Shown in pieces: positions 1 to 64,000 of a DNA stretch of 64,000 bases. The stretch's first letter is position 1; each line of letters starts with the position of its first letter. The DNA is from Citromicrobium bathyomarinum (GTDB lineage Bacteria > Pseudomonadota > Alphaproteobacteria > Sphingomonadales > Sphingomonadaceae), in NCBI GenBank assembly GCA_001306305.2, contig CP155577.1, positions 2,711,501 through 2,775,500 of the forward strand, read 5' to 3'. The notes beneath the pieces were generated by a model. That model saw only the letters and a list, made by a program, of their open reading frames with translations. It searched no databases and was not told the origin of the DNA. The translations under genes were made by a program, and so were the position numbers.

Positions 1-973
1 CGCCCCGGCCTTCACGCATTTCCAGCGCCATCGAGCGGGAGACCACGTCGCGCGACGCCAGATCCTTGGCCGAGGGAGCATAGCGTTCCATGAACCGCTC
101 GCCTTCGGAGTTGGTCAGGTAACCGCCTTCGCCGCGCGCGCCTTCGGTGATCAGCACGCCCGCGCCGTAGATGCCGGTCGGGTGGAACTGGACGAACTCC
201 ATGTCCTGCAGCGGCAGACCAGCGCGCAGCACCATGCCGCCACCGTCGCCGGTGCAGGTATGGGCGCTCGTGGCGGTGTAGTAGCAGCGGCCGTAGCCGC
301 CAGTCGCCAGCACCACGGCATGCGCGCGAAAGCGGTGGATCGTGCCGTCATCCAGGCACATCGCGATCACGCCGACGCAGCGACGGTTCGCACCCTCGCC
401 CGTCATGATCAGGTCGATCGCGAAATATTCGATGAAGAAGTCCGCGTCGTATTTCAGGCTCTGCTGGTAGAGCGCGTGGAGCATCGCGTGCCCCGTACGG
501 TCCGCCGCGGCGCAGGTGCGCTGCACGGGCGGGCCTTCGCCCATGTTCTGCATGTGGCCGCCGAACGGACGCTGGTAGATCGTGCCGTCCTTGTTGCGGC
601 TGAACGGCACGCCCGCGTGCTCCAGCTCGTACACCGCCTGCGGAGCTTCGCGTGCGAGATATTCGATCGCGTCCTGGTCGCCCAGCCAGTCAGACCCCTT
701 CACGGTGTCGTACATGTGCCAGGTCCAGTGGTCGGGCGTGTTGTTGCCCAGCGACGCGGCGATCCCGCCTTGCGCCGCCACGGTGTGCGAACGCGTGGGG
801 AAGACCTTGGAGATGTTCGCGGTCTTGAAGCCGGCCTCTGCCGCGCCCATCGTCGCGCGCAGGCCCGAACCGCCCGCGCCGACGACGACCACGTCGAAAT
901 CATGGTCGATGATCGGATAGGCTTCGCTCGCCTTGCCGGGCTGTGCGGTGGTCGTGTGGGTATCGGTCGCCAT
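1..973 (-). CDS. sdhA: succinate dehydrogenase flavoprotein subunit (partial, C-terminus outside window)
   Basis: Reading leftward from ATG at 973, the frame stays open to the window edge and gives about 324 residues of the flavoprotein that oxidises succinate to fumarate in complex II. An FAD-binding Rossmann start ([13 protein letters not shown]) lies near residues 29-41. SHTVAAQGG follows; its His is the covalent FAD attachment site in this family. The substrate-site region [17 protein letters not shown] and the later HPTGIYGAG stretch are also present. The start codon overlaps the sdhD stop by one base (TGATG), so translation is coupled. The C-terminal part and probably sdhB lie left of the window. 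Identification is very secure. Confidence 0.97.
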
Positions 974-1359
974 CAGGCGGCTCCTGCAAATGCGATGCTG
1001 GCGATGCAGAAGATGCCGAACACGGCCCCTGCCACCGCCACGAGATTGAGAAGGGCGATCAGCGCGAAGCGGCTGCCGCCCTGGTGGATATAGTCCTCGA
1101 TCAGAACCTGCAGGCCCAGCCGCGCGTGCCAGAACGTGCTGACGATCAGCAGGATCAGCGCCGCCGCCGCGATCGGCGAGGAGAGCCAGCCGGTCACCGT
1201 GCCGTAGTCGTAGGCGGGCAGCAGCAGGAAGCTGACCAGCAGGAACAGCACCAGCACCAGATTGCCGATCGCGGTGAACCGCTGGAGCAGCCAGTGATGC
1301 GCGCCCTCGTGGGCCGAGCCGAGGCCGCGCACGCGGCCGATGGAGGTTCCGTTACCCAT
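973..1359 (-). CDS. sdhD: succinate dehydrogenase membrane anchor subunit SdhD
   Basis: A 128-residue protein with three hydrophobic segments (about residues 30-50, 58-75 and 95-120). It is the second membrane anchor of complex II and helps form the ubiquinone and heme b site. The N-terminal [16 protein letters not shown] and the central [15 protein letters not shown] match the alphaproteobacterial SdhD pattern; the latter carries the conserved His and the Asp-Tyr pair near heme and quinone. It sits between sdhC (10 bases upstream) and sdhA (one-base overlap) in a standard sdhC-sdhD-sdhA order. Confidence 0.95.
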
Positions 1360-1369
1360 GGGAAATGCC

Positions 1370-1750
1370 TTACTTGAGGAGGATGATCGCCCAGAAGGCG
1401 ATGGTCAGAAGGACGCCGAGGATCGGGGCCAGCGTCGACCAGGTCTTGTTGATCGTCAGCTCGTACCCCGCGCCGATATCGAGCACGAAGTGGCGCAGAC
1501 CGCTCATCATGTGGCTGAAGAAGGCCCAGGTCAGGCCGACCAGCACGATATAGCCGGGGATCGAGGTCGCAACGGCGGAGAAGGTGGCATACGCCTCCGG
1601 CCCGCTCGCCATCGCGCCCAGCCACCAGAGCAGCACGGCGAGGCCGACCAGCGCCATTCCGTCACCGGTGACGCGGTGCAGGATCGAGGTGAACATGTGC
1701 GGGCCCCACTTCCAGATCTGGAGATGGGGAGAGAGTGGTCTGTTCGACAT
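1370..1750 (-). CDS. sdhC: succinate dehydrogenase cytochrome b556 subunit SdhC
   Basis: The 126-residue large membrane anchor of complex II. The ATG at 1750 (MSNRPLSPHLQIW) was chosen because SPHLQIW is the usual N-terminus; the longer open frame upstream has no family similarity. Family marks are SILHRVTG near residue 23 and HMMSGLRHFVLD near residue 80, which includes the axial heme ligand His. Three transmembrane helices are visible. It is the first gene of the leftward sdhC-sdhD-sdhA operon, so the promoter should lie in 1751-1920, which it shares with the divergent SDR gene. Confidence 0.95.
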   Translation of the reverse strand: MSNRPLSPHLQIWKWGPHMFTSILHRVTGDGMALVGLAVLLWWLGAMASGPEAYATFSAVATSIPGYIVLVGLTWAFFSHMMSGLRHFVLDIGAGYELTINKTWSTLAPILGVLLTIAFWAIILLK

Positions 1751-1920
1751 GGTGGCTTGCGGATCCAATCTGGCCGGTGCGGTAGGTCTTGCGCCTCCAC
1801 TTAGCGGATGCGCGGTCAGGTTCAAGCGAGTCAAAAGCATGGGTGCAAAAGCACGGACCATGGGGTGAGCGCAAGCGCGGGGCTTGGTCGCGCGCATCAA
1901 TCGGCCTAACAGGTGGCTCC

Positions 1921-2631
1921 ATGACAGGCATTCTCGTCACAGGATCGAGCCGCGGGATCGGCGCCGCCATTCGCGAACAGCTGGAGGCGCGCTGCGTGCG
2001 CGTGGTCGGCCACTCGACACGCGGGATCGAGGAAGGCGAGATTGCCGCCGACTTTACAGAGCCTTCCGCACCTTCGACGCTGTGGGAAGAGGCGCTGCGG
2101 CAGACCGACGGCGCAATCGACGTGCTGATCAACAATGCCGGGCTGTTCGATGGAGTCCCGCTCGACACCTCGGACATCGAATGGCTCGATGCTTGGGAGG
2201 AAACGCTGCGGATCAACCTGACCGCCGCCGCGCAGCTCAGCCGTTTCGCGGTGCGCCACTGGCAGGAACGCGGCTGCGAAGGGCGGATCGTCCATGTCGC
2301 CAGCCGCGCCGGGCATCGCGGCGATTCGCCCGCGCACTGGCACTATGCGGCGGCTAAGGGCGGGATGCTGGCACTGCACAAGACCATCGCGCGCGCCTAC
2401 GCCAAAGAAGGCATCTACAGCTTCGCGGTCACGCCGGGCTTCACCGATACCTCGATGGCGGGGGACTATCTGGAAAGCCGCGGCGGCCCCGGCCTGCTCG
2501 CCGATATTCCGCTGGGCCGCGTGGCCGAGCCGGAGGAAATCGCCAGCATCGCCACTTGGTGCGCGCTCGAAGCGCCGCCTTCGATGACCGGCGCGACGAT
2601 CGACGCCAACGGGGCCAGCTATGTCCGCTAG
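1921..2631 (+). CDS. SDR-family NAD(P)-dependent oxidoreductase
   Basis: A 236-residue classical short-chain dehydrogenase. The nucleotide motif TGSSRGIG is at residues 7-14 and NNAG at 71-74; the catalytic Ser128, Tyr142 and Lys146 (YAAAK) are all present. It should reduce or oxidise a carbonyl/alcohol substrate with NAD(P)H in the cytosol; the substrate cannot be told. The ATG at 1921 is preferred over an upstream in-frame ATG at 1789 because the Rossmann strand starts immediately after it. It is first of five overlapping rightward genes; its last 11 bases overlap the metallo-beta-lactamase start. Confidence 0.9.
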   Translation: MTGILVTGSSRGIGAAIREQLEARCVRVVGHSTRGIEEGEIAADFTEPSAPSTLWEEALRQTDGAIDVLINNAGLFDGVPLDTSDIEWLDAWEETLRINLTAAAQLSRFAVRHWQERGCEGRIVHVASRAGHRGDSPAHWHYAAAKGGMLALHKTIARAYAKEGIYSFAVTPGFTDTSMAGDYLESRGGPGLLADIPLGRVAEPEEIASIATWCALEAPPSMTGATIDANGASYVR

Positions 2632-3568
2632 ACTGGCGGCGCTGGCAGCGCTGGCACTTGTCGCTGGCGGCTGCGCGCCCGCGCCCGAGTCGCCCGCCAC
2701 CGCCGATCCTGTAGCGCACGACGTCGTCTCCTCACCGGACATGGCCGCCAGCTTTCCGCAGTCCGCGTTTCTCGAAAAATGCGAAGACTGGGACGAGTGG
2801 GACACACCCGCCCCGCCCTTCGAACTGCTCGGCGACACATGGTACGTCGGCACCTGCGGTATCTCCGCGCTGCTCGTGATCGGCGATGGCGAGCACATCC
2901 TGATCGACAGCGGCGTGGAGGATGCGGCACCGCTGATCCTCGCCAATATCCGCGCGCTCGGCATCGATCCGCGCGATGTGGGCTATCTGCTGATGAGCCA
3001 TGAGCATTTCGACCACGTGGGTGCGCACGCAGCCCTCGTCGAAGCGACCGGCGCAGAGGTGATCGCCTCGCCCATAGCGGCACAGGTTCTGTCCAGCGGC
3101 GAGGCAAGCGCGGACGATCCGCAGGCCGCGATCCACCCTGCGATGACACCGGTGAAGGTCGACCGGATCGTGAGCGATGGCGAGGTGCTGACGCTGGGCG
3201 GCAAGGAATTCACCGCGCATTTCACCCCCGGCCACACGCCGGGCGCGATGAGCTGGACGTGGAATGCCTGCTCGCTCCCGTGGCAGCCACCCGTGTGCCG
3301 CCGCGTCGCCTATGTCGACAGTCTCTCCCCCGTCTCGGCAGACGATTACCGCTTCAGCGATCACCCGGCAGTCGTGGCCGATTTCCGGCGCAGCATTGCA
3401 AAGGTCGCCAAACTTCCCTGCGACCTGCTCACGACGCCGCATCCCTCGGCGAGCGGAATGCTCGACCGGATGGCAGATGGCGGGCTGCTGGATGGGGCCG
3501 CCTGCGCCGATTACGCGAAAGCCATCGAGAAACGGCTGAACGAGCGGTTGGCGAAAGAAGGCGAATGA
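2621..3568 (+). CDS. subclass B3 metallo-beta-lactamase, predicted lipoprotein
   Basis: A 315-residue zinc hydrolase with a lipoprotein-type signal (hydrophobic segment ending VAGGC, Cys18). The B3 zinc ligands are in place: His127, His129, Asp131 and His132 in SHEHFDH, His205 in FTPGHTPG and His274 in TTPHP. The stretch VAYVDSLSPVSADDYRF and the two cysteines flanking SLPWQPPV are also typical of B3 enzymes rather than glyoxalase II-type relatives. It would hydrolyse beta-lactams, including carbapenems, in the periplasm. The start overlaps the SDR gene by 11 bases, and the stop overlaps the next start as ATGA. No promoter is visible directly upstream, so expression probably follows the operon. 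Actual substrate range is inference. Confidence 0.9.
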   Translation: MSARLAALAALALVAGGCAPAPESPATADPVAHDVVSSPDMAASFPQSAFLEKCEDWDEWDTPAPPFELLGDTWYVGTCGISALLVIGDGEHILIDSGVEDAAPLILANIRALGIDPRDVGYLLMSHEHFDHVGAHAALVEATGAEVIASPIAAQVLSSGEASADDPQAAIHPAMTPVKVDRIVSDGEVLTLGGKEFTAHFTPGHTPGAMSWTWNACSLPWQPPVCRRVAYVDSLSPVSADDYRFSDHPAVVADFRRSIAKVAKLPCDLLTTPHPSASGMLDRMADGGLLDGAACADYAKAIEKRLNERLAKEGE

Positions 3569-4182
3569 GTGACCTAGCAGGTCCGGGTTCCGATCTGCCC
3601 TTCTCCTGCCGCTGCGGCGCGGTGAAAGGGGTGATCGAGAGGGCGGGCCCGCGCGAAGGCGATTTCGTCGTCTGTCACTGCACCGACTGCCAGACATTCG
3701 CCCGTCGTTTCGACGCGGGCGACAGAGTTATGGAAGAGCAGGACGCAGGCACACCGCTCTACCAGAGCCGCTGCGCACGGATGCGGGTGGAGAGTGGGCG
3801 GGACCGGCTGCGATGCATCCACCTGACCGAAGAGGCGACCCTGCGCTGGTACGCAGGCTGTTGCGACACGCCGCTGTTCAACTCGTACAAGAACGGCAAA
3901 ATTCCCTATGTCACCACGCTTGTGGGCAATTGCGACGCCGGGGCACAAGCGCGGATGCTGGGGGAACCGATCGGGCACCTCTTTGTCGATGACGATCCGG
4001 CGTGTACCGGGCCGGTCCGCCGCCTTTCGATGAACACGCTGATGCGACGTTTCTTCGTCAGGATGGTCAAGGACATCGTCTCTGGCGACCGCCGCCGGAG
4101 CGCGCTGTTCGATCCCGAAACGCTGGAGCCCATCTCCACCCCCACCAGACCTGCCAAGGAAACCTCTATAAATGTCGGCTGA
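3565..4182 (+). CDS. DUF6151 family, GFA/Mss4-like zinc protein
   Basis: A 205-residue cytosolic protein starting at the ATGA overlap with the beta-lactamase gene. The N-terminal SCRCGAVKG and CHCTDCQTFAR motifs are the paired-cysteine zinc sites of the glutathione-dependent formaldehyde-activating (GFA) fold. A central AGCCDTPLFNS replaces the usual GFA third cysteine block. The C-terminal half (FVRMVKDIVSGDRRRSALFD) matches the DUF6151 branch. Function is unknown; the fold suggests a small-molecule or thiol-related role. The end overlaps prmA by 11 bases. A second, canonical GFA protein is at 52129-52578. Confidence 0.8.
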   Translation: MSDLAGPGSDLPFSCRCGAVKGVIERAGPREGDFVVCHCTDCQTFARRFDAGDRVMEEQDAGTPLYQSRCARMRVESGRDRLRCIHLTEEATLRWYAGCCDTPLFNSYKNGKIPYVTTLVGNCDAGAQARMLGEPIGHLFVDDDPACTGPVRRLSMNTLMRRFFVRMVKDIVSGDRRRSALFDPETLEPISTPTRPAKETSINVG

Positions 4183-5113
4183 CATCACCGCCGAAGAAGC
4201 CGGAATCAGCTGGAAGCTGACCGCACTGGTCGACCGCACCGCCGCCGAGGCCGCACTCGCGGCGAGCGTGGAGGACGCATGGGACTCCGATCTCGTGATG
4301 AGCGCGCACGAGGTCGAGGCCGACCGCTACGATCCGATCAATGCCGGGCTGTGGCGGATCGAGGCGTGGTATCCGCGCAAGCCCGACGCCGCGCTGCGCG
4401 CCACGCTCGACACGATGTTCGACGGCAACCCGCCCGACTTCACGCTGGAGAAGGTCGAGCCGGAGGACTGGGTCACGATCAGCCAGCAGGCGGTCGAGCC
4501 GGTCCGCGCGGGGCCGTTCCACATCCGCACGCCCGACCACGCGGCTGCGCCCGAGGGTATCGACCTGGTCATCCCCGCCAGCCGCGCCTTCGGCACCGGC
4601 CAGCACGAGACCACTGCGGGATGCCTCGCGATGCTCGGCTGGCTGCGCGCGCGCGGCGTCCACCCGCGTGACATCGCCGATATCGGCACCGGCACCGGCC
4701 TGCTCGCGATCGGTGCGCTCAAGCTGTTCCCGACCGCCAATGTGATCGCCAGCGACATCGACCCGGTGTGCGATGAAATCGTGCGCGAGAACGCCCACGG
4801 CAACGCGGTCCCGCTCGGCCAGCGGCCCGGCGCGCTGCATTACGTCACCGCGCCGGGGATGGACGATCCCGGGCTCCGGGCCCGCGCGCCCTACGATCTG
4901 CTGATCGCCAATATCCTCGCCGGCCCGCTGATCACGCTCGCGCCCGATTTCGCACGCGCGGTACAGCCGGGTGCCTATGTCGTTCTGGCCGGTCTGCTGA
5001 CCACGCAGGAGGCGCGGGTGACGCGCGCCTACCTGCAACAGGGGCTGCGCCGCGAACATCGCATCGTTGATGGCGACTGGTCGATCCTGTGCCTGCGGAT
5101 GCCCGCCAGATGA
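4172..5113 (+). CDS. prmA: ribosomal protein L11 methyltransferase PrmA
   Basis: A 313-residue SAM-dependent enzyme that trimethylates ribosomal protein L11. The N-terminal substrate-recognition part (residues 1-100) is divergent, as usual. FGTGQHETT (140-148), DIGTGTGLL (SAM motif I, 170-178), the acidic SDIDP near 194 and NILAGPL (247-253) are the family signature. It overlaps the preceding gene by 11 bases and the following DUF2459 gene as ATGA, so all five genes from 1921 to 5811 look translationally linked. Confidence 0.95.
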   Translation: MSADITAEEAGISWKLTALVDRTAAEAALAASVEDAWDSDLVMSAHEVEADRYDPINAGLWRIEAWYPRKPDAALRATLDTMFDGNPPDFTLEKVEPEDWVTISQQAVEPVRAGPFHIRTPDHAAAPEGIDLVIPASRAFGTGQHETTAGCLAMLGWLRARGVHPRDIADIGTGTGLLAIGALKLFPTANVIASDIDPVCDEIVRENAHGNAVPLGQRPGALHYVTAPGMDDPGLRARAPYDLLIANILAGPLITLAPDFARAVQPGAYVVLAGLLTTQEARVTRAYLQQGLRREHRIVDGDWSILCLRMPAR

Positions 5114-5811
5114 GAGCGATCAGGCTGCTCGGCTGGACGCTCGGCAGCCTGATCGGCGCGGTCGCGCTGCTGATCGCAGGCTTCTTCCTCTCCGCATGGG
5201 CGGGTTCCTCGATCCCGCGCAATGGCGGGTGGAGCGAGGCCGAAACCGGCATCCCAATCATGGTCGAAAGCAACGGCGTCCACACCGGGATCGTGATGCC
5301 GGTGGTCACTCCGGTGAAGGACTGGCGCGAGACCTTTCCCTCCACGGCCGAGCCAATGAAAAGCGGGATGCGGCCGACCCACGTCTCGGTCGGCTGGGGC
5401 GACCGCGAAGTATACCGCACGGTGGCGACCTGGGGCGATCTCAAGCCGGGTACCGCACTGCGGATCGCGACGCGTGGCGGCCCGGCGGTGATGCGGGTGG
5501 CGCGCTATTATCGCCCCTCCGGTGGCCCGAACCATCGCTGGCTGATCCTGCGCGAGGCGGAATATGCGCGGCTGGTGGCTGCGGTCGAAGCAGGCCTGCC
5601 GCCCATCGCGAACCCGAAGGATCGCGTCAGCCTGACAAGCTTCGATCCGCAGGCGCGCATCTACGACAGCACGGGCCACTACACGCCGTTCTACAGCTGC
5701 AATCAGTGGGTCGCCGACGCGCTGGCGGAGGCGGGAATCGAAATAGGCCTGTGGAGCCCGCTCGCCGGCGGCGTGATGAAGTGGATCCCGCAGGGCCCGG
5801 CGCAGCCCTGA
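5110..5811 (+). CDS. DUF2459 / TIGR02117 family membrane-anchored protein
   Basis: A 233-residue protein with one N-terminal transmembrane helix (about residues 5-30), then a periplasmic domain. The domain shows the family pattern: VESNGVHTGIVMPV near residue 50, HVSVGWGDREVY near 96, and a C-terminal YSCNQWVADALAEAGI. Members are annotated as urease-associated or simply conserved; the biochemical role is unknown. The Cys, His and Asp residues in the second half recall a papain-like (NlpC/P60-type) arrangement, but that is only a suggestion. The start overlaps the prmA stop as ATGA. It is the last gene of the five-gene block. Confidence 0.82.
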   Translation: MRAIRLLGWTLGSLIGAVALLIAGFFLSAWAGSSIPRNGGWSEAETGIPIMVESNGVHTGIVMPVVTPVKDWRETFPSTAEPMKSGMRPTHVSVGWGDREVYRTVATWGDLKPGTALRIATRGGPAVMRVARYYRPSGGPNHRWLILREAEYARLVAAVEAGLPPIANPKDRVSLTSFDPQARIYDSTGHYTPFYSCNQWVADALAEAGIEIGLWSPLAGGVMKWIPQGPAQP

Positions 5812-5839
5812 TGCGATCAAAAAGCAGATGACGCTGCGG

Positions 5840-5863
5840 CTTGCTTGCATTAGTGTAAGTAAG
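5840..5863. promoter_or_regulatory. 24-bp imperfect palindrome, likely TetR-type operator
   Basis: Nine of twelve base pairs match across the centre between 5851 and 5852. The half-sites are CTTGCTTGCATT and AGTGTAAGTAAG. The palindrome ends two bases before the ATG at 5866, so a bound protein would block transcription or initiation of the hydroxylase gene. Size and half-site spacing fit TetR-family operators. No TetR gene is adjacent in this window, so the regulator is unknown. Confidence 0.55.
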
Positions 5864-5865
5864 CC

Positions 5866-6687
5866 ATGATCGACCTGCCGACCGCTTTCGATGTCTTCGC
5901 CGATCGCATGATCCGCGTCGTCGTGTTCGACGTGCAGCGCTATCTCGTCGCGGCGGGCCTGTTCACGATCGCGCTGCTGGTGTTCCGCAGCTGGGCGACC
6001 CGCAAGCGTATCCAGACCCGCCGCGCGACGCGCAAGGATTACACGCGCGAGATCGCGTCTTCGCTGCGCACGTCCTTCGTTTTCGCGCTAACCACCTTCC
6101 TGACGCTTGGCCTTCGTGAGATCGGGCTGGTGAAGATCAAGCTGGAAACCTTCACCCTGCTCACCGTCGCGTGGCAGTTCGTGCTGATCGTCCTCGCGCA
6201 TGATGCCTATTTCTACTGGATGCACCGCGGGCTGCATCACAAGCGGCTGTTCCGCGCGACGCACCTGCATCATCACAAATCGCGCACGCCCACGCCGTGG
6301 ACCGCCTACAGCTTCTCGAGCTGGGAGGCGGTGACCGAGGCGCTGTTCATCCCGATCTTCATGCTCGCGACCAGCACGATGGGCTTCGCGATGACCGGTC
6401 TCGCCGTGTTCCTGTTCCTGTGGCACATGATCTTCCGCAACGTGATCGGCCACCTCGGCGTCGAGCTGTATCCGGCGGGCTGGGTTGATAATCGCTGGAC
6501 CGGCTGGTGGAACACGACCACGCACCACGACCTCCACCACAGTTCGGGCAACACCAATTTCGGCCTCTATTTCACCTGGTGGGACCGGTGGATGGGAACC
6601 GAGCATCCGCGCTATCGCGAGGAATTCCGCACGGTAACCGCCCGCACCCGCAGGGCGGCGCGCGAAGCCGGGGCCGCACCGGCCTAA
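5866..6687 (+). CDS. sterol desaturase / fatty acid hydroxylase superfamily membrane protein
   Basis: A 273-residue integral membrane di-iron enzyme. The superfamily histidine clusters are all present: HDAYFYWMHRGLHH near residues 109-122, THLHHHKSRTP near 130 and TTHHDLHHSSGNTNFG near 220-235. Four or more hydrophobic segments lie between residues 25 and 190. Members hydroxylate or desaturate lipids such as sterols, fatty acids, carotenoids or sphingoid-type chains; the substrate here cannot be assigned. The gene stands alone behind the palindrome at 5840-5863. No good Shine-Dalgarno is seen, so a very short leader is possible. It converges on the ECF sigma gene with overlapping stops. Confidence 0.85.
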   Translation: MIDLPTAFDVFADRMIRVVVFDVQRYLVAAGLFTIALLVFRSWATRKRIQTRRATRKDYTREIASSLRTSFVFALTTFLTLGLREIGLVKIKLETFTLLTVAWQFVLIVLAHDAYFYWMHRGLHHKRLFRATHLHHHKSRTPTPWTAYSFSSWEAVTEALFIPIFMLATSTMGFAMTGLAVFLFLWHMIFRNVIGHLGVELYPAGWVDNRWTGWWNTTTHHDLHHSSGNTNFGLYFTWWDRWMGTEHPRYREEFRTVTARTRRAAREAGAAPA

Positions 6688-7889
6688 GATCCCAGCGCGT
6701 CGCGGCGTGCCGCCAGCAAGCGCGCTTCGGCCGGTTCGGGATCGAGCGCCAGCGCTGCGTCATACTCTGCCCGCGCCTCGCTCAATCTTCCCGTGCTCGC
6801 CAGCAGGTCCGCCCGCACCGCGTGGAACGGCAGGAACTGCGTCAGCCGTCCGGTCTCGATCGCATCGAGCGCCGCCAGCCCCTCTTCGGCCGAGGTCGCG
6901 CGCGCCAGTGCCAGCGCGCGGTTGACCGCGACCACCGGCGTCGGACGCATCATCGCAAGCACATCGTATAGGCGGAGGATCGCAGCCCAATCGGTTCGCC
7001 CCGTCTCCCGTCGCAGGCAGTGGACCAAGTGAATCCCCGCTAGCACCTGAAGCGACCCCGGCTTGCCGATCGCGGTCGCCCGGTCGAGCGCAGCGCGCCC
7101 CGCTTCGATCCGCGCAAGATCCCATTGCGCAACGTCCTGTCCGGACAGGGGAATCATGGTGCCTTCGCGATCCACCCGCGCCGCCTCGCGAGAGCGCACG
7201 AGGCAGACCAGTGCCAGCAGCCCGTGCGCTTCCGCCTCCTGCGGCATCAGTTCGACCAGCAGCACCGCCAGCCGTTCGACTTCGGGTGCAAGCCCCTCGG
7301 TCTCCCCGGTACCCGCAGCATTGCGATAGGCGATCGCCAGCGCGGTCTCCAGCGTTTCCAGTACGGTACCGACCCGGAATTGCCATTCGCGGGACGGTGG
7401 CGTCTCGAAAGGAATATTGGCCGCCTTGATCTTGGCCTTGGCGCGGGTCAGCCGCTGGTACATCGCGGGCTCTGCAACGAGAAATGCGCGCGCTATCCGC
7501 GCGACCGACACACCGCAGATGACCCGCAGCGCCAGCGCGATCCGCGCCTCGCGGGCGAGCGCCGGATGGCAGCAGGTGAACAGCAGCCGCAGCCGGTCGT
7601 CGGGGATCGGCTCGGGAAAGGCGATCACTTCGCCCACCGAGTCCGAGTCCGGCTGGTCCGCCAGCACACGCGCCTCTCGATCGGCCCTGCGTAGTGCATC
7701 GAGAGCGCGCCGCCGCGCGGCAACGTAGAGCCACGCGGCGGCGTCGCGGATCGGCGCAGCCTCGCGCAGTGCCGCCTCGCACGCGGCGGAGAACGCGTCC
7801 TCCGCCAGGTCAAGATCGCGGAACCGCGCGGCGAGGGCCGCGACAACCCTCGGCCGCGCAGCCGCGAGCAGGTCTGCCAGCGGGTCCAG
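6684..7889 (-). CDS. ECF42-type RNA polymerase sigma factor with C-terminal TPR-like domain (non-standard start)
   Basis: About 401 residues if read from CTG at 7889. Region 2 runs from RPRVVAALAARFRDLDLAEDAF to WLYVAARRRALDALRR, followed by region 4 with DDRLRLLFTCCHPALA, the hallmark of ECF42. The remaining 220 residues form the helical TPR-like extension of that group. The first ATG, GTG or TTG in frame is GTG at 7667, which would remove all of region 2. Only CTG codons exist between it and the TAG at 7893-7895, which ends the YCII gene in the same frame. AGGA lies 7 bases before CTG 7889, so CTG initiation is my preferred call; readthrough of the TAG is the alternative. Target promoters are unknown. 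Confidence 0.8.
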   Translation of the reverse strand: MDPLADLLAAARPRVVAALAARFRDLDLAEDAFSAACEAALREAAPIRDAAAWLYVAARRRALDALRRADREARVLADQPDSDSVGEVIAFPEPIPDDRLRLLFTCCHPALAREARIALALRVICGVSVARIARAFLVAEPAMYQRLTRAKAKIKAANIPFETPPSREWQFRVGTVLETLETALAIAYRNAAGTGETEGLAPEVERLAVLLVELMPQEAEAHGLLALVCLVRSREAARVDREGTMIPLSGQDVAQWDLARIEAGRAALDRATAIGKPGSLQVLAGIHLVHCLRRETGRTDWAAILRLYDVLAMMRPTPVVAVNRALALARATSAEEGLAALDAIETGRLTQFLPFHAVRADLLASTGRLSEARAEYDAALALDPEPAEARLLAARRDALGS

Positions 7890-7892
7890 CGG

Positions 7893-8246
7893 CTAGTCCT
7901 GCCAGACCGGCCGCACCTCGACCGCACCCTTGCCCGGGATCGGGATTTTCCGCGCCCAACGGACCGCCTCGTCGAGATCGGCGGCCTCGACAATGTAGTA
8001 ACCGCCAAGTTCCTCGTGGCTTTCGGCGAAGGGGCCGTCGTGCAGCGTGCCCTCGCCCCCGTTTTCGTAGCGGATGGTGGTTGCGGTGTCCGCGCCCTTC
8101 AGGCGATTGCCGCTGAAAGCGACCCCAGCGGCGTGCCATTCCTCAGCCAGCTTCATGTGCCCCGCCAGCGTGGCCTCCATCACCGCCGCGCCGTTTTCAC
8201 CCATATAGGCGCTCTCGTCCTCATGAATTAGCAGCATGTATTGCAT
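7893..8246 (-). CDS. YCII/DGPF family protein, ECF42 partner
   Basis: A 117-residue cytosolic protein starting MQYMLLIHEDE; the ATG at 8246 has a GGAG about 11 bases upstream. The YCII fold is marked by LHDGPFAESHEELGGYYIVEA, including the DGPF motif that names this group. DGPF proteins are regularly encoded beside ECF42 sigma factors, as here; they are thought to take part in signalling to the sigma factor, but the mechanism is not established. The TAG stop is followed in the same frame by the sigma factor coding sequence. Confidence 0.87.
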   Translation of the reverse strand: MQYMLLIHEDESAYMGENGAAVMEATLAGHMKLAEEWHAAGVAFSGNRLKGADTATTIRYENGGEGTLHDGPFAESHEELGGYYIVEAADLDEAVRWARKIPIPGKGAVEVRPVWQD

Positions 8247-8340
8247 CGCATGTCTCCGCCTCGGCATCGCCCCTGCGGCGATACTCTACACCCGAGACGA
8301 TGCTGCCGCCCGCTTTTCGACATACTCCGAAAATATTTTC

Positions 8341-9501
8341 CTACGAGGTGCCAGCCGGATGATCCTGCGGCGGGGCCCCCGCACCCGTGACCATCTCGTG
8401 ATAGCCCGCCACCGCGCGCACGACGCCGTGCATCATCTCCATGCGCACCGGGATCGGCACCTGCGTGCGCCCGATCATCACCGCGACCGTATAGACGCTG
8501 CCATCGGGCGCGGTGAGAATGCCAACGTCGTTATAGCCCGCCTGATCGGCAGGCTGGCCCGGCTCCACGATGTCGAGCACCTGGCCCGTGCCCGTCTTGT
8601 GCGCGATGCTCCACCCATCCGGAAGTCCGCCCTTGAGCCGGTTCGGCCCGCTCTTCACCTCGCCCAGCCAGCCGAGGAAGCGCGTGGTGCTCGCGTCGGA
8701 GAGCAGCTCGCCCGACTCCAGCCGTGCGAGCGCGCTGGCGATCGCGACCGGGCTCGCCCCGTCGACCGGATCGTCGACATAGGCATCGAAGGCTGCCGCG
8801 CGCACATCTTGCGGCACCGTCTTGCGCACTTCGAAGAAGGTATCGCCCAGCGCATAGGCCTGACGCCACTCCAGCCCCGCGATCGCCGATTGCATCGGGC
8901 GTTCACCGGGACCGAAGCGGATATCCGCAAAACCCTTGCGCGCCAGCACCCGGCGCACCGCATCCGAGCCGCCGACCCGGCGCAGGACCATGTCGTTCGC
9001 GGTGTTGTCGCTCTGCGTCAGCGCGCGGGAGATGAAGTCGGCATAGCTGGTGGTGAAGCTGCCCTGCGCGGCGACGCTCTGCCGGATCGGGCTGTGAAAC
9101 ACCGCGAGATCGCCATTCCGCACCGTCGCCGTCTCGGAAAGGTCGAGCCGCCCTGCATCGGCCATGTCGAGCGCGCTCAGCGCGACCCACAGCTTGCTGA
9201 CGCTCTGCTGCGGATACAGCTGCGTGCCTTTGAAATGCATCATCCGCCCGCGCGCCGGATCATACACCGCGATGCCGACCTTGCCCTTGAGACCGGTGCC
9301 CAGCGCAAACAGCTGATCGTCGAGCCATTCCTCTTGCGCCGAACGCTCGACCGTCAGGTCTTCCGCCGCCTGCTCGATCCGCTCGCCAACGCTGGGCACC
9401 CCTGAGGTTTCGTCGGCCTCGTCGCTCGGGCGACAGCTCGCCAATGCGCCAAACGCGAGGAGACAGAACGGGGCGGCAAGGAGGGTTCGCATCGCAGGCA
9501 T
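8341..9501 (-). CDS. class A beta-lactamase-like serine hydrolase, predicted lipoprotein
   Basis: A 386-residue protein with a lipoprotein signal ending LASC (Cys23). The active-site motifs are ordered as in class A beta-lactamases: Ser100-Val-Ser-Lys103, Ser164-Asp-Asn166 and Lys302-Thr-Gly304 (HKTGTGQ). Glu200 lies exactly 36 residues after the SDN serine, the spacing of the omega-loop general base. The position equivalent to Asn170 appears to be Gln204 (ERPMQ instead of the usual ExxLN), so turnover could differ. It is longer than usual because of an N-terminal linker of about 70 residues. A second in-frame ATG lies three codons in. No LysR-type ampR gene is beside it. Confidence 0.82.
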   Translation of the reverse strand: MPAMRTLLAAPFCLLAFGALASCRPSDEADETSGVPSVGERIEQAAEDLTVERSAQEEWLDDQLFALGTGLKGKVGIAVYDPARGRMMHFKGTQLYPQQSVSKLWVALSALDMADAGRLDLSETATVRNGDLAVFHSPIRQSVAAQGSFTTSYADFISRALTQSDNTANDMVLRRVGGSDAVRRVLARKGFADIRFGPGERPMQSAIAGLEWRQAYALGDTFFEVRKTVPQDVRAAAFDAYVDDPVDGASPVAIASALARLESGELLSDASTTRFLGWLGEVKSGPNRLKGGLPDGWSIAHKTGTGQVLDIVEPGQPADQAGYNDVGILTAPDGSVYTVAVMIGRTQVPIPVRMEMMHGVVRAVAGYHEMVTGAGAPPQDHPAGTS

Positions 9502-9531
9502 ATAGCCTCAACCCGTTGAAAATGAATGCCC

Positions 9532-11763
<2,232 letters not shown>

Positions 11764-11799
11764 TTACGGAAGCGATTTTCTGCCGCCTGCAACTGCCCG

Positions 11800-12516
11800 C
11801 TACATCTTCTCCTTGAGGCCCTTGCGGATCAGCCACCAGTTGGTGGGAAAGGCAGTCGCGAACCCGGCCAGCATGGCGATCTGCATCGCGAACCAGAACT
11901 CGGGCGTGTTCACCGGCGCCAGCCCGCCATAGCTGGGCGCGAACCAGGCGAACTGGATCAGCGCCATCAGCCCGTACATGCCCACCTGCCACGATGTGAT
12001 CGAGAGGAAATCCGCCTTCACCGCGGCCGCGATTCCCTCCCCGACCGAAACGTCGCGCATCGGCTTGATGGTGAAATACTGGAAGGCGAGGCCCAGCACG
12101 AAAGCGACGATATAATCGACAATCCACACTGCGAAGATCTTTTCGCCAAACAGGGTGTGCCAGCCGAACCACACCGCGACCTGCGGGAAAGCAAAGGCAG
12201 ACCATTCGGCGATGATGTCCCCCAAAGTGCACCCCGCCCCGCAATGCGACGCGCCCTTGGCGACCGAGGCCCAGAAGGGCAGCTCTTCCTGGGGCGCGTC
12301 GATCCCGCGCCCCTTGCGCCGTCCGAAAGCGAAATAGAGCGCCACCCACAGCACGCTGCCAAACAGCGCGGCGAGCGGCCAGACGAAATTCATCACCGCC
12401 ATCTTCTGCGGATGGCGGATAACGTCGATGGCGATCCACAGCGCACACGCTGCAGCAATCAGTAAAGAGATCGTCGAGAGTGCGTGGAGCCAGTCGGGAA
12501 AGGTCGGGGCGTGCAT
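11800..12516 (-). CDS. DUF4396 integral membrane protein
   Basis: A 238-residue protein with about six hydrophobic segments. The family signature is KGASHCGAGCTLGDIIAEW near residue 85; its His-Cys-Gly-x-Gly-Cys motif sits between membrane segments and could bind metal or be redox-active. Other hallmarks are the C-terminal block (QVGMYGLMALIQF) and the N-terminal HPQKMAVMNFVWP. The function of the family is unknown. It lies between ligA and recN on the same strand with short gaps. Confidence 0.8.
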   Translation of the reverse strand: MHAPTFPDWLHALSTISLLIAAACALWIAIDVIRHPQKMAVMNFVWPLAALFGSVLWVALYFAFGRRKGRGIDAPQEELPFWASVAKGASHCGAGCTLGDIIAEWSAFAFPQVAVWFGWHTLFGEKIFAVWIVDYIVAFVLGLAFQYFTIKPMRDVSVGEGIAAAVKADFLSITSWQVGMYGLMALIQFAWFAPSYGGLAPVNTPEFWFAMQIAMLAGFATAFPTNWWLIRKGLKEKM

Positions 12517-12557
12517 GCAGGCCTAAGGCCGGATGGAGGCCCGAGGTTCCGCCCGCA

Positions 12558-14222
12558 TCATACCCCCTCCAGCAACCGATCCGCCTGCGCGCGCGCCTCC
12601 GGGGTGATCTCCGCGCCCGAGAGCATGCGCGCGATCTCTTCCTGGCGCCCCCCGGCATCGAGCAGCTCCACCGATGTCTTGGTGACCGTGCCGCTGCTCG
12701 CCTTGGCGATCTGGTAGTGGACGCGGCCGCGCGCGGCGACCTGCGGCGAGTGCGTCACCACCAGCACCTGCCCGTCGCTGGCGAGGCGCGCCAGCCGTTC
12801 GCCGATGGCCGAGGCGACCGCCCCGCCCACGCCGCGGTCGATCTCGTCGAAGATCATCGTCGCCGCGCCGCCCTGTTCCGCCAGCGCAACTTTCAGCGCG
12901 AGGATGAAGCGCGACAGCTCGCCGCCGCTGGCGATCTTGTTGAGCGGCGCGAAGTCCGCGCCCGGGTTGGTCGCGATCAGGAATTCGACCGCGTCCATGC
13001 CCGTGGGGCCCCACTTTTCCTGCGGCAGCGGCTGCACGTCCGTCTGGAAACGCGCAGCGTCCAGCTTCAGCGGCGCGAGCTCGGCGGCAACCGCCTTGTC
13101 GAGCGTCTTGGCGGCGGCCTTGCGCGCCTTGCGCAGCCGCACAGCGGCCCCCTCGTACGCGTCGAACGCCTCGCGCTCGGCGATCCGCAGCGCATCGAGC
13201 TGTGCCTCGCCGCCTTCGATCGCGTCGAGCTGGCTGCGCATCTCGCGCATCTTGTCCGGCAGTTCGTCGACCTCGCAGCGGTGCTTGCGGGCGAGCGCGC
13301 GCAGGTCGAACAGGCGCGTTTCGGCTGCATCGAGTGCGGCGGGATCGTGGACCAGCGCCTCGGCCGCCTCTTCCAGCTTCTCCTCCGCCTCGGTCCCTTC
13401 GAGGATCGCCCGGTCGAGCGCCGCCAGCGCCTCCGCCAGCAGCTTGTGCTCGCCCGCAATCCGGTCGAGCCGCCGGGCGGCGGTGCGCAGCTCGCTCAGC
13501 GGCGATTCCGACCCTTCCCAGATATGGCGCAGCTCCTCCAGGTCGCCCGCCAGCCGCTCGCCCTTCTGCATCGCGGCGCGCTGCTCCGCCAGCCGGGCTT
13601 CCTCCCCCGCCTGCGGGGCAATTTCGGTCAGTTCGGCCAGATGCGCCAGCAGCAGGTCCTGTTCCGCACTGGCAGCATCGATCGCGGCGCGCGCTTCTTC
13701 CAGCGCGCCCGACGCCTTTTGCCATTCGCGCCAGTTGCGCGCGACCTTGGCGGTGTCGGCACCGGCAAACCGGTCGAGCAGCTGGCGGTGGCCGCGCGGA
13801 TTCACCAGCCCGCGATCGTCGTGCTGACCGTGCAGTTCGACCAGAATCGGCGCGAGATTGCGGAGCAGTCCGACGCTGGCCGACTGGTCGTTGACGAAGG
13901 CCTTGGAGCCCCCGTCCGCCTTGACCTGGCGGCGGATGATCAGCGGTTCGCCCGGCTCGATTTCGACCCCCGCATCCTCCAGCGCCTCTGCCAGCGCGGG
14001 CGGGAGCGTGGCGAATTCGAAACTGGCGGTGACGCTGGCCTGATCGGCGCCGCTGCGCACCAGCGCGGTTTCCGCGCGGTTGCCCAGCACCAGCCCCAAC
14101 GCATCGAGCAAAATCGACTTGCCCGCCCCCGTCTCGCCCGTGAGCACGCCGAGACCGCGCCCGAAATCGAGATCGAGCGCTTCGATAAGAACGACATTGC
14201 GGACGGCGAGTTGAGTCAGCAT
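12558..14222 (-). CDS. recN: DNA repair protein RecN
   Basis: A 554-residue SMC-like ATPase that helps double-strand break repair. The start MLTQLAVRNVVLIEALDLDF at 14222 was chosen over an upstream in-frame ATG because the family begins there. Walker A is GETGAGKS near residue 31, the central 300 residues are coiled-coil-rich, and Walker B is in MIFDEIDRGVGG near residue 455. The usual length is 550-560. bamD follows upstream on the same strand after about 115 bases. Confidence 0.95.
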   Translation of the reverse strand: MLTQLAVRNVVLIEALDLDFGRGLGVLTGETGAGKSILLDALGLVLGNRAETALVRSGADQASVTASFEFATLPPALAEALEDAGVEIEPGEPLIIRRQVKADGGSKAFVNDQSASVGLLRNLAPILVELHGQHDDRGLVNPRGHRQLLDRFAGADTAKVARNWREWQKASGALEEARAAIDAASAEQDLLLAHLAELTEIAPQAGEEARLAEQRAAMQKGERLAGDLEELRHIWEGSESPLSELRTAARRLDRIAGEHKLLAEALAALDRAILEGTEAEEKLEEAAEALVHDPAALDAAETRLFDLRALARKHRCEVDELPDKMREMRSQLDAIEGGEAQLDALRIAEREAFDAYEGAAVRLRKARKAAAKTLDKAVAAELAPLKLDAARFQTDVQPLPQEKWGPTGMDAVEFLIATNPGADFAPLNKIASGGELSRFILALKVALAEQGGAATMIFDEIDRGVGGAVASAIGERLARLASDGQVLVVTHSPQVAARGRVHYQIAKASSGTVTKTSVELLDAGGRQEEIARMLSGAEITPEARAQADRLLEGV

Positions 14223-14337
14223 CGCGGAGACAGGATAGCGTGCGCGTGCGGGCACGTCACCGGCAAGCACTCATCCTCACAGCTCATGGATGTGCATAAG
14301 CGGCCCGATCGAACGCCGCCCCGGGATAGAAGCGCGA

Positions 14338-15144
14338 TCAGTTGGCCAGCGCGACCTGCGTGTCGGCCGCGTGATCCTCGACCAGCGCATAGGCCTTGTC
14401 GTACCATTCGCTGCCGGGATAGTTCGCGCCGAGCACGGCGGCATACTTCTTCGCTTCCTGCGGGATGCCGAGCGCAAGGCTGGTTTCGGTCAGGCGATAG
14501 AGCGCTTCGGCAGCGTGGCTGGTGGTCTGATAGTTCTCGACCACGTTCTGGAAACGAATCTGCGCGGCAGTCCACTTGCCCGACTTCTCGTAGAAGCGGC
14601 CAATATCCATTTCCTTGCCCGCGAGGTGATCGCGCACGAGGTCGATCTTGAGCCGCGCGTCGGCGGCATATTCCGATTGCGGGAAGCGGCGCTCGACCTC
14701 GCGCAGCGCGACCAGCGCCTGCTCGGTAATCTTCTGGTCACGCTGAACGTCGCTGATCTGCTCGTAATAGCTGAGCGCGATCAGGTAATAGGCGTAAGGC
14801 GCATCCTTGTTACCCGGGTGGATCGACAGGAAGCGCTGCGCGCTCTGGATCGCCTTCGAATAGTCGCGCGACACGTAATAGCTGAAAGCGCTCATCAACT
14901 GTGCGCGGCGTGCCCACGGCGAGTAGGGATGCTGGCGCTCCACTTCGTCGAACAGCGCAGCGGCCAGCTGAGGATTGCCGCGGTCCAGCCGCTGCTTGGC
15001 GGTCGCGTAAAGCGTTTCCACGTCGCGCGCGACATAGGCGGTATCACCCGGGCCGCCGCTGCCGCTGCCGGCACAACCGGACACGAGAGTGGCAATGGTA
15101 CCGAGGGCGAGCGCGGCGGCGATGGTCTTGGCGTTGGCTGTCAT
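14338..15144 (-). CDS. bamD: outer membrane protein assembly lipoprotein BamD
   Basis: A 268-residue lipoprotein (lipobox LVSGC, Cys24) of the BAM complex that folds outer membrane beta-barrels. TPR repeats cover most of the mature part, with the family stretches VETLYATAKQRLDRGN, FDEVERQHPYSPWA and AYYLIALSYYEQISDVQRDQ. Length and motifs agree with BamD/ComL. The bamD-recN-(DUF4396)-ligA order is common in sphingomonads. Confidence 0.95.
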   Translation of the reverse strand: MTANAKTIAAALALGTIATLVSGCAGSGSGGPGDTAYVARDVETLYATAKQRLDRGNPQLAAALFDEVERQHPYSPWARRAQLMSAFSYYVSRDYSKAIQSAQRFLSIHPGNKDAPYAYYLIALSYYEQISDVQRDQKITEQALVALREVERRFPQSEYAADARLKIDLVRDHLAGKEMDIGRFYEKSGKWTAAQIRFQNVVENYQTTSHAAEALYRLTETSLALGIPQEAKKYAAVLGANYPGSEWYDKAYALVEDHAADTQVALAN

Positions 15145-15204
15145 GGTCGCGCGGTATAGCGACCACCGCCATGAACGCCAAGTGAAAGGCTGGGCCAGTC
15201 TTGC

Positions 15205-16377
15205 TCAGCTCGCAGGGCGTTCCCCGTGACCAGACAATTCGCCACCCTCGGGCGCATCCCACAGCAGATGGCGTCCCTCCAGCGCGACGAGGTTCTTGTC
15301 CCGGATCACTTCGCCCTTGGTCTTGTAGCCAAGCAGCTGTTCGGCATCGAGATGCGGGTTCACCGCCAGCACGCGCAGTTCTTCAGAGGTGAAGTCGGAC
15401 AGGCCGCGGGCCCGCTCCTGCCCCTGCTGGTCGTAGATGTGGAGCACGTCGCCACGGCTGAAATCGCCCTCGATCGAGAGAATGTCCTCGCGCCGGATCG
15501 CGCGGTTTCCGTCTGCGATCTCATCCGCCAGCTCGTCCGAAATGCCGATGCTGCCCGCCATCTGAAGCCGGTTGGCGATCCACCGCTCCCACCCCGTAGT
15601 CGGCGTGTCGTGGGCGATGAACTTGGTGGCGCGACGCTCCCCGTCGAGCACGGAGCTGAGCGGATTATCGTGTTCGCCATGCGCGATATAGGTGGTGACG
15701 CCTGCTTCCTGCGCGATGTTGGCGGCCATCAGCTTGGTCGTCATCCCGCCGGTACCCAGCGTGCTCTTGCCCTTGGTCGCCTCCATGAAGGGCGCGACAT
15801 CGGTGACTTCCGAGATGAACTCGGCACCTTCCTCGTCCGGGTGGCGATCGTACAGACCGTCGACCTCGGTCAGGATGATGAAGTTCTTCGCATCGACCAT
15901 CTGCGCGACCTTGGCCGCCAGCCGGTCGTTGTCGCCGACACGGATTTCCTCGGTGGTGATCGAATCGTTTTCGTTGATGATCGGCATCACCCCGGCTTCC
16001 AGCAGGCGGAACACCGTGTTGCGGGTGTTTAGGAAGCGGCGGTGATCCTCGAAATCGCCCAGCGTCAGCAGCACCTGCGCGATTTCGAAATCGAATTCGT
16101 GCCCGATCTGCTTGTACGCATTGGTCAGGATCGGCATCCCGCATGCAGCGGCGGCCTGCTTGTCGCTGACCCCGGCCGTCTCGGGCCGCTCACCCACTAT
16201 CTTGAGCCCCAGCGCGACTGCGCCCGAGCTGCACAGGATGACATTGGTGCCACGTTCGCGCAGCTTGGCAACGTCTTCCAGCATCCGCTGGATGAACCCG
16301 AAACGCGGCGTCAGACGTTCGGTGTTCGCAACCAGGGTGGAACCGATCTTGACGACAACGGTGTTCGATTGCGGCAT
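15205..16377 (-). CDS. proB: glutamate 5-kinase ProB
   Basis: A 390-residue enzyme for the first step of proline synthesis, phosphorylating glutamate with ATP. It starts MPQSNTVVVKIGSTLV at 16377; the longer upstream frame is rejected because VVKIGS begins the amino acid kinase fold. The kinase domain includes SSGAVALG, INENDS and GDNDRLAA; a C-terminal PUA domain follows from about residue 290. It is divergent from proC with 179 bases between, so all three proline genes are together. Confidence 0.95.
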   Translation of the reverse strand: MPQSNTVVVKIGSTLVANTERLTPRFGFIQRMLEDVAKLRERGTNVILCSSGAVALGLKIVGERPETAGVSDKQAAAACGMPILTNAYKQIGHEFDFEIAQVLLTLGDFEDHRRFLNTRNTVFRLLEAGVMPIINENDSITTEEIRVGDNDRLAAKVAQMVDAKNFIILTEVDGLYDRHPDEEGAEFISEVTDVAPFMEATKGKSTLGTGGMTTKLMAANIAQEAGVTTYIAHGEHDNPLSSVLDGERRATKFIAHDTPTTGWERWIANRLQMAGSIGISDELADEIADGNRAIRREDILSIEGDFSRGDVLHIYDQQGQERARGLSDFTSEELRVLAVNPHLDAEQLLGYKTKGEVIRDKNLVALEGRHLLWDAPEGGELSGHGERPAS

Positions 16378-16556
16378 GTTTGATCCATCTTGGCGGCCAA
16401 AAGAGTGGCGCGGACATAGGCAAGGGTGTTGCATCGCACAACCCACTGGAAAAAATTGCACGACTGTGTTATAAAAGAATAAACACATTGAAAAGGCACG
16501 ATCGAGCGCCCTAAAGCACGCGCGCTCCGATCGCCTCGGAAAACAGATGGAGAGAT

Positions 16557-17357
16557 ATTATCTTTCAAGACATACTTTTGATCGGCTGCGGAAAAATGGG
16601 CGGAGCGCTGCTCGAATACTGGAAGCGGGGTAGCGAAAGCTTCACCATCGTCGACCCGTTTCTGGATAAAGCGCCAGAGGGTGTTACGCTCGTCAAGGAG
16701 CGCAGCGAACTGGGCGACAAGCGCTTCGACGTGATCATCGTCGCGATCAAGCCGCAGATGATCGACGACATCCTGCCCGACTATGCGCCGGTGCTGTCGG
16801 ATAACGGCTACGTCATCTCGATGGCCGCAGGCGCAGGGATCGCGCGCATTTCCAAGGTTATGGCCAAGGGAGAACAGCCCGCTCCGGTCATCCGCATCAT
16901 GCCCAACCTGCCCGCCTTCGTGGGCAAGGCGACCAATGGCCTGGTTGCAGGCCCTGGCGTCACCGAAGACCAGCGCAAGCACGCGCATGCGATGATGGAG
17001 CGGACCGGCACCGTCGTCGAAGTCGACGACGAGGACCAGCTCGACCGCGTCACCGCAGTCGCAGGTTCCGGCCCCGGCTACGTCTTCGAACTCGCCCGCG
17101 CCTATGTCGCGGCGGCCGAAGGCATCGGCTTCTCCCACGAACAGGCCCGCGCACTGGTGCTCGGCACGCTCGAAGGCACGATCGCGATGGCGATCGACCA
17201 GGACGGCCAGACGCTGGAGGAGTTGCGCAATTCGGTCACCAGCAAGGGCGGCACCACCGCTGCCGGGCTCGATGCGCTGAACGGCGACGGCGCGGTATCG
17301 CGCAAGTTCGAACAGACGCTGGAGGCGGCCTACAAACGCGCCGTCGAGCTGAGGTAG
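16557..17357 (+). CDS. proC: pyrroline-5-carboxylate reductase ProC (start codon uncertain)
   Basis: About 266 residues; it reduces pyrroline-5-carboxylate to proline with NAD(P)H. The dinucleotide-binding motif [12 protein letters not shown] opens the protein, and [13 protein letters not shown] plus [13 protein letters not shown] are the family signature. No ATG or GTG is in frame at the N-terminus. TTG at 16578 would cut into the first beta strand, and no ribosome site precedes it. The full strand is restored by reading from ATT at 16557 or ATC at 16560, which follow GGAG at 16549-16552. The ATG at 16547 is in another frame. The start given is therefore inference; the body of the gene is secure. 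Confidence 0.88.
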
Positions 17358-17436
17358 CGCCCGTTCGGAACCCGGGGCACACCTTGCCCGTCTAATAAGC
17401 AGAGCTTCAAAAATAACAGATCCGAAGAGGACCACC

Positions 17437-18702
17437 ATGAACGACCAGACACTCGATCCGGCGATCCACATCCACGAACTCGGCAGCAACGCGCGCGCCG
17501 CGGCCAAGGGCCTGCTGACCGCGAGCACCGAGGCCAAGAACACCGCCCTCACCGCAGCGGCCAAGGCGCTGCGCGACCATCAGGACGAGCTGCTCGAAGC
17601 CAATGCGAAGGATGTCGAGAGCGTTGCGGGCAAGAAGCCCGAGAGTTTCGTCGACCGGCTCAAGCTCACGCCCGACCGGATCGAAGGCATGGCCAGCGCG
17701 CTCGAACAGATTGCCGAACTGCCCGACCCCGTGGGTCGCCAGCTTGCCGAAATCGACCGGCCCAATGGCCTCAAGATCGAACGCGTCGCCGTGCCCATCG
17801 GCGTGATCGGCATGATCTACGAATCGCGCCCCAATGTCGGCGCGGACGCCTCGGCGCTGTGCCTCAAGAGCGGCAATGCGGTGATCCTGCGCGGCGGTTC
17901 CGAGAGCCGCAATTCGACGCGGGTCATTGTGCGCTGCATGCAGGAAGGCCTGAAAGCCGCCGGCCTGCCCGAAAATGCGGTGCAGACCGTTGGCACGACC
18001 GACCGCGCCGCGGTGGCCGAGCTGCTCAAGGCGGACCAGTTCGTGGATCTCGTGATCCCGCGTGGCGGGCGTGGCCTTGTCGAGCTGGTGCGTGACCAGG
18101 CCTCCGTGCCCACGCTCCTCCACCTCGATGGCAACTGCCACACCTATGTCCATGAAAAGGCAGACCTCGACAAGGCAGCCGAAGTCATCCGCAACGCCAA
18201 GCTGCGCCGCACCGGCGTCTGCGGTGCGACCGAAAGCATCGTGGTCGACAAGGCGGTCGCCGAGCAGGCGATCCCCAAGATCGCGGCGATCTTCGGCGAC
18301 GACTGCGAGCTTCGCGGCGACGAGACCGCCGTTTCCATCGCGCCGAGCATCAAGCCCGCGACGGACGAAGACTGGGGCACCGAATATCTCGACCCCATCG
18401 CAAGCGTGAAGGTGGTCGATGGCCTCGACGAGGCGATCGACTGGGTCGACACCTATTCGAGCCACCATACCGACGCGATCATCACCGAGGATGACGATGC
18501 GGCGCGCAAGTTCATGACCAGCATCGATTCCGCGATCCTGATGCACAACGCTTCCACCCAGTTTGCCGACGGCGGCGAGTTCGGGATGGGCGCCGAAATC
18601 GGCATCGCGACCGGCAAGATGCACGCACGCGGTCCGGTCGGCCTCGAACAGCTGACCAGCTTCAAGTACCTCGTCCACGGCAACGGCCAGACGCGGCCGT
18701 AA
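17437..18702 (+). CDS. proA: gamma-glutamyl phosphate reductase ProA
   Basis: A 421-residue aldehyde-dehydrogenase-fold enzyme that reduces glutamyl phosphate to glutamate semialdehyde. Family segments are [17 protein letters not shown] near residue 127, [10 protein letters not shown] near 146, [10 protein letters not shown], and [11 protein letters not shown] carrying the catalytic cysteine near residue 259. The start follows an AAGAGGA-type ribosome site (17424-17430 region). It is downstream of proC by 79 bases and ends before a strong terminator at 18726-18760. Confidence 0.96.
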
Positions 18703-18725
18703 GCCGCGCGACCTACGCGAAAAGT

Positions 18726-18760
18726 GCCGCCGATGCCTCCCGGGGCCTCGGCGGCTTTTT
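18726..18760. terminator. intrinsic terminator after proA
   Basis: An 8-bp stem GCCGCCGA/TCGGCGGC with an inner GC-rich loop is followed by TTTTT at 18756-18760 on the plus strand. On the minus strand the hairpin is followed by ACTTTTC, so it may also help end the lipoxygenase transcript arriving from the right. Confidence 0.85.
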
Positions 18761-18768
18761 CGTGGGCG

Positions 18769-20724
18769 TCAGATATTGGTGCTGCACGGGATCAGGCTCG
18801 GCAGCAGGAAGGTATAAGGCCGCATCCGTTCGGAATTGCGCGCGACGATCTGCTCTTCCACGTCCTGTAGTGCCGCACGGAAGCGCGACAGCGGGCCGCC
18901 CTTCCCCGTGATCTGCGGATCCTGAAACCACTGCGGATAGGGAAAGTCGGGCGAGAGATAAGTGCCCAGCGGACGGTAGTAGAGCGAGCCCAGCAGGAAG
19001 AGCACTTTGAGCTGCTGCAACGCCAGAACCTCGGGCGGCATCATCGCCAGCCAGCCCGTCTTGGTTCCGCCCTTCTGCGTGTCGGGGGCCGGTTGCCAGA
19101 ACGCGCCCGTCACTGCCGGTGCATATTCCATGATCGCCTTTTGCGGGAAGTTGACCGAGGCATGCTGCGCGCTGGCGGTGAAGATCGTCATCGTGCAGAT
19201 ATCGACCAGCTCCTGAATGGTGCTCGGCGCGGAGAAGCCCTTCAGCTTGCCGCTGTCGGCAATGGCCGCCGCCCATGCCTGCAACTCGGTATCGCCGGTC
19301 ACATCCTTGTCCGATGAATAGTAGGTGCGCACGTAAGCCTTCGCCCAGCTCTCGATCGCGTTCCACACCAGCAGGCCGTCGTCGCGATAGGGATAGTCGC
19401 CCAGCGCGGAATCCGCGCCGACGCCGCGCGCGACGATATCCTGCGGCAACATCCCCTTGGCGAAATCGAAGCTCAGCCGCGCCTGCACGGCGGCCTGCTG
19501 GCTGGTCTCGATCGTGCCTGCGAAGATGTGGTCGATCGGGCCACCGGCAACGATCAGGCTGTTCGCGGCGGCATCATTGATGAACAGCGTGCCTTCGAAA
19601 TGGCGCACCAGCAGTGCGTTGATCGGGTGGACATCGGGAAGCTGGCGATGGGTTGCGATGGCTATCGCCTCGATCACCAGATGGGTGCGCGCGAGATGGG
19701 CGAACAGCTCGTGGTAATTGCCGTCCGCCACCTGCACGACCAGCTTGGCCATTTCCCAGCCCCACTGCTTTTCCGCGCTCATGCTCGGCGTCATCACCGG
19801 GCTCGCCGCGTTAGAGGGATCGCAATTGATCGCGACCGGGACCAAGCTTTGCCCACCCGGCGGCACCGCGAACAGGGCGACGGGGCAGGTCAGGTATTTG
19901 GCCGACCCATCCCACTCGCCCGGCTCGATGATCGAGAGCGGCGAATAGTCGCACTGGAACAGGCGCCCCTCCTCCAGCGCGGCATCCAGCGTGTCGCCGG
20001 GCACGACCGCCGCATATTGCCTGGCCGTCACCGCGCATTTCTTCGGCACCTTCGTCACTGCCTCGATCAGCATGCAGTTCGGCCCCGCAACGCGCAGGTT
20101 GGCGAATTCGAGATCGTCCTGGAATGTGTAGGCGATCGCAGGGGTGGAAATCGTCTTGAAGTTATCGAGATAGGTCTGGAGCGAACGGGGGCGTTCCTTC
20201 CCCAGCGCCGCCTTGGTCGCGCCGCGCAGTTCGATGACGCCCTTCAGCTTGGTCGCGTGGTTCTTCAGGTCCGCAATGGCGACTTCGGCGTCGAACATGT
20301 GAACGCAGTCGGTCGCCAGAGCGACGATGCCCTTGCCCCCCGTGACATCGCCCGCGATCTTCGCCTCCAGCGCGGCGACATCCTTCTCGATCGCGGCGAC
20401 CACCACCCGGTCCGCCGCGACCAGCGCGGGGTCGAGCGCGGAGAGGCCCTGTTCGATCAGCGATTGCTCCACCTCGATCTGGTTGATCGCCACCTCGATC
20501 AGGATCTTCACCAGCTTCAGCCACCATTCGAGCGTCGGCATCTCTGCCGTGGGCAGCGTCTTCACCACCGGCACGCCTTCGAGCGACGGAACCGCGTCGG
20601 TCCACTCGTAGGTCGCCTGACTGGCGGCGAGCTGCGCCTCCCGGGCCTTGCGCTGCGCGGGCGTAACGTTCTGGGGAAGCGTGGGATCAGCCGGTGCCTG
20701 GTGAGCCATTGTATTTCCGTCCAT
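18769..20724 (-). CDS. bacterial lipoxygenase
   Basis: A 651-residue non-heme iron dioxygenase that would insert oxygen into polyunsaturated fatty acids. All expected metal ligands can be placed: His338 and His343 in YHELFAHLARTH, His521 and Asn525 in ASAQHASVNFPQ, and the C-terminal Ile651 carboxylate (PCSTNI). Flanking segments (IEAIAIATHRQLPDVHPI, WNAIESWAKAYV) follow the plant and animal enzymes closely. The N-terminal 60-160 region is helical and there is no PLAT domain, as in bacterial forms. No signal peptide is clear. An alternative start is ATG at 20709. It is divergent from a diguanylate cyclase. Confidence 0.9.
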   Translation of the reverse strand: MDGNTMAHQAPADPTLPQNVTPAQRKAREAQLAASQATYEWTDAVPSLEGVPVVKTLPTAEMPTLEWWLKLVKILIEVAINQIEVEQSLIEQGLSALDPALVAADRVVVAAIEKDVAALEAKIAGDVTGGKGIVALATDCVHMFDAEVAIADLKNHATKLKGVIELRGATKAALGKERPRSLQTYLDNFKTISTPAIAYTFQDDLEFANLRVAGPNCMLIEAVTKVPKKCAVTARQYAAVVPGDTLDAALEEGRLFQCDYSPLSIIEPGEWDGSAKYLTCPVALFAVPPGGQSLVPVAINCDPSNAASPVMTPSMSAEKQWGWEMAKLVVQVADGNYHELFAHLARTHLVIEAIAIATHRQLPDVHPINALLVRHFEGTLFINDAAANSLIVAGGPIDHIFAGTIETSQQAAVQARLSFDFAKGMLPQDIVARGVGADSALGDYPYRDDGLLVWNAIESWAKAYVRTYYSSDKDVTGDTELQAWAAAIADSGKLKGFSAPSTIQELVDICTMTIFTASAQHASVNFPQKAIMEYAPAVTGAFWQPAPDTQKGGTKTGWLAMMPPEVLALQQLKVLFLLGSLYYRPLGTYLSPDFPYPQWFQDPQITGKGGPLSRFRAALQDVEEQIVARNSERMRPYTFLLPSLIPCSTNI

Positions 20725-20848
20725 TTCCGTCGATTTCAGTTGAGACCGCAGAAATGCTACGTCACAATGGTTAATAGGGGGATTACGGCGGACGGGCCGG
20801 GCACCCCGCTTAATTTTTGTTTAGACGTTTGCGGGTTATCTGGGGGCC

Positions 20849-22033
20849 ATGGACGGGGTGAAAACGATACTGCGCAATGCCGCGATTCCGGACCTTCCGC
20901 AGGAGGTTCGGACCGATTTCGTCGTGGCCAGCGCGACCACTGTCCAGAAGCAGGGGCGCTGGCTGTTCGTCGGGCTGCTGCTGACCTGCCCCTTCGCCGC
21001 GCTCGCCACGCCCGAGGCTGCCGGCTGGTTCGTGCGCTGGGGCCTGCCCAGCCTGATGGCGCTCTATTGCCTGATGGGCCTGAACGACCTGTTCAAAGAC
21101 AACCAGTTCGCGCAGAAGCCCTGGCGGGCCGAGCGGTTCATGGTCCAGAGCTGGGCGTCCTCGCTCATCGGCGCGCTGATCTCCACCACCTGGGCGGTCG
21201 CCTGCTGGTCCGCGGCGGACCCGGGCGTGCGACTGCATTTCCCCGTGATCCTGGTGATGGGTGCGCTCGCCACGGCGTATTGCATGGCAAGCATTCGCGC
21301 AGCGGCGCTGACCCATCTGGTGATCGACATCGGCGCGATCGCAACGCTGATGCTGCTGACCGGATCGACCCTCGACATCGCGACCGCGGTGAGCCTGTGC
21401 GTCGCCGGGGTGTTCCAGTGGCGCATGATCAACGCGCACCACAATCAGGTGATCGAGTTGCTGATGCTCGAACGCAAGAGCCAGCAGCTTGCCCTGACCG
21501 ATCCGCTGACCGGGCTTCTCAACCGCCGCGCCTTGCTCGACTTCGCCGAGGGTCTGGGCGAGCAGAGCGGGCAGTCGCGATTGCTGCTGATCGACATCGA
21601 CTGCTTCAAGGTCATCAACGACACGCATGGCCACGATGTTGGCGATACCGTGCTGCAGGAAGTCGCGCGCCTGATCCAGGCGCATGCGGGCGACGGGGTC
21701 AGCGCGGCGCGGCTGGGGGGCGAGGAATTCGCCCTGCTCGGCACGAGCGAGGCGCTGCCGCCGGGCAAGGCGATGCAGCTGCTCGCCGAAATCCGCGAGG
21801 CGGAAATGCCGCATGGTGGGCAGTGCACGATCAGCATCGGCGTGGCCGAGGGTGCCCTGAGCGACGATTCCACCTGGCGCGAACTCTACCACCGCGCGGA
21901 CAAGGCGCTCTACGCGGCCAAGAGCCAGGGCCGCGACAGGACCGTGCACGAGCACGAGCTGGAAACCCTCACCGTGCCGCCGGTCGAATGCGCCGTCTCG
22001 CCGGATGGCGTGCCGGAGCGCAAGGTTGCCTAG
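20849..22033 (+). CDS. membrane diguanylate cyclase (GGDEF domain)
   Basis: A 394-residue protein. The first 210 residues hold about five or six transmembrane helices with no recognised sensor family. From TDPLTGLLNRRALL near residue 216 a GGDEF domain follows, with the active-site variant RLGGEEFALL and the substrate-binding IDIDCFKVINDTHGHDVGD. It should make cyclic di-GMP from two GTP. No clear inhibitory RxxD site is seen just before the GGEEF motif. The final 40 residues are low in pattern. It is divergently transcribed from the lipoxygenase gene. Confidence 0.9.
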   Translation: MDGVKTILRNAAIPDLPQEVRTDFVVASATTVQKQGRWLFVGLLLTCPFAALATPEAAGWFVRWGLPSLMALYCLMGLNDLFKDNQFAQKPWRAERFMVQSWASSLIGALISTTWAVACWSAADPGVRLHFPVILVMGALATAYCMASIRAAALTHLVIDIGAIATLMLLTGSTLDIATAVSLCVAGVFQWRMINAHHNQVIELLMLERKSQQLALTDPLTGLLNRRALLDFAEGLGEQSGQSRLLLIDIDCFKVINDTHGHDVGDTVLQEVARLIQAHAGDGVSAARLGGEEFALLGTSEALPPGKAMQLLAEIREAEMPHGGQCTISIGVAEGALSDDSTWRELYHRADKALYAAKSQGRDRTVHEHELETLTVPPVECAVSPDGVPERKVA

Positions 22034-22039
22034 GCTCTA

Positions 22040-22063
22040 CCCGGCAAGCACCTTCCTGCCGGG
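22040..22063 (+). terminator. hairpin after the GGDEF gene
   Basis: CCCGGCA at 22040-22046 pairs with TGCCGGG at 22057-22063 around a 10-base loop. There is no T-run after it, so it may be a weak or factor-dependent terminator only. Confidence 0.4.
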
Positions 22064-22089
22064 CACGCGCAAACGCGCATGCAGGCTTC

Positions 22090-22107
22090 CTGACACACCT
22101 GACACAC
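22090..22107. repeat. two tandem copies of CTGACACAC
   Basis: A 9-base unit repeated head to tail at 22090-22098 and 22099-22107, in the 330-base gene-free stretch 22034-22363. Just after it lie AGTCCTAGGGGTCAAAAACAG and a possible 33-codon frame from ATG at 22138 that I do not trust as a gene. The rest of the stretch holds a hairpin, an 8-G run at 22276-22283 and the copper promoter. It may be a remnant of a mobile element, but no transposase is seen. Confidence 0.45.
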
Positions 22108-22252
22108 AGTCCTAGGGGTCAAAAACAGTCCCTGCCCATGCGCCACGAAGATGGCCGGTTAGTTGCGCGCGATCGTCCAACGGGCAGGCGCGCGCGAAAC
22201 ACGCAGATCGACGATTTGAAAGAGCGGCTGGCAGCCTAGGGTCAGGCAGCCG

Positions 22253-22264
22253 TGTAGGACAGCG
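22253..22264 (+). repeat. 12-bp inverted repeat, left copy (TGTAGGACAGCG)
   Basis: TGTAGGACAGCG recurs in inverted orientation at 25119-25130, so the pair encloses the copA-copB operon and its promoter. Twelve matching bases are seen; the flanks diverge quickly. Whether the repeats mark an inserted cassette is not decided. Confidence 0.5.
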
Positions 22265-22299
22265 CTGCGTGCGAAGGGGGGGGCCCGCACCTTCCTCGA

Positions 22300-22328
22300 T
22301 TGAAATACCCCGTGGGGGTATATATAGC
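22300..22328 (+). promoter_or_regulatory. copper operon promoter with palindromic operator (CsoR-like)
   Basis: TTGAAA at 22300-22305 and TATAGC at 22323-22328 make a sigma-70 promoter with a 17-base spacer. The spacer holds the palindrome ATACCCC-GTG-GGGGTAT at 22305-22321, with perfect 7-base arms. GC-tract palindromes of this sort are bound by CsoR/RcnR-type metal repressors, which fits the copA-copB genes beginning at 22364. No such regulator gene is in the window. Confidence 0.65.
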
Positions 22329-22363
22329 TTTCGCTTCAGGCTCACTCTTTCGCAGGCCCACCA

Positions 22364-24055
22364 ATGGCATCCCTTTCCCGCCGCCACCTCATCCGCAGCA
22401 CCGTCGCGCTCGCCGCCGCGAGCACCCTGCCCATGCCCGCCTGGGCACGTGGTGCCTCGCTGAGCCGCGCGCAGAACGGCTTCGGAGAGCTTTCGGGCGA
22501 GGATATCGAGCTTGCCATCGGCGATCATCACTTCATGACCGGTGGTCGCTCGGGCCACGCGGTCGCGGTCAATGGCAGCGTGCCGGGGCCGCTGATCCGC
22601 CTGCGCGAAGGCCAGAACGTGCGCCTTCACGTGACCAACAATCTGGCCGAGGACAGCTCGATCCACTGGCACGGCCTGCTGGTGCCGTTTCAGTTCGACG
22701 GCGTGCCCGGCGTCAGCTTCCCCGGTATCCGCCCGGGCGAGCGGTTCACCTACGATTTCCCGATCCGGCAGAGCGGCACCTACTGGTGGCACTCGCACTC
22801 GGGCCTGCAGGAGCAGGCAGGGCACTACGGCCCGATCGTGGTCGAAAGCGCCGATCCCGATCCGCGCTACGACCGCGACTACGTCGTGCTGCTGAGCGAG
22901 TTCACCCCGATCCATCCGCACGAGATCATGCGCAAGCTCAAGGTGGGCGAGCACTACTTCAACTATCAGATGCAGACCGCGACCGAGGGCGAGATGTCCG
23001 GCGCAATGCGCCGCATGTGGGGCCAGATGCGGATGAACCCGCGCGACATCTCTGACGTGACGGGCAGCACCTACACCTTCCTCATCAACGGCCACGGCCC
23101 GGCGGACGACCTGCAATTCGCGTTCCGCGCGGGCGAGCGCGTGCGTCTGCGGATCATCAACGGATCGGCGATGACGTTCTTCAACGTGCGCATCCCGGGC
23201 GTGCCCATGACGGTGATCGCCGCCGACGGGCAGGACGTCGCCGAGGTCGAGGTGGACGAATTCCAGATCGGCGTCGCGGAAACCTACGACGTGATCGTCA
23301 GCCCGCCCGACGGCAGCCACGCGATCGTGGCCGAGGCAATGGACCGCAGCGGCATGGGCGTCGCCAGCCTGACCAGCCACGCGGGGCACAGGGCCACGCC
23401 GCCCGCGCTGCGTGAGCCGGTAACGCTGACCATGGCCGACATGGGCATGATGGACCACGGCGGCATGGCCGGGATGGAGGGCATGGACCACTCGATGCGC
23501 GATACCTCCACCCTGCCCGCCGATGTGAAGGTCGGCCCCGGGCTCGACATGGTCTCGCCCATGCCGATGGACCGCATGGACTTCCCCGGCCTCGGCCTCG
23601 ACACGGTCAAGCACCGGGTGCTGCGCTACACCGACCTCAAGGCGAAGCGGATGAACCCGCATCGCGAGGTGGACCGGGAGATGCAGATCCATCTCACCGG
23701 CAACATGGAACGCTACATGTGGAGCTTCGATGGCAAGAAGTTCACCGCCGTCACCGACGATCCGATCCGCTTCGGGTTCGACGAACGCGTGCGCGTGACG
23801 CTGGTCAACGACACGATGATGGCGCACCCGATCCACCTGCACGGCCATTTCTTCGAACTGGTCAACGGCGCGGACCATATGCACCAGCCGCTGAAGCATA
23901 CGGTGATCGTCCAGCCGGGCGGCACCGCGACCTTCGACCTGACCGCCAACGAGCCGGGCGACTGGGCCTTCCACTGCCACCTGCTCTACCACATGCATGC
24001 AGGCATGATGCAGGTGGTGACCGTGCGACCCTTCCCCGCAGGAGACGGCGCATGA
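22364..24055 (+). CDS. copA: copper resistance multicopper oxidase CopA
   Basis: A 563-residue periplasmic oxidase that converts Cu(I) to less toxic Cu(II). A twin-arginine signal (SRRHLIRS, cleavage near AWA) exports it folded. The copper sites are HWHG near residue 107, WWHSHSG near 141, HPIHLHGH near 490 and HCHLLYHMHAGM near 540. A Met/His-rich insert (MGMMDHGGMAGMEGMDHSM) lies in the third quarter, as in plasmid and chromosomal CopA proteins. The operon with copB is driven by the promoter at 22300. Stop and copB start overlap as ATGA. Confidence 0.95.
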   Translation: MASLSRRHLIRSTVALAAASTLPMPAWARGASLSRAQNGFGELSGEDIELAIGDHHFMTGGRSGHAVAVNGSVPGPLIRLREGQNVRLHVTNNLAEDSSIHWHGLLVPFQFDGVPGVSFPGIRPGERFTYDFPIRQSGTYWWHSHSGLQEQAGHYGPIVVESADPDPRYDRDYVVLLSEFTPIHPHEIMRKLKVGEHYFNYQMQTATEGEMSGAMRRMWGQMRMNPRDISDVTGSTYTFLINGHGPADDLQFAFRAGERVRLRIINGSAMTFFNVRIPGVPMTVIAADGQDVAEVEVDEFQIGVAETYDVIVSPPDGSHAIVAEAMDRSGMGVASLTSHAGHRATPPALREPVTLTMADMGMMDHGGMAGMEGMDHSMRDTSTLPADVKVGPGLDMVSPMPMDRMDFPGLGLDTVKHRVLRYTDLKAKRMNPHREVDREMQIHLTGNMERYMWSFDGKKFTAVTDDPIRFGFDERVRVTLVNDTMMAHPIHLHGHFFELVNGADHMHQPLKHTVIVQPGGTATFDLTANEPGDWAFHCHLLYHMHAGMMQVVTVRPFPAGDGA

Positions 24056-25053
24056 TCCGCGCGATGCTTCTCGCCGGGGCCGTGCTGCTGCCCACCCCGC
24101 TCGCCGCGCAGGACCATTCGGGCCATGGCAGCAAGAGCGAACCCGCGCCGGAGATGGATCACTGCGCGATGGGCCATCTGCCGCCCGAACAGTGCGGCAA
24201 GCAGGAAGAGCGCGAACCGGCCCCGGCGATGGACGATGGCATGGAGGGCATGGACCATGGCTCTCACGGAGCGATGACCGACACATCCGCGCCGGGAGCC
24301 GCGCCGGAAGACGCCATCCCCGCGCGTGCGCTGGAGGGGCCGCGCCATGCCGCCGATGCGATCTGGGGCCGCGAGGCAATGGCGCCCGCGCGCGAGGAAC
24401 TGGCCCGTGGCAATGGGGGCATGACCACCGGCATGGTGCTGGTCGAGCGGCTCGAGGCGCGCATTCCCACCGATGGGGGCGAGACCGGTTACCTGTGGGA
24501 TGCGCAAGCCTGGTACGGCGGCGACCTCAACCGCTTCGTGCTCAAGACCGAGGGCGAAGGCGAATTCGGCGGCGCGGTGGAGGATGCGGAGATCCAGGCG
24601 CTCTACAGCCGCGCGATCGGGCCGTTCTTCGATCTGCAGGCGGGTGTGCGGTTCGATCCCGAGCCTGACAGCCGCACGCACCTGGTGCTCGGCGTGGCGG
24701 GGCTGGCGCCTTACATGTTCCATGTCGACGGCGCGCTGTTCCTGTCCGACCGGGGCGACCTGACCGCGCGGGTCGAGGCGGAATACGACCAGAAGATCAC
24801 GCAACGCCTGATCCTGCAGCCCCGGATCGAGGCGGAGTTCGCCGCGCAGTACATTCCCGAGCGCGAGATCGGCGCAGGCGTCACCAAGGTCGAGCCGGGG
24901 CTGCGCCTGCGCTACGAGATCGCCCGCGAATTCGCGCCCTATATCGGCGTCGAATACGAGGCGAAGCTGGGCGAGACGGCGGACATCGCGCGCTCGGACG
25001 GCGAGGATCCGGACGGTTTCAAAGTCCTGATCGGCGTGCGCGCCTGGTTCTAG
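24052..25053 (+). CDS. copB: copper resistance outer membrane protein CopB
   Basis: A 333-residue protein. The ATG at 24052 is chosen because it gives a signal peptide (ending TPLAAQ) and has AGGAG ten bases upstream; a longer open frame from 23719 is a copA shadow. After a Met/His-rich section (residues 20-85: DHSGHG, MDDGMEGMDHGSHG) comes the CopB/PcoB beta-barrel domain, starting near ADAIWGREAMAPAREEL. It is thought to bind or move copper at the outer membrane. Coupled to copA by a four-base overlap. Confidence 0.93.
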   Translation: MIRAMLLAGAVLLPTPLAAQDHSGHGSKSEPAPEMDHCAMGHLPPEQCGKQEEREPAPAMDDGMEGMDHGSHGAMTDTSAPGAAPEDAIPARALEGPRHAADAIWGREAMAPAREELARGNGGMTTGMVLVERLEARIPTDGGETGYLWDAQAWYGGDLNRFVLKTEGEGEFGGAVEDAEIQALYSRAIGPFFDLQAGVRFDPEPDSRTHLVLGVAGLAPYMFHVDGALFLSDRGDLTARVEAEYDQKITQRLILQPRIEAEFAAQYIPEREIGAGVTKVEPGLRLRYEIAREFAPYIGVEYEAKLGETADIARSDGEDPDGFKVLIGVRAWF

Positions 25054-25118
25054 GCGGTCTAGGCGGACGCGGCTCGCCCGCTCCGCCCGCCACGCGGCAC
25101 CCGCGCGGCGTGGAAAAT

Positions 25119-25130
25119 CGCTGTCCTACA
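25119..25130 (-). repeat. 12-bp inverted repeat, right copy (CGCTGTCCTACA)
   Basis: Inverted partner of the copy at 22253-22264. It lies in the 147-base gap between copB and the HTH gene, which otherwise holds only GC-rich sequence with small hairpins. Confidence 0.5.
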
Positions 25131-25200
25131 GCCGCGCGGCCGGGGCATAGCTTCGCGCCCTCCCCACCGCTCAAGGACCGCCACCCATGAGCTTCCGCCC

Positions 25201-26043
25201 ATGACCCGCAAAGCCGACAACCGCGAGCAGCGCCTGCCCGTGCCTGCTGGCGAGCTGCCCGACTTCACCCCCGTCCCCCGCCAGACCGACCGCCACGATG
25301 GCTGGACCGAAGATCGCCAGCGCCGCTTCATCGCCGCGCTCGCCGATACGGGCTCCGTCCACGCCGCGTGCAAGGCGGTCAACATGAGCCAGGCCGGCGC
25401 CTACCACCTGCGCCGCCAGCCGGGCGCGGAGAGCTTTCGCGCCGCATGGCAGGCGGCGATCGACCTCGGCGTGCAGCGGATCGAGGATGTCGCGATGGAC
25501 CGCGCGCTCAACGGCGTCGACGTGCCCGTCTACTCCTACGGCAAGCTGGTCGGCACGCGGACCATCTATAACGACCGCCTGCTGATGTTCATGCTGCGCA
25601 ACCGCGCGCCCGATCGGTTTGCGGAAGGGCGCGCAAAAGGCCTCAACGCGGTCGGCCAGATGGAGCTGAAGCGGCTCAAGAAACAATGGCGCGAGGAGTA
25701 CGAGCGCGAGCGCGCGCAGGGCGGCGAGCAGCGCGTGTATGATGCAATCGACGCCAAACTGAAAGCGCTCCACCAGCGCCGCCTCGACTCCATGAGCCCC
25801 CGCGCCCGCGCGGCCTGGGACGCCTTCAAGGCCATCGAGGCCGAGGACGAGGCCGCAGGCTACCGCTGGTGGGAGGACCCGGAGCACCCTAAGTACGATG
25901 CGGGGGAAGAGGAGGAGGACGAAGGCGACGACTGGGAGGAGCGGGCGCTGCCTTCGCCGGGTTGGCGGTGCCGTGTGCCCGAGGAAGAGGAGCCGGAGGA
26001 GAACCCTAGGTGGAGGACGGTGAAGGATGGGGGGTGGGAGTGA
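25201..26043 (+). CDS. helix-turn-helix protein with acidic C-terminus, function unknown
   Basis: A 280-residue protein. Residues 35-90 carry a predicted HTH (GSVHAACKAVNMSQAGAYHL) reminiscent of phage terminase small subunits and similar DNA-binding proteins. Then come a helical, charged middle (KRLKKQWREEYERERAQ) and a very acidic tail (residues 225-270, many Glu/Asp). I do not know the biological role. No ribosome site is seen before the ATG. Instead AAGGA at 25172-25178 serves a five-codon frame (MSFRP, 25187-25204) whose TGA overlaps this ATG, so translation may be coupled. The 3' end overlaps the convergent restriction-modification gene by 38 bases. Confidence 0.7.
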   Translation: MTRKADNREQRLPVPAGELPDFTPVPRQTDRHDGWTEDRQRRFIAALADTGSVHAACKAVNMSQAGAYHLRRQPGAESFRAAWQAAIDLGVQRIEDVAMDRALNGVDVPVYSYGKLVGTRTIYNDRLLMFMLRNRAPDRFAEGRAKGLNAVGQMELKRLKKQWREEYERERAQGGEQRVYDAIDAKLKALHQRRLDSMSPRARAAWDAFKAIEAEDEAAGYRWWEDPEHPKYDAGEEEEDEGDDWEERALPSPGWRCRVPEEEEPEENPRWRTVKDGGWE

Positions 26044-27296
26044 TCATTGACCGGACCGATGCGTTTAATTTCGCTTCCAATTGCGACAGCTTGTCGCTTG
26101 TGCGCTCCCACTCCTTCTCTACATCTTTTTGCAGTGATTTGAGTATTTTCCGCTGCGCCGCCTTTGCCTTTGGGAAAAGCATCGATTGTAAGTGACTTGG
26201 ATACAGTCGGTCGCGGATCGACCCGGTCGTAAGGACATCGATATACATCTTGTAGAATGGCGTCCTTAGGAGCGCGACCAAGTATTCTGGGTCTATCCCG
26301 TCGACACGCACAATTCGATAATCGGGGCTAATTAGCCCACCCTCACGATTTTTTGTAACGACTCCGATACTGCCGATGTTGGCTCGCATTGGATTGAAGG
26401 CGATATCGCCTTCATGAACGACCTTATTCTTCCCCTCCAGGTCCTCGCCTTTAACAGTCTCCCTAACCGTTAATTTGCCATCGCTTGAGACTGAAAGCAG
26501 GTCATATTCCTTGTCCAATTCTTCGTCTGTTTTAGGCCGAAATCTTTCCGTTACCTCCTGAATCTTCAATCCGATCTTTTCCATATCCGGGGCCAATTCG
26601 GACAGCTTGAAATCCATGATGTAGGATGTCGGGTCAAGCCGGTCTGTCAGCTGCGAGAATTTCTTGGTGAACGAGAATTTTCTATTCTCGTCCGTTCCGC
26701 GAACCGTCTGATCCCTGCGGCGAAACGCCTTGGCGGCGTAAAGGCGTTCAGCGTAGTCAAAAATATCCAATTCTGACAGACTGTCGGCGACCCCATTACG
26801 GAAATCCTCCAGCACAAAATCCAAATCTGTCTTTTTGTTACCTGATTTTGTCAGCCTTCCGTTTGGTTCATAACCTATATTTTCAGTTATCCCCATGAAA
26901 ACATCATAGTCTAATTCCGGATATTTCGATACCAACTCTTGGTACCCGGAGATACTTTCTTCGCCCAAATTCTTTTCAATTATTTTTCTAGAACTTTCAG
27001 AGTGCTTCTGGACGTAGAGAATAACCGTATTCACGGTAGGGACGCCGGACTGAACAAATGCGTGCGTTGGCAGAGAAACGACGGCATTGACCTTTGCGTG
27101 GCGCGCTATGAAGCCGCGCAAATCGGAATATGTGTCAGCGCTTAACAAGCCCGTTGGGAGAACGATGGCCATACGCCCTTCTGGACGCAATAGCTCCATC
27201 GCCCTTTCAACAAAAAGGACCTCGGTTTTTTGAGACTTTCTCTGTCGTTTTTTCGATCCGAATATGTATTTTTTCAGGACCTTCTGCTCTTTCTCA
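26006..27296 (-). pseudogene. 3' fragment of IS-interrupted restriction-modification gene (methyltransferase end plus specificity region)
   Basis: This is the downstream half of a gene split by the IS5-family element. In the original frame it reads KEQKVLKKYIFGSKKRQRK..., then the last methyltransferase part (VLFVERAMELLRPEGRMAIVLPTGLLS). A C-terminal HsdS-like region follows, with KIQEVTERFRPKT and GDIAFNPMRANIGSIGV, that would choose the DNA target. The final codons are read from the opposite strand of the HTH gene. The DNA is clearly richer in A+T than its neighbours, a sign of transfer. The fragment has lost its start, so it should be silent unless transcription and translation begin in the IS. 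Confidence 0.85.
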
Positions 27297-28251
27297 GAGC
27301 CTGTCTTCAAAAGTAGTTGGGAGATATCAGCTGGTTGCGCTTGACGCGCTGGTGCATCGCTGATTCCGGGGTTTCGCCAGAAACGACCGAGGAATAAGCG
27401 ATGTGGACCGATACCTCCCGGCAGCAGCATAGCCGCCCGGGTCTACGTTATCCAAGCGATTTGCGCGATGCCGAGTGGGCCTTGATCGAGCCTCTGTTGC
27501 CGCCCGCGAAACCTGGCGGCAGGCCGCGCTGCGCCGACCTGCGCGAGGTGATGAACGCGATCCTCTATCTGGCAACAAGCGGTTGCCAATGGCGGATGCT
27601 GCCCAAGGATTTCCCTCCGCTCTCGACGGTTCAACGCTATTTCTATGCCTGGCGCGACAGCGGCCTATGGCAGACGATCAATCACCTGCTGGTGATGGCT
27701 GCGCGCCAGATCGAAGGGCGCGAGGCCAGCCCCAGCGCCGGGGTGATCGATAGCCAGAGCGTCAAGACCACCGAGAGTGGCGGCCCACGGGGCTACGATG
27801 CGGGCAAGAAGATCATGGGACGCAAGCGTCACATCATCACCGATACGCTCGGACTGATGTTGTTCGTCACCATCCACGCTGCCAGCATTCAGGATCGCGA
27901 CGGGGCGGTCGATCTCATCAAGGCAATCCGCTACCGCTTCCCGTGGCTGCGCCACCTCTTCGCCGATGGGGGCTACGCAGGCGACAAGCTCATCGGCGCG
28001 CTTCAAGGGCATGGGCAATGGACGCTCGAGATCGTGCGCCGCTGCGACACCGCCAGGGGCTTTGTTCTGCTCCCGCGCCGCTGGGTGGTCGAGCGCACCT
28101 TCGCCTGGCTCGGCAGATGTCGACGGCTCGCAAAGGACTGGGAAAGAACTATCGAAAGTTCCACCGCATGGACTACCATCGCCCACATCCGCCGCCTCAC
28201 CCGCCTCATCGCAAGCCACTGCCAGATCGCATAAACTTCTGAGTCAGGCTC
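27297..28251 (+). mobile_element. IS5-family insertion sequence (955 bp, 3-bp TCA target duplication)
   Basis: The ends are imperfect inverted repeats: GAGCCTGTCTTCAAAAGT at the left and, on the minus strand, GAGCCTGACTCAGAAGTT at the right. TCA occurs directly outside both ends (27294-27296 and 28252-28254), a 3-bp duplication fitting the TNA target rule of the IS1031-type IS5 subgroup. The element carries one transposase gene. Removing it together with one TCA restores a continuous frame through the host gene, which proves the borders within a base or two. Confidence 0.92.
27401..28234 (+). CDS. IS5-family transposase
   Basis: A 277-residue DDE transposase in one frame. An N-terminal DUF4096-type domain (SDLRDAEWALIEPLLPP, residues 19-35) precedes the catalytic core. 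The likely triad is Asp117 (GVIDSQSVKT), Asp189 (LFADGGYAGDK) and Glu231 (WVVERTFAWLGRCRRL). There is no frameshift or internal stop, so it may be active. It lies opposite to the interrupted host gene and fills most of the 955-bp element. Confidence 0.93.
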   Translation: MWTDTSRQQHSRPGLRYPSDLRDAEWALIEPLLPPAKPGGRPRCADLREVMNAILYLATSGCQWRMLPKDFPPLSTVQRYFYAWRDSGLWQTINHLLVMAARQIEGREASPSAGVIDSQSVKTTESGGPRGYDAGKKIMGRKRHIITDTLGLMLFVTIHAASIQDRDGAVDLIKAIRYRFPWLRHLFADGGYAGDKLIGALQGHGQWTLEIVRRCDTARGFVLLPRRWVVERTFAWLGRCRRLAKDWERTIESSTAWTTIAHIRRLTRLIASHCQIA

Positions 28252-29564
28252 TCACGTGCCCCAAACGGAGGATTCGCGAGTATAAGTGAACAGCCAGAAT
28301 TATTGTCGGATTTCTTGTAAGGAGAGATCGGGTATGGCTTTCCAGTCAAATCTTGGCTTGCGAGCGCGTTGCCTCGCATGACACAACGCCCATCTCCCCA
28401 GAGCAACATGTTCATCCTTGCGGTTCTGGCCGCTCTCGGCTCGGCGTCAATCCCGAAGATTTGCTTGCTCTTAACATCTTCGATCAAGGACTCTCGAGTT
28501 TCGCCAAGACGTTGCAGCGTTCCCGCAGGAATTAGCTCAACCTCTTCGCGCATCCGCTCGTACGCATTAATTAGAAAACCCCCTGAGCCACAGGCAAAGT
28601 CAAGGAGCGTATCCGACAGTGATACTTCTGCAAGATCACACATAAACTCAACTAGCGGTCGAGGCGTAAAGTATTGACCGAGACCCTTACCACGGAGCTG
28701 CGAAGGCAAGAATTCTTCGAATGCCCGCCCCTTAAGATCGACATCTTCACTGCGTACACTGAAGGGCTGAAGCTTCTCCAGCAAGTCAGCCACGGTTCCC
28801 GGTGATAGTTCAATATCAGATTTTTTCTCAGCCAAGAGAGGGAACGCTGTTGGAACAACCTCATCAAAGTGAACATTGATGATCCGACTGGCCTTCTTGG
28901 TTGATGTACCAATCGCCTTTTCAACCATACCTTTCGTCAGAGGCTCGTGCTCAGAATTAGAAGCACGAAGGGCCTCGTCCGCTGCGGATAGCAAAAGCAT
29001 CTTGCCAAGCTCGTCAAATGCGGCAGCCGGGTCGAGCTTATCGCCATCTCGTATCGTATTGTGCAACCCTTTGAAGAAGCGCCGATAGTCTCTGATTTTT
29101 TCACGATCAGGAGCATTCAGGGTCTCGGGCCGCTCGGCTGATGAAGCAACTACTTCACTCGCGCCTATTATCCGCGCAAGGCGCTCAAATGACTCGGAAT
29201 TCAGCTTATCTATGGTGCCTGATAATAAGTCTACACGCCTATTAGCATGATAGTATCCTCTAAGAAGATACTCCCTGCCATTGGTAATGAAGCTAAAAGG
29301 GCATTGAAGCGCAAACGCGTACGAGTCCGTCTGGCCTGTGGCACCAATAACAGGCTCGGTAGGCTTCTTTGCCTCAACAACGATCAGATTTTCGCCGCTA
29401 TGGCAAATTACAAGGTCTGCCTCTTTGGTCTTTTTTTCCCGACCTAAATGCATCTGGACTGGGACAGCCCAATTCATTTGCTCGTCGTCGTAACCGAGAA
29501 TTCTGGAAAAAAGCGGCGCGACAATCTTGGTTTCGACATCACGCTCTGACCTCAGATTAGGCAT
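28252..29564 (-). pseudogene. 5' fragment of IS-interrupted single-chain restriction-modification gene (nuclease plus methyltransferase)
   Basis: The start ATG 29564 is two bases after the lepA stop and uses GGAGGAG inside the lepA end. Residues 1-110 resemble the N-terminal nuclease domain of type I R subunits, with a PD-(D/E)XK pattern Asp50 / Glu64-Ala-Lys66 (EADLVI, VVEAKKP). An N6-adenine methyltransferase follows: GQYFTPRPLV near 296, DFACGSGGF 322-330 and NPPFG 431-435. The IS entered at codon 438, immediately after motif IV; the disrupted frame runs 17 codons on and stops at 28206. Joined with 26006-27296 the intact protein would be 866 residues, a type IIG-like enzyme. The A+T-rich DNA suggests horizontal origin. 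Confidence 0.85.
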
Positions 29565-29566
29565 GC

Positions 29567-31402
<1,836 letters not shown>

Positions 31403-31498
31403 TATCCCGCCGCAATAGACACGCGCGCTGCGCCTGTCAGCATGTTTGAGGGCATGCACGATCTGTCCCGTGCAGGACAGCGGCAATTGAGTGCGCCC

Positions 31499-34186
31499 TC
31501 AGGCCGAGCGCCGCTGTTCGCGCTGGATCGAGCGCTCGACCTCGGGGGCCGGAAGATCGAACTGGCCGCGCTGGTCGCGCCGCAGACGCTGGGCGAAGCG
31601 CACACCGATGCGGTTCTCCGCACACCAGCGCACCTCCGCATCGACCGCCAGCCGCTCGCTCAGCGCGACGCGGAAAACCGTGCCCTCGGGCACGTTCCAC
31701 AGACCTTCGATCAGCGCGCCCTGTGACGAGATGTTGCGGATCGTGCCATTGTAGAAATCCTCGCCGTGCTGCAGCACCACCCGGCGCAGCATCGCCTGGC
31801 GCGGCTCGCGCGCGGCGCGCGGACCGCTGGGGCGGGCCTTCAGCCCTTCTTCCAGCCGCGCATCGGCCTCTGCAGTGGAGAGCGGCTTGGAATAGATATA
31901 GCCCTGGATGTGGCTGCATCCGTGCATCCTGATCAGCTCCAGCTCGTCGAGCGTCTCGACACCCTCGGCGGTGGTGTCCATTCCAAGCGCATTGGCAAGG
32001 CTGGAGATCGCCGCGATGATCGCGCCATTGCGGCTGCCCGGCATGGTCGCCCCGCGCACGAAGCCCTGATCGATCTTGATCTTGTCGAACGGCGCGTTCT
32101 TCAGATAGCCGAGCGAGGAATAGCCGGTTCCGAAATCGTCCAGCGCCAGCCGCACGCCGACCGCCTTGAGCGCGGCGAAGGTCGCATCGGTACCCTCGCT
32201 GTCGTCGAGGAACACACTCTCGGTAATCTCCAGCTCCAAACGCGAGGGGCAGATGCCCGCCTTGGCAATGGCGTCGGCAATCACCCCGGGCAGCGCCGGA
32301 TCGGCAAACTGCAGCGGCGACACGTTGACCGCGCAGCGCACCGATTTCGGCCAGCGAGCCAGATCGCTGCAGGCCTGGCGGATGGCCCATTCGCCCATCG
32401 CCACGATCAGCCCCGCATCTTCGGCCACGGGGACGAATTTTTCCGGGCTGATCCAGCCCTGCTTGGGATGGTTCCAGCGCATCAGCGCCTCGAACCCGCT
32501 GATCTCTTCGGTCGCCGTGTTGACCACCGGCTGGTAATGCAATTGCAGGCCGCCGGTGTCGATCGCCAGCCGCAGCTCTTCTTCCAGCTGGTTACGCTCG
32601 CGCGCGGCGACGTGGAGATCGTCGGAGAACACGCGATAGCGCCCGCGGCCAGCGTCCTTTGCCGCATACAGCGCAAGATCCGCGCTGCGAACCAGCCGCT
32701 CGCTGGTGCCGCCATGCTCGGGCGCGATCGCAATGCCGACCGACGCGCCGATGACGGCACGGTTGCCATCGATCGAATAAGGCTGCGAGAGCGAGTGAAT
32801 GATATCGTTGCCCAGCTGTTCGAGGCGTGCCTTTTCGCAACGCTTCGGGATCAGCACCTGGAACTCGTCGCCGCCGATCCGGCCGACCGTGCCGAGATCG
32901 CCGACCACCTTTTCCAGCCGCCGCGCGACCTGGTTGAGCAGGGCATCACCTGTCGGATGGCCGAAGGTGTCGTTGACATGCTTGAACCGGTCGAGGTCGA
33001 GCATCAGGATCGAGCACACCCGCTGGGCCGGATTGCGATGGGTCAGCAGCTTGGACAGCGCCTGGCTGAGCGCGTGGCGGTTGGCGAGCCCGGTCAGCGA
33101 ATCGTACAGCGCCAGGCGAGAGGCATGTTCGGCGCTGCGTCGACGCTCGGTCAGATCGGTGCCCGAGCCGCGGAAACCACAGAAATTCTCAAACGAATCG
33201 AAGATCGGACGACCGTTGACCGACCACCACACCGTGCCGTCGCCAGCGCGCCCCTCGCCCCTGACCGGCAGTTCGTGGAACGGAGAGTGGGCGGTGAAGT
33301 GGAACTTGATCGTGCGTTCGGCGTCGCGGTCGCCGGGATCGACCTCGAACACGCTGGTGAACACCTTGCCCAGCAGGTCTTCGTGATCGAAGCCATAGCG
33401 CTCGGCAAAAACTTCGGAGATGTAAACGATCCGCCCGTGCTTGTCGGTTTCCCAGAACCAGCCCTGCCCGGTCGCCTCGTAATCGCGCAGGATGTCGATC
33501 GAGCGATTGCGGCTGCGCTCTTCCGCCTGCCGCTCTTCCTCGCTGCGCCGGTCGTAGCGTTCCTGGAACAGGGCGATGCCCACCGCGACAAGGATCGCAA
33601 GCGGAAGGGCAACCACGGCCATGTGATCGTTATAGGCGATGGAGTGAACCGCAATCGGCAGCCATATCCCGATCTTGACGAACAGCATCGGGAACGGCCG
33701 CCCCGCAAGGAATACCGCGGCCATACTTCCCGCAAGGATCAGCGTAGCGATCCCGAAGCCCAGTGGCAGGCCTCCATGGAACATCCATTCGGCATAGGCA
33801 TAGCCGACCAGCAGGTGCGGGATCAGGCCGAAGGCGGTAGTCACCGACAGGCGCCGAACCCTGCCTGTGTCGCGAACGAGCCGGGAGAGGGAGAAAAGCA
33901 ACGCCGAAAGAAGCACTGCGACCAGCGAGGTGATCGGCGGATAGGATTGGGCAATCAATCCGTTGCCCAGCGCGCCTGCCAGAGCCATTGCGCCCAGCAC
34001 GGGCCATTGCGAGGGCAGCGCGGGTGCGTCGTCGCTCAGGCTCAGCCCTCGCGCGCGCGCGAAAGCATCGGCTTCGTTGCTTTTGGTGGGCAGGCCGCTG
34101 CGACGGCGCTCGCTAGCGGTCGCGTCGCCTTCAGGCGATCGCACCGCTGCCAATGCCCGTCTTTCCGTACGCGTACCCTGCTGCAT
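31499..34186 (-). CDS. membrane PAS-GGDEF-EAL-PilZ cyclic di-GMP protein
   Basis: An 895-residue protein. N-terminal transmembrane helices (about residues 60-210) are followed by a PAS domain (GWFWETDKHGRIVYISEVFAE, near 245). A GGDEF domain (YDSLTGLANRHAL, RIGGDEFQV) and an EAL domain (FEALMRWNHP, ITESVFLDD, DDFGTGYSSLGYL, TTAEGVET) come next. A C-terminal PilZ domain starts near residue 790 (GTIRNISSQGALIEG). Both enzyme motifs look intact, so it could make or break cyclic di-GMP; PilZ may bind the product as feedback. The gene stands alone. Confidence 0.93.
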   Translation of the reverse strand: MQQGTRTERRALAAVRSPEGDATASERRRSGLPTKSNEADAFARARGLSLSDDAPALPSQWPVLGAMALAGALGNGLIAQSYPPITSLVAVLLSALLFSLSRLVRDTGRVRRLSVTTAFGLIPHLLVGYAYAEWMFHGGLPLGFGIATLILAGSMAAVFLAGRPFPMLFVKIGIWLPIAVHSIAYNDHMAVVALPLAILVAVGIALFQERYDRRSEEERQAEERSRNRSIDILRDYEATGQGWFWETDKHGRIVYISEVFAERYGFDHEDLLGKVFTSVFEVDPGDRDAERTIKFHFTAHSPFHELPVRGEGRAGDGTVWWSVNGRPIFDSFENFCGFRGSGTDLTERRRSAEHASRLALYDSLTGLANRHALSQALSKLLTHRNPAQRVCSILMLDLDRFKHVNDTFGHPTGDALLNQVARRLEKVVGDLGTVGRIGGDEFQVLIPKRCEKARLEQLGNDIIHSLSQPYSIDGNRAVIGASVGIAIAPEHGGTSERLVRSADLALYAAKDAGRGRYRVFSDDLHVAARERNQLEEELRLAIDTGGLQLHYQPVVNTATEEISGFEALMRWNHPKQGWISPEKFVPVAEDAGLIVAMGEWAIRQACSDLARWPKSVRCAVNVSPLQFADPALPGVIADAIAKAGICPSRLELEITESVFLDDSEGTDATFAALKAVGVRLALDDFGTGYSSLGYLKNAPFDKIKIDQGFVRGATMPGSRNGAIIAAISSLANALGMDTTAEGVETLDELELIRMHGCSHIQGYIYSKPLSTAEADARLEEGLKARPSGPRAAREPRQAMLRRVVLQHGEDFYNGTIRNISSQGALIEGLWNVPEGTVFRVALSERLAVDAEVRWCAENRIGVRFAQRLRRDQRGQFDLPAPEVERSIQREQRRSA

Positions 34187-34422
34187 CCTGAACCCTATGC
34201 CTGAAACCGGCTGGAGAAGGATTAACCATCGGGGTTAGCGGCAGGTTAAAGCCGGTTTTGGCGGCCCATGAAGGGCCAACAGACGCCGCGTGCTTGTGTT
34301 GCGGCGCAGCAAGCGCCATCACTGCGCCCCCGAGAGGGAAAAACCGCCTTTGCAGGCGGCGCGAAGCGTCGAAACACGGCGTCTTTTTCGATTTTTGTTT
34401 ATAACTTTCAAGGCCTTGAAGA

Positions 34423-35325
34423 ATGATGCGCTTTACGGACATGGACCTGCGCCTGCCCGGCTGGGGCCTGTTTGGCGGTACCGCGCGCAGTCAGCCGAGC
34501 AAGCACCTGCGGGGCAAGCCGGGCGGCCCGTTGAGCGCGGATGTATCCTTCGAGACGGTTGACGGGATTGAGCTGCGGGTGGCGCGCTGGCGGCTCGATG
34601 CGCCCTGCGCGCACCCCCCGCTGCTGTTCTTCAACGGGATCGGCGCGAACATCGAAGCGGTCGCTCCCTTGGCGGAAACGCTGACCGACCGGGGTTTTAT
34701 CATGTTCGACATGCCGGGCACGGGGGAATCGCCCGATCCGGTGCTGCCGTATAATCCCTTTACCATGAGTTCGACGGCCGCAGGCGTGCTGAAGCGCTTC
34801 GGGCTTGAGACGGTCGATGTGATGGGGATGAGCTGGGGCGGCGCGATGGCGCAGCAGTTCGCCCTGCAATACACCAGCCGCGTACGGCGCGTGGTGCTGG
34901 CCGCGACCTCTCCAGGCATGCTGATGATCCCGGGCGACCCGGCGATGTTGGCGCAGATGGCCGATCCCTTCTCTGGCATCAACGCCATGCTGCGCAGCGA
35001 ATACCTGATGGCGCTGGAGAATGCGGACGAGACAAGGCGCGCGCGCCATTCCATCGGCAATATCACCGCGCCCAGCAGCACCGGCTATTTCTATCAGCTG
35101 ATGGCGCTGGCCGGGTGGACCTCGCTGCCTGCCCTCCCCTTCCTCGACAAGCCGGTGCTGGTGATGATGGGAGAGAACGATCCGATCGTGCCACTCGCCA
35201 ATGGCAGGCTGCTCGCCGGTGCGATTCCCGATGCCCGGCTGGAAGTGTTCGAAGGCGCAGGCCACCTGTTCCTGATGACCCACCCCGAGCGGGCGATAGA
35301 CCTGCTGCGCGAGTTTCTGGGTTAG
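34423..35325 (+). CDS. alpha/beta hydrolase, poly(3-hydroxyalkanoate) depolymerase-like
   Basis: A 300-residue alpha/beta hydrolase. LFFNGIGANIEAVAPLAE near residue 68, GMSWGGAMAQQFALQYTSR (nucleophile Ser about 138), GENDPIVPLANGRLL (Asp) and GHLFLMTHPE (His) follow intracellular PHA depolymerases of the TIGR02240 type closely. It would degrade stored polyester to hydroxy acids. No phasin or synthase gene is adjacent, so the true substrate is not certain. A TATAAC-type -10 at about 34399-34404 lies just upstream. The 236-base gap before it (34187-34422) holds only a small CCGCCT/AGGCGG hairpin. Confidence 0.8.
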   Translation: MMRFTDMDLRLPGWGLFGGTARSQPSKHLRGKPGGPLSADVSFETVDGIELRVARWRLDAPCAHPPLLFFNGIGANIEAVAPLAETLTDRGFIMFDMPGTGESPDPVLPYNPFTMSSTAAGVLKRFGLETVDVMGMSWGGAMAQQFALQYTSRVRRVVLAATSPGMLMIPGDPAMLAQMADPFSGINAMLRSEYLMALENADETRRARHSIGNITAPSSTGYFYQLMALAGWTSLPALPFLDKPVLVMMGENDPIVPLANGRLLAGAIPDARLEVFEGAGHLFLMTHPERAIDLLREFLG

Positions 35326-35361
35326 CGCAAACGGCCACCACCCCGCCGCAGCAGGACCGGA

Positions 35362-35733
35362 TCACTTCCCCGACAGCGCCTCTCCGGCGGCAATCATTGC
35401 GTCTGCCATCTGTTCGGATTCGGCCACGCAGCGGGTCTGGATGCTCTCGTAGTCCTCCGCCACCTCGGCTGCCAGTTCCTCGGTCATGACCGATCGCAGG
35501 CTGTCGACGCCCAGTTGCGAGGTCAGCTTGCCGGAGAAGTAACCGACCAGCGCATAGAGCCCGGTCGCAATCGAGTAGTCGCGGTCCTTTTCGTCCTCGT
35601 ATTGGCCGAGCGCGATGGAGTACACCATCAGACACTGCGCATCGTCGCGCACGGATGCGGCGGCCGGTGCGGGCAATGCTGCGGAGGCCGCGGCCAAGGT
35701 CGCGATGGCGACGCCCGTTTTGCGAAAGGTCAT
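35362..35733 (-). CDS. small secreted protein of unknown function
   Basis: A 123-residue protein starting MTFRKTGVAIATL at 35733, with a signal peptide cleaved near APAAAS. The mature part is about 95 residues with two cysteines, predicted mainly helical (YSIATGLYALVGYFSGKL, SVMTEELAAEVAEDYESI). I do not recognise a family. It lies 26 bases downstream of another small exported protein on the same strand, so they may be co-transcribed. Confidence 0.65.
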   Translation of the reverse strand: MTFRKTGVAIATLAAASAALPAPAAASVRDDAQCLMVYSIALGQYEDEKDRDYSIATGLYALVGYFSGKLTSQLGVDSLRSVMTEELAAEVAEDYESIQTRCVAESEQMADAMIAAGEALSGK

Positions 35734-35759
35734 GAAAATCCTGCTCCCCATATGAAATT

Positions 35760-36284
35760 CTATCTGGCCAGCGCGCGCCGCCGCTCGTCTTCCTCCAGCA
35801 CGCGCAGCGCGGTCCGAAATTCGAGCGCTGCGGTACAATGCTCGGGCGGGACGGCCTTGGCGTACCACACGGCATAGCGGCGGTCCGGGATCAAGGATAG
35901 CGCGACGGCGAAGGGTGCCCGGGTCGCCTCGGCCACCTGCCTCCCGGCGTCCAGATCCACCCCCAGCGGCGGCAGCGCCCTCATCCGCGCGAACTCACCG
36001 CGCATGCTCGCCTCGATCCTGTCGGACTTGGCGTTGTCGAGATGGGAATAGCGCTCGATCCCCTTCAGGCTTTCGCGCAGATCCGACACGCCGATCATCA
36101 GTTCGATGCACCGCTCCGTGTCCTCGTACACCGTCTGGCTCATCCGCGAGGAGAGGCAGCGCACTGCATCGGGGTTCCGGTCCACGTTCTCGCTGGTCGT
36201 CGCGGCGACGATCGCCGGGCAGTCGTCGGAACCGACCGGAGTCGCTCCCGACAGCAGCAACAGAACTAGGAAGCCAGATGGCAT
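35760..36284 (-). CDS. small exported protein, unknown function
   Basis: A 174-residue protein with a short signal peptide (MPSGFLVLLLLSGATPVGS). The mature part has four cysteines (DDCPAI, RCLSS, RCIEL, HCTAA), which may form two disulfides in the periplasm. No known domain is recognised. It ends 26 bases before the next small secreted gene and lies just downstream of dnaN on the same strand, though with a 73-base gap. Confidence 0.6.
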   Translation of the reverse strand: MPSGFLVLLLLSGATPVGSDDCPAIVAATTSENVDRNPDAVRCLSSRMSQTVYEDTERCIELMIGVSDLRESLKGIERYSHLDNAKSDRIEASMRGEFARMRALPPLGVDLDAGRQVAEATRAPFAVALSLIPDRRYAVWYAKAVPPEHCTAALEFRTALRVLEEDERRRALAR

Positions 36285-36357
36285 GGCGAAATTCCTTTCG
36301 CCAGCAAGCCTAGCCCCGGGTCACCGGCCGGAGCCAGTGACAAGGGCGGTTAGGTTT

Positions 36358-37485
36358 CTACACCCGCATCGGCATCAGGACGTACAGCGCCGGGCTGTTC
36401 TCGTCCCGACGGATCAACGTGGGAGCACCCGCATCGGCGAGGTGGAGTTCCACCGTGTCGCTGTCGATCTGGCCGAGGATATCCTTCAGGTAGTTGGCGT
36501 TGAAGCCGATCTCGAACCCTTCGGCCTTGTACTCGGCGGCGATCTCTTCGGCTGCCGTGCCGTTGTCGGGACTGGTGACCGACAGGGTCACCTTGTCCTC
36601 GTCCAGCCCCATCTTGACCGCACGGGTCTTTTCCGTGGCGATGGTCGCGACACGGTCGACGCCCTGGAAAAAGGCCTTGGGGTCGAGCCTGAGCAGCTTG
36701 TCATTGCCGGTGGGAATCACGCGGCTGTAATCGGGGAAGGTGCCGTCGATCAGCTTGCTGGTCAGGACCACCCCGCCCTCGCCGCCCAGCGCGAAGCGGA
36801 TCTTGCTCGCCGAAAGGTCGATCTGGACGTTTGAATCGAGTGCTTCTTCAAGCAGCTTGCGCAGTTCGCCGACCGCTTTGCGCGGGACGATCACGTCGGG
36901 CATGCCTTCCGCGCCTTCGGGCCGGTCGAGCGTGTAGCGCGCCAGCCGGTGGCCGTCGGTCGCCGCGGCCTTCAGGACCGGGCGCGCCTCGTCCGACACG
37001 TGCAGGAAGATACCGTTCAGGTAGTAGCGCGTTTCCTCGGTGCTGATCGCGAAACGGGTGCGGTCGATCATCTCGGCCAGCTCGCGCGCGGGCAGCTCGA
37101 AACTGGTCGGCAGCTCGCCCTCGACGATCACCGGGAAGTCGTCGCGCGGCAGGGTGGGCAGCTGGAAGCGGCTGCGCCCGGCCTTCACCACCATGCGGTT
37201 GTCGGCGGTTTCCAGGCTGACCTGGCTGCCATCGGGCAGCTTGCGCGCGATGTCGAACAGCAGGTGGGCGGAGACGGTGATCGCACCGGCGCTTTCGACG
37301 CTCGCGGCGGTCATGGTTTCGACCACCTGCAGGTCGAGGTCGGTCGCCATCACCTTCACGCCGCCGCCTGCGTCGGCGTCGATCAGCACGTTGCTGAGGA
37401 TCGGGATCGTGTTGCGGCGCTCCACCACGGACTGCACGTGGGACAGGCAGCGGAGCAGCGTGGCGCGTTCGATGGTGGCCTTCAT
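36358..37485 (-). CDS. dnaN: DNA polymerase III beta subunit (sliding clamp)
   Basis: A 375-residue clamp of three repeated domains. MKATIERATLLRCLSHVQSVVERRNTIPIL is split here only by naming: the N-terminal MKATIERATL and VERRNTIPILSN, LPRDDFPVI near residue 125, the central RYYLNGIFLH, and the C-terminal LYVLMPMRV are all diagnostic. dnaA and recF are not beside it; it follows fabD-fabG on the same strand with a 215-base gap that should hold its promoter. Confidence 0.97.
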   Translation of the reverse strand: MKATIERATLLRCLSHVQSVVERRNTIPILSNVLIDADAGGGVKVMATDLDLQVVETMTAASVESAGAITVSAHLLFDIARKLPDGSQVSLETADNRMVVKAGRSRFQLPTLPRDDFPVIVEGELPTSFELPARELAEMIDRTRFAISTEETRYYLNGIFLHVSDEARPVLKAAATDGHRLARYTLDRPEGAEGMPDVIVPRKAVGELRKLLEEALDSNVQIDLSASKIRFALGGEGGVVLTSKLIDGTFPDYSRVIPTGNDKLLRLDPKAFFQGVDRVATIATEKTRAVKMGLDEDKVTLSVTSPDNGTAAEEIAAEYKAEGFEIGFNANYLKDILGQIDSDTVELHLADAGAPTLIRRDENSPALYVLMPMRV

Positions 37486-37700
37486 CGGTCCTTCTCTCGT
37501 CTCATAAGCGCTTGGAATGCGGCGCGACTCCCCCTCGAGTCTGCCTTGGCGCGAGAAATCTTATCCGGTTTCCTTATCGCGCCTGCACTTAGGGGCAAGC
37601 TGCAAGCGCGAGTCCACCCGGATTGCTGGGGATAAGGGGTTGAGGGCGGTTAGGCTAGCCGTTGGTGTTGTCGATGCGCGCCAGTCCCGCCCCGCAACAC

Positions 37701-38462
37701 CTAGCCGAGCATCGCCATCCCGCCATTGACGTGCAGCGTCTGCCCGGTGACGTAGGCTGCTTCGTCGCTGGCAAGGTAGGCCACGGCAGCGCCGATTTCG
37801 TCGCCTTCGCCCATGCGGCCCGCCGGAATGCGCGCTTCGATGGCCGCCTTCTGCTTGTCGTCCAGCGCATCGGTCATCGCGGTGCGGATGAATCCGGGGG
37901 CAACGCAGTTGACGGTGATTCCCCGGGTGGCGAGTTCCTGCGCAAGGCTTTTCGACATGCCCGTCAGGCCGGCCTTGGCCGCCGAGTAGTTCATCTGCCC
38001 GGGATTGCCCGTCGCGCCCACGACGCTGGTGATCGAGATGATCCGGCCATGACGCGCCTTCATCATCGGGCGCGCGGCGGCGCGCATCAGGCGGAAGGCG
38101 GCTTCCAGATTGATCCGGATCACCTGATCCCACTCGTCATCCTTCATCCGCATGGCGAGATTGTCTCGCGTGATCCCGGCATTGTTTACCAGGATGTCGA
38201 CCTTGCCGAGCGTGTCGATCGTCGCGGGGATCAGTTCCTCGACACTGGTCGAATTGGACAGGTCGCAGGTGATCTCGACATGCGCGCCGCTATCATGCGC
38301 GTATTCGTCGTTGAGCTGGTCGCGAAACGCGCGCAGCTTGTCGCCGTTGGAGCCCGACAGCGCAAGGCGCGCGCCCTGCGATGCGAGGGCACGGGCGATC
38401 GCCGAACCGATCCCGCCGCTTGCGCCGGTGACCAGCGCGGTCTTTCCTTCAAGTGAGAACAT
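37701..38462 (-). CDS. fabG: 3-oxoacyl-ACP reductase FabG
   Basis: A 253-residue SDR enzyme of fatty acid elongation, reducing 3-ketoacyl-ACP with NADPH. TGASGGIG is at 12-19, NNAG near 93, and catalytic Ser146, Tyr159, Lys163 (YSAAK) are present. GRIISITSVVGATGNPGQ and the end VTGQTLHVNGGMAML are typical FabG. Its ATG overlaps the fabD stop by one base, which distinguishes it from the unspecialised SDR at 1921. Confidence 0.95.
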   Translation of the reverse strand: MFSLEGKTALVTGASGGIGSAIARALASQGARLALSGSNGDKLRAFRDQLNDEYAHDSGAHVEITCDLSNSTSVEELIPATIDTLGKVDILVNNAGITRDNLAMRMKDDEWDQVIRINLEAAFRLMRAAARPMMKARHGRIISITSVVGATGNPGQMNYSAAKAGLTGMSKSLAQELATRGITVNCVAPGFIRTAMTDALDDKQKAAIEARIPAGRMGEGDEIGAAVAYLASDEAAYVTGQTLHVNGGMAMLG

Positions 38463-39400
38463 CAGGCCAGTTCCTTCGCCAGCGCTTCGAGGTCTTCCAT
38501 GGTGATCGCACTGGTCACCTTCGCGTCCTTGTCGGTGCGGCCGACCATGGGGCCGAGCACCTTGCCGCCCAGCTCCACGAACTGCTCCACCCCGTCCGCG
38601 CGCATCGCCAGCACGCTTTCGCGCCAGCGCACGCGGCCGGTGATCTGATCGACCAGCAGGGCCTTTTCCTCGTCCGAGTCGGCCACTTTCGCGGCGGTCA
38701 CATTGGCGTAGAGCGGCAGGTCCATCGCCGAAGGCGGCGTGTTTTCCAGCGCCAGCTTCATCCGCTGCGCGGCGGGCTTCATCAGCGAGCAGTGGAACGG
38801 TGCAGAGACCGCGATCTTGATCGCACGCTTGGCCCCGTATTCCTTCGCCATGTCGAGCACCCGGTCGATCGCCTGCGCGTGGCCCGACAGCACGACCTGC
38901 GAGGGGTCGTTGTCGTTGGCGATCTCGCAAACCTGACCTTCGGCAGCGGCTTCGGCCAGCTTTTGCGCGGTTTCGATATCGGAGCCCAGCAGCGCGGCCA
39001 TGGAGCCGACGCCGATCGGCACGGCATCCTGCATCGCGATGCCGCGCAGGCGCAGCAGCTTGGCGGTTTCGGTCAGCGAGAAGGCGTTGACCGCACACAG
39101 CGCGGTATATTCGCCCAGCGAATGCCCGGCGACGCAATCGCCCGCATCCTTCAGCTTCATACCGAAGTCCTTCTCCAGCACGCGCAGCGCGGCGATGGCA
39201 TTGGCCATGATCGCGGGCTGAGCATTGGAGGTCAGCGTGAGTTCGGCATCAGGCCCTTCGCGCATCAGCGTGAACAGCTTCTGGTTCAGCGCGTCGTCGA
39301 CTTCCTGAAAGGTCTCGCGCGCGGCGGCGCTGGCTTCGGCGAGGTCGGCACCCATGCCGACCTTTTGGCTCCCCTGCCCGGGGAAGATGAAAGCTCGCAT
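38462..39400 (-). CDS. fabD: malonyl-CoA:ACP transacylase FabD
   Basis: A 312-residue enzyme that loads malonyl groups onto ACP. The start MRAFIFPGQGSQKVGMG at 39400 has a full AAGGAG ribosome site. The active serine is Ser94 in AGHSLGEYTAL; the second catalytic His is in VSAPFHCSLM near residue 200. It forms a coupled pair with fabG. acpP and fabF, often next, are absent here. Confidence 0.96.
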   Translation of the reverse strand: MRAFIFPGQGSQKVGMGADLAEASAAARETFQEVDDALNQKLFTLMREGPDAELTLTSNAQPAIMANAIAALRVLEKDFGMKLKDAGDCVAGHSLGEYTALCAVNAFSLTETAKLLRLRGIAMQDAVPIGVGSMAALLGSDIETAQKLAEAAAEGQVCEIANDNDPSQVVLSGHAQAIDRVLDMAKEYGAKRAIKIAVSAPFHCSLMKPAAQRMKLALENTPPSAMDLPLYANVTAAKVADSDEEKALLVDQITGRVRWRESVLAMRADGVEQFVELGGKVLGPMVGRTDKDAKVTSAITMEDLEALAKELA

Positions 39401-39423
39401 AATATCTCCTTGTTGCCTGCGGC

Positions 39424-40254
39424 CTAGGAACCGCGAGCGGGGCTGGCAAGGCCGAAGGGGACGATCCGATTGGCGGCGGTATGGCCGATTTCGGCCCGGC
39501 CGAGGTATGGGATACCCGCCCGCGCGCACCAGAACTGTGCGATTTCCTCTGCGCTCATGCCGAATTCCCGGTCGTTCTCCGGCACGTTGCTGACTGCGCC
39601 CAGCCTCAACCCCGCGACCCGTGGCAGGGTGTTGGACAGGCTGAAGAACAGCCGGTCGACCGCGTAGAGATGCTCGCTCACCTCCTCGACCATCACCACA
39701 TGGCCCGAAAGATCGGGCAGCATCGGTGTATCGACCATCATCGCCAGCGTAATGAGGTTGAAGGCCACCGTGGGCGTCTTGCCGTCAAGGCTCGGCTCCA
39801 GCCCGCTGCCATCGCCCGAAAACCAGCGCAGCACGCGGCGCACCGCCTCGCGCCCATGCTCGCTGCGTGCGCTGACCGGCATCGAGCCGTGGACCGGCTG
39901 GCCGATCCCTGCGCGGTAGAGCGCGGCGAGCATGTAGCCCATGTCCGAAAAGCCGACATAGGTCTTCTGCCGCGCGGCATCGTTCATCTGCGCCACCGCC
40001 GCCTGTGCGATCCGGTTCGATCCGTAGCCGCCCTTGGCGAACCACACCGCGTCAAACTGCGGATCGTTCGCGCAGTCGAGCAGCGCGGTCAGCCGTTGCA
40101 GATCGGTCCCGGCGAAGTGCCCCCAGCTTTCGAAGCATTGCGGGTGCACGTAGACGCTGTGTTCGGGAAACTCATCCGCGACCAGCTGCTCGATCGCGGC
40201 GGCATGGTCGGGCGTGATGGCGGTGGCGGGCGCGCAGATGGCGATGCGGGTCAT
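39424..40254 (-). CDS. LD-carboxypeptidase (peptidase S66, LdcA-like)
   Basis: A 276-residue enzyme that removes the terminal D-Ala from tetrapeptides during peptidoglycan recycling. The start MTRIAICAPATAI at 40254 is chosen over a longer repeat-derived frame. Family marks are FAKGGYGSNRIAQ near residue 72, the nucleophile elbow VGFSDMGYMLAALY near 100, and VMVEEVSEHLYAVDR near 190. It is divergent from the Mpl-type ligase that would reuse its product. Confidence 0.85.
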   Translation of the reverse strand: MTRIAICAPATAITPDHAAAIEQLVADEFPEHSVYVHPQCFESWGHFAGTDLQRLTALLDCANDPQFDAVWFAKGGYGSNRIAQAAVAQMNDAARQKTYVGFSDMGYMLAALYRAGIGQPVHGSMPVSARSEHGREAVRRVLRWFSGDGSGLEPSLDGKTPTVAFNLITLAMMVDTPMLPDLSGHVVMVEEVSEHLYAVDRLFFSLSNTLPRVAGLRLGAVSNVPENDREFGMSAEEIAQFWCARAGIPYLGRAEIGHTAANRIVPFGLASPARGS

Positions 40255-40284
40255 GTTTTCGCTGTACCCGCCAAACCCACCCCC

Positions 40285-40355
40285 GTCATCCCCGCGCAGG
40301 CGGGGATCCCGCTTCCTGCGACCAAAAGCGTCACCCCCGCCTGCGCGGGGGTGAC
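40285..40355. repeat. REP-like palindromic doublet
   Basis: A unit GTCATCCCCGCGCAGG...GGGATCC at 40285-40309 is followed after about 20 bases by an inverted, slightly different unit at 40329-40355 (GTCACCCCCGCC...GGGGGTGAC). Each is itself palindromic. This is a familiar interspersed element of alphaproteobacterial genomes. It fills most of the gap between the divergent ldcA-like and mpl genes. Confidence 0.8.
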
Positions 40356-40386
40356 GAGTTGGTCTAATGACAATAGTGCTGACCTC

Positions 40387-41817
40387 ATGACCGACCTGCC
40401 CGACCCCACCGCCGACCTGACCGCCCGCCCCTGGTTCTTCTGCGGGATCGGCGGATCGGGCATGCAGCCGCTCGCCGCGATCCTGAAAGGGCGCGGGGCG
40501 GAGGTCGCGGGATCGGACCGCAGCTTCGACCAGGGCCGCACGCCAGAGAAATTCGCCGCGCTGGAGCGCCAAGGCTTCCAGCTATTCCCGCAGAACGGCA
40601 GCGGGATCACGCGGCCCGAGCAGGTGCTGGTGGCGAGCGCAGCGGTGGAAGACACCGTGCCCGAAGTCGTCCGCGCAAAGGAGCTCGGCCTACCGCGCCT
40701 GACCCGCGCCGACCTCAACGCAGCGCTGTTCAACGCGGCAGAAACCGGCGTCGCGGTCGCGGGCACCAGCGGCAAGTCGACCGTCACCGGTATGCTCGGC
40801 TGGATCCTGCACCATGCGGGCAAAAACCCCACGATCATGAACGGCGCGGTGATGAAGAACTTCGTCAGCGACGACCGCCCCTTCGCCAGCGCGGTGGTCG
40901 GCGATGCGGATCTCTATGTGTCGGAGGTCGACGAAAGCGACGGCTCGATCGCGCAATACAAGCCTGCCGTGGGCATCCTGTTGAACGTGTCGCTCGACCA
41001 CAAGAGCATGGACGAGTTGCGCCAGCTTTTCGGAGATTTCCTCGAGGCGTCGGACCGCAGCGTGGTCAATGCCGACGACGAGGAAGCCTTCCGCCTCGTC
41101 GCCCACGCCAATGCCCCGCTGACCTTCGGCGTGACCAATGGCTGCGCGGCACTCGGCATCGTCGAGGGCAGCATTGCAGAGGGGCCGACGCGGCAGGCTG
41201 CGATGGTCCACGACAAGCGCGACGACAGCCAGCACGCGCTGACGCTGAACCTGCCGGGACGGCACAACCTGTCGAACGCGCTGGCGGCCATCGCCGGGGC
41301 GAATGCGGCGGGCGTTTCGGTGGCCGATGCGGTCGCGGCGCTGGCCGAGTTCAAGGGGCTGGCAAGGCGGTTCGATATCGTCGGTACGTCCTCCTCAGGC
41401 GTGACCGTGATCGACGACTTCGGTCACAACCCGGAGAAAGCCGCGGCAACCCTGCGCACGCTGAAAGCACACGAAGGGCGCGTGCTCGCCTTCTTCCAGC
41501 CGCATGGCTACGGGCCGCTCAAACAGATGGGCGGCGAACTGGCCGAGACCTTCGCCCGCGAACTCGGCCCCGAAGATATCAGCCTGCTGTGCGACCCGGT
41601 CTATTTCGGCGGCACGGTAGACCGCTCCGAGGGCAGCGAGCGGATCGTCGACCTGATCGCGAAACACGGCGGAAAGGCGATTCACATCAACACGCGCGAA
41701 GGCTGCGGCGACTGGCTGGTGGCGAACGCCCGGCCCGGCGACCGCATCGCGATCATGGGCGCGCGCGATGACACGCTGAGTGTGTTTGCGAAGGATGTGC
41801 TGGAGCGCTTGGGGTGA
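40387..41817 (+). CDS. mpl: Mur ligase family protein, Mpl-like (UDP-MurNAc:tripeptide ligase)
   Basis: A 476-residue ATP-dependent ligase. FCGIGGSGMQPLAAI near residue 18 is the UDP-binding start of the MurC/Mpl branch. AGTSGKSTVTGML near 125 is the P-loop, DESDGSIAQYKP near 183, PGRHNLSNALAA near 295, and FDIVGTSSSGVTVIDDFGHNPEK near 333. Mpl joins recovered tripeptide to UDP-MurNAc. MurC is the alternative, but the LdcA-type neighbour favours a recycling role. The GTG start of the next gene overlaps its stop. Confidence 0.78.
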   Translation: MTDLPDPTADLTARPWFFCGIGGSGMQPLAAILKGRGAEVAGSDRSFDQGRTPEKFAALERQGFQLFPQNGSGITRPEQVLVASAAVEDTVPEVVRAKELGLPRLTRADLNAALFNAAETGVAVAGTSGKSTVTGMLGWILHHAGKNPTIMNGAVMKNFVSDDRPFASAVVGDADLYVSEVDESDGSIAQYKPAVGILLNVSLDHKSMDELRQLFGDFLEASDRSVVNADDEEAFRLVAHANAPLTFGVTNGCAALGIVEGSIAEGPTRQAAMVHDKRDDSQHALTLNLPGRHNLSNALAAIAGANAAGVSVADAVAALAEFKGLARRFDIVGTSSSGVTVIDDFGHNPEKAAATLRTLKAHEGRVLAFFQPHGYGPLKQMGGELAETFARELGPEDISLLCDPVYFGGTVDRSEGSERIVDLIAKHGGKAIHINTREGCGDWLVANARPGDRIAIMGARDDTLSVFAKDVLERLG

Positions 41818-42104
41818 CGATTTATCTCCGCAGCTGGATTGCCTATTCAATTTGGTTGTCGTCTTGGCTTGTATTGGCCAGCTTACTGATTTTTGCCCCG
41901 GAGCTGCTTTTCGATAAGCCCTATATCGGTGGAGGAATCTTCGCTCTGTTTCTCGGTATACCGTTACTCGTTCGGTATGCTTCGCCGTGTCCCCATTGCG
42001 GGGAGCCCGCATTCGGACAACCAGGCGGGATCAGTCATCTGGGTCTTAGCGCAATTCCTCCTCGCCGAAGGTGTGAGTTCTGTGACGAAGACTTACATTC
42101 TTAG
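41814..42104 (+). CDS. small membrane protein with four-cysteine zinc ribbon (copy 1)
   Basis: A 96-residue protein from GTG 41814 in a GTGA overlap with mpl. Two hydrophobic segments (about residues 10-27 and 37-55) are followed by a CPHCGEP...CEFCDED zinc-ribbon pattern. MTIYLRSW at the N-terminus mirrors MTIYQRAR of the next gene, so the two are probably tandem paralogues. Codon use is less GC-biased than in neighbours. Function unknown. Confidence 0.65.
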   Translation: MTIYLRSWIAYSIWLSSWLVLASLLIFAPELLFDKPYIGGGIFALFLGIPLLVRYASPCPHCGEPAFGQPGGISHLGLSAIPPRRRCEFCDEDLHS

Positions 42105-42139
42105 GGTCACGCCATCTTTTCCCATCATCGAGCCTCGCA

Positions 42140-42427
42140 ATGACCATCTACCAGCGCGCCCGCCGCCATGCGCTCAAAATGCTGCTCGGCGTGGCGATCG
42201 GCGTGGTGTTCATCATCGCGGTCGATGCGTGGATCGGCCATTCGAGCGTCGCCTTCGCGATCGTGATCTTCGGCCTTTTTATGGCCAATATCGGCATCCT
42301 CGGCTTCAACTGCCCGAACTGCCGCAAGAACCTGTTCTTTCGCGGCCCGCTGATGCTGCCGTGGCCGAACAAGACCTGCAGCCGCTGCGGCACGGACCTT
42401 GCGAAGGAGCCCTGGCGCGGCGCCTAG
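42140..42427 (+). CDS. small membrane protein with four-cysteine zinc ribbon (copy 2)
   Basis: A 95-residue protein with two transmembrane segments (about residues 14-30 and 36-55) and a cytosolic CPNCRKN...CSRCGTDL zinc-ribbon. Architecture and first residues match the preceding 96-residue protein. It converges on DUF808 with a four-base overlap. No family function is known to me. Confidence 0.68.
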   Translation: MTIYQRARRHALKMLLGVAIGVVFIIAVDAWIGHSSVAFAIVIFGLFMANIGILGFNCPNCRKNLFFRGPLMLPWPNKTCSRCGTDLAKEPWRGA

Positions 42428-43392
42428 TGCGCGCCCTCGCCGCTTTCCTCGCCATCCTCGTGCCCCACGCCGAACACCTTGTGCAGCACGAAAAAGATCA
42501 CCGTACCCAATACCAGCCCGAGTAGCGCGGACGAGGTCGCATAGGCCACCCAGCCGAGCACGCCGCCCAGCGCGCCGGTGGTACTCTCCACCGCATGCTC
42601 CAGCCCGTGCGCCGCGCCGTAGAGCGGCTGGAAGCCCAGTTCGTGCGTGCCGTGCAGGATGATCCCCCCTCCGACCCACAGCATCGCCGCCGTTCCCACA
42701 ACCGACAGGATCGTGAGGATATGCGGCATCGCGTTGAGCATCACCTTGCCCACCTTCTTCGCGAAATCGCCGGGCTTCTTCATCAGGTGCAGGCCGATAT
42801 CGTCCAGCTTCACGATCAGCGCGACCGCGCCGTAAATGCCCACGGTCACTGCCAGCCCGACCAGTGCCAGTACCACCGCACGCGTCACGAAGGTTTCCGC
42901 CGCCACCTCGTTCAGCGCGATCGCCATGATCTCCGCCGACAGGATCAGGTCGGTGCGGATCGCGCCGTCGACGCGTTTCTTCTCGAACGCCTTCTCGTCC
43001 TTGATGGGCTCATCCACGGTCTTGCCATGCTTGTCGCCTGTCAGCTTCTCGACGATCTTCTCCGCCCCTTCGTACGAGAGGTAGCAACCGCCCAGCATCA
43101 GGATGAAGACAATCGCCTGCGGCAGAAACTCGCTCAGCAGCAAGGCACCGGGCAACAGGATCAGAAGCTTGTTCTTGATACTGCCCAGCGCGATCTTGCC
43201 GATAATCGGCAGTTCACGCGCGGGCGAAAAGCCGGTGACGTAGCTGGGCGTCACCGCCGCATCGTCAATCACCACGCCCGCAGTCTTGGTGCCCGCCCGC
43301 CCAGCCGCCGCCGCGACATCGTCGACCGAGGCCGCCGCCGCGCGTGCGATTATCGATACGTCGTCAAGCAATGCTGCCAAGCCACCGGGCAC
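42424..43392 (-). CDS. DUF808 family inner membrane protein
   Basis: A 322-residue protein. The N-terminal GGLAALLDDVSIIARAAAASVDDVA and VVIDDAAVTPSYVTGF are the standard DUF808 (YedI) start. KLLILLPGALLLSEFLP, GGCYLSYEGAEKI and the later AEIMAIALN complete the pattern, with about six membrane spans. The family's function is unknown. The C-terminal tail is His/Glu/Gly-rich (GHEDGEESGEGAH). Confidence 0.88.
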   Translation of the reverse strand: MPGGLAALLDDVSIIARAAAASVDDVAAAAGRAGTKTAGVVIDDAAVTPSYVTGFSPARELPIIGKIALGSIKNKLLILLPGALLLSEFLPQAIVFILMLGGCYLSYEGAEKIVEKLTGDKHGKTVDEPIKDEKAFEKKRVDGAIRTDLILSAEIMAIALNEVAAETFVTRAVVLALVGLAVTVGIYGAVALIVKLDDIGLHLMKKPGDFAKKVGKVMLNAMPHILTILSVVGTAAMLWVGGGIILHGTHELGFQPLYGAAHGLEHAVESTTGALGGVLGWVAYATSSALLGLVLGTVIFFVLHKVFGVGHEDGEESGEGAH

Positions 43393-43406
43393 GCTATTCT
43401 CCTAGT

Positions 43407-43769
43407 TCAGTCTATAATCTCAAGCGTATGACGGCGGCCTCGAGCGTCCGTTCCGACCGTGCTTTGAAAAACGTGCGTTGCGTCAGCACGTCGCGTCTGC
43501 CTGAACACGGCAATAAGGTTGTCGGCCTCATCGAATGTGCAGAATACCTCGAGGGCGCGATCGGCCGAGACCATCGCATTGCCGACTCTACCGAAGGTCA
43601 GGAAACCCTCAGAAAGGTGGGAGTCACGACATGACTGGACAGTTGGCAGATCGGTTGCCTCGGCAAGGAATACCGCACTGGAAGAGGTTCGAGAGGGAGC
43701 CCCGCAAGCAACGAGCTGACATGCAGCGAGAATCGTGGCTGCAAGTGTCGGAAGTTTAGACATAGACAT
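43407..43769 (-). CDS. small predicted lipoprotein, unknown function
   Basis: A 120-residue protein starting MSMSKLPTLAATI at 43769 (MSK two codons later is equally possible). The signal ends QLVACGAPS, a lipobox with Cys22. The mature part has two further cysteines (QSCRDSH, VFCTFDE) and an Arg/Thr-rich end. No family recognised. It lies 14 bases upstream of DUF808 on the same strand. Confidence 0.6.
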   Translation of the reverse strand: MSMSKLPTLAATILAACQLVACGAPSRTSSSAVFLAEATDLPTVQSCRDSHLSEGFLTFGRVGNAMVSADRALEVFCTFDEADNLIAVFRQTRRADATHVFQSTVGTDARGRRHTLEIID

Positions 43770-43913
43770 CCCCTGAGCTTGCGACCGACACAGTGACTGC
43801 CCGCCGCGACACCATCCCACAAGCCTTGCATTATCCCACGATCCAGCTATGTGCCCCGCTTCCCTGCTGTGGGTGACGGCCCGCAGTGGGGAAACCAAGA
43901 AAGCCGGAGGGGC

Positions 43914-43930
43914 CCCGCGATCCGCGCGGG
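43914..43930 (+). promoter_or_regulatory. hairpin in the rpsF leader, possible autoregulatory site
   Basis: CCCGCG and CGCGGG pair around ATCCG, 38 bases before the rpsF start. Leader hairpins that bind S6:S18 control this operon in many bacteria; this one is only a candidate, since I could not fit the full consensus. Confidence 0.3.
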
Positions 43931-43968
43931 ATTAGCCAGCGATCGGCAGCAATGTGAAAGGAAAAGGC

Positions 43969-44340
43969 ATGGCTCTGTACGAGCATGTATTCCTTGCGCG
44001 CCAGGATTTGAGCCAGTCGCAAGTCGACGCTCTGGCCGCGCAAGCCACCGAGATTATCGAGTCGAACGAAGGCAAGGTCACCAAGACGGAGACCTGGGGT
44101 CTGAAGAACCTCGCCTACAAGATCGACCGCAACCGCAAGGCCCACTTCGTTCTGCTGAACATCGAAGGCCCCGGTGCGATGGTCGCCGAACTCGAGCGGC
44201 AGACCCGCATCAACGAAGACGTCATCCGCTACATGACCATCCGCGTGGACGAACACGAGGAAGGCCCCTCGGCGATGATGCGCAAGAACGAACGTGATTC
44301 CAAGAAGCGCCGCGAGCGCTCCGATCGGGGAGACGACTAA
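43969..44340 (+). CDS. rpsF: 30S ribosomal protein S6
   Basis: A 123-residue ribosomal protein starting [15 protein letters not shown] at 43969 after GAAAGGA. The fold marks are [27 protein letters not shown] and DEDVIRYM-type [11 protein letters not shown]. The tail is highly charged and ends ERSDRGDD. It is first of rpsF-rpsR-rplI, coupled to rpsR by a one-base TAATG overlap. The RimK enzyme that modifies S6 is encoded 4 kb downstream. Confidence 0.97.
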
Positions 44341-44564
44341 TGGCCCGCCCGTTTTTCCGCCGCCGCAAGACCTGCCCGTTCTCGGGCAAGAATGCTCCGG
44401 TCATCGACTACAAGGACGTGCGTCTGCTGCAGGGCTTCATGTCCGAGCGTGGCAAGATCGTGCCCAGCCGCATCACCGCCGTCAGCGCGAAGAAGCAGCG
44501 TGAACTCGCCAAGGCGATCAAGCGCGCGCGCCACATCGGCCTTCTTCCCTACGTCGTGAAGTAA
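44340..44564 (+). CDS. rpsR: 30S ribosomal protein S18
   Basis: A 74-residue ribosomal protein. [35 protein letters not shown] and [21 protein letters not shown] are the conserved segments; it pairs with S6 on the small-subunit platform. Coupled to rpsF and followed 13 bases later by rplI with a GAGGAG ribosome site. Confidence 0.98.
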
Positions 44565-44577
44565 GAGGAGCAGAGAC

Positions 44578-45267
44578 ATGGATATCATCCTCCTCGAACG
44601 TATCGGCAATCTGGGCAGCATCGGCGACGTCGTGACCGTCAAGGACGGCTACGCACGCAACTTCCTGCTGCCGCAGAAGAAGGCGCTGCGCGCCAACGCC
44701 GCCAACAAGAAGGTCTTCGAAGCGAACCGCGAACGCCTGGAAAAGGAAAACGCGGAACGTCGCGGCGAAGCCGAAAAGGCTGGCGAGAAGATCGCCGGTG
44801 CCGAAATCGTCCTGATCCGTGCGTCGTCGAACGCCGGCCAGCTGTATGGTTCGGTCAACGTGCGCGACATCGTGGCGGGCCTCGAAGCCCAGGGCCACGA
44901 AGTCGACAAGCGTCAGGTCGTGATGGGCAGCCCGATCAAGACCATCGGCATGCACGACGTCACCGTTGCGCTGCACCCCGAGGTGCACGTGATCGTGAAG
45001 GCCAACGTCGCCCGTTCGGACGACGAAGCCGAACTGCAGAGCCAGGGCGTCGACGTCCTCGCCCAGATGTTCGAAGACGAACAGCGGGAAATCGAGGAAG
45101 CGGCTTCCGAGAACAAGATCGACCCGAATCTCGAGCCGGGCGAAATCCCTGCCGAGCTGATGGAAGACGGCGTGAGCACGCCCGAAGGCCAGTCGACCAC
45201 CGAATCGCTGATCGAAGCGACCGAGCCGGAAACGAGCTCGGACGAGGTTGCGCCCAAGGGCGAATAA
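44578..45267 (+). CDS. rplI: 50S ribosomal protein L9
   Basis: A 229-residue protein. The N-terminal rRNA-binding domain is standard ([32 protein letters not shown]), followed by the connecting helix and C-terminal domain ([11 protein letters not shown]). An acidic extension of about 50 residues, rich in Glu and Pro, makes it longer than the usual 150 residues, as in other alphaproteobacteria. The operon ends at the terminator 45296-45329. Confidence 0.97.
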
Positions 45268-45295
45268 GCCTCGCGCATCGCGCAGCTAGTAAAAG

Positions 45296-45329
45296 GGCCG
45301 CTCGCACCCCGGTGCGCAGCGGCCTTTTT
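45296..45329 (+). terminator. intrinsic terminator of the rpsF-rpsR-rplI operon
   Basis: GGCCGC-T-CGCACC pairs with GGTGCG-C-AGCGGCC around CC, with one bulge, followed by TTTTT at 45325-45329. Confidence 0.9.
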
Positions 45330-45444
45330 CTTGGGGATCGGTGCTGGGCGCCCCTCGCCCGGCCCGCCTGCGATCGTGCCGGCCCGAGCGCGATCTCGCG
45401 CGTCGCCGCTTGACCCTTATCCCGGGAAGGTTAGACGCCGCGCC

Positions 45445-46881
45445 ATGCTATCCATCGAACAGGCCCTCGACGCGCTTCAGGCGCATTACGACGCAAGCAT
45501 CGCCGCGCTGCGCGCCGACATCATCGCCTTTGCAGAAAACGGCACGCTGCCCGCCGAAAGCGCGCGCAAGGACCGCTACACCTACCCACGCTTACTGCTC
45601 CATTACGACGGAAGCGAACCCAAGGATTCGCAGAGCCGGGCGTTCGGCCGGTTGGGGACCGAGGGCACCTATTCCACCACGGTCACGCGCCCGCAGCTGT
45701 TCCGCGCCTATCTGCGCGCGCAGCTGGAACTGATCGAGAGCGACTACACGATCCAGCTCGATGTGCAGCCTTCCGACCAGGAGATCCCCTTCCCCTACGT
45801 GCTCGACGGCGAAGCGACCGCGCGGCTTCAGGGGATCAGCCCGCAGGATATCGCGCGCCACTTCCCGCACACCGACCTCGCCGATATCGGCGACGAGCTG
45901 GCCGACGGGATCGAGCTGGACGAGCCCGACCAGCAGATACCGCTGTCGCTGTTCGACGGGTTGCGGACCGATTTCAGCCTCGCGCGTCTGGCGCATTATA
46001 CCGGCACCGATCCGGAGCATTTCCAGCGCTTCGTGCTGTTCACCAACTACCACCGCTATGTCGACGAATTCGTCGACTGGGCGGGTGCACGGCTGGGCGA
46101 GGACGGATGCGGCGCGCTGGCCGGCCCCGGCGGACTCTACCTGACAGAACCGACCGAGAACGCGAAGGACCAGCTGTCCGACGCGGCATGGCGGCGTCAC
46201 CAGATGCCCGCCTATCACCTGATCGGCGAGGATGGCGACGGGATCACGCTGGTCAATATCGGCGTCGGCCCGAGCAATGCGAAGACCATCTGCGACCATC
46301 TGGCGGTGCTGCGACCAGAGGCGTGGCTAATGATCGGCCATTGCGGCGGGCTGCGCTCCAGCCAGAAGATCGGCGACTATGTGCTCGCCCATGCATACCT
46401 GCGCGACGATCACGTGCTCGACCCCGTGCTGCCGCCGGAAATTCCGCTGCCTGCGATCGCGGAAGTGCAGCAGGCGCTGGCAGCGGCGGCGGAAGAGGTC
46501 TCCGGCCAGCAGGGCAGCGATCTCAAGCAGCGCCTGCGCACAGGCACCGTGGTCACCACCGACGACCGCAACTGGGAACTGCGCTACGCCATGTCGGCGC
46601 GGCGCTTCTCGCTCAGCCGTGCGGTTGCGATCGACATGGAAAGCGCGACCATCGCCGCGCAGGGCTTCCGCTTCCGGGTGCCCTACGGCACGCTGCTCTG
46701 CGTCAGTGACAAGCCGCTGCACGGCGAGATCAAGCTGCCCAAGCAGGCTAACACCTTCTACGAGGAAGCGATCGCCGCGCACCTGCAGATCGGCATCGCC
46801 GCCGTGCGCCACCTGCGCGAGGAAGGCCCGCGCCTGCACAGCCGCAAGCTGCGGGCGTTCAACGAACCGCCGTTCAGATAA
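45445..46881 (+). CDS. amn: AMP nucleosidase
   Basis: A 478-residue enzyme that splits AMP into adenine and ribose 5-phosphate. The start MLSIEQALDAL at 45445 is chosen; upstream codons belong to the leader. The N-terminal regulatory domain includes RYTYPRLLLHYDG and GRLGTEGTYSTTVTRP; the catalytic phosphorylase-like domain includes NIGVGPSNAKTICDHL, MIGHCGGLRSSQ, VTTDDRNWELR and VAIDMESATIAAQG. The usual length is about 480. Single gene with its own leader after the rplI terminator. Confidence 0.94.
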   Translation: MLSIEQALDALQAHYDASIAALRADIIAFAENGTLPAESARKDRYTYPRLLLHYDGSEPKDSQSRAFGRLGTEGTYSTTVTRPQLFRAYLRAQLELIESDYTIQLDVQPSDQEIPFPYVLDGEATARLQGISPQDIARHFPHTDLADIGDELADGIELDEPDQQIPLSLFDGLRTDFSLARLAHYTGTDPEHFQRFVLFTNYHRYVDEFVDWAGARLGEDGCGALAGPGGLYLTEPTENAKDQLSDAAWRRHQMPAYHLIGEDGDGITLVNIGVGPSNAKTICDHLAVLRPEAWLMIGHCGGLRSSQKIGDYVLAHAYLRDDHVLDPVLPPEIPLPAIAEVQQALAAAAEEVSGQQGSDLKQRLRTGTVVTTDDRNWELRYAMSARRFSLSRAVAIDMESATIAAQGFRFRVPYGTLLCVSDKPLHGEIKLPKQANTFYEEAIAAHLQIGIAAVRHLREEGPRLHSRKLRAFNEPPFR

Positions 46882-46911
46882 AAGGCGCCCCGCGGACGAA
46901 CCGGGGGCGCC
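46881..46911 (-). terminator. intrinsic terminator for the leftward YbjN gene
   Basis: GGCGCCCC at 46884-46891 pairs with GGGGCGCC at 46904-46911; read on the minus strand it is followed by TTTTA. It overlaps the amn stop region and sits 32 bases after the YbjN gene end. Confidence 0.7.
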
Positions 46912-46942
46912 TCAAGATTGCTCGACGGGTGCGGAGCGCGGC

Positions 46943-47443
46943 CTACTGGCTGATGTAGTTCTGGTAACTGCCTCCGGAGTCCCTGAAGACCTCGATCTGG
47001 GCTTTCATGTTGCCCATCATGATCCCACCGTCCGAGATGATGTAGGATTGCAGGACCACGTTTCCGTCGGTCCCGCGATAGGCCTTCGCCGCCGGCGCGG
47101 TGTCGTTGAAGCCGCGCAGCTTGTCGTCCAGCGCGGCATCGCTGTCGTAGCCGGACGGACGGGAGAACTGGGCCACCAGCACCAGCCCGCGGCACTGGCC
47201 ATCCTCGCACACGCGATACCAGGCATAGGCCTTCAGACCATTGGCGAAGGTGACCTGATACAGGTCGGTATCATCCTCGCGCGGCGAGCTTTTCCAGGCC
47301 GCGTCCATCGCATCGAGGACCGCTTCCAGGTCGGCATCGTCCATGGTCTTGAGCAGGCGCGTTTGCTGATAGGTCTGCGCGCTGGCGGCGACCGGAGACA
47401 GGGCGAGGCTCCCTGCGGCGATGGCAAGAAACAGTGTTTTCAA
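46943..47443 (-). CDS. exported YbjN-domain protein (TTG start)
   Basis: A 166-residue protein. TTG at 47443 is the start: GAGGGGG lies five bases upstream and the signal peptide (LKTLFLAIAAGSLALSPVAASAQ) begins there. The mature domain shows the YbjN pattern, with Trp-rich and CEDGQCRGLVLVAQF segments and two cysteines, then an NxxY end. YbjN folds resemble type III secretion chaperones, but the role of exported ones is unknown. A second exported YbjN protein follows upstream on the same strand. Confidence 0.75.
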   Translation of the reverse strand: MKTLFLAIAAGSLALSPVAASAQTYQQTRLLKTMDDADLEAVLDAMDAAWKSSPREDDTDLYQVTFANGLKAYAWYRVCEDGQCRGLVLVAQFSRPSGYDSDAALDDKLRGFNDTAPAAKAYRGTDGNVVLQSYIISDGGIMMGNMKAQIEVFRDSGGSYQNYISQ

Positions 47444-47519
47444 GATTTCCCCCTCTTTTCCCGAAGGTGCAGAATAGCAATTTCGTGCCGGATGCAAAGC
47501 CGCACGATTTGCAGGAAGC

Positions 47520-48011
47520 CTATTCCGTGGCCTCTTCACCGAACACCTGATCGGCCACCTGATCGACCGTGGTCTCGTACTTGCGCAGGCCGTAGATAAA
47601 TGACCCAGTAGGGATGCCCTCGAGCCCGGTCGCGACATCCCACGAGATCCACGGATCCCCCTCGTCGTCGAGCCAGGTGGAGGCGAAGCGGACGTGCCGG
47701 TTGATCGCCAGCGCGTCCTCCGGCTTCCACGGTTTTTCGCTGTCGAAGCCGGTGGTGAACATCAGCGAGGTGCAGTCCTTGCCCTCGTTGCAGCCGTAGA
47801 AGTAGATGAAGGACACCATCGAGGCGAAGGTGCTGGTGATCATGGGATCGCCATTGCCATCGGTGTCGAGCTCCGCCCGGTAGCCCGCATTTCTGAGCGC
47901 GCTGACGACGCTTTCAGGCGCATGCGCGCCCACCATCGGTGCGCTCGACTGCGCCGATGCCTGGCCAGCCAGGCCCGCCGCCAGCACCATCGCCGTTGCC
48001 AGTTTCCGCAT
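47520..48011 (-). CDS. exported YbjN-domain protein
   Basis: A 163-residue protein with a clear signal peptide (MRKLATAMVLAAGLAGQASAQ) and AAGGGG ribosome site. The mature part reads as YbjN: ESVVSALRNAGYRAELDTDGNGDP, FYGCNEGKDCTSLMFTTGF with a cysteine pair, then NRHVRFASTWLDDEGDPWISWDV. It lies 76 bases upstream of another exported YbjN gene and 40 bases after rimK, all leftward. Function unknown; pairing with its neighbour suggests a shared role. Confidence 0.78.
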   Translation of the reverse strand: MRKLATAMVLAAGLAGQASAQSSAPMVGAHAPESVVSALRNAGYRAELDTDGNGDPMITSTFASMVSFIYFYGCNEGKDCTSLMFTTGFDSEKPWKPEDALAINRHVRFASTWLDDEGDPWISWDVATGLEGIPTGSFIYGLRKYETTVDQVADQVFGEEATE

Positions 48012-48051
48012 TACTTGCCCCTTTCTGTTGACGATCCCGAACCGTGTCGGC

Positions 48052-48957
48052 TTAGCCCGCGCCCTTGGTCTTGGTTGCGCCGATCTTGGCGCTCTTTTCG
48101 ATGAATTCGATGATCTGCCCGGCAATGTCCTTGCCCGACGCCGCCTCGATCCCTTCGAGCCCGGGCGAGGAATTGACCTCCATGATCACCGGCCCGTGGT
48201 TGGACCGCAGCATGTCGACACCGCACACGTTCAGCCCCATGCGCTTGGCCGCGCGCACAGCCGTGCTGCGCTCCTCGGGCGTGATCTTGATCAGCTGCGC
48301 GCTGCCGCCACGATGCAGGTTGGAACGGAAATCGTCGGGCGCGCCGGTGCGCTTCATCGCGGCGACCACCTTGCCGCCGATCACCAGCGCGCGGATATCG
48401 GTGCCGCCCGCTTCCTTGATGAATTCCTGCACCAGGATGTTGACGTTCGCCCCCCGGAACGCCTCGATCACCGACTTCGCCGACGACATCGAATCCGCCA
48501 GCACGACGCCGATGCCCTGCGTGCCCTCCAGCAGCTTGATCACCACCGGCGGGCCCTTGACCGCGCGAATGATCTCCTCTGCCTTCTTGGGATCATTGGC
48601 ATAGGCTGTCAGCGGCAGGCCGAGGCCGTGCTTGGCGAGGATCTGCAAGCTGCGCAGCTTGTCACGGCTGCGCCCGATGGCGACGCTTTCGTTCAGCGGC
48701 CAGCAGCCGCGCATTTCGAACTGGCGCAAAATCGCGAGGCCATAATTGGTGATCGAGGCCCCGATACGCGGAATGACCGCGTCGTACCCGATGCACGGCT
48801 CCCCATCATAATAGACTTCGGGCTTGTGGCTGGCGATGTGGACCGTGCAGCGCAGCGTGTTGAGCCAGTCGATCTGGTGGCCACGTGCCTCCGCCGCTTC
48901 GATGAGGCGCTTGTGCGAATAGAGATTTGGATTTCGGGCGAGCAGCGCGATTTTCAT
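48052..48957 (-). CDS. rimK: ribosomal protein S6 glutamate ligase RimK
   Basis: A 301-residue ATP-grasp ligase that adds glutamates to the C-terminus of ribosomal protein S6. [18 protein letters not shown] near residue 65, [23 protein letters not shown] near 95, [17 protein letters not shown] near 136 and the metal-binding [12 protein letters not shown] near 272 are the family marks. The RimB-like protease gene lies 10 bases upstream, and rpsF itself is 4 kb left. Confidence 0.93.
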
Positions 48958-48967
48958 GGCCTGATCC

Positions 48968-49411
48968 TCAGGGTTTGTGACCTTTCACTGGCTCCCGTCC
49001 GGGGGTCTGGAGCCAGGAATTGCCCGAATCGACGAGAAAGCGTCGACGCAGTGCGCTCCTCCCTATCAGCATAGGGAACTTCATGTCGCTACGATCCGCG
49101 AGGCTGATCTCCGCACGGAAGGTGATATCACCAATCGTGAGCGGGGTCTTGATCACATAGCGCAGCTGGGTCTCGCCGTTGGAGCTGGTGATCCCGCGCA
49201 CATCGACGTGCACCGCCTCGCACACCTGCTGCACCTTGGTGCCGGGGAAGAGCACCTCGAAGCGGACGAATTTCTCGCCATCGCGCCGAAACTCCTCGAG
49301 CACGCTGCCGTGGAGCGAGGAGGTGCGTGCGCCGCTGTCGATCTTGGCGGGCACGCGCTTGAGGCCGAGTTCGGGCAGCCCGACCAGTTCGCGCCAGCCG
49401 ACGGTGATCAT
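48968..49411 (-). CDS. retropepsin-like aspartic protease, RimB-like (PF05618)
   Basis: A 147-residue protein starting [16 protein letters not shown] at 49411. [14 protein letters not shown] near residue 21 carries the Asp-Ser-Gly active site of single-domain retropepsins. [25 protein letters not shown] and [17 protein letters not shown] complete the family once called ATP-dependent zinc protease. In Pseudomonas the relative RimB works with RimK and trims glutamate tails. The 10-base spacing to rimK supports the same role here. Confidence 0.85.
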
Positions 49412-49448
49412 GCGATCACCGCCAGCCACGCGCCTGCCGCCGGTGCGA

Positions 49449-51299
49449 TCACCATCCGCTGGGCTTGCCCGCGTTCTGCTTGTCGAGCCATTCCTTGAGC
49501 GGGGCGAAATATTCCATCATCGCCTTGCCGCTCATCTCGCGGCTGCCGGTAAACGCTTCCAGCGCGTCGGGCCACGGCTTGCTGGCACCCATTTCGAGCA
49601 TGGCGTTCAGCTTTTCGCCCACTTCCTTGTTGCCGTAGAAGGAACAGCGATGCAGCGGGCCCTTCCATCCCGCCTGATCGCACGCCGCCTTGTAGAACTG
49701 GAACTGCAGGATGCGTGCGAGGAAGTAGCGGGTATAGGGCGTGTTGCCGGGGATGTGATATTTCGCGCCCGGATCGAAGGCGTCGTCGGGCCGCTCGACC
49801 GGCGGGGTGATGCCCTGATATTCGCGCTTCAGATCGTGCCACGCGGAGTTGTAGGTGGCCGGGGTGATCGATCCGTCAAACACGCCCCAGCGCCACTTGT
49901 CGACCAGCAGGCCGAAGGGCAGGAACGCGACCTTGTCCATCGCCTGACGCAGCAGCAGGCCGATATCCTTGTCCGCACTGGGCACATCGGCGCGGTCGAG
50001 CAGGCCGATCTGGACCAGATATTCCGGCGTGATCGACAGCGCGATGAAATCGCCGATCGCCTCGTGGAAGCCATCGTTCGCACCGTTGAGGTAGAGGTAG
50101 GGCTGGTCGTTATATGCGCGCTGGTAGTAGTTGTGGCCAAGCTCGTGATGGATGGTGACGAAGTCGTCCGCATTCACCTTGATGCACATCTTGATGCGGA
50201 TGTCGTCCTTGTTGTCCACATCCCACGCGGAGGCATGACACACGACTTCGCGATCTTCCGGCTTGGTGAACATGCTGCGTTCCCAGAAGGTCTCGGGCAG
50301 CGGCTTGAAGCCGAGCGAGGAGTAGAACCCCTCCCCGATCTTCACCATGTCCATCGGGTCCTTGCCCTGCGCCGTCAGCAGGTCGCCGATGTCGTAGCCC
50401 AGATCGCCCGAGCCTGCGGGCGCGACCAGCGGGTAGATATTGCCCCATTCCTGGGCCCACATATTGCCCAGCAGATCGGCGCGGATCGGGCCGGTCGCGG
50501 GCTGGATATCGTCGCCGTATTTCTCGTTCAGCTTGGTCCGCACATAGGTGTGCAGCGACTGGTAGAGCGGGGCGACCTCCTGCCACATCCGCTCCAGCTC
50601 GTCGGAAAACTCCTCCGGCGGCATGTCGTAGCCCGAACGCCACATCGTGCCGACATTGTCGAAGCCCAGCTCCTTCGCGCCTTCATTGGCAATCTCGACC
50701 ATGCGGGCATAGTCGTCCTTCATCGGCGCGCCGACATTGGTGTGCCAGCTAGCCCACATCTCCGCGAGTTCGGCAGGCGTGCGCTCGAGATTGCCCATCT
50801 CGGCTTCGATGTCGGAGCCGCTGATCTCTTCGCCGTTCAGCGTGCCCTTGCCCTTGCCGTACTGGCTGTTGAGGCTGGTCGCGATCTGGTTCAGCTCGGT
50901 CGCCGCGCCATCGGCGGTCGGCGCGGGCAGGACGATGCCGTTGCGCAGGATGTCGAGCTTGCGGGCGACTTCGGGATCGAGTCCGTCGATCTCGGCGTAT
51001 TTTGCCGCCTCGAGCGCGTAGTTGACCGACTTCTCGGTCCCCTCGGCCCCGACCTTGGCGGCCAGCGCATCGGTATCATGCGTGATGTAGGTCGCGTTGA
51101 CCCAATAGATCTGGCTGGCGTGCACCGAATAGTCGAACAGGTCCTTCTCAACCATCGCGACCCAGCTGGCGGCCCCTTCGGGCGTCATCGGATACTGCTC
51201 GGCCGCCTGCTCTGTCTGCGCGCCATGATCGTCGGCCAGCGCGGGCGTGGCGAGAGACGCGGCGGCGAGCGCGGCGAGCGAAACGGGAAGCAATTTCAT
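49449..51299 (-). CDS. M2 family peptidyl-dipeptidase (ACE-like), secreted
   Basis: A 616-residue zinc peptidase related to angiotensin-converting enzyme. The start MKLLPVSLAALAAASLATPALA gives a signal peptide; an upstream in-frame ATG at 51308 is possible. The zinc site is HHELGH near residues 380-386 with the downstream third ligand in HEAIGDFIALS. Other M2 marks are WAQEWGNIYPL and KWRWGVFDGSI. It would remove C-terminal dipeptides from peptides in the periplasm. It stands alone on the minus strand. Confidence 0.93.
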   Translation of the reverse strand: MKLLPVSLAALAAASLATPALADDHGAQTEQAAEQYPMTPEGAASWVAMVEKDLFDYSVHASQIYWVNATYITHDTDALAAKVGAEGTEKSVNYALEAAKYAEIDGLDPEVARKLDILRNGIVLPAPTADGAATELNQIATSLNSQYGKGKGTLNGEEISGSDIEAEMGNLERTPAELAEMWASWHTNVGAPMKDDYARMVEIANEGAKELGFDNVGTMWRSGYDMPPEEFSDELERMWQEVAPLYQSLHTYVRTKLNEKYGDDIQPATGPIRADLLGNMWAQEWGNIYPLVAPAGSGDLGYDIGDLLTAQGKDPMDMVKIGEGFYSSLGFKPLPETFWERSMFTKPEDREVVCHASAWDVDNKDDIRIKMCIKVNADDFVTIHHELGHNYYQRAYNDQPYLYLNGANDGFHEAIGDFIALSITPEYLVQIGLLDRADVPSADKDIGLLLRQAMDKVAFLPFGLLVDKWRWGVFDGSITPATYNSAWHDLKREYQGITPPVERPDDAFDPGAKYHIPGNTPYTRYFLARILQFQFYKAACDQAGWKGPLHRCSFYGNKEVGEKLNAMLEMGASKPWPDALEAFTGSREMSGKAMMEYFAPLKEWLDKQNAGKPSGW

Positions 51300-51373
51300 G
51301 GGCGGCATCCTGTCGTAGCGTTTGAGATTGGCCGCGAAACTACCGTCACGCGGGGTAATAGCAAGCGGGGCAG

Positions 51374-52132
51374 TCAGCGTTTTGCCGGGCCCAGCCACTG
51401 GGCCATCGCGCGCCCCAGATCGGGCTTGGTGACGCTGCTCATGTGGGTACCCGGCACCTCGGCGTAGGTCGCGTTCGGCAGCATCCCGGCCAGCTCTTGA
51501 GCAGAACCGTTGTCGCTGTCCTCGTCGCCGCAGACCACCAGCGTGGGGCAGGCGATATTGGCCAGCTCCCCCAGATCGAGGTTTTCCATGCTCCCGAGCA
51601 GCAGCCTCGCGGCGGTCCGATCGACCTTTTGCGACTTGAGGAACTGCATCGAAAAATAGGCCGGATCGCCCTTCGGAATCGCATCGAATTCGTCGATCAC
51701 ACGGATGAAGAACGCTGCGCGCTTATCCCATTCGCGCAGGCCGTCGACGCCCATCCCCCCCAGAATAAGCCGCTGCGGAGCGAGCTTGCCAGTGGCAACG
51801 CCGTGGATCGCGGTCCGCGCGCCAAGCGAGAAGCCGGCCAGATCATAGTCGGTCAGCCCGAGATGCTCGACCAGCGCGGCGACGTCTCTGACCAGCACGC
51901 CCGCCGGATAATTCTCCGCCCCATGCGGTGCGTCGCTCTGCCCGTGCACCCGGAAATCGAGCATCAGGACTTCATAACCCTGCTCGGCAATCCTCTGCGC
52001 ATGGCCGAAGCGGATCCAGTTCATGTCCGCATTGGAGAACAGGCCATGCAACAGCACGACCGGCCTGCCCTCGCCCATCCGGTGGAGCGCAAGCTTTGTT
52101 CCATCGAAGGATTGGAAATTTTCTGTGTTCAT
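51374..52132 (-). CDS. alpha/beta hydrolase
   Basis: A 252-residue hydrolase starting MNTENFQSFDGTKLALHR at 52132. PVVLLHGLFSNADMNW forms the oxyanion region, AGFSLGARTAIHG the nucleophile elbow with Ser near residue 104, and CGDEDSDNGSAQELA plus PGTHMSSV give the Asp and His. The substrate is unknown. The start overlaps the GFA gene stop as ATGA, so the two are co-translated. Confidence 0.88.
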   Translation of the reverse strand: MNTENFQSFDGTKLALHRMGEGRPVVLLHGLFSNADMNWIRFGHAQRIAEQGYEVLMLDFRVHGQSDAPHGAENYPAGVLVRDVAALVEHLGLTDYDLAGFSLGARTAIHGVATGKLAPQRLILGGMGVDGLREWDKRAAFFIRVIDEFDAIPKGDPAYFSMQFLKSQKVDRTAARLLLGSMENLDLGELANIACPTLVVCGDEDSDNGSAQELAGMLPNATYAEVPGTHMSSVTKPDLGRAMAQWLGPAKR

Positions 52133-52578
52133 TTCGGTCCCAACAACTCCATCCAGCCCTCGTTCGTCTGCGGCTGCTCGTCGAGCTGCGGCACGTCGTC
52201 GGGCAGCATCAGCCATTGGTGCTTGCTGCTGACCCATATGTGCGCCGCAGGGGGGAAGCGTCCAGCCCGGTCGAGCGTGCCCACCCGCAAGGCCGCAGTG
52301 CCCGGCCGGGTGCTGTTTTCCGCTATAATGCGCGATTTGCACTGCGGGCATCCGGAAATCGTGCTCACCGCGCCGCTCGGTTGCATCATCCGGCCCTCGT
52401 CGAGCTCCCCGGTCAGTTCGAGATCCGCACGCATGACCAGCATATGATGGCTGAACGCGCTGCCAGTGCGCTTCTGGCAGTCGCTGCAATGGCAGGCATA
52501 GGGCCTCAATCGATAACCGGGCTTGAGCGTGTACCGCACCGCGCCGCATGCGCAGCCACCCTGTTCGATCTCGCTCAT
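52129..52578 (-). CDS. GFA family zinc protein
   Basis: A 149-residue cytosolic protein of the glutathione-dependent formaldehyde-activating fold. The three metal-binding cysteine blocks are complete: GGCACGAVRY near residue 8, ACHCSDCQKRTGSAF near 28, and SGCPQCKSRI near 75. Despite the name, members are mostly of unproven function. It is coupled to the alpha/beta hydrolase; the pair is divergent from marR-emrAB. Confidence 0.9.
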   Translation of the reverse strand: MSEIEQGGCACGAVRYTLKPGYRLRPYACHCSDCQKRTGSAFSHHMLVMRADLELTGELDEGRMMQPSGAVSTISGCPQCKSRIIAENSTRPGTAALRVGTLDRAGRFPPAAHIWVSSKHQWLMLPDDVPQLDEQPQTNEGWMELLGPK

Positions 52579-52647
52579 CCGGCCGTCCTCCCCAACTTCC
52601 TTAGCCGCCTATCAAATGGCGACCTCGTCCGGCAACGATGTTGCACG

Positions 52648-52665
52648 TAATAAGTACGCTTATTA
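52648..52665. promoter_or_regulatory. palindromic operator before marR
   Basis: TAATAAG-TACG-CTTATTA, two perfect 7-base arms around TACG, ending 11 bases before the marR ATG. MarR regulators commonly repress their own operon at such A+T-rich palindromes in an otherwise GC-rich promoter. It also lies upstream of the divergent GFA gene. Confidence 0.75.
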
Positions 52666-52676
52666 TATGCGCGCGC

Positions 52677-53123
52677 ATGGACAAGAACCTGGGCTGGCTG
52701 ATGGTCGACAATGCGCGCCTTTTGCGTCGCGCGTTCGACGAGCGCGTGCGCGCCATCGGCATCACCGGGCCGCAGGCGCGCCTGCTGCTCGCGCTCGAAA
52801 GGTCGCCGGGCGAGAACCAGGCCTTTCATGCCGAGCGGCTGGAGGTCGAACCGATCACCTTGTGCCGGATGGTCGACCGGATGGAGGAATCCGGCCTCGT
52901 CGAACGGCGCAACGACCCGCGCGACCGCCGTGCGAGACTGCTCTTCCTCACGCCGCGCGCCGCGGGCGAGGCTGCGCGCATTCGCGATGCACTCTCCGGG
53001 CTGCTCGACCAGATGGTCGACGGGCTCGACGAGAGCGAGCAGGCGGCGTTTTCACGAATACTTCACCGGGTTTCCGCTAACCTCTCCACCACTCCCGAAA
53101 TGCAAGAGCCCGCCCATGGCTGA
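52677..53123 (+). CDS. MarR family transcriptional regulator
   Basis: A 148-residue winged-helix regulator starting MDKNLGWLMVDNARLLRRAF at 52677. The recognition region is FHAERLEVEPITLCRMVDRMEESGLVERR near residues 45-75, and the wing DPRDRRARLLFLTPRAAG is typical MarR. It is the first gene of marR-emrA-emrB; its last 8 bases overlap emrA. It probably represses the operon from the palindrome at 52648-52665 and releases on binding a toxic compound. Confidence 0.92.
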   Translation: MDKNLGWLMVDNARLLRRAFDERVRAIGITGPQARLLLALERSPGENQAFHAERLEVEPITLCRMVDRMEESGLVERRNDPRDRRARLLFLTPRAAGEAARIRDALSGLLDQMVDGLDESEQAAFSRILHRVSANLSTTPEMQEPAHG

Positions 53124-54186
53124 AGCCGATCCCGTCATCGCAAGCGACACTCCCGCAACCGAGGAAGCGCCCGCAACTGCGCCCAAGAAGCGCCGCTGGC
53201 GGCGCATCGCGCTGATGGCGGTGGTGCCCCTGCTGCTGCTGATCGGCGGGTTCGTCTACTGGTCCAGCCTGCAGGGCAAGGTGGCGACCGACAATGCCTA
53301 CGTCCAGCAGGACCGGGTCTCGATTTCGGCCGAGGTCGGCGGGCAGATCGTCGAAGTGCTTGTCGCCGACGGGGATCGGGTGAAGCCGGGCCAGCTGCTG
53401 TTCCGGATCGACCAGCGCCCCTACAAAGTGCAGATTGCCGAGGCCAATGCGGCCATCGCGCAGGCGCAGGCCAGCCGTACCGCGCTGACCAGCGATCCCG
53501 ACCTCACCGGTGCGTCGATCTCCGCCGCGCGCGAAGATATCGCCTTTGCCGAAGCCAATTTCGCGCGCAAGGATGCGCTGTACAAGCAGGGCTTCCTGAC
53601 CAAGACCGAGCACGACGCGGCCCAGCACCAGGTCAATCAGGCGCGCGAAGAGCTGCGTCTGGCGCAGGCTCGCAAGGCCTCGGCGCAGGCCAAGCTGGCG
53701 GACGGCCCTGCCGTCCCGGGGCAGAACCCGGCCATCGCGGCGGGCGAGGCCCAGAAAGCCGGCGCCGAACTCAACCTTAGCCGCACCGAAGTGCGCGCGC
53801 CCACGGCGGGCACCGTGACGCAGGCCGACCGGCTGCAGATCGGCCAGCAGATCGTGCAGGGCCTGCCCGTCCTCACGCTGGTCGAGGATGGCAGTTCCTA
53901 TGTGGAGGCCAATTTCAAGGAAACCGATCTCGACGACATGCGGGTGGGCCAGCGCGCGGAAATCCGTGTGGATGCCTATCCCGGGCTGGTCCTTAAGGGC
54001 GAGGTCGAGACGATCGGCGCGGGCACGGGTTCGGAATTCTCCGTCCTCCCGGCGCAGAACGCGACCGGCAACTGGGTCAAGGTGACGCAGCGCGTCCCGG
54101 TCAAGATCCGCATTACCAGCAAGAGCCCGCGACGGCTGATCGCCGGGCTTTCTACCGATGTGACCGTCTTCACCGACGACCGCTGA
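53116..54186 (+). CDS. emrA: HlyD-family membrane fusion protein EmrA
   Basis: A 356-residue periplasmic adaptor. One N-terminal transmembrane segment (residues 31-51) precedes the biotinyl-lipoyl fold (TDNAYVQQDRVSISAEVGGQI), a coiled-coil hairpin (residues 110-215) and the barrel domain (SSYVEANFKETDLDDMRVGQ, VKVTQRVPVKI). These are standard EmrA features. It links the inner membrane exporter EmrB to an outer membrane channel not encoded here. Coupled to marR by overlap and to emrB by a 4-base gap. Confidence 0.94.
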   Translation: MAEADPVIASDTPATEEAPATAPKKRRWRRIALMAVVPLLLLIGGFVYWSSLQGKVATDNAYVQQDRVSISAEVGGQIVEVLVADGDRVKPGQLLFRIDQRPYKVQIAEANAAIAQAQASRTALTSDPDLTGASISAAREDIAFAEANFARKDALYKQGFLTKTEHDAAQHQVNQAREELRLAQARKASAQAKLADGPAVPGQNPAIAAGEAQKAGAELNLSRTEVRAPTAGTVTQADRLQIGQQIVQGLPVLTLVEDGSSYVEANFKETDLDDMRVGQRAEIRVDAYPGLVLKGEVETIGAGTGSEFSVLPAQNATGNWVKVTQRVPVKIRITSKSPRRLIAGLSTDVTVFTDDR

Positions 54187-54190
54187 AGCA

Positions 54191-55747
54191 ATGGCCAGCG
54201 CCGCCCGTCCTGCCTCGCCCGCTGCCGGAGCCGCCGCGCCTCCGGTCGCCGACGAGCCTCTGCTGCAGGTCCGCAACCAGCCCCTGCTGATGGTCGGGAT
54301 CATGGCCGCATCGCTGATCCAGGTGCTCGACACGACGATCGCCAACGTCGCGATCCCGCACATGCAAAGCGCGCTCGGCGCCAATGCGGAAAGCGTCACC
54401 TGGGTACTGACCAGCTATATCATCGCCAGCGCGGTCGCGATGCCGGCCACCGGCTGGCTGGGCGACCGGGTCGGCGCGCGGCGGCTGTTCATATTCTCGG
54501 TCGCGGGCTTCATCATCGCCTCGATGATGTGCGGAATGGCGCAGAACCTTGGCGAAATGGTGCTGTTCCGCGCCATGCAGGGGGTGACGGGCGCGTTCAT
54601 CCCCCCACTCAGCCAGAGCTTCATGCTCGACAGTTCGCGGCCCAGCCGCCATCCGCAGGTGATGGCGATCTGGGGTCTGGGGATCATGATCGGCCCGATC
54701 CTGGGGCCGATCCTGGGCGGCTGGCTGACCGAGAGCGCCAACTGGCGCTGGGTGTTCTACGTCAACCTGCCCGTCGGCATCCTCGCGCTGGCGCTGCTGA
54801 TCACCCAGCTGCCCCACCGCGAGGGCAAGCGGCGGAAGTTCGACCTGTTCGGGTTCGTGATGCTGGCGGTCGCGCTCTCCTCGCTGCAATTGCTGCTCGA
54901 CCGAGGATCGCAGCTCGACTGGTTCCAGTCTTACGAGATCTGGTTCTACACCTTCTTGATGGGCAGCGCGGCGTGGATCGCGATCGTCCATTTCACGACC
55001 GCGCGCGAACCCCTGTTCGACAAGGCCATTTTCGCCGACCGCAACTTTGTGATCGCACTGCTGTTCATGGTGGTGATCGGGATGGTGCTGTTCGCCAACA
55101 TGGCGCTGTTGCCGCCGATGCTGCAGCGCCTGTTCGGTTATGGCGTGATCGACACCGGCATGGTGCTCATGCCGCGCGGGGTCGGCGTGATGCTGAGCAT
55201 GCAGCTGTCCGGCGTGCTGATCCGGCGGGGGCTCGACGCGCGGATCGTGGTCGCCACGGGCTTTGCCATCGCGGCCTATTCGCAGTGGATGATGGCGGGC
55301 TGGTCGCTCGCGGCGGATGAGTGGCATTTCATCGTTACCGGGCTGATCCAGGGGCTGGGCCTGGGGCTTGTGTTCATCCCGCTCAACGTGACCGCGTTCT
55401 CGACCCTGCCGGGCCACCTGCGCACCGACGGGTCGAGCCTGCTCAACCTGCTGCGCTCGATCGGCGCATCGGTCGGTATCTCGATCACCACCGTCCTGCT
55501 CGCGAGGAACATCCAGACCGCGCACACCGACCTTGGCAGCCACGTCACCTCGTCCACGATCGATGCGATCGATATTTCGACAGTCGACCGCTATCAGTCG
55601 CTTGGGCAAACGGTGCTCTCGATGGTCGATCTGGAGGTCAACCGGCAGGCCGCGATGATCGCCTATATCGACGACTTCTATCTGATGATGTGGCTCGCGC
55701 TGGCCGCGATCCCGATGGTCTTCCTGATGCGCAAGGGCCGCACCTAG
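54191..55747 (+). CDS. emrB: MFS drug exporter EmrB (DHA2 family)
   Basis: A 518-residue inner membrane proton-drug antiporter with 14 predicted helices. LIQVLDTTIANVAIPHMQ opens helix 1 (DHA2 motif D1). TGWLGDRVGARRLFI is motif A, and MIGPILGPILGGWLTESANWRWVFYVNLPVG is motif C and the loop after it, split here only as named segments: GPILGPILGG and NWRWVFYVNLPVG. Together with EmrA it should expel hydrophobic toxic compounds. Last gene of the operon. Confidence 0.95.
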   Translation: MASAARPASPAAGAAAPPVADEPLLQVRNQPLLMVGIMAASLIQVLDTTIANVAIPHMQSALGANAESVTWVLTSYIIASAVAMPATGWLGDRVGARRLFIFSVAGFIIASMMCGMAQNLGEMVLFRAMQGVTGAFIPPLSQSFMLDSSRPSRHPQVMAIWGLGIMIGPILGPILGGWLTESANWRWVFYVNLPVGILALALLITQLPHREGKRRKFDLFGFVMLAVALSSLQLLLDRGSQLDWFQSYEIWFYTFLMGSAAWIAIVHFTTAREPLFDKAIFADRNFVIALLFMVVIGMVLFANMALLPPMLQRLFGYGVIDTGMVLMPRGVGVMLSMQLSGVLIRRGLDARIVVATGFAIAAYSQWMMAGWSLAADEWHFIVTGLIQGLGLGLVFIPLNVTAFSTLPGHLRTDGSSLLNLLRSIGASVGISITTVLLARNIQTAHTDLGSHVTSSTIDAIDISTVDRYQSLGQTVLSMVDLEVNRQAAMIAYIDDFYLMMWLALAAIPMVFLMRKGRT

Positions 55748-55757
55748 CGGGCCCTCG

Positions 55758-56405
55758 CTAGGCGCGCGGAGCCAGCCCTTTCTGCTCCATCCGCCAGCGG
55801 ACCATCTCGATCCGGTCCTGCCCGAAGAAGGGTTCGCCATCGAACACCAGCGTCGGCACGCCCCAATGGCCCGCCTCTTCCAGCGCCTGCTGGTTGGCGG
55901 CGATCTCCGCGTCGAGCGTATCGGCCTGCGCCGCGACTTCTGCATCGAGAGCCACAGGATCGAGCCCGGCACGCTGCGCCGCATTGACGAGATGATCGCC
56001 CTCGTGCCAGTTTTCCGCCCCGCCCCAGATCAGCTGCGCAGCCTCATGCGCGAACGCCACGCCCTTCCCGCGCCGTGCCGCCGCCTGCCCCATCCGGGTG
56101 ACGGAGCGGATAAAAGGCTGGTCCTGCGCAATCCGGCGCGTCGCCACATCCTGCACGATCGGGTCGGGCCGCGGCGGGCCGAAGGGAATGCCGTGGAACT
56201 GGGCCACGCGCATCATGTCGCGCACCGTGTAGCCAAGCCAGTTGGGATGATTGCGCTCGAAGAAATCGGGTTCGCGGATCGCGAGCGGCCAGACGGGCCG
56301 CAGCGCAATTTCCACCGCGTGGCTCTCCATCAGCGCGCGATAGCGGCCGATCGCGAGGTAGCTGTAGGGCGAGCGGAAGCTGAAATAGAGATCGGCGGTC
56401 AGCAC
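55758..56405 (-). CDS. DsbA-family / 2-hydroxychromene-2-carboxylate isomerase-like protein
   Basis: A 215-residue thioredoxin-fold protein of the GST-kappa/HCCA isomerase type. DLYFSFRSPYSYLAIGRY near residue 5 replaces the DsbA CxxC with SPYS, so it lacks the redox cysteines. A helical insertion follows, and GVPTLVFDGEPFFGQDRIEMVRW near 183 is the conserved cis-Pro end. It may use glutathione on an aromatic or xenobiotic substrate. It converges on emrB and lies 13 bases downstream of a lipoprotein gene. Confidence 0.85.
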   Translation of the reverse strand: MLTADLYFSFRSPYSYLAIGRYRALMESHAVEIALRPVWPLAIREPDFFERNHPNWLGYTVRDMMRVAQFHGIPFGPPRPDPIVQDVATRRIAQDQPFIRSVTRMGQAAARRGKGVAFAHEAAQLIWGGAENWHEGDHLVNAAQRAGLDPVALDAEVAAQADTLDAEIAANQQALEEAGHWGVPTLVFDGEPFFGQDRIEMVRWRMEQKGLAPRA

Positions 56406-56418
56406 GGCCCCGCCCCGC

Positions 56419-57018
56419 TCAGCGGAAATTGCAGGCGACGCCGCCCCACAGCACCGCGACCTGATTGTCCTCGATCAGGCCGGAGACAAGCATCTCGTTG
56501 CCGCCGACGGTGAATTCCTCGCCCAGCGTGCTGTCTTCGAACGCAGCATAGGTCGAAAGCTTGCGCAGGTCCGCCGCCGACATGCCCAGCGCCACGCCAT
56601 CGGGCCCCGTGAAGCTCGCGCGCTCGCTCGGCCCGTTGACCATCCAGCCAACGAAGCGGTCGTCCTGAAAATTGGCGACGAACTGGTCGAAGGTCGCGAA
56701 GGTCATGGGGCCTGCGCCGCATTCCTCGTTGCTGCCGAATTGCGGGCCGCCGAAGACTGCGGTCAGCGCTTCGACCACCTCGTCCTCACCCTCGCCGAAG
56801 TTGAGGACCGCGCCATCGCCGCTGGCTTCCGGCGGAGCGATCACCAGCCCGTCTGGCAGCAGGTCGATCGACCTTTCGCTGGGCGCATTGGGCGTCTGCG
56901 CATCGATCTGTTCCTGCGTCACCGGTTCGCTCGGCTGCGGCTCCTGCGCGCCATCATTGCACGCCGCGAGCGAGAGCGCCGCCATCCCGGCCAAGGCCAA
57001 TCCGAACCGATGTGTCAT
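56419..57018 (-). CDS. predicted lipoprotein, unknown function
   Basis: A 199-residue protein starting MTHRFGLALAGMAALS at 57018, lipobox SLAAC (Cys20). A Pro/Glu-rich linker (residues 24-45) precedes a compact domain with ALTAVFGGPQFGSNEECGAGPM and a final WGGVACNFR; the two cysteines may pair. I do not recognise a family. It is co-directional with a downstream isomerase-like gene. Confidence 0.68.
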   Translation of the reverse strand: MTHRFGLALAGMAALSLAACNDGAQEPQPSEPVTQEQIDAQTPNAPSERSIDLLPDGLVIAPPEASGDGAVLNFGEGEDEVVEALTAVFGGPQFGSNEECGAGPMTFATFDQFVANFQDDRFVGWMVNGPSERASFTGPDGVALGMSAADLRKLSTYAAFEDSTLGEEFTVGGNEMLVSGLIEDNQVAVLWGGVACNFR

Positions 57019-57082
57019 GTCACGCTCCCAAGCGAGGTTGTTCCGGCGCGAGAGTGTCAGAGCCGCCCGCGTGCCACAAGCA

Positions 57083-57502
57083 CTAGTCGTCGCCATCCTC
57101 GCGCGGGCGCTGGTCGATGATCACTCCTGCGGGTTCATCGCGCGGCGGGTCACGCCTTGCCGGCCCCGCATCGTGCCATGATCCGTCGATCGTCTCGCCC
57201 TGCCCACCGAACATGCCGAACTGGCCGCGAACCCGCTCCAGCCGCCCGATCAGGAAGCGGCGGAACAGCAGCGGCACGGCCAGCGAGGCGACCGCGATCG
57301 GCACCGCGATCCACCACAGCCAGTCGAGCCAGTCGATGCTCTGCGTGAGCAGGAAGATGACGGCGAAAACGACGGCCCAGCGGATCCCCCAACGCACGAC
57401 CAGGCGCTTCAGGATAGCGGATGTCTCCCGTTCGATCTGCTCGATCGAGCGGTCCATCTCGCCTGCCATGCGGCGCTGCTGGTCCGGATCGGGGCCAAGC
57501 AT
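57083..57502 (-). CDS. small membrane protein, unknown function
   Basis: A 139-residue protein with a charged N-terminal helix (MDRSIEQIERETSAILKRL), two transmembrane segments (about residues 43-60 and 64-80) and an acidic, Arg/Asp-rich tail that is likely disordered. No family known to me. It begins 3 bases after the asd stop, so it is expressed with asd. Confidence 0.65.
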   Translation of the reverse strand: MLGPDPDQQRRMAGEMDRSIEQIERETSAILKRLVVRWGIRWAVVFAVIFLLTQSIDWLDWLWWIAVPIAVASLAVPLLFRRFLIGRLERVRGQFGMFGGQGETIDGSWHDAGPARRDPPRDEPAGVIIDQRPREDGDD

Positions 57503-57505
57503 AGC

Positions 57506-58531
57506 CTAGCCCTTCTTGAGGTGACGGCGACCCAGCAGTTCGGCGATCTGCACCGCGTTGAGCGCCGCACCCTTGCGCAGGTTGTCGGAGACGCACCACA
57601 GGTTGAGGCCGTTCTCCACCGTCGGGTCCTCGCGCACGCGGCTGATATAGGTCGCGCCGTCGCCCACGCTTTCCACCGGGGTGATGTAGCCTTCGTCCTC
57701 GCGCTTATCGACCAGCATGATGCCGGGTGCCTCGCGCAGGATGTCCTGCGCCTGTTCGGCGGTGATCTCGCGCTCGAACTCGATCGTCACCGCCTCGGAG
57801 TGGCCGACGAACACCGGTACGCGCACGCAGGTGGCGGTCAGCTTGATCTTGGGGTCGAGGATCTTCTTGGTCTCGACCACCATCTTCCATTCTTCCTTGG
57901 TCGATCCATCGTCGAGGAAGACGTCGATATGCGGGATCACGTTGAACGCGATCTGCTTGGTGAACTTGCTCGGCTCGACCGGATCGCCGACGAAGATCGC
58001 GCGGCTCTGCTGGAACAGCTCGTCCATGCCTTCCTTGCCCGCGCCGGAAACCGACTGGTAGGTCGAGACGACCACGCGCTTGATCCCCGCCGCATCGTGC
58101 AGGGGTTTGAGCGCGACGACCAGCTGCGCGGTCGAGCAGTTGGGGTTCGCGATGATGTTCTTCGCGGTGTAGCCGTCGATCGCGTCGGGGTTCACCTCGG
58201 GCACGATCAGCGGCACGTCCGGGTCCATCCGGTAGTGCGAGGAATTGTCGATCACCACGCAGCCCGCTGCGGCCGCCTTGGGCGCATATTCCTTGGCAAT
58301 GGAGCCGCCTGCCGAAAACAGCGCAATGTCCCAGCCGGTGAAGTCGAAATGCTCGAGATTCTTGCATTTGAGCATCTTGCCGGTGTCGCCGAATTCGATC
58401 TCGGTGCCCTGGCTGCGCGAGCTGGCCAGCGCGACCACCTCGTCGATCGGGAACTCGCGTTCGGCGAGAACCTGCATCATTTCGCGCCCGACATTCCCCG
58501 TCGCGCCCACGATGGCGACCTTGTAACCCAT
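57506..58531 (-). CDS. asd: aspartate-semialdehyde dehydrogenase
   Basis: A 341-residue enzyme that makes aspartate semialdehyde for lysine, threonine, methionine and diaminopimelate synthesis. MGYKVAIVGATGNVGREM is the NADP-binding start; the ATG at 58531 is preferred to the TTG just before it. The active-site cysteine is Cys132 in ANPNCSTAQ. QSVSGAGKEGMDEL and VPVFVGHSEAVTIEFE are also conserved. A small membrane protein gene follows. Confidence 0.96.
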   Translation of the reverse strand: MGYKVAIVGATGNVGREMMQVLAEREFPIDEVVALASSRSQGTEIEFGDTGKMLKCKNLEHFDFTGWDIALFSAGGSIAKEYAPKAAAAGCVVIDNSSHYRMDPDVPLIVPEVNPDAIDGYTAKNIIANPNCSTAQLVVALKPLHDAAGIKRVVVSTYQSVSGAGKEGMDELFQQSRAIFVGDPVEPSKFTKQIAFNVIPHIDVFLDDGSTKEEWKMVVETKKILDPKIKLTATCVRVPVFVGHSEAVTIEFEREITAEQAQDILREAPGIMLVDKREDEGYITPVESVGDGATYISRVREDPTVENGLNLWCVSDNLRKGAALNAVQIAELLGRRHLKKG

Positions 58532-58595
58532 CAATCACTCCTGTCCGTGCTGCACTGCCACATGGGGCCAAGCGCGCCGCGCCGCAAGCATTAGG

Positions 58596-59783
58596 TCAAA
58601 TCACTCCGAGCATGTGCAGCACCAGCACGGCCAGCGCGCCGAATGCGAGCACCGTACCGGGCAGAGTGATCCAGCGTCGGCCGACATTTTCCTTCACCGC
58701 GAGCGCATTGAGCGTGCCAAATACGAGCAGGAATACCACGCTCGCCCCGCTCACCAAGCCGGAAAGCCCGCCCATCACCGCCAGCGCGAGCGCACCTGCA
58801 GCAAGCAGCAGCACCGCCCAGTAAGGCGATCCTTCCGCATTTTCCCGCCCCAGCACGCTCGGCAAGGCGCCGTCCCGCGCCACTTCGCGCGCCAGCCGGG
58901 CCGAACTGAACAGCGTCGCGTTGATCGCGCTGGCCGTGGAGAGTGCGGCCGCGATGGTCACCGCGATCAGCCCGGGCGTGCCGAGCGCCGCCTGCCCGGC
59001 GCGGGACAGCGCAACCTCGCCATCGGCAATCACCGCCTGCGTGCCGGTCAGCATCGGCACCGCCAGCGCGACAAGCACGTAAATCAGCGCCGCGCTACCG
59101 ATCGCCAGCGGCATGATCCGCCGCATCACCCGCTTGCGGTCCTTCATCTCGTCATAATCGTAGGCGACCAGTTCGAAGCCTTCATAGGCCATGAACACCG
59201 ACGCCGCGCCGATCACGATGCCGATCAGGCCCGGTTGCTGGGCGATGGAAAGCTTCTCCACCTCGAACTGCGACAGACCGAACGCGGCCAGCGCGGCGAG
59301 GATCGCGAGCTTGATCGCGACGATGGCGATCTCCACCCCCGCCGCCTGCCCTGCCCCGCGCAGGTTGATCGCGGTCATCGCGAGAATCACCGCAGAGGCC
59401 ATCGCCGGGGGGAGCCAGGCAGGCCCGCCGATCGCCTGCCCCAGATAGGCTCCGAAGGTGTAGGCATAGACCGCGCAGGTCAGCACGTATCCCGCCAGCA
59501 GCACCCATGCGGACCAGCGGGCGAGCCGGGTGAACTTGAGATCACGCAGGAAGGTGTAGATGCCCCCCGCCTCGTCCTTCTCGACGGTCAGCGCGGCGAG
59601 GCTGTGTCCGGTGGCGTAGGCAACTAGTCCGCCTAGCACGAAGCTGAGCGCGGCCCAGTGCCCCGCGCTGGAAATGACCACGCCGAGCGTCGAGAATATC
59701 CCGCCGCCGACCATCCCGCCGACCGCGATCGCCCAGACCGCTGCAAGACCGAGCTGGCCCCCGGTCGACTGCTTTTCGCTCAT
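58596..59783 (-). CDS. APC-family amino acid permease
   Basis: A 395-residue transporter with about 11 hydrophobic helices. LAAVWAIAVGGMVGGGIFSTLG in the first helix contains the substrate and sodium-binding GxG turn of APC transporters. VAYDYDEMKDRKRVMRR and FSSARLAREVARDGALP are typical loops. The amino acid carried is unknown. The ATG overlaps the dipeptidyl peptidase stop as ATGA, so uptake and peptide cleavage are linked. Confidence 0.87.
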   Translation of the reverse strand: MSEKQSTGGQLGLAAVWAIAVGGMVGGGIFSTLGVVISSAGHWAALSFVLGGLVAYATGHSLAALTVEKDEAGGIYTFLRDLKFTRLARWSAWVLLAGYVLTCAVYAYTFGAYLGQAIGGPAWLPPAMASAVILAMTAINLRGAGQAAGVEIAIVAIKLAILAALAAFGLSQFEVEKLSIAQQPGLIGIVIGAASVFMAYEGFELVAYDYDEMKDRKRVMRRIMPLAIGSAALIYVLVALAVPMLTGTQAVIADGEVALSRAGQAALGTPGLIAVTIAAALSTASAINATLFSSARLAREVARDGALPSVLGRENAEGSPYWAVLLLAAGALALAVMGGLSGLVSGASVVFLLVFGTLNALAVKENVGRRWITLPGTVLAFGALAVLVLHMLGVI

Positions 59784-62020
59784 TCCGGCGGTGTTACCCC
59801 GTGGCTATCCAGAAAATCGAAGATCGTGTGCCACAGGTGCACGCTGATTTTCGGCCCGCTGACCCGGTGGGTGTAGCCCGGATAGAGCATCATCTCGAAC
59901 GGCACCGCCGCTTCCTGCAAGGTCGAGATTAGCTCGGTTGAATTCTCGAACACCACGTTGTCGTCCGCCATCCCGTGGATCAGCAGCAGCGGGTCAGTCA
60001 TCTCGGTCGCTTTGGGAATCGCACTCGCCGCTTCGTAGGCTTCGGGCACTGTGTTCGGATCGCCCATGAAGCGTTCGGTATAGTGGGTGTCGTAAAGCTC
60101 CCACCGGGTGACCGGCGCGCCAGACACGCCAGCCGCGTAGAGGCCCGGATCGGCCTGCAGCTGCTTGAGCGTCATGTACCCGCCATAGGACCAGCCGTAG
60201 ATTGCCAGCTTGTCCGGATCGACGAAGTCGAGCGCCTTGAGAAACTCCGCGCCCGCCTTCTGATCGCGCACCTCGACGCCGCCCATCGCGCGATAGATCG
60301 GCTGCTCGAACGCGACGCCCCGGTTGGCCGAGCCGCGATTGTCGAGCACGAAGTAGACATAACCCTTGTCGACGATCGCCTGCGCCAGCGCGCCCTTCCA
60401 CCCGCGATCCACCATCTGCGGGCCGGGCCCGCCATAGTGCATGATGAAGACGGGGTATTTCTTGCCCGGCTCCATCTTGGGCTTGAGCATCATGTAATGC
60501 AGCGGCGTGAGATCTTCCGCAGGCAGCGTGCCGAATTCCGGCCACACATGGCTGGCGAGATAGGGCGCGTAGGGGTGGTCTGCGTCGAGCGGGTTTTCCT
60601 CCACCCACGCCAGGCGTTGCCCGTCCGTATCGGCGAGGTAGCTTTGCGGCGGCTGGCTCGGCGAAGACCGGCTGATGAGCAGCGTCTGGCCCTGCTGGTC
60701 CATGCTCGCGCTGTTGGTGAAGCCGGGGTCGGTCAGCAGTGCTCCGCCCGCCTTTCCGTCGAGCGGGGCGCGATAAATCTGCTGGGTCAGCACATTGGTC
60801 GTCGCCTGGTAGAAGAACACGCCGGTCTCTTCGTTGAGTCCGACCAGCGAAGTCACGGGTTCGTCCCCACTGGTCAGCTGCTGCCAGTCCTCACCGTCGA
60901 AGCGGTAGAACTGCCCATAGCCGTCGCGTTCCGACCACCACAGCAGGCTCCCGTCGTCGAGGAAGCGGTAATTGTCCGACAGGTTGATCCAGTAGTCGGG
61001 CCGCGCCGCTTCTTCGGTAAACCAGACCTCGCTTGCCCCGGTTGCGGGATCGACCCTGAGCATGTCGAGCCGCGTCTGCTCGCGGTTCTGGCGCTGGACA
61101 TAGAGCGCGCTGCCATCGGGGGCCCAGTCGACCCGGGCGAGGTAGATGTCGGGGTTGTCCCCCAGGTCGACCTTCACCCGGTTCGCGCCGTCCGGGTCCA
61201 TCACGAACAGCTCGACAATCGCGTTGTCGCTGCCCGCCACGGGGTAGCGCTGGTCGAACACCTTGGTCCCGGTCGCGCCGATCGCCGCGCGGGTGACCAC
61301 GCCCACCGGGCTCTCGTCGGTCCGCTGCACCGCCAACCGCGTGTCGTCGGGATTCCACCAGAAGCCGGTCATCCGGCCCATTTCTTCCTGCGCGACGAAT
61401 TCCGCCTCGCCCCAGCGGATCAGCTCGCCTTCCTTCGGCGTGATCGGCTGCGCATCGCCGCCGACCGGGCCGACCCACAGCTGCCGGTCGCGTACGAAGG
61501 AGACGAATTCGCCCTCCGGGCTGAGCTTGGGATTGAGCTCGCTTTCCTCGGTATCGGTCAGCCGAGTGACGGTGCCGTCCAGCTTCGCGAGGTAGAGATC
61601 GCCGTCCAGCGGCACCAGCACGCCCGACCCATCCGCATTCCACTGATAGGCGATGATGCCCTTGAGATTGCCGACCCGCGCCCGCTCGCGCTGCATCTTC
61701 TCGTCTTCGGACAGCTCGCGACCCGAACCCAGCGCCTCGCTGTCGACCAGCATGGTCCATTCGCCGCTCTGCCGGTCGTAGCCCCACAGGTCGTAGCGTT
61801 CGCGATCATCGGCGCGGTTGCGCAGCAGGGTGAGATAGCGGCCATCGGGCGAAAGCTTCGCCTGGCGCGGGCTCGGCCCGTCGAGGCCAGGGCTGGCGAA
61901 GACGCGTTCGATGGTGAGGTCTGCGTTCTGGGTGGCCTGGCTGGTCATGGCGTCGCTCTCCTGCGCGGCAAGCGGTGTGGCAAGGGCGAGAATGGCTGCG
62001 GCGGCAAGCAGGTGGCGCAT
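59780..62020 (-). CDS. S9 family dipeptidyl peptidase IV-like, secreted
   Basis: A 746-residue serine peptidase with a signal peptide (MRHLLAAAAILALATPLAAQ). A beta-propeller (residues 40-500) contains FVAQEEMGR, whose double Glu binds the peptide N-terminus in DPP IV. The hydrolase domain has the nucleophile Ser in GWSYGGYMT near residue 610, Asp in HGMADDNV and His in GYTHRV. It should release N-terminal dipeptides in the periplasm. Translationally coupled to the amino acid permease downstream. Confidence 0.93.
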   Translation of the reverse strand: MRHLLAAAAILALATPLAAQESDAMTSQATQNADLTIERVFASPGLDGPSPRQAKLSPDGRYLTLLRNRADDRERYDLWGYDRQSGEWTMLVDSEALGSGRELSEDEKMQRERARVGNLKGIIAYQWNADGSGVLVPLDGDLYLAKLDGTVTRLTDTEESELNPKLSPEGEFVSFVRDRQLWVGPVGGDAQPITPKEGELIRWGEAEFVAQEEMGRMTGFWWNPDDTRLAVQRTDESPVGVVTRAAIGATGTKVFDQRYPVAGSDNAIVELFVMDPDGANRVKVDLGDNPDIYLARVDWAPDGSALYVQRQNREQTRLDMLRVDPATGASEVWFTEEAARPDYWINLSDNYRFLDDGSLLWWSERDGYGQFYRFDGEDWQQLTSGDEPVTSLVGLNEETGVFFYQATTNVLTQQIYRAPLDGKAGGALLTDPGFTNSASMDQQGQTLLISRSSPSQPPQSYLADTDGQRLAWVEENPLDADHPYAPYLASHVWPEFGTLPAEDLTPLHYMMLKPKMEPGKKYPVFIMHYGGPGPQMVDRGWKGALAQAIVDKGYVYFVLDNRGSANRGVAFEQPIYRAMGGVEVRDQKAGAEFLKALDFVDPDKLAIYGWSYGGYMTLKQLQADPGLYAAGVSGAPVTRWELYDTHYTERFMGDPNTVPEAYEAASAIPKATEMTDPLLLIHGMADDNVVFENSTELISTLQEAAVPFEMMLYPGYTHRVSGPKISVHLWHTIFDFLDSHGVTPPE

Positions 62021-62110
62021 TGATGTAAGTCCTCTCCGTCGTCACCGCGCGCAACCCGCAGGGGCGCGCGGCGATCCAGTGGCCAACCGCCCGACATGCA
62101 GGGCGATACG

Positions 62111-62150
62111 CCATGGATTGCTTCTTCGCTGACGCTCCTCGCAATGACGG
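62111..62150. repeat. interspersed REP-like element
   Basis: CCATGGATTGCTTCTTCGCT followed by GACGCTCCTCGCAATGACGG is a common intergenic element of alphaproteobacteria, with TTGC/GCAA ends forming an imperfect hairpin. It lies in the 210-base gap between the S9 peptidase start and rplS. Confidence 0.65.
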
Positions 62151-62173
62151 GGGAGAATGACAAGCTTGCAACG

Positions 62174-62203
62174 AAAAAGGGCGGCCCTGCCGGACCGCCC
62201 TTT
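62174..62203 (-). terminator. intrinsic terminator after rplS
   Basis: On the minus strand AAAGGGCGG pairs with CCGCCCTTT around a short GC loop, followed by further T residues. It closes the trmD-rplS operon. Confidence 0.85.
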
Positions 62204-62230
62204 CCTGTTTCGCTTGTGAGAAAGCCGCGC

Positions 62231-62617
62231 TTACGCGTCCTTCTTCTCGCCCTTGGCGGGGCGCACGTCGCGGCGTTCGGCGATGCGCGCGCTCTTGCCG
62301 GTGCGGCCGCGCAGGTAATACAGCTTCGCACGACGCACGACGCCGCGGCGGACCACGGTGATGCTGTCGACGATCGGCGAATAGAGCGGGAACACGCGCT
62401 CCACACCTTCGCCGAAGCTCATCTTGCGAACGGTGAAGTTGGAACCCATGCCGCGGTTCGAACGCGCGATCACGACGCCTTCGAAGTTCTGAATACGCTC
62501 ACGCGTACCTTCGACGACCTTCACGCCAACGCGCACGGTGTCGCCGGAGCGGAATTCCGGAATATCCTTGCCGAGATTTTCAATCGCTTCGGCTTCGAGC
62601 TGCTGAATCAGGTTCAT
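62231..62617 (-). CDS. rplS: 50S ribosomal protein L19
   Basis: A 128-residue ribosomal protein starting [20 protein letters not shown] at 62617. Conserved parts are [58 protein letters not shown] and [18 protein letters not shown]. Its start overlaps the trmD stop by four bases (ATGA). Confidence 0.98.
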
Positions 62618-63360
62618 TGGTCCTGGTCCTTCGTTTCTCGCTGCGCGCCAGAGGCAGACTGGACCGGAGCATCGGTGTGACGCTCCCACAAATCCGGCCT
62701 GCGTAACCGTGTCATTTCTTCGGAGCGTTGCTTTCGCCACGCCGCGATCTTCGCATGATCCCCCGATCGCAGCACTTCGGGGATCGTGCGCCCTTCCCAT
62801 TCCTGAGGTCGGGTGTAGTGCGGGTATTCCAGAAGGCCGTCCTCGAACGACTCCTCGGCCCCGCTTGAAGCCGCGCCCATTACTCCCGGAAGCAGCCGAA
62901 TGCAAGCGTCGAGTATGGCGATTGCGGCAGTCTCTCCGCCCGACAGGACGATGTCCGCCAGGCTGACTTCCTCGATAAAAGGGCGCGCCTCGAACAGCCG
63001 CTCGTCGAACCCCTCGAAGCGGCCGCACAGGATGGTGACGCCCGGCCCCTCCGCAATCTCGCGAATGCGCGCCTGCGCGATCGGTTTCCCGCGCGGCGTC
63101 ATCGCGAGGACGGGTACTTGCTCTACGGGCTGAACCGAATCCAAGGCTGCCGCCAGCACATCGCACTTGAGCACCATGCCCGCCCCGCCCCCGGCAGGCG
63201 TATCGTCCACCGTGCGATGCTTGTCGGTCGCGAAATCACGAATTTGCACGGTATCGAGCGACCACGCGCCCTCGCGCAACGCACGCCCGGCGAGCGACAC
63301 GCCGAGCGGGCCGGGAAACATCTCGGGGTACAGGGTCAGGACGGTGGCGGTGAAGGTCAT
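62614..63360 (-). CDS. trmD: tRNA (guanine37-N1)-methyltransferase TrmD
   Basis: A 248-residue knotted methyltransferase that methylates G37 of tRNAs. [22 protein letters not shown] starts the protein at 63360; [34 protein letters not shown] and [20 protein letters not shown] are diagnostic and include the knot. rplS follows by overlap. rimM and rpsP, the usual upstream genes, are not directly adjacent: two small membrane protein genes come first. Confidence 0.97.
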
Positions 63361-63364
63361 GCAA

Positions 63365-63784
63365 TTACTCGAAAACATCCGGATCGGGCACCCGGGCGCG
63401 GCCGTCTCGGGGGCGCACCAGGCGGATGGTCAGATAGGCGGCAAGCAGATCGACGCCGAGGGCACTGGCGTAAAGCATCTGCCCGCGCGTGTTCATACGC
63501 AAAAAGAGATCGATCGCCTCTGCCAGGGACGGCCTGCCGAACGTCGCGATGGCGGCGATCGGCAGGGCGACCAGAAGCACAAAAGCGGGCAGCGCACCCG
63601 CGATGGTAAGGCCCAAGGTCGAACGCCGGGACATTCTGCGCCTCAGAACGAAAGCGCAGGCCGCGCTGAGCAGCGCGCCGATCAGAAGGATCACGGCGAA
63701 GATGATCAGCAGGTGTGACGCCGGGAAAACCGAAGGCTCAGCGGTCGAAACAGTGACCGAGGCAGATGCAGCGCTCGCGATCAT
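63365..63784 (-). CDS. small integral membrane protein, unknown function
   Basis: A 139-residue protein starting [17 protein letters not shown] at 63784. Three hydrophobic segments (about residues 24-46, 57-78 and 100-120) dominate, with an Arg-rich C-terminus. It stops 4 bases before trmD and overlaps the upstream partial gene as ATGA, so it belongs to the trmD operon. No family recognised. Confidence 0.65.
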
Positions 63785-64000
63785 TGAAAGGTGCTCACAT
63801 CGAAGCGGGTCAGCTTGTCGAGACGGCGCGTCGCGAAGTCCGAGACCGGCCACCCGACGATCGCCGCGCCTGCCAGCAAAATCGAAGCTGCGGCAAACCC
63901 GACAACCAGGAATTCACGGCCATCCGCCGCCATCACCAGGATCAGGGGAGCGCAGGCCAGCCCCGGCCCCAACAATGCTGCCCACAGGGTCCGTACGCGG
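63781..64000 (-). CDS. membrane protein, partial (N-terminus outside window)
   Basis: The frame is open to the right edge; 72 residues are visible, including two hydrophobic segments (ALLGPGLACAPLILVMA and FLVVGFAAASILLAGAAIVG) and an end [13 protein letters not shown]. The stop overlaps the next gene's ATG by four bases. It looks like a partner of the following small membrane protein. Function unknown. Confidence 0.55.
   Translation of the reverse strand, partial: RVRTLWAALLGPGLACAPLILVMAADGREFLVVGFAAASILLAGAAIVGWPVSDFATRRLDKLTRFDVSTFQ

Follow-up and report, generated by a model that had tools for sequence, protein, structure and literature searches.

In Citromicrobium bathyomarinum, an ECF42-type sigma factor is very probably translated from a CTG codon, at a low rate, by ribosomes that reinitiate after translating the adjoining YCII/DGPF-domain gene (probability roughly 0.84, judged from comparative sequence evidence). 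The gene pair lies in a 64,000-nt stretch of CP155577.1, the whole of which is referred to here as the window. The source genome is 3.3 Mb long, and its nearest named relatives are Citromicrobium and Alteriqipengyuania. According to the proposed mechanism, ribosomes would translate the DGPF gene and terminate at its TAG, where the AGGA motif would hold them over the stop codon. Reinitiation would then occur at the CUG three bases past the TAG, presumably with initiator Met-tRNA, which would couple sigma factor synthesis to that of the DGPF protein and keep it at a low rate. The lack of a standard start codon, the conservation of the CTG, the selection acting on region 2 and the promoter upstream of the pair come directly from sequence; from them we infer the choice of this CUG over another three codons downstream, termination–reinitiation over independent initiation, and the low yield.

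The gene pair and its junction

On the minus strand, the junction reads CAG GAC TAG(7895-7893) CCG CTG(7889-7887) GAC CCG CTG GCA GAC CTG. The first-pass annotation had described a sigma factor frame that lacks any ATG, GTG or TTG before region 2, lies in frame with its DGPF partner across a single TAG, and carries a CTG with AGGA seven bases upstream; each of these points was borne out when the junction was read directly. The stop-to-stop frame (6684-7892) comprises 402 codons, with a Pfam match to Sigma70_r2 at residues 11-72, and its first standard start is a GTG 222 nt past the CTG. The 327-aa product from this GTG would keep the Pfam matches to region 4, DUF6596 and TPR and has no Sigma70_r2 match. 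A gene caller restricted to ATG, GTG and TTG would start the sigma factor at this codon and thereby lose region 2. The features of the pair are collected in the table.

Features of the DGPF–sigma factor pair in the window (Citromicrobium bathyomarinum, CP155577.1)
Feature	Position	Strand	Basis or remark
CTG, proposed sigma factor start codon	7887..7889	-	conserved in 6/7 genus loci with the pair
TAG, DGPF/YCII stop codon, in frame with the sigma factor in Citromicrobium bathyomarinum	7893..7895	-	sequence
AGGA, Shine-Dalgarno-like, 7 nt before CTG	7897..7900	-	conserved in six CTG loci
ECF42-type sigma factor, 401 residues from CTG	6684..7889	-	Pfam matches, region 2 dN/dS
GTG, first standard start in sigma frame	7665..7667	-	use would remove region 2
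DGPF/YCII-domain partner gene, ATG at 8246	7893..8246	-	Pfam PF03795; alignment of 7 genus loci
ECF42-like promoter TGTCGA-N17-CGTC, upstream of the DGPF–sigma pair	8296..8322	-	motif position

ECF42 sigma factors typically carry a C-terminal extension of about 200 residues with TPR repeats and are associated with a TGTCG-like/CGTC promoter motif. The protein studied here matches PF04542 (region 2) and PF08281 (region 4) above the Pfam cut-offs; in its C-terminal extension, DUF6596 scores above its cut-off and the TPR matches fall below theirs. An NCBIfam search returned only sub-threshold sigma factor matches. The label "ECF42-type" refers to the combination of sigma-70 regions 2 and 4, the C-terminal extension, the neighbouring YCII/DGPF gene (PF03795) and the promoter. 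Sinorhizobium meliloti RpoE10, encoded downstream of SMc01151, is described as an ECF42 sigma factor in PMC6180224, and shares with the present protein regions 2 and 4, the long TPR-type C-terminal extension, a YCII gene directly upstream and a TGTCG...CGTC promoter, the promoters given in that paper being of TGTCG-like/CGTC form.

The DGPF start at 8246 is conserved in the genus alignment, and a second open ATG occurs at 8267. Directly upstream of the DGPF gene lies a gene for a Beta-lactamase2-family protein (PF13354; 8341-9501, minus strand), and the ECF42-like promoter falls in the intervening gap. At the other end of the pair, the sigma frame and a convergent fatty acid hydroxylase-like gene (PF04116; 5866-6687, plus strand) overlap by four bases at their stop codons (6684-6687). 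RNA folding at the junction revealed no special mRNA structure (z +0.30 versus shuffles).

The start codon within the genus

The sigma factor gene and the DGPF gene occur in the same seven of ten genomes of the genus, and across all ten they are either both present or both absent. In six of the seven loci, a CTG is found exactly 11 codons before a conserved arginine of region 2 (CTG -11), at a constant distance from region 2 while the flanking codons vary. CTG is a frequent leucine codon in GC-rich genomes, and for this reason its conservation alone would be weak evidence. In C. bathyomarinum, G001 and G002, the junction is TAG-CCG/TCG-CTG, with a 3-nt spacer that places the sigma factor in the DGPF frame and with AGGA 7 nt before the CTG. 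In G004, G005 and G006 it is TAG-CC-CTG, with a 2-nt spacer, a sigma frame that differs from the DGPF frame and AGGA 6 nt away. Since the distance from stop to CTG differs between these two sets, an identical protein can be made in all six only from a start at or after the CTG.

None of the six loci has a usable standard start. The first one downstream lies at +222 in three of the six loci, at +165 in L006 and at +60 in L004 and L005, and those at +60 and +165 already fall inside region 2; in L001-L003, the interval from the TAG, 6 nt upstream of the CTG, to the GTG at +222 holds no standard start at all. Upstream of the CTG, five of the six loci reach an in-frame stop before any standard start, and L004 has its nearest one at a distance of 363 nt. 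The seventh locus (L007, genome G003) has lost the CTG through a 16-column alignment gap. It has an ATG, located inside the DGPF Val-Trp codons, that also stands 11 codons before the arginine and resembles a natural rescue. The first-pass annotation had held that relatives with ATG or GTG in this position, through a one-base difference, would point to a sequencing error or a recent mutation; none of the six loci has such a codon, and the ATG of G003 arose through a deletion and different sequence.

The alignment of this junction thus separates the two routes that had been suggested for translating region 2: the putative CTG start is conserved in the genus (6/7), and the in-frame TAG is not (3/6). 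The in-frame TAG of C. bathyomarinum looks derived, through one base in the spacer, because the frame relation in G004-G006 is that of most overlapping pairs in other genera. Initiation at a CTG is strongly supported by these comparisons for the genus.

All six loci have just two near-cognate start codons in common, CTG -11 and a second CTG three codons downstream (CTG -8). Initiation at CTG -8, or at some other codon, has a small chance of being the true arrangement. CTG -8 is conserved as well as CTG -11, but AGGA lies 15-16 nt from it as opposed to 6-7 nt for CTG -11, and the ATG of G003 stands at -11.

Readthrough of the TAG into a DGPF–sigma fusion, the other route put forward in the first-pass annotation, is improbable. 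In three genomes, the two genes lie in one frame on either side of a TAG, and a minor readthrough product there would be compatible with CUG initiation being itself weak. A fusion is, however, impossible in G004, G005 and G006, so that half of the CTG loci lack the conserved in-frame arrangement characteristic of programmed readthrough, and most gene overlaps in two related genera, g41 and g2, put the sigma factor out of phase with DGPF. As a weak further test, no tRNA with a CTA anticodon was present among six tRNAs in the 400 kb sampled. Frame differences among relatives lead to rejection of readthrough as a general mechanism.

A decaying sigma factor gene that has lost its start codon would account for the lack of a standard start and for the absence of the pair from three of ten genus genomes, yet it is slightly less probable again. 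Region 2, which would be untranslated in a decaying gene, has a dN/dS of 0.09-0.22 between the C. bathyomarinum gene and its genus relatives, while the ten codons preceding it are hardly constrained in those comparisons where both rates could be estimated. Purifying selection on region 2 implies that it is translated. Moreover, the 402-codon frame is intact in C. bathyomarinum, G001 and G002, the CTG state is common to most of the genus loci, and the promoter is conserved. Of 67 loci, 64 carry the motif TGTCGN-N14..19-CGTC upstream of DGPF (L007, L009 and L051 lack it), against 3 of 67 for a reversed-motif control; because the motif is common genome-wide (149 matches versus 52 when reversed), the argument uses its placement ahead of DGPF and nothing else. 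Judged by these patterns, the sigma factor gene is alive and its region 2 translated. A sequencing error or recent mutation is ruled out, since G001 and G002 share the junction, the CTG is found in six genomes and the source genome is one complete contig.

Related genera, probable coupling and a possible role in sigma factor dose

The close clade comprises 70 loci: 7 from the genus, 8 from g2, 52 from g41 and one each from g16, g14 and g77. Most junctions here are xTGA overlaps of the DGPF stop with the sigma factor start, and in g41 and g2 the final DGPF codon and the sigma factor start codon share one base, the third of the former and the first of the latter. Among 51 scored g41 junctions (L119 dropped, L121 set by hand), 24 are GTGA, 18 CTGA and one ATGA, and eight are arranged otherwise. 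Labelled by the first base of the start, 69 loci divide into C (25), G (27), A (14) and T (3). On a quick tree built with the N-terminal tail excluded, label C requires at least eight changes, and well-supported branches force three.

In the 19 CTGA loci (18 from g41 and one from g77), at least ten length changes have occurred between the stop and region 2, all of them multiples of three, which points to the CTG as the place where translation begins. Every one of these loci also has an ATG just before region 2, 21-45 nt downstream of the CTG (24-45 nt in those of g41), and because it is an alternative start, the case is less certain than in the genus. Furthermore, an in-frame ATG or GTG lies 18-21 nt upstream in 8 of the 25 loci labelled C. 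In a stricter set of 11 g41 loci, which have no upstream codon of this kind, the number of length changes behind a locked frame drops to at least four, and CTG initiation in g41 is rated as likely. In two g2 loci, L125 and L128, the junction reads CTGATG; an in-frame ATG comes immediately after the CTGA overlap, so that use of the CTG is not required there.

The junctions resemble those for which termination–reinitiation has been described, namely ATGA gene pairs and GTGA overlaps (PMC6728339 and PMC10666635). Stop and start lie within a few bases of each other in the TAG-CCG-CTG arrangement, where an SD-like motif (AGGA) precedes the stop, and they overlap as xTGA in g41 and g2. The present case differs in that CTG replaces ATG or GTG and that, in C. 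bathyomarinum, three nucleotides separate stop and start instead of an overlap.

Another rare start codon on a regulator is found in infC, which has a natural bacterial AUU start outside the AUG/GUG/UUG set. In the pair described here the codon is instead CUG, which has been kept across a genus and probably recurs in a related one. It is plausible that this weak start controls the dose of the sigma factor. Either the identity of the start matters little under coupling, or weak starts have been kept since little sigma factor is wanted. A sigma factor family in which CTG is conserved in a genus and probably recurs in a related genus offers a natural setting in which to ask whether weak starts are tolerated or exploited by reinitiating ribosomes.

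A more speculative extension, which we consider unlikely, is that tight stop–start coupling has relaxed the choice of start in this family. The third, wobble position of the final codon in the partner gene (Gly GGN ahead of TGA) would then set the sigma factor start as CTG, GTG, ATG or TTG, a silent change would act as a dose dial, and CTG, about a hundredfold below AUG in E. coli reporters, would be a lasting low setting. The terminal Gly codon before TGA, in 28 loci, is GGC in 15, GGG in 11, GGA in one and GGT in one; these counts are near the Gly codon use of G306, with no clear difference (p 0.08 by chi-square, on rows that are not independent), and fit drift as well as selection for weakness.

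Rarity within genomes and families

Initiation at CUG is rare in bacteria. This codon accounts for 0.024% of bacterial initiation codons and is 0.86% as efficient as AUG (PMC11497404), and evolutionary switches to CUG were counted in only 2 of 61,358 ancestral AUG, 1 of 5,080 GUG and 1 of 2,468 UUG starts (PMC5622118). A literature search on ECF42/DGPF, CTG-started sigma factors, non-AUG coupling and Erythrobacter found no description of a CTG-started ECF42 sigma factor in titles or abstracts.

Genome-wide controls covered 464 kb of C. bathyomarinum, which is about 14% of its genome and takes in the window, and 11% of G306. Within the 464 kb, 4 of 315 scored frames had at least 50 positively scoring codons before the first standard start, the sigma frame being one of them. 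Two of the others have no Pfam match and the third has a Pfam domain downstream of its standard start, which leaves the sigma factor gene as the one frame of the 315 with a convincing need for a non-standard start. Of 215 closely spaced gene pairs on the same strand, two lack a standard start from -60 to +90 while coding begins within 60 nt past the upstream stop: the DGPF–sigma pair and a nested frame in L154, which is probably an ORF-calling artefact. CTGA itself occurs at 16 of 84 in-frame xTGA junctions of the same 464 kb, and in all 16 cases, most often CTGATG, a standard start lies somewhere from -60 to +90; in one g41 genome, 16 of 62 junctions are CTGA.

The start codon sets the present gene apart from known ECF42 genes that adjoin a DGPF/YCII gene: in other families, a standard start lies 8-22 codons before the homologous arginine in 28 of 29 loci examined, the exception (L188) having only a GTG at -4 within the span examined. 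Across 92 ECF42-like loci, no standard start is found within 40 codons before the arginine in seven, namely the six genus loci and L032. The last of these (L032:1498-2712, minus strand, genome G046) encodes a second-type ECF42 paralogue placed directly after the DGPF TGA, in frame with it and without ATG, GTG or TTG before region 2; its candidate start is ATT, in the single genome available for that genus.
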